NCBI GenBank assembly: GCA_937927515.1
Contig: CALBDO010000019.1
Coordinates: forward strand, 66,313-117,130
Direction of reading: 5' to 3'
Length of the DNA: 50,818 nt
From: Candidatus Kapaibacterium sp.
GTDB taxonomy: Bacteria; Bacteroidota; Ignavibacteria; Kapaibacteriales; UBA2268
Shown here one piece after another: positions 1 through 50,818 of the stretch. Below the pieces are notes generated by a model. The model was not told where the DNA came from and did no database searches. It saw only the letters and a program-made list of their open reading frames with translations. Position 1 is the stretch's first letter. The number at the start of each line of letters is the position of its first letter. Position numbers and translations under genes: made by a program.

Positions 1-513
1 TTCGAAGATGTAATTATATTGCAAAACTATGGGTCTTTCCAATACGGTATTATCTTTGATTTGCAAAAACACTGAATCCGAAAATGCGGCCAAATTAAGA
101 AAACTAAACGGATTATTTCCGTTAAAAAATCTTTCGAAGTTTAATAATGAACCATTACTCGAAAATACTGATTCGTCGTTGATTCGTTGAACATCGAAGA
201 AACCATTAAGTGTAGCTTGACTATCGAGATAAAATCCATTCACAATAGGAACAAAGTAAAATTCTGAAAAATCGTGATATTCAAGTTCAGCTAGCAAGTT
301 GTTACTTAAAAATTTTTGATTATCGTGAACAAAGTTAAAATCTAAATCGTCTAAAAAGGTCAGATTCGTGTATTTCCATTCCTCGTGCTTAGTAGTTGGG
401 ATGCCCAGGTGCAAAAATTTATTTAAAAAATCTCGCCTTTTATTTATGTCGTAACTTTGATTGTTTTCGAATTTATGTTCAAAGAACTTTTGAATACATT
501 CATAGAACTTCAT
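1..513 (-). CDS. sufD: SufD, Fe-S cluster assembly scaffold subunit (N-terminal part, cut by window edge)
   Basis: SufD joins SufB and SufC in the SufBC2D complex that builds Fe-S clusters in the cytosol. Only the first 171 codons are present and the frame is still open at base 1. The recognisable signature is near residue 45: a run reading GIPTTKHEEWKYTNL, typical of the SufD N-terminus (KxEEWKYTxL). The start at 513 is supported by an AGGTG ribosome binding site six bases upstream, and the gene begins only 9 nt after the sufC stop. It is the last visible gene of the rrf2-sufB-sufC-sufD operon. A cysteine desulfurase (SufS) would be expected beyond the left edge but cannot be seen. Identification rests on this motif and the operon position. 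Confidence 0.9.
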   Translation of the reverse strand, partial: MKFYECIQKFFEHKFENNQSYDINKRRDFLNKFLHLGIPTTKHEEWKYTNLTFLDDLDFNFVHDNQKFLSNNLLAELEYHDFSEFYFVPIVNGFYLDSQATLNGFFDVQRINDESVFSSNGSLLNFERFFNGNNPFSFLNLAAFSDSVFLQIKDNTVLERPIVLQYNYIFE

Positions 514-522
514 AAGACACCT

Positions 523-1290
523 TTAATTAACACCATTGTTGTTGCCGTTTTTCAACCAATCGTAACCTTTGGCTTCCAATTCGTGGGCTAAATCCTTGCC
601 ACCAGAGAGCACGATACGACCATTGTACATTACATGTACAAAATCTGGGATAATGTAGTTCAACAATCTTTGATAATGAGTTATTACCAAAAAAGCTCTT
701 TCGGGATTTCGAAGAGTGTTTACACCATTTGCAACTATTTTCAAAGCATCGATATCCAATCCAGAGTCTGTTTCGTCGAGTATGGCAAGCGTAGGCTCCA
801 ACATAGCCAATTGAAAAATTTCATTACGCTTCTTCTCTCCACCCGAAAAACCTTCGTTGACATTTCTGTTTAAGTATGATGAATCTAAACCAACTAAAGA
901 AGCCTTTTCCTTCATCATCTGCAGAAAATCGTATGCATCGATAGGCTCCAACTGTCGGTATTTTCTTACTTCATTTACTGCAGTTTTCATAAAGTTAGCG
1001 TTTGTAACCCCTGGAATTTCCACTGGATATTGAAAAGCTAGAAAAATTCCAGCCCGTGCTCTTTCTTCCGGCTCTAATTCTAAAAGGTCTTTTCCGAGAA
1101 AAGTTATCTTACCCTCGATAACATCATAACCTGGTTTGCCAGCAAGTACATTTGCAAGGGTGCTTTTCCCAGTTCCATTGGGTCCCATAATTGCGTGAAC
1201 TTCACCAGAATGAATTGTTAAATTAAGACCTTTAATTATCTGTTTCCCATCGATTGCAACTTTTAAATTTTCAATTCTCAAAATTTCCAT
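523..1290 (-). CDS. sufC: SufC, Fe-S cluster assembly ATPase
   Basis: This is the ABC-type ATPase of the SufBC2D scaffold; ATP hydrolysis drives the conformational change that exposes the cluster-building site. The 255-aa length is normal for SufC. Visible motifs are Walker A (GPNGTGKST, about residues 36-44), the family-typical signature [10 protein letters not shown] (about 149-158), Walker [13 protein letters not shown] (about 168-179) and the H-loop ITHYQR. The start has an AAGGAG ribosome binding site six bases upstream. It sits between sufB (17 nt upstream) and sufD (9 nt downstream) and is clearly co-transcribed. No membrane partner is present, as expected for SufC. Confidence 0.97.
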
Positions 1291-1307
1291 TGTTTTCTCC
1301 TTTTTAA

Positions 1308-2753
1308 TTAACCTACACTACCTTCGAGGCTTACGGATAAAAGTTTCTGCGCTTCTACAGCAAATTCCATAGGAAGTTGATTCAATACTTCCCTTGAGAA
1401 ACCATTAACAATAAGACCGATTGCATCCTCTTTTGAAATACCTCTCTGATTGCAATAGAAAAGAATTTCATCGCTTATTTTTGAAGTTGTAGCTTCATGC
1501 TCAACAGTTGAGCTATTGTTTTGGACATCAATGTAGGGAAATGTATGAGCACCGCATTTATCACCAAGTAAAAGAGAGTCGCATTGAGAGTAATTTTTCG
1601 AGCCTTCGGCCTTCTTCGAAATTTGAACTAAACCACGATAACTGTTATTACTAAAACCAGCAGCAATCCCTTTTGATACTATTCGACTTTTTGTATTTCT
1701 CCCTAAATGTATCATTTTAGTTCCAGTATCTGCTTGTTGATAATTATTTGTCACAGCGATGGAATAGAACTCTCCGACAGAGTTATTCCCTTTTAAAATG
1801 CAAGAAGGATATTTCCAAGTTATGGCAGAACCAGTCTCAACTTGTGTCCAAGAAATTTTTGAATTCTCTCCTAAGCAAATACCCCGTTTAGTTACAAAAT
1901 TGTAAATTCCACCTTTGCCATCTTTGTCCCCGGGGTACCAGTTTTGTACAGTAGAATATTTAATTTCTGCATCTTTTAAAGCAATTAACTCGACAACAGC
2001 AGCGTGCAATTGATTTTCATCTCGAATGGGTGCAGTACAACCTTCAAGGTAACTGACGTAGCTTCCCTCATCAGCGATGATAAGAGTTCTCTCGAATTGC
2101 CCAGTTTCGGAGGCATTTATTCTAAAATACGTAGAAAGCTCCATTGGGCATCGAACACCTTTGGGAACATAAACAAAGGAACCATCACTAAATACAGCAG
2201 AATTCAATGCTGCAAAGAAATTATCAGTATAAGGAACTACACTCCCAAGATACTTTTGAACAAGCTCGGGGTAGTTTCTTATGGCTTCATTAATTGAGCA
2301 GAATATAATTCCAAGTTCTTCAAGCTTTTCCTTAAAAGTTGTCGCAACAGAAACACTATCCAAAACAGCGTCTACGGCAACACCAGCGAGCTTCTCTCTT
2401 TCGCGCAATGGAATTCCAAGTTTCTCGAAGGTTCTAAGTATTTCTGGGTCTACTTCATCGAGTGATTTTGGTTTTTCTTTGTAGCTTTTTGGAGCAGCAT
2501 AATAATGAATATCTTGATAATCAATCGGTGGATAACTAACCTTCGCCCAATGAGGCTCATGCATAGATTTCCAATACCGGAAAGCCTTCAAACGCCACTC
2601 CAACATAAAAGGAGGTTCTTTCTTCTTCTCCCAAATGAAGCGAATAATATTTTCATCAAGGCCCTTTGGAGCATATTCTTGTTCAATCAATGAAACAAAG
2701 CCATATTTATATTCCTTATCTGTAATTTCCTTCAAAATTTCATTATCTTCCAT
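1308..2753 (-). CDS. sufB: SufB, Fe-S cluster assembly scaffold
   Basis: SufB is the scaffold subunit of SufBC2D, on which sulfur from the desulfurase and iron are assembled into clusters. The 481-aa protein matches the usual SufB length. The conserved C-terminal half is easily recognised: the stretch [19 protein letters not shown], then [20 protein letters not shown]. An upstream in-frame TTG at 2768 would add five residues, but ATG at 2753 is preferred because GGGAG lies about 8 nt before it. The gene begins 18 nt after the stop of the Rrf2 regulator, so regulator and Suf genes form one transcript. Confidence 0.96.
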
Positions 2754-2771
2754 TTTGTTATCTCCCAAAAA

Positions 2772-3203
2772 TTAGACATTAATTGCATTATCAAAAGTTG
2801 GAAATTTCAACCAATCCTCCAAAGTCATATTTCCTATGAGTTCGTTTATCTTATTTTGCAATTGAAACATTGGGGTTTTTATGGTACAAACTGCACTTCT
2901 CTGGCATATCTCATCTTCATTTGATAAACATTCAACAACGTTTAAGTGTTCTTCTAATGAGGCGAAAATTTGATAAAAAGTGATTTTTCTCGGTGATTTA
3001 TTTAATTTGTAACCACCCTTCGCTCCGTGGTTCGATATTAAAATTTCCGACTTAGCCAATTTTGCTAAAGTTTTTGATAAAAATTCATATGGAATATTTA
3101 AAATTTCAGACAACTCACGCGCAGAGAAGTAAGCTTCAGGATTATTACTCAAATAATGTAAAGCTACTAATGCGTACTCTATTTTTTTCGAAAACTTTAC
3201 CAT
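2772..3203 (-). CDS. Rrf2-family transcriptional regulator (IscR/SufR-like)
   Basis: A 143-aa winged-helix DNA-binding protein of the Rrf2 family. The N-terminus (KFSKKIEYALVALHYLS) and the recognition-helix region with IPYEFLSKTLAKLAK are typical. Three cysteines lie at about residues 92-106 (C-x7-C-x5-C, in ECLSNEDEICQRSAVC). This resembles the [2Fe-2S]-binding trio of IscR (C-x5-C-x5-C) but with longer first spacing. By family analogy it senses Fe-S status and controls the downstream sufBCD genes; autoregulation is plausible because it is first in the operon. No clear ribosome binding site precedes ATG 3203. A perfect palindrome at 3240-3258, 37 nt upstream, is a candidate operator. Ligand and target are inferred. 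Confidence 0.9.
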   Translation of the reverse strand: MVKFSKKIEYALVALHYLSNNPEAYFSARELSEILNIPYEFLSKTLAKLAKSEILISNHGAKGGYKLNKSPRKITFYQIFASLEEHLNVVECLSNEDEICQRSAVCTIKTPMFQLQNKINELIGNMTLEDWLKFPTFDNAINV

Positions 3204-3239
3204 TGTCTACTGTTTAAAAAAAGGGAAACGTTTATCAAA

Positions 3240-3258
3240 TCCGATTATTTTAATCGGA
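3240..3258. promoter_or_regulatory. Perfect 8-3-8 palindrome between ompA-like gene and rrf2-suf operon
   Basis: TCCGATTA-TTT-TAATCGGA. It lies one base beyond the stop codon of the OmpA-like gene and 37 nt upstream of the Rrf2 start. It could be a dyad operator for the Rrf2 protein or a short transcription terminator for the incoming gene. Only a short T run (TTT) follows the stem on the minus strand, which weakens the terminator reading. It does not match the E. coli IscR consensus. Confidence 0.45.
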
Positions 3259-3259
3259 A

Positions 3260-5308
3260 TTAATTTTTAGCTTCAATTGGTGTCTCGATTGTTATTTTTA
3301 CAGTTCTGCAATAGAATCTACCTTCTGGCAAAGTGTTATCATAAAGGAGATAGCTTTCTCCCACCCCAAAAGTTCTTGCATTTTGTAGCCCCAACCATTT
3401 TGCTACTTCTGCTGCTCTTTTTTCTGATATCTTTTTGTTTATTTTCTCATCGCCTATGCTATCGGTAAAACCTTCTATTGTTACTTGTGATTGGGGCGTT
3501 ACTCGCCTATTGATAAATTCCAACACATTTTTATGTTGAACTTCAAGCTTAGATTTTCCAAAATCAAATAGAATTAAGCTATAAAACTCAAACTCTCTAT
3601 CACTTATACCCTCCATTCTTTTCTTATCCACAGTAACCTTGTTAATTGTAAGAGGTTTAGCCGTAGATTTTCCCATTTGCTCGATTTTGTCGATTGCAAC
3701 GAATTCTACATCCAATATTCCCCCAAAAAGCACTTTATCAAATGCTTTATCATTTATTCTCCAGACAATGCTATCGGGTGGATTTCCCTCACCCTCGAAT
3801 AATTTGACAAGTTCGCCCTTTTGCTTTAGTTCAATTTTCCATCTTTTTATTTCAATTTGGGATTTGATTCTTGGATAAAACACAATTTCGAGCTTTTCAA
3901 CTTTTCTAATTGTGTCTACCGTAAAGACTGGTTCGAGAATTCTCAAATCATCTGTAATTATTTCAACTCTTCGATTTTCTTCATCACCTTGTGGTTCCTT
4001 GGGATTTGATGCTTCTTCTGGTAAATTCCTTGCTTTTATAAAAATTCTATCTGGTTCTATCCCCCAAACGGAAACAAAATAATTTTTTACAGCATTTGCC
4101 CTTCGAAAAGACAAATCAATGTTGTTTTTTTCCTCTGCTTTGTTTGAATTTGTTCCCACTAACAAAACTTTTGTACCAGTGTTTTCTTTTAATTTTTTTC
4201 CAATAATATTTAAGATGTGATAATAGGTTTGAATTACATCAAGGTCGATTAATTTTTTTAGGCTAAAATTATTAGCCTGCTCGGGTGTTAACTTGATGTA
4301 CCTTTCAGGAATCACATCGGAGTTGTGGTCGAAAAATACATAATTTAACAATGGTTTCATATTGTACGATACAAAATCCTCTGTGCTAATTTTCGGTGTT
4401 GCTCTTTCTCTACCAGTACTATCAATTATTTTGTATGAAAGATTAACAGAAATCTGAGGGGGTTCCACTGGCGCTGGGAATTCATATACAGGAGGTTCCT
4501 TTGGGGGTGGAGGGGGCGGTGGAGGAGGTATTGGCTCTCTGAACTTTACAGCTAAACCAAGACGAATCAGCAAACTGTTCCAACTTGTTCCCACTATGGG
4601 ATTAAAGAACATATATTTTAAGTTCAGCTCAGGACAAATGAAGAAAAGATATCGCTTGTGAGCTGGCAACTCCGCTAAAAAACTTAAAGATAGGTAAGGA
4701 TTAAACTCTCGTGTATTTTTTACATCACCAGTGTAAGCATTCCTAACCCTTAGTCCATTACTAAAGGTACCTCTATCGGCTGGTTGTACAATAGTTTCTC
4801 TTTGGGAGAATTTAAACTTAGTCGGGAAAGAGAAACCCAACCCAGCAGAAACCCAGAAGAAATAGTTCCAAGTGTAATATGTTCTGAAATCAAGATTAAA
4901 ATAGTTGGAATATGTATTCAATTGATGTTCAAAAACACCCTCTCTTGAAACTCCATCCAAGATAACTGTTGTTTTCTCTTGCTTTTTAAATGAGCCATCA
5001 TTTTGAGAAAAAGACATCCTCCCAGAAATAAAAAAATCATCCTTTAAAAACCAATCGATAAGAGCACCAAACTCCGTTGCAAAAGCACTTCCAAATCTGA
5101 AATTTGGAGAACAACAAGGTACATTTGGAAGCTTATTGAAGTTTGTAAAATGTAAGTTCAATCCATAATTTGCAAAAAAACCGTATTTGGGTTTTGTTGA
5201 ATATAACTCTATTAAACTATCCAAATTATAGCTCTGTGTATACTGGGCAGAAAGAGAAAAACAACAAAACAAAAAAAAATGAAATATTGATAAAATCTTG
5301 TTATGCAT
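3260..5308 (-). CDS. Outer-membrane protein with two tandem OmpA-like peptidoglycan-binding domains
   Basis: A 682-aa envelope protein. A signal peptide (residues 1-21, ending SLSAQ) precedes a region rich in alternating aromatic and polar residues to about 255, probably a beta-barrel. A proline-rich linker follows, with nine consecutive prolines at about 261-269. There are two OmpA-like regions: one at about 315-450 ending in ENRRVEI, and a second at about 575-680 with FDFGKSKLE, EGFTDSIGD and KKISEKRAAEV. The first is more divergent. Both have the DxxG/S...R pattern that binds diaminopimelate in OmpA-family domains, so the protein probably ties the outer membrane to peptidoglycan. It starts 22 nt after the holA stop and ends the murI-to-ompA run. 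The double OmpA arrangement and barrel are inferred from sequence alone. Confidence 0.8.
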   Translation of the reverse strand: MHNKILSIFHFFLFCCFSLSAQYTQSYNLDSLIELYSTKPKYGFFANYGLNLHFTNFNKLPNVPCCSPNFRFGSAFATEFGALIDWFLKDDFFISGRMSFSQNDGSFKKQEKTTVILDGVSREGVFEHQLNTYSNYFNLDFRTYYTWNYFFWVSAGLGFSFPTKFKFSQRETIVQPADRGTFSNGLRVRNAYTGDVKNTREFNPYLSLSFLAELPAHKRYLFFICPELNLKYMFFNPIVGTSWNSLLIRLGLAVKFREPIPPPPPPPPPKEPPVYEFPAPVEPPQISVNLSYKIIDSTGRERATPKISTEDFVSYNMKPLLNYVFFDHNSDVIPERYIKLTPEQANNFSLKKLIDLDVIQTYYHILNIIGKKLKENTGTKVLLVGTNSNKAEEKNNIDLSFRRANAVKNYFVSVWGIEPDRIFIKARNLPEEASNPKEPQGDEENRRVEIITDDLRILEPVFTVDTIRKVEKLEIVFYPRIKSQIEIKRWKIELKQKGELVKLFEGEGNPPDSIVWRINDKAFDKVLFGGILDVEFVAIDKIEQMGKSTAKPLTINKVTVDKKRMEGISDREFEFYSLILFDFGKSKLEVQHKNVLEFINRRVTPQSQVTIEGFTDSIGDEKINKKISEKRAAEVAKWLGLQNARTFGVGESYLLYDNTLPEGRFYCRTVKITIETPIEAKN
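4503..4528 (+). repeat. G-rich tract encoding the polyproline linker
   Basis: A strongly G-rich run on the plus strand, in an otherwise AT-rich region, contains two G5 runs followed by several GG pairs. It is the complement of the CC-rich codons for nine prolines in the OmpA-like gene. It could form a G-quadruplex on the template strand, and the polyproline run would need EF-P during translation. Both effects are inferred. Confidence 0.5.
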
Positions 5309-5330
5309 TTGACAAATAAAAAAAGCAAAT

Positions 5331-6425
5331 TTAATGATTTTTTAAAGATTTATTGGGGGTTAATATCTTCTTCAGCAATGTAAAAAACAAAAACTTAGAG
5401 TCTTTTGAGCTAATCTTCAGTTGATGGTCAATTTTTACAATTTCAATCAAAGCACTTTCAACTTCACCTTTTGTGAAATTTTTAATCCCAACTAAGTAAT
5501 CATCTAAAAAATATGGACTTACACCGATTGACTTCGCAAGGACAGCTTTGTCATTTGTTTGTTTGAAGATTTCAAACAAAATCAGCAAGTTTCTAAAATA
5601 TTTAAAAATTATATTCAATAAGAGAAGTTCTTGCTTTGATACACTCAAAATTTTATCAATAAATAAAAATGAATTTGCAATGTCCTTTCTTGCAATCATT
5701 GAAGTAATTTTAAAAATATTAATTTCTTTGTTACCAGATAGTACACTTGTGAGAACATCTAATGTGATGTGCTTTTTATCGCCAAGGTATGCACATACTT
5801 TTTCCAACTCATTGTGAACTTCCCAGAGATTGGGATTAGTATTTATCAAAAAGAAATCCAATGCTTCTTTATCAATAGTATAACCCAATTTATTAAGTTC
5901 GCTCTTAACCCAAGCTGGAATCTGGTTTGCTGATAATTTGGGAAATTCTATCCAATAATATTTACTCAACAAAACACTAAATGGAAACATTAATGACTCA
6001 GTCGAATTTCTATCTTTAAGAAATTTTTTAGTAAATCCACATAAACTTTCTTCAAAAGAGATAAACAAAAGGAAAACATTATCCAAGGGATTTAAAAGTA
6101 ATCTTTTAAGAGCAATTTCACCAGGCTCAATCTTGCTTTTTTTGCCCTTTTTATTAAAAAATTTTTCGATTCTTTTAAAAGTAATAAGTTTTGTGGTGGT
6201 GAAAAAGGTCGGTACCGAATGTTTGTCAATGATATCGACTAATTCCTCGTTACTTTTAATATCCTCGAAATCAAAAGTTTCAATCTCTATATTCGAAAAA
6301 TAGTTTTGGAAAAGACTAAGATATTCGTAATATGCTTGGTAAACCAGGTAATCTTCCTCTCCAAATATTGTATAGCAATATGGTATATTTTTTCTCTTGA
6401 AAATTTCTTGCGGAGAGATTATCAT
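5331..6425 (-). CDS. holA: DNA polymerase III subunit delta
   Basis: HolA is the clamp-loader delta subunit that opens the beta sliding clamp. The 364-aa protein shows the family layout: an N-terminal AAA+-like domain beginning around YCYTIFGEEDYLV (compare the usual YLLYGEEDYL), a middle domain with LGYTIDKEALDFFLI and NPNLWEVHNELEKV, and a helical collar containing NIFKITSMIARKD and LLILFEIFKQ. Delta lacks a functional ATP site, and no Walker A is seen here. The ATG overlaps the stop of the upstream response regulator (ATGA), implying translational coupling. Assignment rests on overall pattern; delta subunits are poorly conserved, but several family-specific segments agree. Confidence 0.9.
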   Translation of the reverse strand: MIISPQEIFKRKNIPYCYTIFGEEDYLVYQAYYEYLSLFQNYFSNIEIETFDFEDIKSNEELVDIIDKHSVPTFFTTTKLITFKRIEKFFNKKGKKSKIEPGEIALKRLLLNPLDNVFLLFISFEESLCGFTKKFLKDRNSTESLMFPFSVLLSKYYWIEFPKLSANQIPAWVKSELNKLGYTIDKEALDFFLINTNPNLWEVHNELEKVCAYLGDKKHITLDVLTSVLSGNKEINIFKITSMIARKDIANSFLFIDKILSVSKQELLLLNIIFKYFRNLLILFEIFKQTNDKAVLAKSIGVSPYFLDDYLVGIKNFTKGEVESALIEIVKIDHQLKISSKDSKFLFFTLLKKILTPNKSLKNH

Positions 6426-6868
6426 TGAGAATTTCCACTATCCTCAATTTGGCTATTCGGACCAGAATTGTTGTGTTTCTTCTTTGCTATAAAATTTAGA
6501 ACTTTTTCAATTTTTGTAATCAGCACATCCTCGGTAGTCGGTTTTAAAATGTAATCGTCTATTCCAAGCTTCAAAAGAGAAGCAAAAAGTTCTTTCGATG
6601 CTAAGGCTGTGCAAGGTATAACGTGAATGCTTTCAAATCTTTTGTCAATTCTCAGTCTTTTCAGAAAGCTATAGCCATCCATAACTGGCATTTCCATATC
6701 GAGTAGAATCAAGTCTGGAATTCTATGTTCTAAGAATTCAAAACATTCATCGGGATTTTTAATGCCAACAACTTCTACGTGGAGATGTTTTTCGATAATA
6801 TATTTTGCAAATTGCCTAAATAGATTATCATCGTCAAGAATTAATACCAAGAAATTTGTGTTTTCCAT
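6422..6868 (-). CDS. Single-domain response regulator (REC only)
   Basis: A 148-aa receiver-domain protein of the CheY type. The acidic cluster (LDDDN, residues 11-15), phosphoacceptor Asp in LILLDMEMP (about D57), Thr in CTALAS (about T87) and Lys in YILKP (about K109) are all present. A short Ser/Asn-rich tail of about 20 residues follows, with no output domain. It begins 12 nt after the HD-GYP gene and overlaps holA by 4 nt. The HD-GYP neighbour suggests it could act in the same signalling chain, but its kinase is not identified; two histidine kinases elsewhere in the window are candidates. Confidence 0.9.
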   Translation of the reverse strand: MENTNFLVLILDDDNLFRQFAKYIIEKHLHVEVVGIKNPDECFEFLEHRIPDLILLDMEMPVMDGYSFLKRLRIDKRFESIHVIPCTALASKELFASLLKLGIDDYILKPTTEDVLITKIEKVLNFIAKKKHNNSGPNSQIEDSGNSQ

Positions 6869-6880
6869 AACAAATTAAAG

Positions 6881-7855
6881 TTATTTTAAAACTAATATAT
6901 TTGAGGGTAAAACCCCAAATTCCGCAAATCTTATCAAAGCTCTTTTGGAGTCCTCATCAATTACATCACCGCTGGAGGCAATGAGCAAGCCCGATGGAGT
7001 GTAATAATTCTGATAAATAATCATGCCAGATTGCAATTTGTGAACTGGAACTCTACTAATCACTTTTTGTCCCATCATTTTTCGTTCTTCCTCCATTATC
7101 TGGATGAATGCCTCCACGAATCGTTTTTCGAAATGAACACCAGCTCGTTCGTGCAAAAATTTCATGGCGGAAAGGAATCGTGTCCCTCCAATATCTGCTT
7201 TGCTTGGGGGCAGTGTAGTTTGGGTTACAAGCGAAATAGTTCTTGGGTCCACTTCTTTCCGAACTTTGTAGACCAAATTGTGAAAAGTGTTAACAATCGA
7301 AATAATTTTTGCTTCTGGATGGATTTGTTTGTCACGTAATCCTTGTGGAAAACCAGACCCATCTAAATACTCGTGATGTTGATAAATTATCTCTGCTATT
7401 ATCTCAAACTCTGAGAAACGTTTTAATATATCTCTTCCCAATTCACAATGAGTATTGTAGTACATTCTTTCTTTTTCATTGAATTCCTGAGGAAATTTAA
7501 TCATTATACTATCTTTAAATCCTACCTTACCAATGTCGTGAAGCAATCCAGCAACTTGACAATTGAGTATGGCTTCTTCTCCTAAATCTAATTCCTTTGC
7601 AAGACGTGCTGAGTATTTAGATACAAAGCGTGAATGGGATGTCTCGTAATATTTTTCTTGAAAAGTCACAATTGCAGATAAAACATCAACGAACCGAAAA
7701 ATACTGTCTGCAAATTTTGTAGAAATGGTATCGATAAGAATTTCCAATTCTTGAATTTTCTCCTGCCTTTCTTTCAATTGTACATTTAGTTGCTGATTAA
7801 TAGTTGTTAGTTCGTTCTCGTCAAATTCTTTTTTAAAATTATGGTTTTCTTCCAT
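6881..7855 (-). CDS. HD-GYP domain protein with altered metal-ligand Asp
   Basis: HD-GYP proteins are usually cyclic-di-GMP phosphodiesterases. This 324-aa protein has an N-terminal coiled coil (about residues 10-45), then the HD-GYP core: ETSHSRF (about 71-77), GLLHDIGKVG (about 103-112), HCELG, HHEYLDGSGFPQG (about 160-172), and a C-terminal beta-rich segment (about 260-324). The usual VADxFDAL motif reads IVNTFHNL here, so the first metal-binding Asp is Asn (about N189) and the second Asp is His. Activity may therefore be altered. A TTG at 7861 could be an alternative start; ATG 7855 is chosen on codon preference and neither has a strong ribosome binding site. Its receiver-domain neighbour starts 12 nt downstream. 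Confidence 0.85.
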   Translation of the reverse strand: MEENHNFKKEFDENELTTINQQLNVQLKERQEKIQELEILIDTISTKFADSIFRFVDVLSAIVTFQEKYYETSHSRFVSKYSARLAKELDLGEEAILNCQVAGLLHDIGKVGFKDSIMIKFPQEFNEKERMYYNTHCELGRDILKRFSEFEIIAEIIYQHHEYLDGSGFPQGLRDKQIHPEAKIISIVNTFHNLVYKVRKEVDPRTISLVTQTTLPPSKADIGGTRFLSAMKFLHERAGVHFEKRFVEAFIQIMEEERKMMGQKVISRVPVHKLQSGMIIYQNYYTPSGLLIASSGDVIDEDSKRALIRFAEFGVLPSNILVLK

Positions 7856-7863
7856 GTACAATC

Positions 7864-8685
7864 TTAAGTCAATTTTACAACTTGAACATTCTCGACTTTA
7901 AATCCCAAGAATATATTTACAATTTCAGGAAAATTAATCGTTAAATCAGTTAAATAAAATTCAACATTGGGGCGCACAGAAGAAAATCCATTATCATCCA
8001 GAAGCAAATTTTTCTCTGCCAATAACCTAAGTGAAAAAATAGCTGCTTGTTCACCAGAATCTATAAGTTCCACATCGGGTAGAATTTCTGATATGACTTT
8101 CGAAAGTAATGGATAATGTGTACAACCAAGAATTAGCGTATCAATACCAGAGGAAGAAAATTCTGCAAGATACTCATTTGCAATAAGCTTTGTGGCAGGA
8201 TGATTAATGAAGCCCTCTTCAACTAATGGTACAAAGAGCGGACAAGATTTCGCACTAACTTCGTAATCACCATTTTTTGATTCCCTTCGTAAAGCATTTT
8301 GATATGCCATACTCGTGATTGTTGCCCTTGTTCCGATTATCCCTATTTTTTTATTACGGGTGGTCCAAAGAGCAGATTTTATTGCTGGGTTAATCATGCC
8401 AACAACAGGAACATCAGAGATGCTTTCAACTACATCAATTGCAACGGACGAAACAGTATGGCAAGCCACGACTATAAGTTTTACTTTTTTTGAAATCAGG
8501 AATTCCGTACATTCTTCTGCGTATTTCTTTATTGTTTCTGCAGACTTATTCCCATAAGGAACACGCGCAGTATCTCCCAAGTATATATAGTTTTCAAAGG
8601 GAAGATATTTAATAAATTGTTTTAAAACACTTAAGCCGCCAACCCCTGAATCAAAAATTCCTATTTTATCCGTTTTGTCTCTCAC
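7864..8685 (-). CDS. murI: Glutamate racemase
   Basis: MurI converts L- to D-glutamate for peptidoglycan. The 273-aa protein has the N-terminal IGIFDSGVGGLSVL (residues 8-21), YLGDTARVPYG, the first catalytic Cys in VVACHTVSS (about C74) and the second in LGCTHYPLL (about C188). Both catalytic cysteines are present. The usual ACNT motif reads ACHT, replacing an Asn that contacts substrate in characterised racemases. The start is GTG at 8685; there is no ATG before the conserved N-terminal motif, so GTG is the only sensible choice. It is the first gene of a five-gene minus-strand run and is divergent from the J-protein gene. Confidence 0.94.
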   Translation of the reverse strand: MRDKTDKIGIFDSGVGGLSVLKQFIKYLPFENYIYLGDTARVPYGNKSAETIKKYAEECTEFLISKKVKLIVVACHTVSSVAIDVVESISDVPVVGMINPAIKSALWTTRNKKIGIIGTRATITSMAYQNALRRESKNGDYEVSAKSCPLFVPLVEEGFINHPATKLIANEYLAEFSSSGIDTLILGCTHYPLLSKVISEILPDVELIDSGEQAAIFSLRLLAEKNLLLDDNGFSSVRPNVEFYLTDLTINFPEIVNIFLGFKVENVQVVKLT

Positions 8686-8708
8686 AAATCTACTTTAAAA
8701 GTAAAATT

Positions 8709-8716
8709 CAAAATTA
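8709..8716 (-). promoter_or_regulatory. Candidate Bacteroidota-type -7 box for murI operon
   Basis: TAATTTTG on the minus strand matches the TAnnTTTG consensus and lies about 24 nt upstream of the GTG start. No TTTG -33 box is seen at the expected 17-23 nt spacing, so this is weak support. Confidence 0.3.
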
Positions 8717-8779
8717 TAAAAATTAAAGAAATTTACTTAATTTTCGTCTAATTTTAATTATTAATTAGTGATTAAGGGT

Positions 8780-9724
8780 ATGGAATTTAAGGATTACTAC
8801 AAAATTTTGGGTGTCGATAGGAACGCCACACTTGATGAGATTAAAAAGGCATATAGAAAACTAGCACAAAAATACCATCCAGATAGAAACCCGGGCAACA
8901 AAGAAGCGGAGGAAAAATTCAAAGATATTAACGAAGCATACGAGGTTTTGTCCGACCCCGATAAAAGGAGTAAATATGATAATCTTGGCACCTCATGGTT
9001 CAACTTTCAACAACAAGGTGGACGAGCAGACCAATTCAATTGGACAGATTGGTTCGCTTACGAACCAGTTGGTGCAAAACGCTCGAAAAAAACCGGATTT
9101 TCCTATTTAGACGAAATACTAAGTTCCGGTGGGAGTTTCTCGGACTTTTTCGAAAAAATTTTCGGCTTTGATTTAGGAAATTTTGGAAAACCGAAAGGAA
9201 CTGGAACAAAAACTAAATCCAGAGATATTCATACAGAAATTAATGTGACCCTTGAAGAAGCCTTCAAAGGCACAATTAAAACAATTGATTTGGATGGCAA
9301 AAAAATTGAATTAAAAATAAAGCCAGGTATTGTCGACGGTCAAATACTTCGAATACCTCTTCAAAATGTTTTTGGCTCAAATTATAACAATGATTTACTC
9401 GTTACTGTAAGAGTTTTACCAAACAAGAAGGTCGAGCGTAAAGGGAACGACCTTTACGTGGAGGTACCCATAGATATTTTCAAGTTGATACTTGGAGGCG
9501 AATCTAAAATTCGTACTTTTGGAGGTCTAATTAAGTTCAAAATTCCACCACGTTCACAAAATGGCACCATACTTCGCTTAAAGGGACAAGGCATGCCACT
9601 TTATAATAACCCAAGCGTACGTGGCGATTTATATTTGAAACTTATAGCAAAAATTCCCGAAAACTTAACAGAAAATGATATCAACTTTCTGAAAGAATTT
9701 CAAAATATTCGGGGGAAAAGTTGA
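8780..9724 (+). CDS. CbpA-type DnaJ family co-chaperone (no zinc finger)
   Basis: A 314-aa Hsp40 that stimulates DnaK. The J domain (residues 1-70) begins [12 protein letters not shown] and has the HPD motif in YHPDRNPG (about 34-41). A Gly/Phe-containing linker follows, then the C-terminal peptide-binding domains with [11 protein letters not shown] and the C-terminal [18 protein letters not shown]. The CxxCxGxG zinc-finger repeats of true DnaJ are absent, so it is a class II/CbpA-like protein. An in-frame GTG at 8768 would add four residues; ATG 8780 gives the typical CbpA N-terminus and is preferred. It heads a plus-strand run and is divergent from murI. Confidence 0.92.
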
Positions 9725-9778
9725 TTCTTATGTTTAATTTTGCAATTGTTATTTTGAAGTGTTTCTCTGGGGGGAGTA

Positions 9779-12700
9779 GTGAAATTATTTATTAATACGC
9801 TTATTGTTTTGCTTTTTATACCACTAATATGTTATCCAAAAATTATCCCATTAGATTTATACACGCTTGATGGGAGAACCTTTTTCAAATATTTTGTAAT
9901 AAACAACACGAATAAAATAATCAGCAATTACCAAAAGTCAGATTTTTCTGTAATTGAAAACTCATTAAAAATTAACAGTTTTGAATTTGAACCTATACAA
10001 AATACAACTGCAGCAAATTCAAACATTATTATTCTTTTCGACTTATCCCTTGGCAATATAAATCCTACAAACAAATTAATTGCTTTAGAAATTATCGATA
10101 CCCTTTTGAAATCCCTACCATATCATTCTACAAGTATAATCGGTTTTGATTTCCAAAATTACTTGTTTTGCAATTTTACAACCGATACAGAAAAGCTTTT
10201 CTCCTCTTTTAAGTTTTTGAAAAAGTTTAAAAGCTCTGGCTCTGACATTGATACAGCATTTTTCTCAGAAAATTTAGGTGCTTTTCATTTCAACGAAAAT
10301 TTTTCTCTCCCTACAAATATTCTCCTTTTTACGGATAAAGTCCGTGACTTCAACTATGAATTGTTGAAAAGTAACTTAGCTCGAGCCAAAATCAATATTT
10401 TCTTCTTTCTTATTAATTACATTGCTCCCAGAGAATTAAAAGAATTTTCAAGAGAGACTGGATGCTACATTTTCGAGATTTCAGAGATAAAAAATGTTTC
10501 GGATAAAATCGACATCTTAAATTTTCTTTTCTTAGAAGGAAAACCCTCTCAAATTTATTGGAACAATTTACCTTTGTGCTCTGAAAATAGAGAAATTGAA
10601 ATCATATATCAAAACAGCGACACAACCTCTTTTGATATTAAAGTAGAACCCCTTAATACACCTCAATTGTTGGCTATTCCACCATTTTTACGTTTCAGCT
10701 CTGTAATACCAAACCAATTTAAAGATTTGGATTTATTTTTAGTAGCAAAAAATTTCGACATAAGAATTGATAGTTTTAAATTAACCGACCCCCACTTTAA
10801 AATAATTAATGGTGCAATAACTAATCCAATTGTATTGGCAAAAGACTCTACCCATAAATTAACCATTAGATTCACTCCCACGGATTCTTCTATAGTTTTC
10901 GACAGCTTGGTGATATACTCAAATGCTTGCCATACTAATAAGGTAAATATCACTGGTGGTTTCCCAAATAAAAAACCCAAAGAAAAGACATTGTCGGTTT
11001 TCTCTCCAAAACCCGACGAAAAGTACTTCCTTGGCGACACAATCAAAATTCATTGGGATGGGGTACTTCCAACCGACGTAGTTCAACTTCAATATTCCAC
11101 AAATGGAGGCGAGGCCTGGGACACCCTTGCAATAAATGTACTTGGATTGGAGTACAAATTCTATCTCGACCCGCAAAGAATTAAAACATCCGACTCCTGC
11201 CTTGTACGAGTAATACAAATCTGGCCTAATAATGCTGGAGAGACTATTGAACTTCGACATCGGAGCTCTATAAATTCTGCAAATTTCAATCGAGATGCCT
11301 CTTTGATTGTAACCTCCACCAATGAACCAGGTAACTTCGTTTCTATATGGAATCCCGGAATAGGAGCAAAGACTTACTCTTTAAAAGGTCACACCAAGCA
11401 AGTTAATTGGGCTTGTTTTGATTTACAAGATAGATACTTAATAACAGCATCAGACGATTCCACATCAATTCTTTACGACATTAAAACTGGTGACTCTCTT
11501 TATACATTTAAAGCTCACAAAAGCAAAGTGACATCTGCAAATTTCTCGCCTGATGGAAATTATTTACTTACAACGGGAACAGATGGTCAATGCCTCGTTT
11601 GGAATTTAAGTAGCAAAAACATAGTGCAAAGAATTTCAACTGGAATTAATCCAATTTATTACGCTAATTTCACCCCAGACTCGAATTACATTGCCTATGC
11701 CTCTTACGATGGAAACATATATTTATTCGACATTAAACAATTAAAAGTAACAAAAACTTTCTCAACCAAATTCGGAAACAATCACATACATCATTTCACA
11801 ATCCACCTTGGAAATAAAAAACTTGCTGCCGCTTCACATCTTGGTTTGATTTTTGTCTTTGATTATAATCCAGAAGACCCAAGCACAACAATATACCCTT
11901 CGTATGTACTAGCTCACGACACTATAAGTTATCCAGCAATCAACACTGTATATTTCAATTCCAATGGAACTTGGCTGATTACTGCTGGTAGCGATTCGAG
12001 AGTCCTTCGATGGAATCCATATACTGGAGAACTTATCGATTCTATAGCTATTGCAGAACATTCGAATGCCATAACCTCTGCACTTTTCAGCTTCGACGAT
12101 GCAATGCTTTTAACATCAAGTTGGGATAGCACAGCAAAGATTTTTAATAGGACTAAACTAGGCCTTCAAATCGACACGACAGATGGCTTTTTTTCAATCA
12201 TTGAACCAATAATACTTAAATCAAAAATTGACTTTGGTAACGTCTATCTAAAAGAATCGAAAGACACACTTATTTCTCCAGTTATAGTAAATCTCTCTAA
12301 GGAAAAAGTATTTATTCGCAATATAGAGATAGAAGGAGAAAATGCAAAAGAATTTAAACTCCTAAACAAAAATGAACAGACCATACTCATGCCAGGCGAT
12401 ACGCTTAAGCTCTTGATGAATTTTTCCCCAATCGGTATTGGTTTACGAACATCTAAGATAGTATTTCACTTTAGTTGGGGCAAGGTTGATGTCGAATTGA
12501 ATGGTACTGGAACGATTCGCCCATTGCAAATTCATCCCAATTTGATTGACTTTGGCGAAGTTGAAGTCGGTGAATTTAAGGATACTCTTCTTCAATTCAA
12601 CATAGCTAATCAATCATCAAAAAATATTAATTTAATTTCTATCCGAAACATAGGACCAGACTCATTGTTTTTTACAATTATCGATGGTGCCGAAGGTTCT

Positions 12701-13528
12701 TTAATTCCGCCCAAAGGATATCATCCAATAACAATTCGATTTACCCCAGATACAAGCGGAAAACGAAACATACTTATTGAATTGGTAGCGGATGTTGATT
12801 CTTCGGCACAGTACATGAACGTTTTAGGAGATGGTATCTTTCCAAAATACGACTCAATTTCAATATCTATTGGCAATCACTTCGCAAAACCCGGGGACCT
12901 TCTCGAAGTTCCTGTTAAAATTGATAGTAAGAAATTCTTGAACAAAAATTCCGAATATCGTGGTATTTCGTTTGATTTAACTTTCAACAAAACCATACTT
13001 GAACCTTTAGATAAATCATTTAGCTCTTATGTAGAAAACGACAGCAGAACCTTGAAAGTGTTCGTTGAGAAAAACCTTGTCGAGGACTCGATTTTAACAA
13101 CCCTACGTTTTCGGGTTGGGCTTGGGAACGATACAATCACACCTCTTCAAATATCAAATAGTTATCCACTTGGCAAAGGCAAACTTGTTATACAAGAAAA
13201 ATCTGGACAACTTGTCTTGCATGGCATTTGCAAAGAAGGTGGAATTCGACTTTTCGAACCAGATGGGATACTTAACTTTGGCAATATTTACCCAAACCCA
13301 ACGGAAGGAACCACTTATTTATCATTTGCTATTCCAGAAGATGGAAGGACAAAAATCGAGGTATATGATAACACAGGTAGTTTAGTAAATTGCATTATGG
13401 ATGAATATCTCAACAAAGGTACATACACGCTTGAATTCGATTTTAGGTGTTTTGAAACTGGTATTTATTTGTTAATTTTACGTACACCTAATAATATTTT
13501 AACAAATATTTTACAAGTAGTTAAATGA
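9779..13528 (+). CDS. Giant secreted VWA-like / ASH / WD40 / cohesin-like protein with T9SS sorting domain
   Basis: A 1249-aa exported protein with an unusual mosaic. In order: signal peptide (1-20); VWA-like domain (about 80-240; degenerate MIDAS reading FDLSLGN); ASH/Hydin-like domain (about 298-395); an Ig-like domain like those of Kre9-type surface proteins (about 404-490); about six or seven WD40 repeats (about 493-787; examples LITASDDSTSILYDIKTG and LITAGSDSRVLRWNP); two more ASH domains (about 812-1015); a cohesin-like domain (about 1023-1157); and a T9SS type A sorting domain (about 1167-1249, beginning IYPNPTEG and ending LQVVK). The GTG start at 9779 follows a GGGGGAG ribosome binding site. 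Surface location via T9SS is inferred from the tail; the function is unknown. It overlaps the next gene by 4 nt. Confidence 0.85.
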   Translation: MKLFINTLIVLLFIPLICYPKIIPLDLYTLDGRTFFKYFVINNTNKIISNYQKSDFSVIENSLKINSFEFEPIQNTTAANSNIIILFDLSLGNINPTNKLIALEIIDTLLKSLPYHSTSIIGFDFQNYLFCNFTTDTEKLFSSFKFLKKFKSSGSDIDTAFFSENLGAFHFNENFSLPTNILLFTDKVRDFNYELLKSNLARAKINIFFFLINYIAPRELKEFSRETGCYIFEISEIKNVSDKIDILNFLFLEGKPSQIYWNNLPLCSENREIEIIYQNSDTTSFDIKVEPLNTPQLLAIPPFLRFSSVIPNQFKDLDLFLVAKNFDIRIDSFKLTDPHFKIINGAITNPIVLAKDSTHKLTIRFTPTDSSIVFDSLVIYSNACHTNKVNITGGFPNKKPKEKTLSVFSPKPDEKYFLGDTIKIHWDGVLPTDVVQLQYSTNGGEAWDTLAINVLGLEYKFYLDPQRIKTSDSCLVRVIQIWPNNAGETIELRHRSSINSANFNRDASLIVTSTNEPGNFVSIWNPGIGAKTYSLKGHTKQVNWACFDLQDRYLITASDDSTSILYDIKTGDSLYTFKAHKSKVTSANFSPDGNYLLTTGTDGQCLVWNLSSKNIVQRISTGINPIYYANFTPDSNYIAYASYDGNIYLFDIKQLKVTKTFSTKFGNNHIHHFTIHLGNKKLAAASHLGLIFVFDYNPEDPSTTIYPSYVLAHDTISYPAINTVYFNSNGTWLITAGSDSRVLRWNPYTGELIDSIAIAEHSNAITSALFSFDDAMLLTSSWDSTAKIFNRTKLGLQIDTTDGFFSIIEPIILKSKIDFGNVYLKESKDTLISPVIVNLSKEKVFIRNIEIEGENAKEFKLLNKNEQTILMPGDTLKLLMNFSPIGIGLRTSKIVFHFSWGKVDVELNGTGTIRPLQIHPNLIDFGEVEVGEFKDTLLQFNIANQSSKNINLISIRNIGPDSLFFTIIDGAEGSLIPPKGYHPITIRFTPDTSGKRNILIELVADVDSSAQYMNVLGDGIFPKYDSISISIGNHFAKPGDLLEVPVKIDSKKFLNKNSEYRGISFDLTFNKTILEPLDKSFSSYVENDSRTLKVFVEKNLVEDSILTTLRFRVGLGNDTITPLQISNSYPLGKGKLVIQEKSGQLVLHGICKEGGIRLFEPDGILNFGNIYPNPTEGTTYLSFAIPEDGRTKIEVYDNTGSLVNCIMDEYLNKGTYTLEFDFRCFETGIYLLILRTPNNILTNILQVVK

Positions 13529-14640
13529 GATTTTGTCTCTACATTGCAAATGTTCTTTTGATAATACATTTCTACTCCTCGACTGTTTTGTCAATTGAAC
13601 ATCTTAGTAACGGATATGCCATTAATACAACTAAAAACACACTTGCCAATGAACCAATAAACTTCCATTTTGTTAACATTGGTCAACTGAGAAGCAAGAG
13701 TATTAGCATTGAAAATTCCGGAACTTCATCTTATTTAATTGAAAAAGTAACCTTACAAGAAGGTGGACTTGGTGTCTTCTCTTTGTTTACTAATCCAACA
13801 GTTCCAGTACAAATCTCTCCGAATCAAATAATAAACCTAACTCTAAACTTTCTACCAAATAGGATAAATTCCTTTTACGACACAATCTTAATTTACTTCG
13901 AGGAGCCTTTTCGTTTCATTTACTCAATACCAATTGAGGGCCACTCTAAATGCCTTAACCAATTATTTTTGTTGGACACTTTCGGGTTTGTCGGCACCCC
14001 AAACTTTAGAATACCAATATTTGTGAAAGGAGACCCAAATTTAGTTGAAGCCACTACTGTAAACCTTTCTTTTACGGTCACTGTAAACGGAAGAGTTTTC
14101 TTTGTTGATAGTGTAGGAGAAAATAGTACTTTGACTGAAATTGAGGTTAATCAAACATATTTATCTTATAAGATGAAGGTCCAAAATCTAACCTTTGATT
14201 CAGCAACAAAGTCAATTACATATCTATCCGGTAGGCTTTTCCTATCTGAACAAGACACAACCAATGTTACCATATCCGAAATTAAATGCGAAACGGAAGG
14301 AGTAAATTTTGAGGGAACGAATGCTACAATCAAAACTCTTGGCATATGCAACTCAAACTTGTCATTAGTTGATTTCATCCCCAATTATGTCCATATAGCA
14401 ATACCTAACCAAATCGTCAATGATGAACTCCTAATTGAATTCTTCCCAATAAAGCAATCATCGAGAGAAATCGCAGACATAAGATTTTACAATATCATCG
14501 GAAAATTGGTTTACCATGTAAACACAGAATTAGATTCAAGAATCATTATTCCTTTGACAACAATTCCCTCTGGCATTTATAAAACAGATATATTCCTGCC
14601 GAATCAAAAATATTCTGAAATTATCAGCGTTGTTAAATAA
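13525..14640 (+). CDS. Secreted ASH-domain protein with T9SS sorting domain
   Basis: A 371-aa exported protein whose ATG overlaps the stop of the preceding giant T9SS protein (ATGA), so the pair is translationally coupled. It has a signal peptide (about 1-23), an ASH/Hydin-like beta domain (about 45-142; IENSGTSSYLIEKV), a middle beta-rich region (about 145-290) resembling the cohesin-like segments common in this lineage, and a C-terminal T9SS type A-like tail (about 300-371; FYNIIGKLVYHV, IPSGIYKTDI, SVVK). The tail's first strand is less canonical than in the neighbour (no YPNP). The protein probably works with, or is a shorter relative of, the upstream product on the cell surface. No enzymatic motif is seen. 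Confidence 0.75.
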   Translation: MRFCLYIANVLLIIHFYSSTVLSIEHLSNGYAINTTKNTLANEPINFHFVNIGQLRSKSISIENSGTSSYLIEKVTLQEGGLGVFSLFTNPTVPVQISPNQIINLTLNFLPNRINSFYDTILIYFEEPFRFIYSIPIEGHSKCLNQLFLLDTFGFVGTPNFRIPIFVKGDPNLVEATTVNLSFTVTVNGRVFFVDSVGENSTLTEIEVNQTYLSYKMKVQNLTFDSATKSITYLSGRLFLSEQDTTNVTISEIKCETEGVNFEGTNATIKTLGICNSNLSLVDFIPNYVHIAIPNQIVNDELLIEFFPIKQSSREIADIRFYNIIGKLVYHVNTELDSRIIIPLTTIPSGIYKTDIFLPNQKYSEIISVVK

Positions 14641-14655
14641 TTTACCCTACTCCTT

Positions 14656-15918
14656 ATGATAAGTTCAGTAAGAGGAACAAAAGATATTTTACCTGCAGAA
14701 ATACCTATTTGGCTTTTTTTAGAGTCAACATTTCGAGAAGTATCGACTATCTTTGGTTTCAACGAAATTCGTTTACCCATCTTTGAAAAAACGGAAGTTT
14801 TTCAACGTTCAATTGGGGAAAATACTGATGTGGTAAATAAAGAAATGTACACCTTTTCTGACCGCGGTGGCGACTCTATTACTCTCCGACCGGAATTGAC
14901 AGCCAGTGTTATGCGTTCCGTTATACAAAATAATCTTTTATCACAAAGTTCCATTTTGCGACTTTGGTACTATGGTCCATTATTTCGCTATGAAAGACCT
15001 CAAAAAGGGAGATTGCGCCAATTCCATCAATACGGTGCTGAATTGATTGGCTCTATGCATCCAGAATCGGACGCCGAAATTATTTCTCTTGCGATTTCCA
15101 TCATAAATAAACTTGGCATTAAGGATTATTATTTATATCTAAACTCAATTGGCAATAATCGGTCGAGACAAAATTATAAAAAAGCACTTGTTGATTATCT
15201 AAAAAGTTACGCCGACAAACTTTCCAAAGATAGTCAAGAAAGACTGTTGAAAAATCCACTGAGAATTTTAGATTCCAAGGACCCGCAAGACATTGAAATT
15301 ATTAAGAATGCCCCAATAATTTATGACTATTTTGACGAAGAAAGTCTCGAACACTACCAACTGACCAAAGAACTACTTAGATTGAGCAATATTCAATATA
15401 TTGAAAATCCATTCCTTGTTAGAGGCTTAGATTACTATTCTCATACAGTTTTCGAATTTCAAAGTCCTGTCCTCGGAGCACAAGATTCTTTTGGGGGAGG
15501 AGGTAGGTACAACGAACTTTTCAGAGAGTTCGGATATTCAAATGATGTTCCAGCAACTGGATTTGCACTTGGCATAGAGAGGATAATTCTAATCTTAGAA
15601 ACACAAAATTTGAAAATTCCATTGGAACCACCAAAAATTTATATTGCTTTTAATGAATGGAAATACATTTACAAGGTTATTGAAATTGCTCAAATACTAC
15701 GCAGTTATGGATTTTCAACTGTTTTCGACTTAAATCGTCGTTCGCTCAAAGCGCAATTAAAAGAAGCAAACAAACTCGGTGTAAAATACTCCATTATCAT
15801 AGGTGAAGAAGAGATTGAAAACAACTATCTTTCAATCAAATGCATGGAAGATGGCACTCAAAACAAATTCCCTATGGATTCAGCTATTATCTATCTAAAG
15901 AATACCTTTGAGAAATAA
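14656..15918 (+). CDS. hisS: Histidyl-tRNA synthetase
   Basis: HisS charges tRNA-His. The 420-aa class II synthetase shows the HisRS N-terminus VRGTKDILP (residues 5-13), motif 1 region, TLRPELTASVMR (about 76-87), motif 2 in FRYERPQKGRLRQFHQYGAE (about 112-131), the HisRS-specific LVRGLDYYSHTVFEF (about 254-268), motif 3 in GFALGIER (about 302-309), and a C-terminal anticodon-binding domain (about 325-420). It lies 15 nt after the second T9SS gene and 3 nt before a sensor kinase, all on the plus strand. Nothing unusual is visible. Confidence 0.97.
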   Translation: MISSVRGTKDILPAEIPIWLFLESTFREVSTIFGFNEIRLPIFEKTEVFQRSIGENTDVVNKEMYTFSDRGGDSITLRPELTASVMRSVIQNNLLSQSSILRLWYYGPLFRYERPQKGRLRQFHQYGAELIGSMHPESDAEIISLAISIINKLGIKDYYLYLNSIGNNRSRQNYKKALVDYLKSYADKLSKDSQERLLKNPLRILDSKDPQDIEIIKNAPIIYDYFDEESLEHYQLTKELLRLSNIQYIENPFLVRGLDYYSHTVFEFQSPVLGAQDSFGGGGRYNELFREFGYSNDVPATGFALGIERIILILETQNLKIPLEPPKIYIAFNEWKYIYKVIEIAQILRSYGFSTVFDLNRRSLKAQLKEANKLGVKYSIIIGEEEIENNYLSIKCMEDGTQNKFPMDSAIIYLKNTFEK

Positions 15919-15921
15919 AAA

Positions 15922-17151
15922 ATGTCTTTGCTGATAGTAACACACACAAACAAGTGGCAGATTAAAATCATTCTGATTTTAGTTGCTTCTCTAATTGTTT
16001 TTCTCATTTTAATACTCACAAACAAATTGGTTTCAGAATTAATTCAAAGGGAAAAGGAATCTGTTCAACTCTTTGCCGATGTTTACAGAAGATATACGAA
16101 TTTGAACACAAACCCAGAGGATATTGATTTCCTGGTCACTAAACTCTCTAATTTGATAAAATTTCCAATGATAATGACCGACGAAAACGACGAGCCAATT
16201 TATCCGTTTGAATCCTACACTCTCAACATTTATTTCGATGCTAAATGGACTACCGAGAAAAAGAGAAATTACTTAAAAAAAATGATTGAGGATATCAAGA
16301 AAGATTATCCTCCCATTGTGGTTTACAATGAAAATGGCGAGATATTTGCAAAATTTTACTACACACATTCTTCATTGATTGAGAGACTGAGATACTTCCC
16401 TTTAATTGAAATGCTTGTCGCATTTGCTTTTGTTTATTTTGTGTATCTTGCTTACAAGAACATCAAAAAGAGCGAGGAATCTAAATTATGGGTAGGTATG
16501 GCAAAAGAAGCAGCACATCAACTTGGAACCCCATTGTCTTCACTTTTAGCTTGGTTGGAAATAATAAAGTCCCCTGAAATTAAGGAATTACCGCAGGAAG
16601 AGATTATTCGTGAAATGGAACAAGATATAATACGACTACAAACAATATCCGAAAGATTCTCAAAAATTGGTTCCAAGACAGAGAAAATTCGTATCAACCT
16701 AATTGAATTAATTGATAACATTGTAGAATATTTTACGAAGAGAATGCCCCATCTTGGTAAAAAAGTTAACATCATTAAAAATTATCCCAATAAGCAAATA
16801 TTTTGTGATATAAATCCAATATTATTTTCCTGGGCTATTGAGAATCTGCTCAAAAATTCATTTGAAGCAATAGAGAACAAAGAAGGGAAAATAGAAATAA
16901 GAATACAAGAAAGCAGAAAAAAAGTACAAATTTTAATAAGCGATAATGGGAAAGGCATGACGAGTAAGCAAAAACGCTTGGCTTTTCAGCCAGGATTTAC
17001 AACAAAAACTCGTGGGTGGGGTATTGGTTTGACCTTCTGTAAAAGAATTATTGAAGATTATCATAACAGCAGAATTTACATCAAAGAAAGCACTCTTGGC
17101 AAAGGCTCAACTTTTGTGATTGAATTGCCAAACAAATTTCCAAATCTCTAA
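15922..17151 (+). CDS. Membrane sensor histidine kinase
   Basis: A 409-aa kinase with two membrane segments (about residues 13-36 and 154-174) flanking an extracytoplasmic domain of about 115 residues. The dimerisation/phosphoacceptor box EAAHQLGTPLSSLLAW (about 194-209) follows the second helix directly, without a HAMP domain. The HATPase domain has the N box NLLKNSFEAIENKEG (about 311-325), G1 DNGKGM and G2 GWGIGLTFCKRII. The AHQLGTPLSSL H-box variant is common in Bacteroidota/Chlorobiota kinases. It starts 3 nt after hisS and is followed 48 nt later by polysaccharide export genes. No response regulator is adjacent, so its partner is unknown. Confidence 0.93.
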   Translation: MSLLIVTHTNKWQIKIILILVASLIVFLILILTNKLVSELIQREKESVQLFADVYRRYTNLNTNPEDIDFLVTKLSNLIKFPMIMTDENDEPIYPFESYTLNIYFDAKWTTEKKRNYLKKMIEDIKKDYPPIVVYNENGEIFAKFYYTHSSLIERLRYFPLIEMLVAFAFVYFVYLAYKNIKKSEESKLWVGMAKEAAHQLGTPLSSLLAWLEIIKSPEIKELPQEEIIREMEQDIIRLQTISERFSKIGSKTEKIRINLIELIDNIVEYFTKRMPHLGKKVNIIKNYPNKQIFCDINPILFSWAIENLLKNSFEAIENKEGKIEIRIQESRKKVQILISDNGKGMTSKQKRLAFQPGFTTKTRGWGIGLTFCKRIIEDYHNSRIYIKESTLGKGSTFVIELPNKFPNL

Positions 17152-17199
17152 ATAATTTATGCTTAATTTTTTTTAATTTAGAGCTTTTAATCAATTTCT

Positions 17200-18855
17200 A
17201 TGAAAGAAAAAATTATTTTAATACTTACATTAGTTGCTGCAAGTTTTTTGGCTTTTGGTCAAAATTTGCCCAAGGAAGAACCTCTTCAAAACTACATAAT
17301 TACTGGTGTCAAAGGCAATGTAATTGATACATTAGCATACCAAACTGGACAAAGAATCATAAAAGAAACCGAAGGGCTTTTAGAAAAAGAAATTGACCCA
17401 GAGACATATTTCCTTGGTCCACAGGATGAGCTTATAATCTCAATTGTCGCAACCCGAGCAAGGGAAATTTTAGTCGAAGTATCTCCTGAAGGAAAGATTT
17501 CAATACCAGAAGTTGGGGTTGTAACCGTCAAGGGATTAACGCTTGCACAAGCACAAAACTTAATCATTGAAAAAATTAAAACAGTTTTAAAAGCCACCGA
17601 AGTAAATGTGCTGCTTCGTAATATAAGAAAATTTAAAGTATCTATCTCTGGTGCAGTACAAAAGTCTGCCATAGTTTCTGCAACTAGTACAGACCGTGTA
17701 TCTGAAATAATTGATAAAGCAGGTGGATTCAGAGAAAAAGCATCATTGAGAAAAATTTTACTTTATCGAAATGATGGAAAGGAAATTATAAAAGTCGACC
17801 TGTTAAGGTTTTTCTTTTTAAACGATAAAAATGCAAATCCATTGGTAACCGGTGGCGACCATATCCTCGTTCCCTTTGCCAACGAAGACGAATACATCGA
17901 AATTCAAGGAGAAATAGTCAAACCTGGAAAATATGAATACAAAGAGGGTGATTCTCTCTCGACCTTGATAAGATTTGCCCAAGGATTTACAGAGTTAGCC
18001 CAGCTTGATTCGGTAGAGTTTGTAAGCAACCAAGTTGATGGTGCAATTGAAAGAAAAATACTAAACTTAAGTCATTGGAAAGACATTATCAATTCTACAA
18101 ACACCAGCTTTGAAGGAGACTTTCCTTTGAAATTAGGCGACAGAGTTTTTGTTAGAAAAATTCTCAATTGGAAAAAGCCAAAGTCAGTCGTTATTGAAGG
18201 CGAAGTTACTTATCCCGGTCGATATGCAATTGATGAAAAAACGATAAGAATCTCGGATATACTCAATAAATGTGGTGGTTTTACAAATGAAGCAGACATT
18301 GAAAAAGTCCGATTTATTAGGCAAGCCCTTCTCAACGTTGTTGACCCCGAAATGGAGCGACTTTCTCGTATTCCACCCTCGGAAATGTCTAAAAATGAAT
18401 ACCGATATTTCCTTTCGCGCGTAAATGAGAGGAGAGGCCTTATGTCAATTAATTTTAAGAGAGTTTTAGAAGACCCTAAAAGCGACGATAATATACTTTT
18501 ACAAGATTTAGATTCTATCTTTGTGCCGAAAAAAAATGAATTCGTAAATATTCAAGGTCGAGTCAATAATCCTGGTTTAGTTGCTTACAAACCTGGATAC
18601 AACTATCTGGATTATATACAACTTGCTGGGGGTTTCGGATTCCGAGCCGATGAGAAAGCTACTCTTGTTGTTAAATCGAAAGGAGAACAATTCCGTGCAA
18701 TCGATTTTAACTACAAAATTGAACCTGGGGACAACATCCTCGTTCCACCAGAAGATGAACTTACCTTTTTCGAAGTATTTACCACTACTTTAACTATCAC
18801 AACTCAGATTTTGACAATTGCTGGCGTTGTTTTAGCATTTATTAGACTTAGATAA
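17200..18855 (+). CDS. SLBB-domain polysaccharide export protein (Wza-like)
   Basis: A 551-aa periplasmic/outer-membrane protein for exopolysaccharide or capsule export. A signal peptide (about 1-20, ending LAFGQ) precedes a poly-export domain (about 65-150: GPQDELIISI, VSPEGKISIPEVGVV, GLTLAQAQNLI). Several SLBB-type repeats follow, each beginning like VSISGAVQKSAIV, IEIQGEIVKPGKYEYKEGD, VVIEGEVTYPGRYAID and VNIQGRVNNPGLVAYKPG. A hydrophobic segment sits at the extreme C-terminus (about 528-549). There is no lipobox cysteine, unlike classical Wza. Together with the Wzz-like gene 6 nt downstream it forms a minimal export pair; no glycosyltransferases are nearby. Confidence 0.9.
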   Translation: MKEKIILILTLVAASFLAFGQNLPKEEPLQNYIITGVKGNVIDTLAYQTGQRIIKETEGLLEKEIDPETYFLGPQDELIISIVATRAREILVEVSPEGKISIPEVGVVTVKGLTLAQAQNLIIEKIKTVLKATEVNVLLRNIRKFKVSISGAVQKSAIVSATSTDRVSEIIDKAGGFREKASLRKILLYRNDGKEIIKVDLLRFFFLNDKNANPLVTGGDHILVPFANEDEYIEIQGEIVKPGKYEYKEGDSLSTLIRFAQGFTELAQLDSVEFVSNQVDGAIERKILNLSHWKDIINSTNTSFEGDFPLKLGDRVFVRKILNWKKPKSVVIEGEVTYPGRYAIDEKTIRISDILNKCGGFTNEADIEKVRFIRQALLNVVDPEMERLSRIPPSEMSKNEYRYFLSRVNERRGLMSINFKRVLEDPKSDDNILLQDLDSIFVPKKNEFVNIQGRVNNPGLVAYKPGYNYLDYIQLAGGFGFRADEKATLVVKSKGEQFRAIDFNYKIEPGDNILVPPEDELTFFEVFTTTLTITTQILTIAGVVLAFIRLR

Positions 18856-18861
18856 CTTAAT

Positions 18862-20016
18862 ATGGAAACAAAAATTGAGTTTAAGTTTTTAAAATTTTTA
18901 AAAAATGCCCTAAAACATTACAAGTTTATCACCGCATTTACCTTAGTTTCCTCAATTTTAGTAGTGGGTATTTCATATTTTTTCCCCCATAAGTATGAAT
19001 CTAAAGCTACACTACTACCTCCAGAAGAAATAATTGGTGGTAATTTAACTGAATTCTTAAGGGCTTTCTCCAATCTTCCTACTTTTGGTTCCGGTCGAGC
19101 CACAAAAATTCAATTATACTACGAAATGTTAAGAAGTAATGAGCTTGCAAATTTGATTGCCAGCAAAGATGAAATTCGCAAGTTCGACATCTTTAAAACA
19201 TACGACTCTACAAAATTGCAAAGGTTGATTTATAAAGCTTTGAACGTCGATTTAAAGCAATCGGGTCTATTCATCATCACAGCAAAAGTATCTACTGGTC
19301 TTTTTCCAAACCGTCAAGAAAAGAATGAGGCAGCGTTTGCCTCTGCCACAATTGTGAAACTTGCATTAGAGGCACTCGACACTCTTGTACACACCAGAAT
19401 TTCAACTCGTTCTAAAAGAAAGAGAATTTTGATAGAAAATTTACTTGCTGAAAAAAAACTTGAATTAGACTCCATAGAAGAAGCCTTGGAAGAATTTCAA
19501 AGAAAAAATAAAGTAATTGAAATAGACGAGCAAAGCAAAGCAATTGTATCAACAGCAATTAATATTGGGAGCGAGTTAGCAAAGGCTGAAATTGAACTTG
19601 CTCTTTATAAGAACGAATACGAACCAAATTCTCCGATTATTAAAGCTCTTGAGGACAAAATCCAAAATCTTCGACAACAATATTCTAAGGTGCAAACTGG
19701 TGGCTTCACTGGCACAGAGGCTTTTACCATACCATTAGAGCAAGTCCCAAGCTTAGTTCGTCAATACGCAAATCTACTGAGAAAACAAAAAATTTTGGAA
19801 CAAGTAACAATATTCCTTGAAACTCAAAAATATACCGAAACTATACAAGAATCGACTGAAATACCCGGAGTGGACGTTTTGGATAGCCCCACCATACCTA
19901 AGTCACACTCATCTCCAAATCGACAACTTTTGCTTTTATTCTCTGTTATAATTTCTTTTGCTTTTTCAGTTCTCCTGGTTTCATATCGTTATTATAAGCA
20001 AGGGAATCTTGGTTAA
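18862..20016 (+). CDS. Wzz/GumC-like polysaccharide chain-length determinant
   Basis: A 384-aa inner-membrane protein that would control polysaccharide chain length with the preceding SLBB protein. It has the characteristic layout: an N-terminal membrane helix (about residues 20-37) followed by YESKATLLPPEE, a long periplasmic coiled-coil region (about 175-275, rich in Glu/Lys/Leu), then the proline-containing motif near PTIPKSHSSPNRQ and a second membrane helix (about 353-374). There is no cytoplasmic tyrosine kinase domain (no Walker motif), so it is a PCP without the BY-kinase fusion. It starts 6 nt after the SLBB gene and is the last gene of the plus-strand run. Confidence 0.88.
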   Translation: METKIEFKFLKFLKNALKHYKFITAFTLVSSILVVGISYFFPHKYESKATLLPPEEIIGGNLTEFLRAFSNLPTFGSGRATKIQLYYEMLRSNELANLIASKDEIRKFDIFKTYDSTKLQRLIYKALNVDLKQSGLFIITAKVSTGLFPNRQEKNEAAFASATIVKLALEALDTLVHTRISTRSKRKRILIENLLAEKKLELDSIEEALEEFQRKNKVIEIDEQSKAIVSTAINIGSELAKAEIELALYKNEYEPNSPIIKALEDKIQNLRQQYSKVQTGGFTGTEAFTIPLEQVPSLVRQYANLLRKQKILEQVTIFLETQKYTETIQESTEIPGVDVLDSPTIPKSHSSPNRQLLLLFSVIISFAFSVLLVSYRYYKQGNLG

Positions 20017-20276
20017 GCATATTACTTTCCCATTTCTTAGTTTTTTCAATCAATTTGCAATTTTTTCACTAAAATTTTTAAATTAAATTTTTTCCTGTGA
20101 AGAGTATTTATAATTTTTCATACAAACTGGTTACTGTCCTTTTTAAAATCACTTAGGAAAATAATTAAAAACAAAATAAATTTTTAAACTTTTAACGAAA
20201 TTTAAACTATTACTCAAGTTAAAGTGTAAGGGTTTAAACAATAAGTACACTGGCAACAAAAAGACTGAGCGACAAA
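20017..20276. other. Intergenic region between convergent wzz-like and porin genes
   Basis: This 260-bp AT-rich spacer separates two converging genes. No open frame of note, no tRNA-like fold and no strong stem with a T run was found by eye; any terminators here are not recognisable. Confidence 0.5.
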
Positions 20277-21500
20277 TTACATCATCCATTGAATTGATGG
20301 ATTAATGTAGCGAAAAATACCTTGGCTATCTACTCCAGAATTATTTTTAAAATGTCTCTTGCTCTCTACGAAATGTAAACCCAGCTTTAGACGATTACCA
20401 ACAATTAGCCAATTAACTCCTATAGCAAAATCTTTATGCAACGAAGCCTTGGTATGAGGATTAAAACCCGTATTGTTGTACATTTTGTCTGGGGTTGTGG
20501 CTGAATGCATAATTGAAAATTGTAGTAATTGTCCATTTCCCAAATCGAAATTCCAAGCGCCTTTTATAACATAGGAATTGTCTCGAGTGATAAAATACGT
20601 ATTATTTACAACAGATTCTCTGTAAAGCCAGAGGTACTCACCGAGTAAATCTAATGGACCATAGTTCAGTTGAAAATCTCCCCCGTAGACCATATTGTTT
20701 CGGAATAAACTAGTTCTCTTTTGAAAAGTTACATTAGCTCCAATACTAAGTCCTTTTCTATTCATCATCCCAGATTGGTTATAAACCAACTGATATGAAT
20801 TCATTTCCGGGTCCCCAATCATACACAGAATTCTTGCTGTAAAAAGCGGAGACCAAATTGAGTTGTCGCCGACAATAGAAGGATGATTTGGGTCGAATAT
20901 TCCTAAGTCGTACAAAAGGCTAAATTTATTTCCTAACGCAAGTCCGCCTAAATTGATACCAGTTTCTCGACCAATACCTCTACCAACCATGTGAATTCGC
21001 GGGTGAAAGCTTGGTTGACCCTTTTCTTGTGAAATGTTAAATGCGGAAGTGTAAATAGACTCCTTACCTGCGCGGGGTCTAAAATAACCTATCGTAAGAT
21101 TGAGTAGTTCGGAAAATTTGTATGTAAAGAAAACATCTCTAACGGAAAATTTTCCATTGTCCTCGGGATTAGGATTGCCGAGAGAGGCTGTTAATGAGTC
21201 CTTGCCGATACCGTCGTAGTAGAAGCTTGCATAAAATGATGCTTTACTACTGATTTGACCTCCTAAACCAAATCTTGCCCTACGAATGTAGGTATCAAAT
21301 CTGGGGGTAGAAGATGAAAATGGAGTTTTCAATGTGATTGTGTTCCAAATTTGAAAATACTGGAGAAATTCAACAAAGCCACTATCACTAAGCTGTAACC
21401 TTGCTCTCCAATTTGGAATTGGTTGCGATAGAACATTTACAAAACTCATTATCAGGTACAAAGCAAAAGACATTAAAACGATTTTTGTAAGGCTTCTCAT
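20277..21500 (-). CDS. OprP/OprO-like (phosphate-selective) porin family protein
   Basis: A 407-aa outer-membrane beta-barrel protein. A signal peptide (about 1-25, ending NVLSQ) is followed by sequence typical of the porin O/P family: RRARFGLGGQISSKASFYASF (split as RRARFGLGGQ and SSKASFYASF), GYFRPRAGKESIYTSA, MVGRGIGRETGINLGG. Strands continue to the C-terminus, ending in SIQWMM; the last residues are aromatic/hydrophobic, as outer-membrane proteins require for assembly. Phosphate or pyrophosphate uptake is the family's best-known role, but specificity cannot be read from sequence. It stands alone between the polysaccharide export genes and sod. Confidence 0.82.
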   Translation of the reverse strand: MRSLTKIVLMSFALYLIMSFVNVLSQPIPNWRARLQLSDSGFVEFLQYFQIWNTITLKTPFSSSTPRFDTYIRRARFGLGGQISSKASFYASFYYDGIGKDSLTASLGNPNPEDNGKFSVRDVFFTYKFSELLNLTIGYFRPRAGKESIYTSAFNISQEKGQPSFHPRIHMVGRGIGRETGINLGGLALGNKFSLLYDLGIFDPNHPSIVGDNSIWSPLFTARILCMIGDPEMNSYQLVYNQSGMMNRKGLSIGANVTFQKRTSLFRNNMVYGGDFQLNYGPLDLLGEYLWLYRESVVNNTYFITRDNSYVIKGAWNFDLGNGQLLQFSIMHSATTPDKMYNNTGFNPHTKASLHKDFAIGVNWLIVGNRLKLGLHFVESKRHFKNNSGVDSQGIFRYINPSIQWMM

Positions 21501-21530
21501 AATGAACTAAGGATTAACTTTAAAAAAACA

Positions 21531-21538
21531 CAAAATTA
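21531..21538 (-). promoter_or_regulatory. Candidate Bacteroidota-type -7 box upstream of the porin
   Basis: TAATTTTG on the minus strand, matching TAnnTTTG, lies about 31 nt before the porin ATG. The -33 side has only an imperfect TTG at short spacing, so the promoter is tentative. Confidence 0.35.
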
Positions 21539-21761
21539 ACAAAATTTTAACCACAATTTTGTTTATTTCCTAGCCATCCACAATTTTTATTTTAGTTATT
21601 AATTTCTTAGCTCATTTCCGTTTTCTACAATAATAAACAAGTAAATTTTTTTGTTGTTAGCTTGTCGTAATTTATACTTAAAAAAATATGTTCAGAATTC
21701 AAATGAGGAATCTACATTATAAAGTTTCATATTAGATTGGTTTCAAGCAAATTGAGCTTTA

Positions 21762-21794
21762 GAAAAATAAAAATGGCTGGTAAATTACCAGCCA
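21762..21794 (-). terminator. Rho-independent terminator of sod
   Basis: A perfect 10-bp inverted repeat (TGGCTGGTAA / TTACCAGCCA, 21774-21794) with a one-base centre is followed on the minus strand by a TTTTTATTTTT run. It begins about 33 nt after the sod stop codon. This is the clearest terminator in the window. Confidence 0.85.
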
Positions 21795-21827
21795 AATGAA
21801 TGCTAAAATAAATATCTTAAAAAATGC

Positions 21828-22559
21828 TTACTTTTTATTTTCAAGAAATAATTTTGCAACGGCGTCCCAGTTCACTACATTCCACCAATTTTCGATGTAC
21901 TCATTTCTTCTGTTTTGATATTTTAAATAATAAGCATGTTCCCAAACATCAACACCAAGAATTGGAATACCTTTAACATCGGCAACATCCATCAAAGGAT
22001 TATCTTGGTTGGGCGTGGAAGAAACCACGAGTTTTCCATTAGAAATCACCAACCAAGCCCAGCCAGAACCGAAGCGTCCGATGGCAGCATCAAAGAATAC
22101 TTTTTTAAAATTTTCAAATGAACCAAATGTTGAATTAATAGCATCAGACAATTCTCCAGTGGGTGCTCCTCCACCATTTGGTTTCATTATATTCCAGAAA
22201 AAGGTGTGATTCCAATGCCCACCTCCATTATTACGAACTGCGACAGGAACATTTGAAGCGTTTCTTAATAATTCTTCAAGTGTTTTACCCGAAAGTTCGG
22301 TCCCTTCGATAGCTTTGTTTAAATTATTAACATACGCCTGATGATGCTTTGTATGGTGTAACTCCATTGTCCACTTGTCAATGTAGGGCTCCAGTGCGTC
22401 GTAAGGATATGGTAAGGGCGGTAGTTCAAATTTTCCAGACATATAATTCTCCTTTAAATTGTTGAACATGTAACTTTTGGCATTTATATTTTTCGATAAG
22501 CTTAGCCAAAAAATACCACTTAGAGATAGTAGATTACTAAAAAATTTTCTTCTGTCCAT
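21828..22559 (-). CDS. sodA: Mn/Fe superoxide dismutase with possible twin-arginine signal extension
   Basis: It dismutates superoxide to peroxide and oxygen. The catalytic part (residues 40-243) has all ligands: His in [12 protein letters not shown], His in NHTFFW, and Asp/His in DVWEHAYY. Gln in [11 protein letters not shown] favours the Mn or cambialistic type. The long form begins [15 protein letters not shown], then a hydrophobic stretch and INA-KS, resembling a Tat signal with cleavage after residue 27. An internal ATG at 22442 (M40) has a strong ribosome binding site and would give a standard 204-aa cytosolic enzyme. Either start, or both, may be used; the first ATG (22559) has no ribosome binding site. 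A strong terminator follows. Confidence 0.93.
22449..22455 (-). promoter_or_regulatory. Internal ribosome binding site for cytosolic-length SOD
   Basis: AAAGGAG lies six bases upstream of the in-frame ATG at 22442, inside the extended sod frame. It is much stronger than anything before the first ATG at 22559 and supports initiation at residue 40. Confidence 0.6.
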
Positions 22560-22674
22560 ATTTTAATTAAATAATCAATTTTTAGTAACGTTTAAAAAAT
22601 TTTTTTATTGCTACTAACTATAATTTTTAAAAAATATCAGGAAAAAATTATTTATTGCTTGGGAATGAAAAAAA

Positions 22675-24930
22675 CTAAGCTTCCTCTATACCGATTCTAG
22701 TGATTTTAATAGGCACTTTTTTCTCTTGTAAAATTTCTTCTATTTTCTTTTGTATAGAGTTGTTCTTAACTTTCAGAAATAATTTTAAAACTTTATTTTC
22801 TAATCCATTATCTTCTTTGACAAGCTTGTATATTTGAACATCATTTCTCCCTTCAATTGCACGCTCGACCAAACTAAAAATCTCATCGAAACTGTGATAG
22901 GTAAATTTTAATCCCATATCAAAGATATCGTAATTAATTATGTCCCAAGAGAAATCAATCCTTCTTGTTTCAATGTTTGCAAATTCATATTTGCTATGTT
23001 TGCAATCAGCTCGATGAATATATACATTTCCCAATTTTGTAAAAGCAACAGTATCGTCGCCTCGTACTGGTGAACAACAGCTCGCAAGATTTATAACAAA
23101 AGCTTTGTTTCCAATCAACACTCTTCGCTCGGCAAAATTTAATATCCTTTTCAGACTTTTACTATGCTTTTGCAAGTTAAATGAAAATTTAAAATTGTTT
23201 TGCTTTAAGTATGATACAAGTAAATCAACTATCTCTTGCAATTCTTTATCTTTGAATAATTCCAAATAAAATTCATCAGAATTCGAGTACTTTAGTAGTT
23301 CTAAACATTTGTTCAAAACCAGGCTTCTGTGTTGATTTAAATTATGCTTTTCAATTATTTCATCAAAGAGTTCTTTGCCCTGTGTCTGTTTTTCAGCTCT
23401 TTTTTGTTTGTAGTACTTAATTATTGAATGTTTCGCTTTTGGGGTAATTACTTTATCAATCCAAGAAAGCTCTGGCTCGAGATTCTCTCCGAGAATAATC
23501 TCCACAACATCTCCGTTTTTCAAACTTGTGAAAATGTTTTGTATTTTGCCATTTATTTTGGCTCCTGCACAGCGGTTCCCAACATCTGTATGCACACTGT
23601 ACGCAAAATCCAAAACTGTGGCATTCTTGGGCAATATTTTAATTTCCTGCTTAGGAGTCAAAACATATATTTCATCACTGAAAATATCATACTTAAAACT
23701 TTCCATCAATTTCTCAAGTGGTATTTCTTCTTTTCGAGCAAGCAAATCACGAATATCGTTTGCCCATTCTTCAATTTGTGGGTCATTGAAGATAGTATCA
23801 ACTGTTATAAATCCGCTCTTGTAATGATAATGTGCCGCTATACCTTTTTCTGCTACTGAATGCATTTTCATAGTTCTTACCTGAATCTCTACTTTCTCAT
23901 CTCGCTCACCGATAAAAGCACAGTGAATAGATTTATAACCGTTGGGTTTTGGATTCTTGATGTAGTCTTTATACGTTTCGGGAATATACGGATATATATG
24001 TTTAATTTCATTCATAACCATTTCGCAATAAGATTCCTCTTCGGTATCTAAGATTATTCTTAGACCAATTAAATCATAAAGTTCCTCTATAGGTTTTCCA
24101 CGAAGTAAAGTTTTATTATAAATAGAGTAGATGTGTTTAACCCTACCATGAACTTCGAAATTTATATTATTTTCATTTAGTTCTCTCATTTCCTTTAATC
24201 TTTCAATTATGGGCTTTGCAAAGTTCCGGAGATACTCATCTCTCTCTTTTTTTGTCATTTTCAGCTTATGAACAATTTTCTCGTAGTTTTCTTTATCCAG
24301 AACTTTAAATGAAAGGTCTTCTAATTCACTCTTGATTAAATACAATCCAAAACGATGTGCAAGTGGAACGTAAATCTGCATTGTATCTTCAGCTATTTTC
24401 CTTTGAGTTTCGGGGAGTAAGTATGAAATCGTTTTCATATCGTGATATCTGTCTGCTATTTTAATAAAAATAATCCTGATGTCGGTTGTCAAAGCCAACA
24501 TTAAGCGCCTAAAATACTCAATGTTGCCTATTTCTCTTCGCTCGAGGTTAGTTATTCTTTGAACATTGTCTACAATCAATGAAATTACATTACCAAACTC
24601 TGTTTCAATATCTTCAAGCTTATAGAATTCGTTTTTACCAATTACATCGTGAAGAAGAGCTGCGACTATCATTTCATTGTCGAACATTATATTCTCAATA
24701 AGAAAAGCAGCTACTTCGAGTGGGTGGGTATAAAATGGGTCACCAGATTTCCTATAAAGATTTTTATTCGCTTCAACATTATATTGAAATGCCTTTTTAA
24801 TCAAAGTTTCATCAAGATTAGAACTAAATTTTTTACAAAAATTCAAAAAGGATACCAAATCTTTTGCTTCTCCTTTACCAAACTTTGGTGTTTCGGCTTT
24901 CCTTGATTCTTTTTCTGGATATAGCAACAT
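22675..24930 (-). CDS. RelA/SpoT homologue, (p)ppGpp synthetase with altered hydrolase motif
   Basis: A 751-aa long-form RSH protein of the stringent response. The HD domain (about 50-200) keeps His in THPLEVA (H70), HD in ALLHDVI (H95-D96) and Asp in ADRYHDMKT (D161). The usual HDxxED motif reads HDVIGK, so Glu and Asp become Gly99-Lys100. The synthetase (about 250-370) looks intact: GRVKHIYSIYNK, YDLIGLRI (D287), NPKPNGYKSIH and EIQVRT (E349). A TGS domain (about 420-480), the LASCCSPVRGDD cysteine region and an ACT-like C-terminus follow. The frame stays open upstream into the antisense of the tRNA, so the start is set at ATG 24930. It is probably synthetase-dominant. Confidence 0.93.
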   Translation of the reverse strand: MLLYPEKESRKAETPKFGKGEAKDLVSFLNFCKKFSSNLDETLIKKAFQYNVEANKNLYRKSGDPFYTHPLEVAAFLIENIMFDNEMIVAALLHDVIGKNEFYKLEDIETEFGNVISLIVDNVQRITNLERREIGNIEYFRRLMLALTTDIRIIFIKIADRYHDMKTISYLLPETQRKIAEDTMQIYVPLAHRFGLYLIKSELEDLSFKVLDKENYEKIVHKLKMTKKERDEYLRNFAKPIIERLKEMRELNENNINFEVHGRVKHIYSIYNKTLLRGKPIEELYDLIGLRIILDTEEESYCEMVMNEIKHIYPYIPETYKDYIKNPKPNGYKSIHCAFIGERDEKVEIQVRTMKMHSVAEKGIAAHYHYKSGFITVDTIFNDPQIEEWANDIRDLLARKEEIPLEKLMESFKYDIFSDEIYVLTPKQEIKILPKNATVLDFAYSVHTDVGNRCAGAKINGKIQNIFTSLKNGDVVEIILGENLEPELSWIDKVITPKAKHSIIKYYKQKRAEKQTQGKELFDEIIEKHNLNQHRSLVLNKCLELLKYSNSDEFYLELFKDKELQEIVDLLVSYLKQNNFKFSFNLQKHSKSLKRILNFAERRVLIGNKAFVINLASCCSPVRGDDTVAFTKLGNVYIHRADCKHSKYEFANIETRRIDFSWDIINYDIFDMGLKFTYHSFDEIFSLVERAIEGRNDVQIYKLVKEDNGLENKVLKLFLKVKNNSIQKKIEEILQEKKVPIKITRIGIEEA

Positions 24931-25027
24931 AAGTTCATCTATTCGAAACAGAAAATTCAAAATAAAAAAAATCTGTATTATTTTTTGATATTTGTGAAAA
25001 ATTTGCGAATTTTGTATTTTGAAACTT

Positions 25028-25101
25028 CGGGGCGTAGCGCAGGTGGCTAGCGCGTCTGTTTTGGGAGCAGAAGGTCGCAGGTTCAAGTCCTGCCGCCCCG
25101 A
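25028..25101 (+). tRNA. tRNA-Pro (anticodon UGG)
   Basis: A complete 74-nt cloverleaf can be folded by hand: acceptor CGGGGCG/CGCCCCG with discriminator A, D stem GCGC/GCGC, anticodon stem TCTGT/GCAGA with loop TTTGGGA (anticodon TGG), a 5-nt variable region, and T arm GCAGG-TTCAAGT-CCTGC. C1:G72, A73 and G37 fit proline identity. The 3' CCA is not encoded. The last 19 nt are antisense to the end of the small J-domain gene, and the 5' flank is divergent from the RSH gene. Confidence 0.97.
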
Positions 25102-25352
25102 CTTTTGTTGTTTATTGTTCCATTTGTATTTTTCATTAGATACTTTTGATATTCTACACTATATTTCAACCTTTTTTCCAAATTGCTTAATACCTGATAA
25201 GCCTCATTAATCTCATAAAAAATCTCTTTTGCTATGGGATTATTTCTCGAAACATCTGGATGGTAAATCTTTGCAAGGCTGTAAAATGCTTGTTTAATCT
25301 CCAATGGACTTGCCGTCCTTTTTACTCCTAAAATCTTGTAGTAATCTTTCAT
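25083..25352 (-). CDS. Small J-domain (type III) co-chaperone overlapping tRNA-Pro
   Basis: An 89-aa protein that is almost entirely a J domain: [16 protein letters not shown] at the start, HPD in IYHPDVSRN (about 30-38), and INEAYQVLSN before a 20-residue polar tail. J-only proteins recruit DnaK to specific clients. It begins 26 nt after flhA and is the last gene of the flagellar export run. Its final six codons and stop are complementary to the T arm and acceptor of tRNA-Pro, so the tail SRGGRT is encoded by the tRNA's opposite strand. The J-domain match makes it a real gene. An alternative is a truncated relic of a longer DnaJ that ends by chance in the tRNA. Confidence 0.85.
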   Translation of the reverse strand: MKDYYKILGVKRTASPLEIKQAFYSLAKIYHPDVSRNNPIAKEIFYEINEAYQVLSNLEKRLKYSVEYQKYLMKNTNGTINNKSRGGRT

Positions 25353-25378
25353 ATCTACAACTTTTGATTATCTTCAGA

Positions 25379-27499
25379 CTATGAAACCGAAACTGTTGCC
25401 ACAATATCAATTTCAGTTTCCGGTGGAAGCTCTGTATAACTTATGACACTTATCATCGGAAATTGTGTGCGAACCATTCGATAAAAGTATGGTCTAATTT
25501 GTGCAGAACATATGACCAGTGGCGTATATCCCATTATACTTATTTCATCTATAGCTTTCGATAATGATTCTTGCAGTTTTTTAATCATATCAACCGAAAG
25601 ACCCAAAGTCTGCATCGAAGTTGCTTGAACATTCGTTTGCAATACATTAGATATCATTTGCTCAATCTCTGGACTTAATGCAATACAATGTACTACGCCA
25701 TTAGAATCTTGGTATAATTTTTTCAAAGTTTCAGAGAGATTATGTCTTACATATTCGGTCAAAACATCTACATTCTTGGTAACTTTGTAATATTCTAACA
25801 AAGATTCAAGAATTAGGGGTAGGTCCCTGATGGGGACTTTCTCTTTAAGAAGATTTTGCAAGACTTTTTGTACAACAGACAATGGCAAATTCTCTGGGGT
25901 GATTTCTTCTGTTAATGCTGGATAGTCGGATTGAAGATTTTCTATAAGTTTTTTAACATCTTGTCTTGTCAAAAGCTTATCTGCATTACTCTTTAAAAGC
26001 TCGCTTAAATGGGTTATTAACACAGTGGAAGCCCCTACAACTGAATACCCAAGAAGTTCTGCATTTTCACGTTCAGCATAGGAAATCCAAACTGCTGGAA
26101 GCCCAAAGACTGGGTCATTAACTAATATACCCGCCAATTCACCTGATGCAGTGCCAGGATTTACAGCTAGTAACATCCCTGGCTGTAATGTACTCCTACC
26201 AACTTCATTGCCCCTAATCTTAATAACATATTCCTCTGGTTCTAAATTCAAATTATCGCGTACGCGTACTGGTGGCAACACAATACCCAACTCTAAAGCC
26301 AGTTGTTTTCGTACATCCATAATTCTTTTGAACACATCACCCCCTTGTGTTTCATCAACAAGTGGTATTAGATTGTATCCCAATTCTATTTCAACGGGGT
26401 CTACTTTCAACAATTCCTCAACAGGTGGTTCTTCGACTTTTTTTGTAACTTCTGCTTGGGCTAGTTCTTGACGTATTCTTTCCTCTTCCTCTTTTTTAAT
26501 TTGTTTATATCTAACGTAAGAAATCGCACCTGTCAATAAACTAAGAATGAGAAAAGGAATTGTTGGAAATCCTGGAACGAAAGCCAATACAAGCATTGCA
26601 AAAGAAGCCAATGAAATTGCTGTGGGTTTACCAACTATTTGTTTTTCTAATTCAATGTCGAGTTTATCTGCCGAAGCTGAACGAGTAACAACAAAACCAG
26701 CAGAGACAGAAATCAATAGAGAAGGAATTTGTGAAACTAAACCGTCCCCTATTGTAAGAATTGTGTAAGTTGATAAGGCATCAGTAATTAACATCCCTCT
26801 CTGTGCCACACCAATAGCAATTCCACCTAAAATGTTTATTCCAGTAATAATCAACCCTGCAATAGCATCTCCACGAATAAATTTCGCAGCACCATCCATT
26901 GCACCATAAAAGTCCGATTCTTTAGTTAGATTTTGTCTTCTAATCCTTGCCTCGTTTTCATCAATATATCCAGCACTCAAATCTGCATCAATACTCATTT
27001 GCTTTCCGGGCAATGCATCCAAAGTAAACCTAGCAGCAACTTCAGCGATTCGTGACGAGCCTTTTATAATCACAATGAAATTAATAATCATTAAAATGAG
27101 AAAAATAATTAAACCAACAATGTAATTGCCACGAATGACAAAAGTCCCAAACGATTGTATAATCTCTCCAGCATAGGCTTCTGTTAAAATCAACCTTGTA
27201 GAAGCAACGTTTAAGCCCAACCTGAACAATGTTGCTACAAGCAACACAGTAGGGAAAGATGAGAACTCTAATGGATTCCTTAAATACAAAGAAACGAGCA
27301 ATATCAAAACAGCAAAAGACAAATTCAGTGCAATAAGCAAATCCATCAATAAAAACGGAATGGGAATTATTAGCAGACTTACAATCGCCAAAATTCCTAA
27401 TGAAAGCAAGATATCCTTGTTGTATAAAAGGTAAATTAAACTTCTTCCAAAGAAATTATTACCAATATTTCTCCTTATGAAATCCTCTGCTTTTCCCAT
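25379..27499 (-). CDS. flhA: Flagellar biosynthesis protein FlhA
   Basis: FlhA is the export-gate nonamer of the flagellar type III apparatus. The 706-aa protein has eight predicted membrane helices in the first 330 residues, the FHIPEP family signature in FRLGLNVASTRLIL (about 92-105), a charged linker (about 330-360), and the large cytosolic domain ending in the FlhA-C region with ELPPETEIDIVATVSVS. No residues are obviously missing. It starts 8 nt after flhB and is co-directional with fliP, fliQ, fliR and flhB. Homologous injectisome proteins (SctV) exist, but neighbouring FlhB/FliPQR and length favour flagellar identity. Confidence 0.95.
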   Translation of the reverse strand: MGKAEDFIRRNIGNNFFGRSLIYLLYNKDILLSLGILAIVSLLIIPIPFLLMDLLIALNLSFAVLILLVSLYLRNPLEFSSFPTVLLVATLFRLGLNVASTRLILTEAYAGEIIQSFGTFVIRGNYIVGLIIFLILMIINFIVIIKGSSRIAEVAARFTLDALPGKQMSIDADLSAGYIDENEARIRRQNLTKESDFYGAMDGAAKFIRGDAIAGLIITGINILGGIAIGVAQRGMLITDALSTYTILTIGDGLVSQIPSLLISVSAGFVVTRSASADKLDIELEKQIVGKPTAISLASFAMLVLAFVPGFPTIPFLILSLLTGAISYVRYKQIKKEEEERIRQELAQAEVTKKVEEPPVEELLKVDPVEIELGYNLIPLVDETQGGDVFKRIMDVRKQLALELGIVLPPVRVRDNLNLEPEEYVIKIRGNEVGRSTLQPGMLLAVNPGTASGELAGILVNDPVFGLPAVWISYAERENAELLGYSVVGASTVLITHLSELLKSNADKLLTRQDVKKLIENLQSDYPALTEEITPENLPLSVVQKVLQNLLKEKVPIRDLPLILESLLEYYKVTKNVDVLTEYVRHNLSETLKKLYQDSNGVVHCIALSPEIEQMISNVLQTNVQATSMQTLGLSVDMIKKLQESLSKAIDEISIMGYTPLVICSAQIRPYFYRMVRTQFPMISVISYTELPPETEIDIVATVSVS

Positions 27500-27507
27500 A
27501 TATCAGA

Positions 27508-28602
27508 CTAATTGTTGTGTTCTTTGACAGTTCTCAAATAATACACATAAGCCAACACCTGTGCAACAGCTTTAAAAAGGAACTCTGGAATTTGTTCTTC
27601 GACGTCTACTGAATAGTAAAGTGCCTGTGCTAAGGGCGGCTCTTCAACAATAGGAATACCATTCTCCAAAGCCTCTTCTCTTATTTTTAAAGCAAGATAA
27701 TCAACACCTTTGGCAACCACTACTGGTGCGTGCATCTTGTATGGTTTATATTCTAAAGCAACTGCAAAGTGAGTTGGGTTGGTAACAACTACATCAGCTC
27801 TCCTTTGGACATTTTTTAAAATAATTTTCCTCACTCTTTGTCGCATTATACTTCTCAACCTTGATTTCACCATTGGGTCGCCTTCGGATTGCCTTGCTTC
27901 TTCTTTAACTTCTTCCTTTGTCATCTTTAAATCTTCTTTGTAACGATACTTCTGATAGAAAAAATCAGCGATAGCTATTAAAAGGTAAATCACGCCTACT
28001 TTTGAAATCAACTCGAAAGTGACAGCAAACATTAACCTCGGTATTTGCCAAATTGGCTGATTCACTAAATTAAGGTCCCAGACAATGTATTTTTTGAGAA
28101 TAGAATAAACAACCCAACCTAAAATTAGAAGCTTAAAAAGGCTTTTGATTAGTTCAAAATAAGCTCTGCCAGAAAAAAATATTCTTTTCAGTCCAGATAA
28201 AGGATTGAAAATAGTCCGAAAATTTAATCCCTTTGTGAACTTTTTAGAGGCAATATGAAATCCAACTTGAGAAATCTCTGATGCTAATATGAAAAAATAA
28301 ATCAAACCAAGCATAGGTAAAATTGTTCTGGCAAGGAACCATACTGCCCCGACAAAGATATTTTTAACCTCCTCTTCGGTAATTTTGATATAAAAAGAGT
28401 CGGAAATAGAGCTTTTGAAATAGCCTTGAAGATTCATTACAATGTAGTTCATAAAAAGCAAAGTTATAAATCCACCGAGCGTCAACATAACGGCTGTTGT
28501 AACATCGATACTTTTAGCAACCTGACCGCGCTGGCGTGCCTCACTCAATCGACGCGGTGTCGCTGGTTCTGTCTTTTCCCTTCCTTCAGGTGTTTCAGCC
28601 AT
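27508..28602 (-). CDS. flhB: Flagellar biosynthesis protein FlhB
   Basis: FlhB is the export switch that changes substrate class after autocleavage. The 364-aa protein begins with the conserved KTEPATPRRLSEARQRGQVAKS (residues about 10-31; the usual EKTEPAT...A..GQVAKS pattern), has four membrane helices (about 35-55, 88-110, 150-172, 190-215), and carries the autocleavage motif NPTH at 275-278 followed by FAVALEY and the C-terminal AxPVVVAKGxD segment. It starts 6 nt after fliR and ends 8 nt before flhA. Confidence 0.96.
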   Translation of the reverse strand: MAETPEGREKTEPATPRRLSEARQRGQVAKSIDVTTAVMLTLGGFITLLFMNYIVMNLQGYFKSSISDSFYIKITEEEVKNIFVGAVWFLARTILPMLGLIYFFILASEISQVGFHIASKKFTKGLNFRTIFNPLSGLKRIFFSGRAYFELIKSLFKLLILGWVVYSILKKYIVWDLNLVNQPIWQIPRLMFAVTFELISKVGVIYLLIAIADFFYQKYRYKEDLKMTKEEVKEEARQSEGDPMVKSRLRSIMRQRVRKIILKNVQRRADVVVTNPTHFAVALEYKPYKMHAPVVVAKGVDYLALKIREEALENGIPIVEEPPLAQALYYSVDVEEQIPEFLFKAVAQVLAYVYYLRTVKEHNN

Positions 28603-28608
28603 TTTGCA

Positions 28609-29394
28609 CTATGTTAATGTTAGTATTAGATTTACTTGAGACTGAAATAGTTGCAAAAATTGCTTAGCTGCAAGAATAAAGAATGAAACTGCAAGAAAGA
28701 AAACCAACAAAGCAATTGCAATTTTTACTTGAAAGCTTATTACAAAAATATTTGTCTGCGGTGCCATCCTTGCCAGCATTGCTAATGAAATATTCACAAG
28801 GAAGGTTGAAACAAAGATAGGAGCTGAAACTTTCAATCCTATTATTGTCACATTTGTTAAAAACTTACCCAACTCGGCTATTGTAGACGGTGTGAGAGTC
28901 CCCGAGCCTATTGGAATCTTTGCATAACTTAAATATAGCGCCTCGAATACTTGATGGTGACCATTCAAAAACAAGAACAGCATAAGAGTTATCATTTCCA
29001 AAAGTTGACCAAAAAGAGTTGGTGAGGTTTCTTGAAATGTAAACAACATTGCCGCTTGAAAACCTAGCTCAAAATCAATAACCCCACCGCCTAACCTCAT
29101 CCCCCAAAAGACTAAATTGAAAATAAAACCAATCAGCAAGCCAATAATAATTTCACGACCAATAAGAAAAGTTAAACTCCATAAATTTATATCCAAATTT
29201 GGATTTAAGTTCAAAGTCAAAGCAATGGCAAAGGAAAAAATTATTCCCAAAAAGATTTTAAGCATAAATGGTACGACCTGCATACGAAAGAGCGGAAACA
29301 GCAAAAAAAGCCCACTAATTCTTGCAAATACTAAGAAAACAATTATCCATTTCTCCAGAAAAAAATCCAAAATGCCTACACCATTATCGCTCAT
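28609..29394 (-). CDS. fliR: Flagellar biosynthesis protein FliR
   Basis: FliR is a core component of the FliPQR export gate. It is 261 aa with about six membrane helices. Diagnostic segments include the RISGLFLLFPLF region near residue 25, GREIIIGLLIGF (about 76-87), ELGFQAAMLF (about 106-115) and the C-terminal LARMAPQTNIFVISFQVKI (about 210-228). Its ATG overlaps the fliQ stop (ATGA), implying translational coupling, and flhB follows 6 nt after its own stop. Confidence 0.94.
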   Translation of the reverse strand: MSDNGVGILDFFLEKWIIVFLVFARISGLFLLFPLFRMQVVPFMLKIFLGIIFSFAIALTLNLNPNLDINLWSLTFLIGREIIIGLLIGFIFNLVFWGMRLGGGVIDFELGFQAAMLFTFQETSPTLFGQLLEMITLMLFLFLNGHHQVFEALYLSYAKIPIGSGTLTPSTIAELGKFLTNVTIIGLKVSAPIFVSTFLVNISLAMLARMAPQTNIFVISFQVKIAIALLVFFLAVSFFILAAKQFLQLFQSQVNLILTLT

Positions 29395-29657
29395 CTCAAA
29401 ACCGTTATCATGTTAATTATTTGAGTAGCAAAAAGCTTCATCTTCTGAATAATAAAAGGAACTAAAAGAACAACTGTGATAAATACAGCAATGATTTTGG
29501 GGACAAAGGTTAATGTTTGCTCCGAAATTGTTGTTGCAGCTTGAAAAATAGAAATCAGCAAACCGACAATTAGAGAAACCAACAAAATCGGTCCACTTAT
29601 GAGAAGAACATAATAAAACGAATCTCGTACTATACTCAAAACCATTTGGTCTGTCAT
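29391..29657 (-). CDS. fliQ: Flagellar biosynthesis protein FliQ
   Basis: An 88-aa protein with two membrane helices, as expected for FliQ, which assembles with FliP and FliR into the export gate. The central ISIFQAATTISEQTLTFVPKI pattern (around residues 36-56; QAAT.I.EQTL.FvPKi) is highly characteristic. It starts 7 nt after the fliP stop and overlaps fliR by 4 nt. The second half of the family pattern, FITVVLLVPFIIQKM, is also present. Confidence 0.95.
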   Translation of the reverse strand: MTDQMVLSIVRDSFYYVLLISGPILLVSLIVGLLISIFQAATTISEQTLTFVPKIIAVFITVVLLVPFIIQKMKLFATQIINMITVLR

Positions 29658-29664
29658 ATTTCAC

Positions 29665-30459
29665 CTAAATTGTTATTAATCCTTTTAAAAGTGAATCTAT
29701 TACAAGATACCATCCGTCAACAAGCACAAAAAGCAGTAACTTCAGAGGTAATGAAATTAGTTGTGGGGGAAGAAGAAACATACCCAAGGACATTAAAACG
29801 CTCGCTATAATCATATCCAAAACTAAGAAAGGAACAAACAATAGAAAACCAATTTGAAAGGCAATTCTCAATTCACTTAAAGTGTAAGCAGGGATAATTG
29901 TCCATATTGATAGCTCCGAGGCATCCCGCGGCCTTTTACCACCCGATAATTTTAAAAACAATGCAATATCCTCTTGCCGTGTATATTTCAACATGAATTC
30001 TTTAAATGGATTGACAATATTTTCTAATGCTTGCTGTTGATTAATTTCTTCTCTTAAATATGGTTGAATGCCCTCACGGTTTGCCTTTTCAATTACTGGT
30101 TGCATGACAAAAACAGTAAGAAATAGTGCGAGCGAAATCAGTAATTGATTTGGTGGTTGAGTTTGTGTTGCCAGTGCTTGTCTTAAAAAATGTAGAACTA
30201 CAACTATTCTGGTGAAACAAGTCATCATTATCAGAATAGATGGCGCAAGAGTTAGAACAGTCATTAAAATTAAAATTTGCAGAGCAACTGATAGCTCATC
30301 CTTTTTCTCGTTGCCACCAATGGTGATATTCACTTGCGGTATCTGTATTTGAGCCCCACTTTGTTTTTGCGTAGAAGGTTGGGAATGGAGATGCCCAACT
30401 CCAAGCAGTAGAAAAAATATGAACAAAAACAGCCCAATGTATAATTTAGGTATATCCAC
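29665..30459 (-). CDS. fliP: Flagellar biosynthesis protein FliP
   Basis: FliP forms the pentameric core of the export gate. The 264-aa protein has an N-terminal signal sequence (about 1-26), a short periplasmic lead, then the family-specific block LAPSILIMMTCFTRIVVVL (about 76-94), RQALATQTQPPNQLLISLAL, and the C-terminal FLVLDMIIASVLMSLGM and KLLLFVLVDGW. The start is GTG at 30459; no ATG lies before the signal sequence, and the ribosome binding site is weak. It is the first gene of the flagellar block, 167 nt downstream of rsmE. No hook, rod, motor or filament gene lies within the window. Confidence 0.95.
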   Translation of the reverse strand: MDIPKLYIGLFLFIFFLLLGVGHLHSQPSTQKQSGAQIQIPQVNITIGGNEKKDELSVALQILILMTVLTLAPSILIMMTCFTRIVVVLHFLRQALATQTQPPNQLLISLALFLTVFVMQPVIEKANREGIQPYLREEINQQQALENIVNPFKEFMLKYTRQEDIALFLKLSGGKRPRDASELSIWTIIPAYTLSELRIAFQIGFLLFVPFLVLDMIIASVLMSLGMFLLPPQLISLPLKLLLFVLVDGWYLVIDSLLKGLITI

Positions 30460-30557
30460 GAGATTATCTTTTGTAAATAGTGAAGGATTTCAATAAATAT
30501 ACCACAAAATGAAATAGGCTAATATATTGCGAATCAAGAAGTTAAGCAAATATTACT

Positions 30558-30582
30558 ATAGCATTATTTATCGAAATGCTAT
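30558..30582. terminator. Possible hairpin in rsmE-fliP spacer
   Basis: ATAGCATT / AATGCTAT form an 8-bp stem with a 9-nt loop. A T run follows only on the plus strand, opposite to both flanking genes, so its role as an rsmE terminator is doubtful. The rest of the 167-bp spacer is AT-rich and shows no other feature. Confidence 0.3.
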
Positions 30583-30626
30583 TTTTCTACACTTTATTGG
30601 TTAAAATCACCCAAATGTTGAAAATT

Positions 30627-31334
30627 TTACAGATTCTTTAAAGAATTATTAATTATTGACAAAGCAGATATTGCAGCCGTTTCAGCGCGGAGATTAAATT
30701 CAGAAATTTTTACTATTTCAACATTTTTTTTCTTCGATAACGTTAGCAATTCACTTTCAGAGAATCCCCCCTCGGGACCAATTACCAAAAGGACTGATTC
30801 AAAATTATCTATTGGCGAAAATCTTTTACCTGAAATATCGAAAACATACACTTTATCGTACTCTTTGAATCTATTCATTAAATCTTTCAATTCTATGGGA
30901 GGATTTATACTTGGAAGCCTACTCCTCATAGTTTGTTTCATCGCCGAAATGGCTTTGCGAGTTAACCTACTTTCATCAATTTTATTTCTTTGAGTGAACT
31001 TTGTGATAGTTGGAAAAAACTCTGAAATTCGTAACTCAACTGCTTTTTCATAAGCAAACTCAAATCTCTCCCTATTGTCGAGAATACCAAGTGCTAAATC
31101 AATCTTTTGTTTAATTTCTCCGAGATTTTCGACAAAATTTAATACTTTAGCCACACAAAAGGAATTGTTCACGCTTGTCACGTAAGCAAAGACAGCAAGT
31201 CCCTTTCCATTTACTAGACAAATTCTATCTCCTTTTAATACTCTCAAGGCCTTGAAATGCTTGAATTCCTCTTCAGTTAGTTTAATTTCTGAAATTCCAA
31301 AAGACAAATCCTCGATGTAAAAGCATTCAATCAT
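30627..31334 (-). CDS. rsmE: 16S rRNA (uracil-1498-N3)-methyltransferase
   Basis: RsmE methylates U1498 of 16S rRNA using SAM. The 235-aa SPOUT-class enzyme has the N-terminal PUA-like domain (about 1-70; EEFKHFKALRVLKGD) and the SAM-binding trefoil knot with LLVIGPEGGFSESEL (about 181-195) and LRAETAAISALSII (about 215-228), which is diagnostic. Its ATG overlaps the stop of the GWxTD gene by 4 nt. It is the last gene of the long minus-strand run from 38360. Confidence 0.95.
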   Translation of the reverse strand: MIECFYIEDLSFGISEIKLTEEEFKHFKALRVLKGDRICLVNGKGLAVFAYVTSVNNSFCVAKVLNFVENLGEIKQKIDLALGILDNRERFEFAYEKAVELRISEFFPTITKFTQRNKIDESRLTRKAISAMKQTMRSRLPSINPPIELKDLMNRFKEYDKVYVFDISGKRFSPIDNFESVLLVIGPEGGFSESELLTLSKKKNVEIVKISEFNLRAETAAISALSIINNSLKNL

Positions 31335-32668
31335 AAATCTGAAACTTTTACCAACTCGAATTTCTTGAACTTGGAGACAAATTCAAATCTTTTATTTAGT
31401 CGATAATAAGTCCAAATCTCAACTACTTCTCCATCTTTACTTAAAATTCTTTGTACCTCCGACGGCTTACCATAAAGAATGAAAATTTTGCCTCGTTCTG
31501 TTTTTGCACCATCGGTTTCGTAAACTGTTTGAAAATTCAAGAAAGCGTAATCCACTCTTTTATAATATTCATCCATTGCCTCATTGAACTTAGTTAAAGG
31601 TTCAGTATCATATTCTCTCCATAATTCAAAGAACTCTTTCCATTGGCGTTCTTTTTTCAAACTCAATAAATTATTATAAGTATCATCGGGCAGGATATAA
31701 TACATCATCTCTATTGCATATTTCAACGAGCGTAGTGATATGGGAGGATTGTTCCAATGAATTTTGAAAGCAAAACTTATAGTGTCTTTTGTTCTCATTT
31801 CAGTTAGCGTTAATGTATAGTTCTGTAAATAAGCAATATCTTCTGGAAATTCAAGTAATATGAAATTAAGCCTGGTTGAAGAACCAGCCAACGTCTTTTG
31901 GTCGAAATGGATAACAATATCATTTGTATCACAAGAAACTTGGAATACTGAGCTAGAGAGCAATATTGATTGGGGCTCGAAAAAGACCTTTTGTTCCCAG
32001 CATAACTGAGCCGAAGTATTTGGCAAGGATTTTATTTGAAACTTTAAATTTTCATTAGAGTTATAAGGAGAAAAAACTGGAATAATAATTACTTTGTCTT
32101 TCTTTTTAAAATCTAATGCATTATTCATCAAAGATAAAGCAAAAGTATTCGAATTATTGCCTACCCTTGTGGCGTAAATTGGTGAAGTTATCGATACCCT
32201 ACCGATTTGTTTAACTTTTAACTCGGTAGTTTGAGATTTAACCTTAGTTTTCTCTCTATCGTACAGATATGCTTCAAGTGTATAATCCATTAGTGGAAGC
32301 TTTGTAAAAATGAAATTTTGGTAAAACCGCTCTTCAATTAAGTCCTTTTCCTTGTAAGAAACAGAAATCGAGTCTCGATGTACTACTGATTTGCGTATAA
32401 CACCTCCGAGGTCGCGGAGAATGAACTCCAAAACAAATTTAGCGTGCAAGTCGTCCCCTTGGGAGATTTTTTCAAAAGTTAAGCAATTTAGCGAAAAGCG
32501 AAATGGTACATAAACCTCAATTGAGTCCCCATTAGTGGAGACAAAATTAATTGGTTGAAAAGTAAAATACTTTTTAAAATCATTTAAGTAATTCTTCTCA
32601 AATTCCTGTTGAGCAAAAATCTGATTTATCAACATAAACAATAATATTAATCTAAAGATTTTAACCAT
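31331..32668 (-). CDS. GWxTD domain-containing secreted protein
   Basis: A 445-aa exported protein of unknown function with a signal peptide (residues 1-20, ending IFAQQ). The C-terminal 100 residues match the GWxTD domain found in FCB-group and Acidobacteriota proteins: AFLNFQTVYETDGAKTERGKIF, ILYGKPSEV and EIWTYYRLNKRFEFV, though in three parts. The name-giving GWxTD is degenerate here (DGAKTE). The middle (about 25-310) is beta-rich with no recognised motif. A TTG at 32680 is possible but ATG 32668 is preferred, with AGG four bases upstream and a normal signal peptide. It lies 16 nt after ruvX and overlaps rsmE. Confidence 0.82.
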   Translation of the reverse strand: MVKIFRLILLFMLINQIFAQQEFEKNYLNDFKKYFTFQPINFVSTNGDSIEVYVPFRFSLNCLTFEKISQGDDLHAKFVLEFILRDLGGVIRKSVVHRDSISVSYKEKDLIEERFYQNFIFTKLPLMDYTLEAYLYDREKTKVKSQTTELKVKQIGRVSITSPIYATRVGNNSNTFALSLMNNALDFKKKDKVIIIPVFSPYNSNENLKFQIKSLPNTSAQLCWEQKVFFEPQSILLSSSVFQVSCDTNDIVIHFDQKTLAGSSTRLNFILLEFPEDIAYLQNYTLTLTEMRTKDTISFAFKIHWNNPPISLRSLKYAIEMMYYILPDDTYNNLLSLKKERQWKEFFELWREYDTEPLTKFNEAMDEYYKRVDYAFLNFQTVYETDGAKTERGKIFILYGKPSEVQRILSKDGEVVEIWTYYRLNKRFEFVSKFKKFELVKVSDL

Positions 32669-32684
32669 AGCACCTACCAAGTAT

Positions 32685-33125
32685 TTATAAATTGTGTATT
32701 TCGATGAATTCTTTTAAAATCAATGCTGCTGAAATTAGGTCTTTGGTTTCCTTTTTGCGCCTTGCCTTCTTTTTTTTCCCAAGAGTCAATATTAATCTCT
32801 GGGCTTTCACAGTGCTGAATGATTCATCTATCGAAAATACTGGCAAATTAAACATCTCCTTGCACCTAATTATGAATTTATTAATTTCTTTAAGTACATC
32901 GGTCTCGACATCATCATCCCGAAACGGGACACCAACAACTAATGCAGAAATTTTTTCTTCCTTCAAAAATTTTGCAAAATTTTCCCAAAAGTTATCCATT
33001 GAATAATCCAATACCGCAATTGGTGTGACGGATATGTGCAGTTCGTCGCAAACAGCGATACCAAGCCGTTTGAATCCAAAATCCACTGAAGCGATTTTTT
33101 TACCCTTGAGTTGTTCTTTAAGCAT
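32685..33125 (-). CDS. ruvX: RuvX/YqgF family pre-16S rRNA nuclease
   Basis: A 146-aa RNase H-like protein implicated in maturation of the 16S rRNA 5' end. It shows the family pattern: VDFGFKRLGIAVCD (residues 15-28, with the first acidic catalytic residue), VVGVPFRDDD (about 63-72; usually VGLP), IDESFSTVKA (about 99-108) and a C-terminal helix with KDLISAALILKEF containing the last conserved Asp. It starts 3 nt after the upstream sensor kinase, and 16 nt separate it from the GWxTD gene. Essential in several bacteria. Confidence 0.92.
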   Translation of the reverse strand: MLKEQLKGKKIASVDFGFKRLGIAVCDELHISVTPIAVLDYSMDNFWENFAKFLKEEKISALVVGVPFRDDDVETDVLKEINKFIIRCKEMFNLPVFSIDESFSTVKAQRLILTLGKKKKARRKKETKDLISAALILKEFIEIHNL

Positions 33126-33128
33126 AAA

Positions 33129-35399
33129 CTAAGTTGCTTCTTTTTTCAAACTTTTTGCTTTTCTTTGCTCAGACAAAAATGGAATAATAAACAGTAATTC
33201 TGTTCCTTTACCCTTTTCGGAGCCAACTTTTAATGTACCTCCATGAAGTTCAACCACATGTTGAATAATCATTGTTCCAATTCCAGTACCACCAGTTGTA
33301 AAATAGGGTTTTAAAAACTTTTCAAGCATTGTTTTGTCCATTCCGGGACCGTTATCTTTGATAGAAAAATAAGCATTTCGAATATCTTTCCAGTTTTTAA
33401 TAATTATTTTACCGGGTCTACCTTGAAATGCTTTTATTGCATTTTCAATTGCGTTTCTAATTGCACGAATCATTTTGGGTTTATCGCAGAGAATTTCGAA
33501 ATGTTGCAAATCGAGTTCAAATTCAACATTTGGAAACATCGTATCATCAAATTCCATTCTGGCTTCCCAGCACAAGTCGTATGCATCAGTGCTTTGTCGT
33601 ACAATTTCCCCTCTCCCGACAGTAACAATATCGCGAACTCGTTGCATAAGCAGACCAACTTGATGAATAATCTTTCGTCGCCTTTCTTCATTTTTCGTAG
33701 AGCCATTAATTTCCAATTGTTCAGCATTTAAACGAATAGTAGAGAGATTTGTCTGCATATCATGGGCAAGCTGAGCAAGGTTACTTAATTTTTGTCGTCC
33801 AAGAACTTCGGTTATATCTATTCCTGTGACAACAGCACCCTTGAAGGCTCCAGTTATACTCTTCAATGGCAATAAGGTAAATAACCATTCAAAATCAATT
33901 TTGTTTTTCACAAAAGTTATTTTCTGCACAAAAGACGCCCGAGAAGCAATGACTTTTTCAACAAGTTCATTTAGCGATTTTAAATGCTCCATCCTACAAT
34001 AATATTTAAAAATTCTTCGAAGCGGCACACTCTCGGTAATACTAAGCATTTCCTTGCCGCTGTTATTTGCAGCAAGTAATCGACCGTATTTATCCACGAC
34101 AAATACAACCCCCGTTGTTGGAACTTCAATTAATGCTTTGAGCAATCTCTTTTGTTTGTAAAATTTTCTTAAAACATAAATCAAAGCCAAAGCCAACACT
34201 AAAGGTAGCAATATACTACCAAAGTTTTTTAAAAATCTTGTAAAATACCAAAACTTATGTTGTCTTTCCTCTAAAACAACAGAGGAGGATTTGGAAGTTA
34301 GTAAAAGTAAATTATCTATCTTTTCCACTTCTAAATTATCTTGAAAGTACTCACCTAATGTTAGAAAGTCTTTAGCTAAAATTTTTCCCTCAAGGTCAAA
34401 AACAGAAAGCCCATTATGAAAAAATGCAAACAGTTTGTTATCGAGTAAGTATAATCCATACGGTTCTGAGAGTTCTTTTGGAAGTTCTACGTTTGTCTCA
34501 AAAATTTTATTTTTAAAGCCTTCGAAACCAATACTAGTAAGAACATAACATCTATCTACATTTCGAAGGTAAAATATATTTTGATTATCTTGATATGGGA
34601 TTGTAACGATGTTGGAGACCCTTGTCTCGACCCAAAACTTATTTATAATTCCTTGGTCCAAACTTGCTATTTGAAAAAGAGAACTATTGTAGTACTTTGA
34701 AGATGATATAACGACAAGTTTGTCTTGCACTTGTTGGATAGTCAAGAAATCGCTCAAATCAACTCTACAAAGAATTTTTTCACTAAGCATACTATCAATT
34801 AGGTACACAAAGCCATTTCCTTCTTCAAATTTAACGATACCATAACGATAGGTGTAGTGATTTAAAAAACAAAAGGTTAGTACACCTTTTGCAATTTGAG
34901 CAGTGTAAAGTTTTCCGTTGTTATATCTAATATAGTACAATAAATCATTTATCTGAATGAGGATTTCATTATTTTTGTCCGCAGTTGCAAACTTGATATT
35001 ATTAAAATCGTAAAAACCATCATCATTTAACAATTCTCCAACAGTTTCAACATTTAAATCAGAATTAATCAATGAAACAAAAACTCTTTTGGATTCGGTG
35101 GAAAGAATTAACAATCGTCCTACAAACTTACAAGCAGCAACCACGGATGGTGGTATAGATGGAATTCCAAAGACACTATCCCTTCGGATTCCGTTCCAAT
35201 GAAAAATGGATTCGGAAAAATCGCCAAATGTCGGCTTTACAAAGAAAGATTTATAAAAATCTTTATTTTTGAATACAAATAACTTTCCACCAAGAAAATA
35301 CTCTTTTAAATTATATGAGAAAGGATAAGTCTCGTCGGCAATTAAACTAAGGGTAAATGCAAGAAAGATTAGAAGAATTCTACTCAATTTGGCAAACAC
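33129..35399 (-). CDS. Sensor histidine kinase with large extracytoplasmic beta-rich domain and PAS
   Basis: A kinase of about 756 aa: signal anchor (about 1-20), an extracytoplasmic region of about 370 residues rich in short beta repeats (propeller-like), a membrane helix (about 390-415), a PAS domain (about 425-530; TTGVVFVVDKYGRLLAAN), HisKA with LAQLAHDMQTNLS and HATPase with NAIENAIKAF, DNGPGM and TGGTGIGTMIIQ. The frame is open back to ATG 35465, but that would overlap ispF by 86 nt; GTG 35399 (or TTG 35387) gives a normal signal sequence and is chosen with moderate confidence. No response regulator is adjacent. It lies between ispF and ruvX. Confidence 0.85.
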   Translation of the reverse strand: MFAKLSRILLIFLAFTLSLIADETYPFSYNLKEYFLGGKLFVFKNKDFYKSFFVKPTFGDFSESIFHWNGIRRDSVFGIPSIPPSVVAACKFVGRLLILSTESKRVFVSLINSDLNVETVGELLNDDGFYDFNNIKFATADKNNEILIQINDLLYYIRYNNGKLYTAQIAKGVLTFCFLNHYTYRYGIVKFEEGNGFVYLIDSMLSEKILCRVDLSDFLTIQQVQDKLVVISSSKYYNSSLFQIASLDQGIINKFWVETRVSNIVTIPYQDNQNIFYLRNVDRCYVLTSIGFEGFKNKIFETNVELPKELSEPYGLYLLDNKLFAFFHNGLSVFDLEGKILAKDFLTLGEYFQDNLEVEKIDNLLLLTSKSSSVVLEERQHKFWYFTRFLKNFGSILLPLVLALALIYVLRKFYKQKRLLKALIEVPTTGVVFVVDKYGRLLAANNSGKEMLSITESVPLRRIFKYYCRMEHLKSLNELVEKVIASRASFVQKITFVKNKIDFEWLFTLLPLKSITGAFKGAVVTGIDITEVLGRQKLSNLAQLAHDMQTNLSTIRLNAEQLEINGSTKNEERRRKIIHQVGLLMQRVRDIVTVGRGEIVRQSTDAYDLCWEARMEFDDTMFPNVEFELDLQHFEILCDKPKMIRAIRNAIENAIKAFQGRPGKIIIKNWKDIRNAYFSIKDNGPGMDKTMLEKFLKPYFTTGGTGIGTMIIQHVVELHGGTLKVGSEKGKGTELLFIIPFLSEQRKAKSLKKEAT

Positions 35400-35844
35400 A
35401 GAACGAAGCAATTCCTTCCCCGCTCCCAATAAAACCCATTTTCTCGTTAGTTTTGGCTTTGACATTAATTTGATTTTTATCTAAACCACAAATATTGGCG
35501 AGTTTCTCTTTAATTTGTTGTTTAAAAGGACTAATTTTTTTCAATTCAAAAACAATAGTTAAATCGATGTTAACAATTTTTCGATTACTTTCCTTTAACA
35601 TTTTGACAACTTCGGTCAAGAGAAGAGCACTACTAATATCCTTGTACGTTTCATCCGAGTCTGGAAAGTGTTCACCAATATCACCCAGCCCAATTGCGCC
35701 TAAAATTGCATCAATTAAGGAATGAATTACAACATCGCCGTCGCTATGAGCAACCGGACCAAATTCTTCATCGACTAAAACACCACCTAAAACAAGTTTA
35801 CGACCTTTGGCAATTCTATGAGAGTCGTAACCAAATCCAATCAT
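35380..35844 (-). CDS. ispF: 2-C-methyl-D-erythritol 2,4-cyclodiphosphate synthase
   Basis: IspF cyclises CDP-ME 2-phosphate in the MEP isoprenoid pathway. The 154-aa protein has the metal-binding GYDSHRI (residues 5-11), AHSDGDVVIHSLIDAILGA (about 32-50), GDIGEHFPDSD (about 54-64), and the C-terminal KAKTNEKMGFIGSGEGI. The start at 35844 is chosen because AGGTGG lies just upstream and the conserved N-terminus begins there; the frame is open to 35874 but that would overlap the upstream gene. The start is 8 nt after the preceding stop. No ispD is seen nearby. Confidence 0.96.
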   Translation of the reverse strand: MIGFGYDSHRIAKGRKLVLGGVLVDEEFGPVAHSDGDVVIHSLIDAILGAIGLGDIGEHFPDSDETYKDISSALLLTEVVKMLKESNRKIVNIDLTIVFELKKISPFKQQIKEKLANICGLDKNQINVKAKTNEKMGFIGSGEGIASFCVCQIE

Positions 35845-35852
35845 CCAGCCAC

Positions 35853-38360
35853 CTAAAAATCTTCCTGCATCCAAGTTTGAACATACGAAAGGAATTTTTT
35901 ACTTAAAGTTACGGCTTTTTCAAACTCATCGCTCTCACCAATGACATAGAACTCGGGTTTTTCCAAGTCTGGGTAAAGCAAGACAGAGTCGTCATTCATA
36001 AAAATTTTCACACCCTCGACCATTTGACGCTCATAATCTTTAGAAAATTCCAAAGCCTTTCGAATCACTTTACCTTTACTATGCCAAGGACATTCAACTT
36101 TTAAGACATTTTGAAACCGACGTGGTAAAATTTCATTTAACTGAGGGAGGGTATAGTTGGTTTTTGCAAGCATCTCGAGAATTTTACCGATGGAGTACAT
36201 TCCATCGCTTGCAAAAAGAAATTCAGTAAAAATAAATCCACCCCAAACTCCACCAACAAACTTAATCGACTCATCCCGTGTTGCTTCCATCATGGCAGAG
36301 TGGGAATTTTTAATCCTTACAACTTCTACATTATATTCACTGGCAACTTTTTCAATCTCATTTGAAGCAACAATTGTAACAGCAATCTTATAGGGCTCTT
36401 GGTGTTTGTTCGATTCTAAAAAGAGTTTTGTAACCATTGTAAGAAGTCTTTGAGGTGGATACAAAACACCACGATTGTCAATTACAAGAATCTTTTCAGC
36501 ACCAGGCTCGATTATAAAACCTAGTTCATAGCTGAGCGACTTCATGATTTTGCAAGCTTCGGGGCTGTCGGGCAGACTTCCCTCGGGTATTGGTTGATGT
36601 TTCATTGCATCTACGTAATCGTGTAACGAAAGTGTTTCGGCATTCAACTTTCCCAAGATAATTGGGAAGATTGTCGATGCAAGACCATATGAGTAATCCA
36701 TCAAAATTTTGAATCGCCTTTTTCTTATTATTTCAATATCAAGTGAATCGAGGAATCTATTAATATATATTTCATTGGTCCTTTCCGGGTAGTACAACTG
36801 TCCAACTTCGGAGAAATGCACTTTTTTAATATCTTCGCCAAAAAAGTATCTTTCGATAGTTTTGGCTTTGGAAAGATTAATATCTCGTCCATCATTGCTA
36901 AAAATTATAATATCTGTTTTCTCGGGGTTCCTCGGGGAACGACGGACGTGGAAACCACCAGAGTACTTACCTGTTCGCAGTTCCTGCCTTGTTTGTGGAA
37001 TTGAGGTTGTTTGCAAATCATTTACGTTCACTCCAACAGAAGCAAGGCCAGCAGTTATAGACCTTTTGATAATCCTCGATACCCTATCAGGGTCTCGGCT
37101 TGCAATTATTTTGGCATTCTTACCAAAGGACATACCAATAGCCATTCCGAGCTTTGCTCCAAACTCTGGATGAATTTCATAATTCGAGATTCCAGAGATT
37201 CTCGCACCAGTGAAGAGTTCCCTTTGCCATTTTTCCTCTTGTACGAGCGAACGAGAAAGTTTTGCACCATCCTCGACAAACTTCATTGGCCAAATCTTGA
37301 TGTTTGGTGAAATTGTAACTTCATTTCCAATTGTACATCCGACAGAAATAAAAACATTCTCACCAATTGTAACAGATTCTCCGATTGTACAATCGTAACA
37401 TACAACATCATCTGTCAATTCGGAAAAAGGACCTATTTTGACATTATCCCAAAGAACCGTACCCTTCATCCTCACCCCTTTTCCAACTTTTACATTCGAA
37501 CCAATAACACAATCAGTCAGCTCAGCGTAATCATCAATCAAAGAATTATCACCAATGACAACATTACCATTGAATTTGGCATTTGGAGAAATTGTACAAT
37601 TGTTACCCAAAATAAGATTTTCTTGTCTCGTTCCTTTTATCTTTACTTTTACTCTGCCCTTTAAAGCATCAATAATCCCATTTTGATATTCCTCCAAATT
37701 TCCAATGTCCTTCCAGTATCCATCGGCAACATAACCATACAACGGCATCTTGTTTCTAAGCATCAGCGGAAACAAATCCTTACTAAAATCGAATTCAGAT
37801 TGATACGGAATTAGGTCCAGCACATCGGGTTCGAGTATGTATATACCAGTATTAATTGTGTCCGAAAAAACTTCACCCCAAGATGGCTTCTCTAAAAATC
37901 GAACAATTTTCCCTTCTTGGTCGGTAATTACAATACCATATTGAAGAGGTACACTGACATGCGTAAGCAAAATTGTTGCCATAGCCTTTTTCGAAACATG
38001 GTAGTCAACAGCTTTCTCCAAGTCGAAATCAGTAAGAACATCCCCACTAATCACTATGAACCTATCATCAAGATATTCGTATGCGTTTTTCACAGCGCCA
38101 GCCGTTCCATAATCCGCTGTTGCGTGAACATACTTCATGTTCACATTAAATTTGCTTCCGTCTTTGAAGTATTCTGTAATTACTTCGGGTTGGAAATACA
38201 ATAGTGTAACAATGTCGCGAATTTGATACTTAACCAGAAGATTTAGAACGTGTTCCATAATTGGAACATTTAAAATGGGAACCATTGGCTTTGGAACAGT
38301 AATTGTTAATGGTCGCAAACGAGTTCCAAAGCCTCCAGCCATAATTACTGCTTTTTCCAT
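35853..38360 (-). CDS. NDP-sugar pyrophosphorylase fused to degenerate phosphomannomutase domain
   Basis: An 835-aa fusion. Residues 1-235 are a nucleotidyltransferase (MEKAVIMAGGFGTRLRPLT, with the GxGxRLxPLT site; KPMVPI). Left-handed beta-helix hexapeptide repeats follow (about 250-360), then a phosphohexomutase-like region (about 380-835). In the latter the phosphoserine loop TASHNP reads VRRSPRNP and the DGDxDR metal loop reads IDNRGVL, so mutase activity is doubtful. Similar fusions in cyanobacteria and other phyla are annotated as mannose-1-phosphate guanylyltransferases. The start is ATG 38360, 15 codons inside the open frame, where the conserved N-terminus begins. It is the first gene of the run ending at rsmE and probably supplies an activated sugar. 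Confidence 0.88.
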   Translation of the reverse strand: MEKAVIMAGGFGTRLRPLTITVPKPMVPILNVPIMEHVLNLLVKYQIRDIVTLLYFQPEVITEYFKDGSKFNVNMKYVHATADYGTAGAVKNAYEYLDDRFIVISGDVLTDFDLEKAVDYHVSKKAMATILLTHVSVPLQYGIVITDQEGKIVRFLEKPSWGEVFSDTINTGIYILEPDVLDLIPYQSEFDFSKDLFPLMLRNKMPLYGYVADGYWKDIGNLEEYQNGIIDALKGRVKVKIKGTRQENLILGNNCTISPNAKFNGNVVIGDNSLIDDYAELTDCVIGSNVKVGKGVRMKGTVLWDNVKIGPFSELTDDVVCYDCTIGESVTIGENVFISVGCTIGNEVTISPNIKIWPMKFVEDGAKLSRSLVQEEKWQRELFTGARISGISNYEIHPEFGAKLGMAIGMSFGKNAKIIASRDPDRVSRIIKRSITAGLASVGVNVNDLQTTSIPQTRQELRTGKYSGGFHVRRSPRNPEKTDIIIFSNDGRDINLSKAKTIERYFFGEDIKKVHFSEVGQLYYPERTNEIYINRFLDSLDIEIIRKRRFKILMDYSYGLASTIFPIILGKLNAETLSLHDYVDAMKHQPIPEGSLPDSPEACKIMKSLSYELGFIIEPGAEKILVIDNRGVLYPPQRLLTMVTKLFLESNKHQEPYKIAVTIVASNEIEKVASEYNVEVVRIKNSHSAMMEATRDESIKFVGGVWGGFIFTEFLFASDGMYSIGKILEMLAKTNYTLPQLNEILPRRFQNVLKVECPWHSKGKVIRKALEFSKDYERQMVEGVKIFMNDDSVLLYPDLEKPEFYVIGESDEFEKAVTLSKKFLSYVQTWMQEDF

Positions 38361-38462
38361 ATTTAACAAAGAATTTTCAAAAGTGTAATATAAGCAAATT
38401 TGCAATAATAAATGGTTAAAGACGTTTACTTTTTTTGTTAATTGAATAATTTGGAGGTGTTT

Positions 38463-39836
38463 ATGAATCGTACACTTTCTTTATTGCTTATTCTTACATT
38501 ACTTTCACTTTATCCTACACTCTCTCAAACCCTTCAGCCAATTCCAATAACAGTCGGACCAAGTCCAACCTATATTAACGGTTTTTTTAGTTTCACAAAA
38601 AATGATTATAAATTAATCGTAACAACACTTGGAATCGATGCGAATTTTAACGGAATCGAAGACTCGGGTGATGTAAAACCAGCCTTATACCAAATTTCTC
38701 TCAATAAAATTTTAACTGGGAATTACCAAGGTGATATGCTAACCGAGCTTGAATTTGCATCTCTGCCTTTTCCAACACGTATCTATGTTGACAATTCTGG
38801 GAATTTTGCTTACGTACCAAGCAAGCTCTCCCTAAAAAAGATATTACTTGAAACTGGAAACATCATAAGCACTATTAATCCTTTCAAAAATTTGGAACTA
38901 CCAGAAGATGCAATTATAACTTCTGTCTACCTTATGGATAACTTAATCTTCCTTACCGTCCATGGAACCGAATTCGATAAACTTTACATTATTGACGAAA
39001 ATACTAACCAGATTTTGGTTGATACAAATACCGACCCTTATCCCATACAAACCATTGTGGCTGGAAAGTACTTATTTATTCTTACTGAAGGTACATTCGG
39101 ACAAAACAATTCAAAACTTTGGGTTTATGAGATTGACAATACTCAAGGTTTGTATTTAAATTACGCAAAAGAATTTGATATTGGCGATGGTGGTAATCAT
39201 ATCTTTAACTATCAAAACAACAAGTTATTAATAACAATGAATGGCTCTCATGAAATTCTTATTTTAGATATACCTAATCTTCAAATCGAAGATACAATTA
39301 AAACACCAACAACTGGTTTCGATGGTCCGAGGGAATCTAATGTAGTTGGAGATAACGCAATAGTAGTTTCGGCTTACGACGGTAACCTTTATACTTTCGA
39401 TTTCAACGGAAACCAGCTATCCAAAATATCTTTGAATTCAAAATTAGAAGGAATATTTTCCTACTCTTTAAATCCAGTCTTAAATTACTATATTGTTGCT
39501 GTAACTAGCCCTTTCCTTCTTGATTACTCTCCTAACGATAAAGTTTATCTTTTTGTCAACTTCTCTAACGTTGAAGAATCAAGTTTGCAAACTAAAGTGA
39601 AACTTTACCCAAATCCATCAAGAGATTATATTTCTTTGAAATTTGAAGAAATTTATGCGGATATTTTACATCTTTCAATAGTTAATGTCATGGGACAGAC
39701 CGTTAAAGAGTATCAGTTTAAATTTGCTGGTGATGGAATCAAGGTTCCAGTAGATGACTTGCCTATCGGTTCTTATGCTGTACATATTTCATACGATGGC
39801 AAAAACTTCGCAATTCCTTTTAGTATAATTCGCTGA
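38463..39836 (+). CDS. T9SS-exported beta-propeller-like protein (YncE/BtuG-like), partner of TonB receptor
   Basis: A 457-aa exported protein: signal peptide (1-21, ending LYPTLSQ), a body of about 350 residues of repeated beta strands (such as DNLIFLTVHGTEFDKLYIID, FILTEGTFGQNNSKLWVYEI and KLLITMNGSHEILILDI) resembling YncE/DUF5074 propellers, and a T9SS type A tail (about 378-457; KLYPNPSRDYISLKF, NVMGQTVKEY, DLPIGSYAVHI). ATG 38463 has GGAGGTG upstream and replaces an earlier start. It overlaps the TonB-receptor gene by one base. The arrangement recalls BtuG-BtuB, where a surface propeller captures cobalamin, but anchoring here would be by T9SS rather than a lipid. Ligand unknown; no cobalamin riboswitch is seen upstream. 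Confidence 0.8.
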   Translation: MNRTLSLLLILTLLSLYPTLSQTLQPIPITVGPSPTYINGFFSFTKNDYKLIVTTLGIDANFNGIEDSGDVKPALYQISLNKILTGNYQGDMLTELEFASLPFPTRIYVDNSGNFAYVPSKLSLKKILLETGNIISTINPFKNLELPEDAIITSVYLMDNLIFLTVHGTEFDKLYIIDENTNQILVDTNTDPYPIQTIVAGKYLFILTEGTFGQNNSKLWVYEIDNTQGLYLNYAKEFDIGDGGNHIFNYQNNKLLITMNGSHEILILDIPNLQIEDTIKTPTTGFDGPRESNVVGDNAIVVSAYDGNLYTFDFNGNQLSKISLNSKLEGIFSYSLNPVLNYYIVAVTSPFLLDYSPNDKVYLFVNFSNVEESSLQTKVKLYPNPSRDYISLKFEEIYADILHLSIVNVMGQTVKEYQFKFAGDGIKVPVDDLPIGSYAVHISYDGKNFAIPFSIIR

Positions 39837-41761
39837 TGGCTTTTGCTATAATTGTATTACTATGGGCTGCGTTGTTCTTATTACCTTGCTTTTCGAATGA
39901 TACGCTTGAATACAAAGTCCAAAAAGGAGTTACGGTCGAAAGTGTAAAGGAAAAATATGTAAAAGTTCATAGCATAACTAAATCACAACTCGAACTCAGT
40001 AACTGGGCACTTAACAATAGTGCCCAGGCTGTTTCTATTCTTCCTGGTATTTACGTTCGCGACTATGGCGGTATTGGCGGTCTCAAGACGGTATCTTTAC
40101 GAGGTTTCTCTTCAGCAGACGTTGGAGTTCTCTTGGATGGAGTTAAAATCAATAGCCCACAAAATGGAATTGTCGACCTCTCGCTTATACCATTAGATGC
40201 CTTCGAACAAGTAGAACTTACCCGTGGTGGAGCATCTTTCATTCACGGCAATAACACCTCCTCTGGGTATTTGAACTTTACTTTATCCAAAAGCAATAAG
40301 TCCACTCTACTCTTTTCGTATGGTTCTTTTCAACAATTAAAACTAAACTTTAAATTACCATTTCATTTACTAAATTTCCAAAAAAGTTTAATAGTCTTGG
40401 ACTACTATTCCTCCGATGGCAGATACCCAATTGATGTTTACCAATTCGATACTAAGAAAACCGTTTATAGAGATAACAATAAAATTAGTAGAATCTCTGT
40501 TTTTTCAATTAATCACATCGAATTATCGCACCTCATAGGTTCGGCAAATATTATTTACACTAATTCAGTACGAGGAGTGCCAGGTGCAGTCGTTCAAAAC
40601 AGAATCGAAAACAAAGAAACAAAATTATATGATGAGCTTTTGTTTTTGAACTTAAAACTGATACCAACTTTTTTCTCCCGAAATTTTAAAATACTTTTAG
40701 GCAGCGTAATGATAAGAAATAAATTCTTCGACCCTGTAATGAACCCACTTTTAACTGGTAAACAAACAGTTAATTATTTGAATACCGAGAACTCGCTAAA
40801 GTTTATATACGAGAGCCCAACACGATTTGTCGATGTTTACGCCTATGCAGAAGCAAACTCCAGCTCTGTGCAAGGTGATATGTTGGAAAATCCCGAAAAT
40901 GCAAAAATTAACAGAAATAATGTTGCTCTGGGTGCCTTGGCTAGAAGAAACCTTATTGAAAACAGATTTCTCATTGGTATCGAGGCAAGTTTCAGAACTG
41001 ATTTTATTACCAAGAAAACTCATAAATTCTCGCACTATCTTGGGGTTTTTCTAATAGACACCTCTTTAAATATAATTACCAAAGTTAATTACTCTGAAAA
41101 TTTTCGCCTTCCCTCTTTCAACGAACTGTATTTTTTGAATTACGGAACCCAGGATTTGTTACCAGAAAAGACCTCTGGTTTCAATCTTGAATTTGACTTT
41201 TCCATTAAAAACATATTCCAAGCCTCCATCTGCGCGTTTTACTTCTCAACTGTTGACAAAATCATTTCAATACCAAAATCTCCCTTACAATGGTCGGCTA
41301 AGAACATCTCCAAGACAAGTTCAAAAGGATTGGAGATCTCACTTAGCACCAAAAATAAACTTTTTAACGCGCTCTTTTCATTGTCTTTTTTATCGACACT
41401 AGATGAAACAAAAGATTCCCCCACATACAACAAGCAACTTATTTACACCCCAAATATCATTTCTAACACTCTGATAAACTTTCCAATACCAAACAATTTT
41501 TCTTTTACACTTCGTTCAAATTTTGTTGGTAAAAGATATTTCCTGGCGGACAATTCAAAGAATTCCGAACTCAAGTCATATTTTTTGCTCGATATTGTAA
41601 CAAGCAAAACAATAAATTTGAAAAAATATTCGATTGTGTTTAATTTTGAAATTTGTAATGTTCTTAACACCAAATATGAAGTAATAGTAAATTATCCAAT
41701 GCCCAAACGATATTTTGTCTTTTCAATTAAATGTTTTTTTAAAAATGATGAAACCTTATAA
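39836..41761 (+). CDS. TonB-dependent outer-membrane receptor
   Basis: A 641-aa receptor of the BtuB/siderophore type. After a signal peptide (about 1-20) comes a plug domain (about 45-150: VSILPGIYVRDYGGIGGLKTV, SLRGFSSADVGVLLDGVKIN and VELTRGGASFIHGNNTSSGYL, in three segments). The rest forms a barrel with many alternating strands, including ENFRLPSFNELYFLNYG and ending FVFSIKCFF. No carboxypeptidase-like SusC domain is present, so it is not a SusC. It is translationally coupled to the propeller gene (TGATG) and overlaps the next gene by 17 nt. Substrate unknown; a cobalamin- or metallophore-type cargo is plausible. Confidence 0.93.
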   Translation: MAFAIIVLLWAALFLLPCFSNDTLEYKVQKGVTVESVKEKYVKVHSITKSQLELSNWALNNSAQAVSILPGIYVRDYGGIGGLKTVSLRGFSSADVGVLLDGVKINSPQNGIVDLSLIPLDAFEQVELTRGGASFIHGNNTSSGYLNFTLSKSNKSTLLFSYGSFQQLKLNFKLPFHLLNFQKSLIVLDYYSSDGRYPIDVYQFDTKKTVYRDNNKISRISVFSINHIELSHLIGSANIIYTNSVRGVPGAVVQNRIENKETKLYDELLFLNLKLIPTFFSRNFKILLGSVMIRNKFFDPVMNPLLTGKQTVNYLNTENSLKFIYESPTRFVDVYAYAEANSSSVQGDMLENPENAKINRNNVALGALARRNLIENRFLIGIEASFRTDFITKKTHKFSHYLGVFLIDTSLNIITKVNYSENFRLPSFNELYFLNYGTQDLLPEKTSGFNLEFDFSIKNIFQASICAFYFSTVDKIISIPKSPLQWSAKNISKTSSKGLEISLSTKNKLFNALFSLSFLSTLDETKDSPTYNKQLIYTPNIISNTLINFPIPNNFSFTLRSNFVGKRYFLADNSKNSELKSYFLLDIVTSKTINLKKYSIVFNFEICNVLNTKYEVIVNYPMPKRYFVFSIKCFFKNDETL

Positions 41762-42758
41762 CATTTTAATTGTCGAAGATGACTATACGGCACTACAAGT
41801 GCTCAAAAGAATACTTTCCGCGGAAAAATACACATCCATAGCGGTCGACAATGTTGAAGATGCCTTAGCAGTGCTAAACAGAGAAAAAATCGATTTAATT
41901 ATAACAGACTGGATGATGCCAAACATTGACGGAATTGAGTTTATCTATCGTGTCAAAGCACTTTTAAAGAATCCGCCCCCAATAATTGTTGTTTCTGCGC
42001 TCACTGCCGAAATGGCAAAAGACTATGCTTTGAAATCTGGTGCAGTGGAATTTATTGAAAAGCCAATAAATACTAAAAAGTTTCTGGAAATTGTCAAAAA
42101 TATCATAGAAAAGCATACTCAATTAACAAACGTTTATAAAATCAAAGAACATTCCTATCCTCCTTTCATTTCAGTTGCAATCCTGGCGGGGAATGGTAGC
42201 TCTCAACCACTTCTACAAATATTTGAAGATTTAAAGGATTTCAACGAAAACATCGTTTACATTGTCATTTTCCAGGGAAGTGTAAATCTTTTAGATAATA
42301 TTGTTTTACAATTAAAAGAAAAATTATTAAAAAAGGTCTTAATTCTCCAAGAAACTTCCAAACCAGAACCCAATTGCGTTTATTTCGCTCCAGATAATTA
42401 TCACATCCTTTTCAATGAGAATTATGAACTTGTAGTCGATAGCGGACCTAAAGAAAACTATCAACGACCTTCTGCAGAACCTTTATTCCGAAGCTTAGCA
42501 AATTATTTTGGGAAATTCTCTATTGCTGTTGTACTTTCTGGTTTGGGAAGCGATGGTGTACAAGGGGCTTACCATATCAAATCTCATAATGGTATAATTA
42601 TTTGCCAAGAACCAACAACTGCCCTTGCTCCAACTTTACCCAAATCTTTCATAAATTCTGTGATTGAACCTATTGTGCTTTTGCCGAATCAAATCGCGAC
42701 AAAGATACAAGAATTAACAAAAAATTTGCTTTTTGAAATTTCAACAAAAAAAGTATAA
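41745..42758 (+). CDS. Response regulator with pseudo-CheB (methylesterase-like) output domain
   Basis: A 337-aa REC-CheB-type protein. The receiver is complete: EDD (about 11-13), phosphoacceptor D55 in LIITDWMMP, Ser/Thr in VVSALT, K106 in FIEKP. The C-terminal domain (about 140-330) has the CheB fold: YFAPDNYHIL, RPSAEPLFRSLA and VVLSGLGSDGVQGA with the Asp (D270). The catalytic Ser motif GxSxGG is replaced by AGNGSSQ (N150 at the Ser position), and the catalytic His of VQHMP reads FQGS (G178). It is therefore probably not a working methylesterase. ATG 41745 or 41748 could be the start; both overlap the receptor gene. No CheR or receptor gene is nearby. Confidence 0.88.
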   Translation: MMKPYNILIVEDDYTALQVLKRILSAEKYTSIAVDNVEDALAVLNREKIDLIITDWMMPNIDGIEFIYRVKALLKNPPPIIVVSALTAEMAKDYALKSGAVEFIEKPINTKKFLEIVKNIIEKHTQLTNVYKIKEHSYPPFISVAILAGNGSSQPLLQIFEDLKDFNENIVYIVIFQGSVNLLDNIVLQLKEKLLKKVLILQETSKPEPNCVYFAPDNYHILFNENYELVVDSGPKENYQRPSAEPLFRSLANYFGKFSIAVVLSGLGSDGVQGAYHIKSHNGIIICQEPTTALAPTLPKSFINSVIEPIVLLPNQIATKIQELTKNLLFEISTKKV

Positions 42759-42763
42759 TTTTG
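42732..42763 (+). promoter_or_regulatory. Bacteroidota-type promoter for the lipoprotein gene
   Basis: TTTG (42732-42735), a 20-nt spacer, then TAATTTTG (42756-42763) matches TTTG-N19-21-TAnnTTTG. A second TAATTTTG occurs at 42780-42787. Both lie just before the lipoprotein start and overlap the end of the preceding gene. Confidence 0.5.
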
Positions 42764-42814
42764 TATATAAGATTTTAGTTAATTTTGTTTATATATGTAA
42801 AATTTGGAGGTTCC

Positions 42815-43579
42815 ATGTCTAAATTTTTAAAAATCAGTTATCTTCTTTTTTTCTTTGTATTCATTTTAACATCTTGTTCCGATGACGACTCGTCGACAAA
42901 TACCAATCCAACAAATCAAACATATTTTCCAACATCAGTTGGTTCTTTCTGGAAATATCTTGAATATGATATCGACTCATTGGGCATCAAGGTTCCTGAA
43001 ACCGAAGACACTGTGTTGACCACCATAATTGGCAATCAAGTAATTAACGGAAAGAACGCAACAATTTTTCTTAATCGCTATAGTAAGGAAGCCTCTACAG
43101 ATACTTCATTCCTTGCATATGAAAACGAAAAAGTCTACACATTTTTATCTGCCTTCGACAACGACTTTATTCCTATAGGCGAAAGCAACCAATGGATTGT
43201 TATCTCTGATTTCAATGCAAATCAGTGGACAATTTTAAAGGACACTACATTTCAACAGGTAGATTTACCCGGTATTGGCAAGATGACTCCAACGGTTGGA
43301 GCTACAGGACGTAAAGGTAGTAAAGGAGAAATGGTAGTAAAAGGAAAAGCTGTTCAATCACAGGAATTTATCATTACATTTAAACTAAATATTAAATTAG
43401 AAATACCAAATGTACCTATGCCTGTCAATCTTAAATTCGATGTTGTTCAACACATTTGGTATGGTTTAGGAATTGGAGTAATACAGCGAAGATTAGACCC
43501 GTTTAAATTCAATGTATTACTATTTGAACAAAGCTTCAATGGAAACGAAAGTAAAATAATTGATTATAACATCAAATAA
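42815..43579 (+). CDS. Lipoprotein of unknown function
   Basis: A 254-aa predicted lipoprotein. The signal peptide has a clear lipobox (FILTSC, about residues 17-22), followed by an Asp/Ser/Thr/Asn-rich linker (SDDDSSTNTNPT) and a globular beta-rich domain beginning TYFPTSVGSFWKYLEYD. This start pattern, 'P...G..W.Y', is shared by many Bacteroidota/Ignavibacteria lipoproteins. The rest has no recognised motif; the end (VVQHIWYGLGIGVIQRR) resembles the common 'w.a.GvG.vk' strand of such proteins. ATG 42815 is chosen because GGAGG precedes it by 5 nt. It is 56 nt downstream of the pseudo-CheB gene and may have its own promoter. Function not identified. Confidence 0.8.
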   Translation: MSKFLKISYLLFFFVFILTSCSDDDSSTNTNPTNQTYFPTSVGSFWKYLEYDIDSLGIKVPETEDTVLTTIIGNQVINGKNATIFLNRYSKEASTDTSFLAYENEKVYTFLSAFDNDFIPIGESNQWIVISDFNANQWTILKDTTFQQVDLPGIGKMTPTVGATGRKGSKGEMVVKGKAVQSQEFIITFKLNIKLEIPNVPMPVNLKFDVVQHIWYGLGIGVIQRRLDPFKFNVLLFEQSFNGNESKIIDYNIK

Positions 43580-43913
43580 TTTAAATATTATTATTGATTT
43601 TGCGGGATTTTTTGTTATGAAATCTTGCATTAACAAAGCTGGTTCCATCTTCATGGAATCGGTTTTATACTTCTATATCAAATTGATTTTCATTTATATA
43701 AATTTTAATCATTTTAGAGGCGGGCAAATATGGCAAAATTTTTTTGAATTTTCTAATTGAACATCAAATCTAATCGACTCTTCTACACAAGAATAAAACA
43801 CGATGCTAGGAGTAAAGAAAACAATTATGAAAGGTGTCTATTACATTCTTTAACAGAGGTGATTGTAAAAAGCAAATTTAAGGTATTTAGATTGAAGAAA
43901 TTAGTACGTATAC
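43580..43913. other. Intergenic region between convergent lipoprotein and butyrate kinase genes
   Basis: A 334-bp AT-rich spacer. A hairpin at 43638-43668 is a likely terminator of the lipoprotein gene. Short open frames here lack ribosome binding sites, overlap flanking genes and show no family features. No RNA gene was recognised. Confidence 0.55.
43638..43668 (+). terminator. Probable rho-independent terminator after the lipoprotein gene
   Basis: GGTTCCAT-CTTC-ATGGAATC (43641-43660) makes an 8-bp stem with one G-T pair and a 4-nt loop; three further weak pairs extend it, and TTTT follows. It lies about 60 nt beyond the lipoprotein stop. Confidence 0.5.
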
Positions 43914-44987
43914 TTAATACTCAAAAATTGGAATCTCGCCTCTTAAAGCATAGTAGACACCTTCAGCCATTGCCAACATTTCATCTTCACCAGGATAAAC
44001 ATAAACAGGAGCGATAAAATATACTCGTTCTTGAATCCATTTCACAAGCATTGGTGAATTTGCTAAACCACCAGTTATCAATATAGCATCTACGTTTCCT
44101 TTCAAGACTGTACTAGCAGCACCAATTTCTTTCGAAATTTGATAAGCCATAGCTTTGTAAATCATTTCAGCGTAGTCATCTCCACAAGAAATACGCTCTT
44201 CTACTTCTAATGCGCTATTTGTTCCTAAGTATGCGACAAGCCCGCCGCGACCTGTTATCATCTTTCTCACTTCAGTGTAATTATACTTACCCGAGAAACA
44301 TAATCTTGCAAGTTGTCCTACAGGTAATGTACCGGAACGTTCTGGTGAAAAAGGACCCTCACCATCCAATCCATTATTTACATCAATCACACGACCATTG
44401 TGATGAGCCCCAACTGTTATACCGCCCCCGAGATGAACTACAATTAAATTTAACTCCTCGTACTTTTTAGAATGCTCCCTTGCAAAACGACGTGCAACTG
44501 CTTTTTGATTCAATGCGTGAAATATACTTATCCGAGGTAACTCTGGATGTCCAGAAATGCGTGCAATATCATCAAGTTCATCGACAACAACCGGGTCGAC
44601 AATAAAAGAAGGGATATTTGGACCAATCGTACTGGCAATTTCAAAAGCAAGTATAGCACCAAGATTGGAAGCGTGTTCGCCATAGACCTCATTCCTCAAG
44701 TCATCGAGCATTTTTTGATTGATTCTATAAACACCACTTGAAATAGGACGCACCAGTCCGCCTCGTCCAACAACTGCGTTAACTATTTTCAAATTGATAT
44801 TTGCATCTTCTAGGGCTTTTAAGACTACTTGTTTTCGAAATTCGTATTGGTCGTAAATTCTACTAAATATCCTCAATTCCTCGACCGAGTGTCGAACTGT
44901 TAAGGTAAAATCCTCTTCCAAATCTTTGTAAATGGCAACTTTTGTCGAGGTTGAACCAGGATTAATTGACAAGATATGAAAAGCCAT
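43914..44987 (-). CDS. buk: Butyrate kinase
   Basis: Buk interconverts butyryl-phosphate plus ADP and butyrate plus ATP. The 357-aa member of the acetokinase family has the N-terminal phosphate loop [15 protein letters not shown] (residues 5-19), [14 protein letters not shown] (about 74-87), [10 protein letters not shown], the [11 protein letters not shown] segment, [13 protein letters not shown] (about 178-190) and [12 protein letters not shown] (about 307-318). Length and motifs favour butyrate over acetate kinase (about 400 aa). Branched-chain 2-oxoacid-derived acyl phosphates are possible substrates. No phosphate butyryltransferase gene is next to it. Upstream on the same strand, 18 nt away, is a sensor kinase gene. 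Confidence 0.93.
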
Positions 44988-45005
44988 TTTCCCACCTAAA
45001 ATTGT

Positions 45006-46118
45006 TTAAAAAGTTCCTTTCATAATACAATGCAGCCAAAATTTAATAGTAGTTCCTTTATTTACTTCGCTTTTTATTTCAAACTTTCCACCATGCACTT
45101 CTACCAACCTTTTTGCAATTATCAAACCCATACCCAACCCTTGCTGTTCGTAAACGTCTCGTTCAAATTGAGTAAGAGTGTCAATTAATTTAAGTTTTTC
45201 TTGGCTTATTCCTCTTCCTTGGTCAGATATTATAAAATATGCCAAGTTCCCTTCTAAACCAGATGAAACTCTTACTTTTTGCCCATTTTTAGAAAACTTA
45301 AAAGCATTATCTAACAACTCATCAACAATTTTGTAAAAACTATCGGAGGAAATTTCCAAAGAAATATTTCCATGACATTCTTCAATAATCAAATCCGTTT
45401 CCCTTGAATAATTGATAGATTTCATGGTAGCAATATCTTGAACAATAGCACACGGTTCATCTGTGTGATGCATTCTCAATTGAGACATCATTTCAAGATT
45501 GTTGGCGAATGCCTCAATTTTAGTGTATATAATGAAGTTCTCTATTATTTTTATTAATCTGTTCGAAGATTTGACTATATCGGAAGCAATCTCGAGAATA
45601 TCTTCTTTATTGAGAATATCGTATGAGGATAAAATAATTTTAGCAGAACCAATTACCTCGTTCAATACAGTTCGGAATTCGTGTGGTAACGAGGATGTTA
45701 TTGTCTTCCCGACAGTTTGAACTTTCTCCTTCATTTGTTTGTGCAATAACTCTTGCTTCTTCCATTGTGTGTTCAAAGCCTCAACAATCTCCTGATGTGT
45801 AAAAGGTTTCGTGATGTAATCATCCGCACCTCGAATCATTCCTTCCCTTATATTCTGCTTTTCTCCAAACGCTGTAAGAAAAATAAAGGGAATTGATTCG
45901 GTTTGGGGATTGGAGCGAATTTTTTCCAACATCGTATAACCGTCCATAACTGGCATCTGAATATCGCATAAAATTAAGTCGGGCAAGATTTCCAGTGCTT
46001 TTTGAAATCCCTCCTGTCCATTGCTCGCCGTAAAGACTTCATATCCTTCAAGCGTTAGGAGAACGGAAGTGCTTTCTAAAATATAATCTGAATCATCTAC
46101 AACAAGTATTTTCTTCAT
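45006..46118 (-). CDS. Soluble REC-histidine kinase hybrid
   Basis: A 370-aa protein with the receiver domain first and the kinase second, and no membrane segment. REC (1-120): VVDDSDYIL, phosphoacceptor Asp in LILCDIQMP (about D52), K in DYITKPF (about K102). The HisKA box SSLPHEFRTVLNEVIGSAKII includes the phosphoacceptor His (about H142); it is HEFR rather than HELR. HATPase: DELLDNAFKFSKNG, SDQGRGIS and GLGMGLIIAKRLVEVHGG. ATG 46118 is preferred to an open-frame start at 46151 because it begins the REC domain directly. This REC-HK order is common in Bacteroidota/cyanobacterial phosphorelays. Co-directional with buk (18 nt). Confidence 0.92.
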   Translation of the reverse strand: MKKILVVDDSDYILESTSVLLTLEGYEVFTASNGQEGFQKALEILPDLILCDIQMPVMDGYTMLEKIRSNPQTESIPFIFLTAFGEKQNIREGMIRGADDYITKPFTHQEIVEALNTQWKKQELLHKQMKEKVQTVGKTITSSLPHEFRTVLNEVIGSAKIILSSYDILNKEDILEIASDIVKSSNRLIKIIENFIIYTKIEAFANNLEMMSQLRMHHTDEPCAIVQDIATMKSINYSRETDLIIEECHGNISLEISSDSFYKIVDELLDNAFKFSKNGQKVRVSSGLEGNLAYFIISDQGRGISQEKLKLIDTLTQFERDVYEQQGLGMGLIIAKRLVEVHGGKFEIKSEVNKGTTIKFWLHCIMKGTF

Positions 46119-46207
46119 ATTATTCTTGTCAATTAATGTGCAAATTAACAATTTAAGACGTAAATTTGTATTGACAACTATTTTAAAGTGTTATTTGTGT
46201 AGTAAAT

Positions 46208-46945
46208 GTGATTGTCTCCACAAATGGTATAGTGCTCAAAACAAGCAACTACAAAGATACTAGCAAAATAATAGAAGTCTTTACCGAATCTGATGGTGTT
46301 GTTGCGTTAATTGCCAAAGGTGTTCGTAAACAGACTAAAGTATTTGGTGTTTTTGAACCGTTGAATATTATTCATCTGAGTTTTTATAAAAAGACAACCC
46401 AAGATTTATTTCTTCTTTCAAAAGCCGAGACCATATCTTCTTATCAACAACTGCTTAGTTCACAGACCACACTTATAATTGGTTTGGCAATTTTGGAATT
46501 AATTAAATACACCCAAGTTTACGGTAATCCAAATAAATACATTTACCACTTAAGTATAAATTGTATTGAATTCTTAAAGTACAAAAGTATAAATCCCTAT
46601 TTAATAATCATTTATTTCATTATTAATCTCACAAAAGACCTGGGTATCGACATAATAGAAAAAATAAATCAGTACAAGTATAAAAATTTTGAATATATTT
46701 GTTTTAATATCAATAATGGAGAAATTAAAGTTGCATTGCAAAAAGAAGATTTTCCCAAAATTAGTAAAAATACTGTTGATTTGCTAATTTTGGTCAGTGA
46801 ATTGGAATTGTCTAATTTAAAAGCAATTGAAGTTATTTCATTAGATATCAGGGAATTAATTATTTTCTTTGAATACTACATTTCATTTTATTTAGGTAAA
46901 ACCATTAAGATTAATATATTATACTTATTTGACAATGTTATTTAA
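46208..46945 (+). CDS. recO: DNA repair protein RecO
   Basis: RecO works with RecR to load RecA at gaps. The 245-aa protein has the typical N-terminal OB fold: TNGIVLKTSNYKDTSKIIEVF (residues about 5-25), GVVALIAKGVRKQ (about 30-42) and FEPLNIIHLSFYKK (about 49-62), then an all-helical C-terminal domain. The C-terminal cysteine zinc cluster seen in some RecO proteins is absent. The start is GTG at 46208, with no ATG before the conserved beginning. The last codons overlap the next gene's start by 11 nt. It is divergent from the REC-kinase gene. Confidence 0.9.
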   Translation: MIVSTNGIVLKTSNYKDTSKIIEVFTESDGVVALIAKGVRKQTKVFGVFEPLNIIHLSFYKKTTQDLFLLSKAETISSYQQLLSSQTTLIIGLAILELIKYTQVYGNPNKYIYHLSINCIEFLKYKSINPYLIIIYFIINLTKDLGIDIIEKINQYKYKNFEYICFNINNGEIKVALQKEDFPKISKNTVDLLILVSELELSNLKAIEVISLDIRELIIFFEYYISFYLGKTIKINILYLFDNVI

Positions 46946-48233
46946 TATAGTTGTTACTTTATTTTTTGTTCTTTTGAATGCTTTTTTTGTTGCCGCGGAA
47001 TTTTCTATTGTTAAAGTTCGTAGCACTCAAATCGAAATTAAGCGGCGGAAAGGCTCTTTCCCTGCAAAAGTTGCTCTCCACCTCGTATCTCATTTAAATG
47101 AATACCTATCTGCATGTCAATTAGGAATAACAATTGCAAGTCTCGGTTTAGGCTGGATAGGCGAACCCGTTGTTTCAAAAATTTTTCTCAGTATTTTTCA
47201 AGCTCTGGATTTAGACATCGGGTATGATGCAGTTGAAAAGATATCTTTACCTTTCGCATTCGTAACAATCACGATTTTACATATTGTTTTAGGTGAATTA
47301 GCACCGAAATCCATAGCGATTCTGAAAGCTGAAAAAGTATCGCTATTTGTAGCAATTCCTTTACGCATATTCTTTATTATTTTCAAGCCATTCATTTGGG
47401 TACTAAATGAAATGAGTAACTTGATTTTGAAAACAATTGGTATTAAAGTCGAGGATACGCTCGAAATTCATACAGAGGAAGAGTTGAAACAGATTGTGAA
47501 ATCAAGTTTAAAATTTGGAAATATAGAATTAGGTAAAGAAAAACTTTTGCAAAATGTTTTTGATTTTTCCCAAATTACAGTAAAACAAGTGATGGTGCCA
47601 CGCAACAAAATTGTTGCAGTAGACAAAGGTATAACACTTGAACAAATGCTTTCAAGGTTTGAATCGGAAGGCTACTCAAGAATACCAGTTTACGACACCA
47701 CAATTGATGATATTATTGGCATTGTTTATGCAAAGGATTTACTATTGCAAATGAAAGCAAAAACGGGAGAGAAATTAGATATTTTAAAAATTATCAGAAA
47801 ACCTCTCTTCGTAAAAGAAACTCAAAAAATACATGAAGTTTTAAAAATAATGCAAAAGGAAAAAGTGCATCTTGCAATTGTTATAGATGAATTCGGAGGT
47901 ACCGCTGGTTTATTAACAATTGAAGACATTTTAGAAGAACTCGTTGGGGAAATTCAAGATGAATTTGATGAAGAACAACCTTTGATTCGGAAATTGAGCA
48001 ATACAGAATTTGAACTGAGTGGAATTACCACCATTGATGAAATTGTTGAAACATTAAATATAGATTTACCAAAATCAAAAGAGTACGAAACCATAGGTGG
48101 GTTGGTTTCATTTTTGTCTGGAAGAATTCCCCAGAAAGGGGAAAGATTTTATTTCGACCAATTCTACATAGAGGTGGTTTCTGCGAACAAGAGAATTGTT
48201 GAAAAATTAAGAATTGTACTTACAAGTAATTAA
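46935..48233 (+). CDS. CNNM/CorC (hemolysin-family) transporter-like protein
   Basis: A 432-aa inner-membrane protein of the DUF21-CBS-CorC family (Mg2+/Co2+ efflux; older name hemolysin-like). The DUF21 membrane part (about 1-190) contains [21 protein letters not shown] (in two parts: [25 protein letters not shown]), [10 protein letters not shown] and [11 protein letters not shown]. Two CBS domains (about 215-335; [47 protein letters not shown]) and a C-terminal CorC_HlyC domain (about 345-430) follow. ATG 46935 is used; a TTG two codons earlier is possible. It overlaps recO by 11 nt, and its stop codon overlaps the convergent lptB stop. Confidence 0.94.
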
Positions 48234-48979
48234 TTCTTTAATTGATATCTCTCAAGTGTAAATGATTCGCCGAGGTATAATTTCCTAACTTCAGGATTAT
48301 CTGCTATTTCCATTGCAGTACCCGAGCAGAATATATTTCCATCGATTAAAATATACGAACGGTCGGTAATTGTTAATGTCTCGTGAACATTGTGGTCGGT
48401 GATTAGAACACCAATTCCTTTGTGTTTTAGGCTTATTATCATTTTCATTATGTCTTCGACAGCAAGAGGGTCGATACCTGCAAAAGGTTCATCGAGCAGG
48501 ATAAATTTAGGATTAGCAGCTAAACATCGTGCAATTTCACACCTGCGTCGTTCACCACCGGAGAGCATGTATCCCTTTTGTTTTCGAATATTTTGCAAAC
48601 CGAAAGTCTCCAAAAGTTCTTCAAGTCGTTCTTTTCGTTGTTTGTCCGACATTTTCTGCAATTGCAAAATAGCCATAATATTGTTTTCGACTGATAATTT
48701 GCGAAATATAGAGGTTTCTTGTGGAAGGTATGCAATACCCATTCTTGCCCTTTTATACATCGGATATGTAGTGATTTCTAAGCCATCAAGGACTACACGC
48801 CCGTAATTGGGTCTTATCATTCCTACAATCATATAGAAAGTTGTTGTTTTTCCAGCGCCATTTGGACCCAACAGACCAACAACTTCACCCTGCTTGATGT
48901 TTAAAGAAACACCTCGGACCACAGTTCGCTTTTTAAATTTTTTGACAAGCTCGTAAACTTCAAGGTGAGAATTATTCAT
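48230..48979 (-). CDS. lptB: LPS export ABC transporter ATP-binding protein
   Basis: LptB powers extraction of lipopolysaccharide from the inner membrane with LptFG. The 249-aa ATPase has Walker [12 protein letters not shown] (about 38-48), the LptB-like Q-loop [20 protein letters not shown] (about 81-100), signature [13 protein letters not shown] (about 139-151), Walker [14 protein letters not shown] and the [13 protein letters not shown] segment typical of LptB. Its ATG overlaps the stop of the upstream DegQ-like protease by 4 nt, coupling two envelope genes. It converges on the CNNM gene; the two TAA stops share bases. No LptA/LptC is adjacent. Confidence 0.96.
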
Positions 48980-50175
48980 CTTCGTTTAAAATAGCTAACC
49001 TTTAATTTTAGGCTAATAATTGAATCAGCACGCTTTATTTTAAAGTTTAATTCATCATCTACAAATGCATCATATAGTACATATTTATACTCTTCGAGTG
49101 TATTAACCTTTTTGCCATCTATTTCAAGAATAATATCACCCGGTTCTATTCCAGCTTTGGCAGCAGGGGAGTTTCTGTATACTTCTGCTACAAAAAGACC
49201 CTCGTCGAATTCAATCCTTAATCTTCTTGCACGAGTGGAATTAGGTTCAATTAAAGTTATGCCAAGGTCGAAGCTCCTGTGAACTTCGCCAACTTCTACG
49301 AATTTATTAAGAACTTTTTTAACGCGGTTTATTGGTATAGCCCATCCAATTCCTATACTGCCAGCACCACGACTACTTGTTGCAGTTGAGTAAATCATTG
49401 TATTAATGCCGATGACTTCGCCTAGAGAATTTAAAAGTGGCCCACCAGAGTTTCCAGAACTAATAGCTGCATCAGTTTGAATCATATTCTTGTAAAGTTT
49501 GTTATCCTGAGCTATATCTACCCCGATATTGGAAACAACGCCAACAGTTACTGTTGGCTTGGCGTTCAAGTCGAACAAACCAAATGGATTGCCCATAGCA
49601 ATAACCCACTCTCCAACAATAACATCGTCTGAATTGCCCAGTTTCAGGTACGGAAAGTTTTCACCTTCTATCTTTAAAAGCGCAACATCGGTTACCTCGT
49701 CTGCTGCGACCAATTTGGCATCATATTTTTTGCCCTCAGTCGTTGTGACAATAATTTTAGATGCTTTGCCCGCTACGTGATGATTTGTTAAAATATATCC
49801 ATCGGGTGAAATTAAAAAGCCAGAACCCAATCCTTGTACTTTATAGCGTTCTGTGAAATATTCTCTCGGTCGTCCACCAAAGAAAAATTCAAAGAAAGGG
49901 TCGATAAAAGGGTCGTAATACGTATAAGGGACTTCAATATACTGAATCACATTAATACCAACAATCGCAGGAGTAGCTAACGCAACCGCTCTTGTAATTG
50001 CATTATGCCGAGAATTATATAATTCTTTCGAGATGGAATCGGTAGAGGAGGCGAAACTCTCTTCATAAATTTTTGTCTTTTTTTGCTTCGACTCTTTTGT
50101 TTCTTCTGCTGTACAGGCAGTATTGATAGACAAATTTAAAATAAATAAAATCGGGATAATTAATTTAGCATTCAT
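48976..50175 (-). CDS. DegQ/HtrA-family serine protease with one PDZ domain
   Basis: A 399-aa periplasmic trypsin-like protease. An N-terminal export signal (about 1-21) ends in INTAC; a Cys there might be lipidated, but the lipobox is poor. The protease domain has all catalytic residues: His in [10 protein letters not shown] (about 131-140), Asp in [10 protein letters not shown] (about 158-167) and Ser in [13 protein letters not shown] (about 238-250). A single PDZ domain lies at about 300-395 ([23 protein letters not shown] in two parts). It resembles DegS/DegQ-type proteases with one PDZ. It starts 32 nt from the divergent priA and overlaps lptB by 4 nt, suggesting envelope quality control. 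Confidence 0.95.
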
Positions 50176-50207
50176 ATGAAAAAATTTTTTAAAAAAGCAA
50201 TATACGA

Positions 50208-50818
50208 ATGAGCAATAAAAACATTACAAGTTCTAAAAACGAAAATCTTGTGGTAGATGTGATACCATTAACTCCCGTCGATAATTATTATACATACTTA
50301 TTGGACACTTTGACATTTACACAACCTACCATAGAGGACGTTTTTGGTTATAGAGTATTAATACCGTTTGGAAAACGACAGCTAGTCGGTATTGTTGTAG
50401 GAAAACATAACAATGAACTGAATTTTGACCAAAATAAGCTTAAAAGGATTATTAGAATATTAGATGATAAACCAATCATTTCACCAAAAATGTTTACGCT
50501 TTGCAAATGGATATCCGAATATTATGTTGCCAATTTAGGTGATGTGTTAAAGTCTATCTTACCAATCGGTTTCAAAAAAATAGAAAGCACTTTTGTTGAA
50601 CTTATTGGTGTCCAGAAATTTGAAAAAGAATTACTCTCGAATTCAGAGAAAAAAGTCATTGAATATTTATCGAATAGAAAAGCATCGACAACTTTAAGCA
50701 ATTTGAAAAGGGGACTACCTCTAAAAAATCTTTCAGAAATACTTAATGGATTACAGCAAAAAGGTATCATTAGAATAATAAATAGAACGGGTGGCAGAAT
50801 TCCCAAGAAGACAGTAGT
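50208..50818 (+). CDS. priA: PriA, primosomal replication restart helicase (N-terminal part, cut by window edge)
   Basis: The first 203 codons of a protein that restarts replication at stalled forks. The visible part covers the PriA 3' DNA-binding domain (VVDVIPLTPVDNYYTYLLD, about 16-34; then GYRVLIPFGKRQLVGIVVG, about 50-68) and the winged-helix region (LCKWISEYYVANLGDVLKSI, about 102-121; ILPIGF). The helicase motifs lie beyond the right edge. The ATG at 50208 adds about 15 residues before the conserved start and has no clear ribosome binding site. Divergent from the DegQ-like gene. Confidence 0.9.
   Translation, partial: MSNKNITSSKNENLVVDVIPLTPVDNYYTYLLDTLTFTQPTIEDVFGYRVLIPFGKRQLVGIVVGKHNNELNFDQNKLKRIIRILDDKPIISPKMFTLCKWISEYYVANLGDVLKSILPIGFKKIESTFVELIGVQKFEKELLSNSEKKVIEYLSNRKASTTLSNLKRGLPLKNLSEILNGLQQKGIIRIINRTGGRIPKKTV

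Follow-up and report, generated by a model that had tools for sequence, protein, structure and literature searches.

The closest described counterpart of the locus analyzed here is BtuB1-BtuG1 of Bacteroides thetaiotaomicron (PDB 8blw). According to PMC10404256, the BtuB1 receptor has a surface propeller as its partner, B12 riboswitches are present at such loci, and BtuG1 is N-terminally lipidated, shows the standard blade order and carries a fused BtuH domain. BtuG2 (PDB 3dsm, 8bmx) is a seven-bladed propeller, described in PMC6143338 as a lipoprotein that has both a lipobox and an export signal; in the survey of 313 gut genomes reported there, it was restricted to Bacteroidetes. Its blades 1-4 make the hydrogen bonds to cobalamin (PMC6143338), and Tyr239 in the loop Asp236-Pro249 contacts B12 (PMC10404256). 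BtuH2 (PDB 7biz), which also belongs to loci of this kind, binds B12 at the cell surface.

The gene pair described in this study was found in a window of 50,818 nucleotides, the whole stretch of Candidatus Kapaibacterium sp. DNA that was analyzed. It likewise combines a BtuB-type receptor with a predicted surface propeller, here termed propA, whose fold differs from that of BtuH2. B12 riboswitches and a BtuH-like domain occur at the corresponding loci of relatives, the latter as a separate protein and not fused as in BtuG1. Unlike BtuG1, propA is located upstream of BtuB, is probably circularly permuted, and ends in a C-terminal type IX secretion system (T9SS) tail; BtuG2 is not permuted either. 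To our knowledge, no T9SS cargo has been described that captures a vitamin for a TonB receptor. None was seen in the literature listed by our searches, and no account of a T9SS-tailed or permuted BtuG was found in a search that covered a minority of subscription papers and no preprints. In passages of PMC12578637, BtuG and type IX secretion appear in the reference list only, and a passage of PMC9723704, where a cobalamin riboswitch of Flavobacterium psychrophilum precedes a TonB receptor, does not mention a T9SS partner.

Organization of the locus and the receptor

The propA gene (38463..39836, plus strand, 457 aa) starts with an ATG preceded by GGAGG and follows a divergent intergenic region of 102 bp (38361..38462, assuming that the divergent gene starts at ATG 38360). 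In the sequence TGATGG its stop codon shares one base (39836) with the ATG of the receptor gene (39836..41761, plus strand, 641 aa), so that the one-base overlap named in the original prediction was confirmed.

Both the Plug (67.4 bits) and the TonB_dep_Rec barrel (65.4 bits) of the receptor scored above their Pfam cut-offs. A receptor-family profile derived from 40 relatives matched BtuB1 (8blw_A) over its full length with an E-value of 6e-108. Eight of the ten best distinct PDB sequences bear the name of a vitamin B12 receptor or transporter, and the remaining two (8bmx_C and 8p97_A) come from entries in which a YncE/BtuG-type chain is present as well; the first match after these ten was the colicin I receptor (1.9e-35). 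The identical ten sequences came first when the window receptor alone was used as query. TIGR01779 (TonB-B12) was the best NCBIfam match, yet with 101.3 bits it stayed below the cut-off of 599.7 bits, and the receptor of a riboswitch-linked relative (L085) scored likewise low (116.6 bits). Because the score lies under this equivalog cut-off, the receptor is classified from its sequence relationships as BtuB-type and not as a member of TIGR01779. Cobalamin is its predicted substrate. In a phylogenetic tree it groups with four congeners (SH-aLRT 100) among Kapabacteria and Ignavibacteria sequences. No other strong BtuB-like receptor was found in the genome, the next match being at E 1.3e-8.

Fold and ancestry of the propeller protein

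Residues 22-372 of propA (38526..39578, plus strand) form a propeller in the AlphaFold2 model (mean pLDDT 84.7, 11 rows), as had been proposed. The VIA-align matches listed for this model were WD40 proteins and YncE (Z 30-32 over about 280-300 residues), which are seven-bladed propellers. No BtuG chain was among the 50 matches listed by Foldseek or VIA-align, beyond which further matches existed. The Pfam Por_Secre_tail domain covers residues 381-448 (39603..39806, plus strand) with 35.9 bits against a cut-off of 27, which bears out the predicted sorting tail. The N-terminus appeared signal-like by eye, and the pattern check of the window protein detected no lipobox there. The sorting domain, the signal-like N-terminus and a T9SS translocon gene in the genome are features shared with T9SS type A cargo.

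The sequence profile of propA identified BtuG1 chains as its best PDB matches (2.6e-22 to 3.8e-22). Profile-profile comparison with lipoprotein BtuG gave 99.2%; the match in native order spans half the length. BtuG blades 1-4, also the best-conserved part in comparison with BtuG2, are matched by the C-terminal half of propA, and the N-terminal half aligns in register, more weakly, with blades 5-7. When the cut was moved along propA every 14 residues, the hhalign rotation scan had a single peak at residue 202, where the score rose both with Kapabacteria BtuG (143 to 185) and with 48 Bacteroidota BtuGs (169 to 215). As a control, BtuG itself scored best unrotated. The blade order of propA thus probably differs from that of BtuG, as the best profile-profile alignment needs the rotation at 202. 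A plain BtuG with another tail was ruled out by the half-length native-order match and the rotation scan. Judged by these alignments, propA is probably a circular permutant of BtuG with the order 5-6-7-1-2-3-4 followed by the T9SS tail. The idea of the BtuG principle with an exchanged anchor agrees with the T9SS tail and the kinship to BtuG, but it did not include the probable permutation.

Part of the evidence would also agree with an unlikely hybrid propeller that is homologous to BtuG in blades 1-4 only and took its other blades from elsewhere. The N-terminal half scored 7.9e-7 to the C-terminal half of BtuG versus 1.9e-7 to the C-terminal half of propA itself. In HMMER searches of the PDB this half alone was not BtuG-specific (27.1 bits to BtuG1, 27.0 bits to hydrazine synthase beta). 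HMMER rotation brought a small gain in mean best-domain bits (43.0 in native order, 46.6 at most), and the mean full-sequence bits were higher in native order (55.4) than at cut 202 (51.9). Against a hybrid stands the permuted register of the N-terminal half: residues 28-177 of the propA family align to BtuG2 213-357, and residues 7-156 to about 169-347 of three chains of the BtuG3 type. In a tandem propA protein (L142), moreover, a full-length BtuG match extends over both units; it reaches 124.8 bits, compared with 104.9 bits when the first part is taken by itself, and with a Bacteroidota profile the two values are 126.4 and 114.1 bits. A phmmer search of the PDB with the N-terminal half of its second unit returned no propeller, only a CRP chain (E 0.97). 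The hybrid concerns the origin of propA and fits with a role in B12 uptake.

A further argument against a hybrid, and for the permuted propeller, is the motif D59-x-N-F62-x-G...D-x-G-D-x-x-P (38637..38681, plus strand), which in the HMMER alignment to 8bmx_D coincides with the BtuG2 loop Asp236-Pro249. D59 and an aromatic residue at position 62 were found in all 28 propA rows. Among the pocket aromatics of BtuG2, the positions of Tyr239 and Trp272 are mostly aromatic in these rows, while that of Tyr316 apparently is not.

The comparison with BtuG (DUF5074/YncE) profiles suggested earlier was positive for BtuG profiles and for the YncE structure, but not for DUF5074. This Pfam profile had no match in the window propA and was not among the 14 families matched by the 28 propA rows at E 0.01. 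A double propA (L108) reached 20.5 bits, below the cut-off of 27.2. At the same E-value, 13 of 19 lipoprotein BtuG rows matched DUF5074.

Riboswitches, gene neighborhood and ligand

Sixty genomes were compared, comprising the own genome and 59 relatives; five of them belong to the genus of the window. The cobalamin riboswitch (RF00174) was found in 48 of the 60. Among the three locus families, the one nearest behind the riboswitch was propA in 39 of these genomes, lipoprotein BtuG in 5, and BtuB in 4. All 39 riboswitch genomes with propA have a propA gene starting 46-367 nt behind the riboswitch. A propA gene is present in 46 of the 60 genomes (own included); BtuB was seen to follow it immediately in 30 of these, and the two were not seen side by side in 16. 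The adjacency is more than chance, and the expected co-occurrence of the two genes in relatives was thereby found. Neither of the two outcomes named beforehand as refuting the analogy, a model lacking a propeller or relatives in which the genes never adjoin, was observed. The 14 genomes without a propA match include 9 with the riboswitch. In one genome (G021) a second propA-like gene (168 bits) is not riboswitch-linked.

As stated in the original prediction, no cobalamin riboswitch is located upstream of the pair; none was detected in the window or in the whole own genome. RF00174 was absent from all five genomes of the genus. A hidden riboswitch was considered, and Rfam scans with lax thresholds of the loci of four congeners and of 37800-38800 in the window gave no RF00174. 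Presumably, this control was lost in the genus. In most relatives outside the genus the riboswitch is directly upstream of propA.

The ligand, left open in the original prediction, can be named because the same genes of relatives stand under a B12-sensing RNA. Together with the receptor profile, these riboswitches point very probably to cobalamin as ligand of the pair. The proposed analogy to BtuG-BtuB is supported by the BtuB1 and BtuG profile matches and by the riboswitches directly upstream in relatives.

In the genus of the window, receptor and propeller might have been repurposed for another ligand, e.g. a siderophore or heme. The missing riboswitch in all five genomes, the lipoprotein BtuG encoded as an orphan gene elsewhere and the receptor score below the NCBIfam B12-receptor cut-off would agree with this. 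We nevertheless consider it quite improbable, as the receptor is the only strong BtuB-like one found in a cell that has MetH but in which no CbiC was detected, its best matches still are B12 receptors, and the D-x-N-F motif is retained in propA. That the two genes are chance neighbors, with propA as an ordinary T9SS cargo and generic surface propeller without any part in B12 uptake, is highly improbable: T9SS cargo is common in the genome (77 sorting-tail matches) and the structural matches listed are generic propellers, but a propA gene directly follows the riboswitch in 39 of 39 riboswitch genomes with propA, even where BtuB is encoded on a different contig or at a distance of 1.2 Mb, and its closest PDB sequence relatives are BtuGs.

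A putative cobamide capture system

We therefore favor with good confidence that the pair belongs to a system for scavenging cobamides (vitamin B12) and forms its outer-membrane part, in which propA would act as catcher for BtuB. The cell would need such scavenging because cobalamin-dependent methionine synthase MetH scored above cut-off in the genome and no CbiC for making the corrin ring was detected (none of 8 genomes). According to sorting tail and translocon, propA would be exported by the T9SS and, as T9SS biology suggests, attached to the surface. The central pocket of its permuted BtuG-like propeller may hold corrinoids, which could be handed over directly, by docking, to the BtuB of the overlapping gene and imported with TonB energy.

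Canonical lipoprotein BtuG was found elsewhere in the genome as an orphan gene in all five genomes of the genus, and it scores strongly in 55 of the 60 genomes. Consequently, the statement that the T9SS tail stands in place of a lipobox is valid for the propA protein but not for the cell, as both proteins coexist. Loss of BtuG in the genus and its replacement by propA was likewise ruled out. In G001 the lipoprotein BtuG consists of two contig-edge pieces.

Since BtuG is still present, we lean slightly toward propA as an additional catcher that supplies BtuG and BtuB rather than a lid on BtuB. It is doubtful that propA serves beside BtuG as a second, circularly permuted and T9SS-tethered lid. 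If so, the permutation would bring its tether close to the edge between blades 4 and 5. In BtuG2 this is the side that opens wide (Asp236), and the hinge with the lipid anchor lies across from it, so that two propellers hinged from opposite sides would serve BtuB. Alternatively, the surface-tethered propeller would ferry B12 to a BtuG-capped BtuB.

If propA is a catcher for BtuB, capture by partners of TonB receptors would extend from lipoproteins to T9SS cargo, and a riboswitch would be linked to a T9SS-secreted nutrient catcher. Furthermore, propA suggests a natural circular permutation within a vitamin-binding protein family. The biochemistry of BtuG is well worked out, and therefore binding, docking and anchor position of propA are directly testable.

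The T9SS translocon gene SprA is present in all five genomes of the genus. For PF01497 (BtuF), one gene matched in four of the five genus genomes and in none of three other relatives tried; in G000 this gene scored over the NCBIfam cut-off for TroA_like and under that for BtuF. The neighbors of propA and BtuB in relatives include lipoprotein BtuG and the BtuH-like domain. One model of this domain matched the H-domain of BtuG1 (Z 12.9) and BtuH2 (Z 12.8), and like propA it has a T9SS-like tail.

Gene pair and receptor identity

Two plus-strand ORFs, propA with a T9SS sorting tail (38463-39836) and a BtuB-type receptor (39836-41761), very probably constitute a B12 uptake pair, the surface propeller of which is probably a permuted, T9SS-exported relative of BtuG. 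The stop codon TGA of propA and the start codon ATG of the receptor share one base. In propA the N-terminus was judged by eye to be signal-like, no lipobox was found, and the Por_Secre_tail domain scored above its Pfam cut-off. An AlphaFold2 model from 11 rows (mean pLDDT 84.7) places the propeller at residues 22-372. Coordinates, sorting domain and model bear out the original prediction of a propeller-like, T9SS-tailed gene overlapping a TonB-receptor gene by one base. The next gene (window 41748-42758), whose ATG lies inside the end of BtuB, presumably encodes a response-regulator receiver fused to a CheB-like portion; a relative occupies the same place in the congeneric genomes G001 and G002, not in G003 and G004.

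Pfam plug and barrel domains were matched in the receptor. A profile of 40 relatives searched against the PDB matched BtuB1 of B. thetaiotaomicron over its entire length (6e-108). Among the ten best distinct PDB sequences, 8 carry the name of a B12 receptor or transporter, and the other two (8bmx_C and 8p97_A) are receptor chains whose entries additionally contain a YncE/BtuG-type chain; the colicin I receptor followed at 1.9e-35. The same ten ranked first with the window receptor alone as query. This receptor was the sole strong match in its own genome (runner-up 1.3e-8). In a 77-row tree, from which 37 of 57 Bacteroidota rows and 12 named loci presumed to be duplicates, not individually checked, were left out, it grouped with its 4 congeners (support 100) among the Kapabacteria/Ignavibacteria rows, and the 20 Bacteroidota BtuBs formed one clade. 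The long row of locus L128 did not cluster with the remaining 52 rows of its group.

Gene neighbourhood and cobalamin riboswitch

propA was found in 46 of 60 genomes and is located immediately upstream of BtuB in 29 of these by script, or in 30 counting G057 with its weak BtuB match, so that the expected co-occurrence of propeller and receptor genes as neighbours was recovered in 30/46. In the other 16 it was not seen adjoining BtuB; the two were mostly on separate contigs, in some cases at the end of a contig. In G045 a single contig carries both, 1.2 Mb from each other. In 13 of 61 mapped loci, propA is followed by BtuB, a gene for a protein of ~300 aa and a lipoprotein propeller, in this order. 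Double propA proteins of ~780 aa, with two putatively permuted propellers in tandem, are encoded at L108 7365-9683, L094 7726-10107, L076 6670-9030 and L142 9868-12255, and locus L148 carries three consecutive propA ORFs upstream of BtuB.

The cobalamin riboswitch RF00174 is present in 48 of the 60 genomes (own and 59 relatives). Of the three families, the nearest same-strand gene behind it, at 46-402 nt, belonged to propA in 39 genomes, to lipoprotein BtuG in 5 and to BtuB in 4, a count that excludes a second riboswitch of G044. In all 39 riboswitch genomes having propA, a propA gene begins 46-367 nt behind the riboswitch; the 9 others gave no propA match. The remaining seven propA genomes (the five of the genus, G000-G004, plus G025 and G032) have no riboswitch. 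Where propA was not seen beside BtuB, the riboswitch stayed with propA in 14 of 16 genomes, the exceptions being G025 and G032. Of the first 23 named loci (L130-L152), several of which stem from genomes already among the 60 and some of whose contigs end too early to judge, 10 had a riboswitch within the DNA covered, upstream of propA (8), a BtuH-like gene (1) or BtuG (1). G021 carries a further propA-like gene (G021:C38:252322-253674, 168 bits) outside its riboswitch locus. In G044 the second riboswitch (L115 6851-7094) precedes an ORF which we take to resemble a ribonucleotide reductase small subunit.

Blade order of propA

In native order only the C-terminal half of propA matches BtuG, with columns 197-380 of the 28-row propA alignment corresponding to BtuG 37-231, and profile positions 191-368 to residues 10-190 of the BtuG1 chain. 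Against a tandem BtuG profile propA aligned across 303 columns and the score rose from 143 to 186. When propA was rotated with a cut every 14 residues, the best cut, before residue 202, raised the score from 143 to 185 against Kapabacteria BtuG and from 169 to 215 against 48 Bacteroidota BtuGs; as a control, BtuG scored highest against the Bacteroidota set unrotated (400). HMMER aligned the propA halves to BtuG2 in swapped order. With residues counted by hand, the propA motif D-x-N-F-x-G...P-S fell on the loop Asp236-Pro249 of BtuG2, within which PMC10404256 lists Tyr239 as a B12 contact, and the phenylalanine preceding the conserved P-x-R fell on Trp272. D59 is invariant and position 62 aromatic in 28/28 rows, and position 103 is F or Y in at least 23/28; an aromatic residue seems to be lacking at the Tyr316 position. 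In the two-unit propA of L142, a full-length BtuG match runs from mid unit one to mid unit two with 124.8 bits versus 104.9 without the second part (Bacteroidota profile: 126.4 versus 114.1).

These alignments suggest that propA is probably a permuted relative of BtuG. Alternatively, its N-terminal blades may be of hybrid origin. This half is weak alone (6.7 to 17.7 bits in L142) and not BtuG-specific in the PDB, and in the HMMER rotation scan the best-domain bits rose only from 43.0 to 46.6, full-sequence bits at cut 202 dropping from 55.4 to 51.9. Therefore, a hybrid origin is a possible alternative to the probable permutation.

Exchangeable anchors

A tail profile built from 26 propA rows detected tails in 54 of 59 propA ORFs versus 0 of 82 BtuG ORFs, totals in which some genes are double-counted; 65 of the 82 carried a lipobox pattern. 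Pfam, applied as an independent control at E 0.01, detected Por_Secre_tail in 20/28 propA rows and listed it for none of 19 BtuG rows. The propA ORFs of L123 and L126 possess a lipobox and no tail, and the anchor is therefore exchangeable within the family. Among 57 other named loci (L153-L209), which are the best of the matches listed and are labelled Bacteroidota except for one MAG labelled Clostridium, none gave a propA match and 48 had BtuG above 70 bits.

According to PMC6143338, BtuG is a lipoprotein family confined to Bacteroidetes among 313 gut genomes; PMC10404256 covers BtuBG complexes as well as the BtuH domain of BtuG1, and PMC13398666 covers DUF4465 B12 binders. A search of the accessible literature, judged from listings, found no published T9SS-tailed or permuted BtuG.

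Lipoprotein BtuG and BtuH-like partners

The lipoprotein propeller ending the four-gene order is assigned to BtuG on sequence grounds: its profile matches BtuG1 at 7e-59 across the propeller, and 13 of 19 rows matched DUF5074 at E 0.01. It is encoded in all five genus genomes and reached at least 170 bits in 55/60 genomes; propA therefore adds to BtuG rather than replacing it. In the genus, lipoprotein BtuG is an orphan gene (G000:C32:22668-23738; L222 8663-9745; 5/5 genomes), the sequence inspected around it showed no BtuB, and the riboswitch is absent from these genomes; its neighbour is presumably a pdxA-like gene.

The ~300-aa protein is read, from its sequence and one model, as a putative BtuH with a T9SS tail. 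In this model (L134), the N-terminal part resembled the BtuG1 H-domain (Z 12.9) and BtuH2 (Z 12.8), and the C-terminal part T9SS sorting domains (Z up to 9.9). The tails of two such proteins scored slightly below the curated TIGR04183 cut-off (22.0 and 22.4 of 23 bits). Of the 61 mapped loci, 16 encode BtuH-like proteins with T9SS-like tails (L134 8773-9660 and relatives), for the most part downstream of BtuB.

Proposed mode of B12 uptake

SprA is present in 5/5 genus genomes, and MetH was detected (from a 970-aa part); CbiC gave no match in the 8 genomes searched. propA would be displayed on the surface, capture B12 in its pocket and hand it to BtuB. Blades 1-4, from which the hydrogen bonds of BtuG2 to B12 come (PMC10404256), are the best conserved part in propA. 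It could act as a second lid, or as a catcher feeding a BtuB-BtuG complex. Asp236 of BtuG2 sits opposite the hinge, according to the same paper. The propA chain ends are predicted near the matching place, and a lid tethered there would therefore open from the opposite side.
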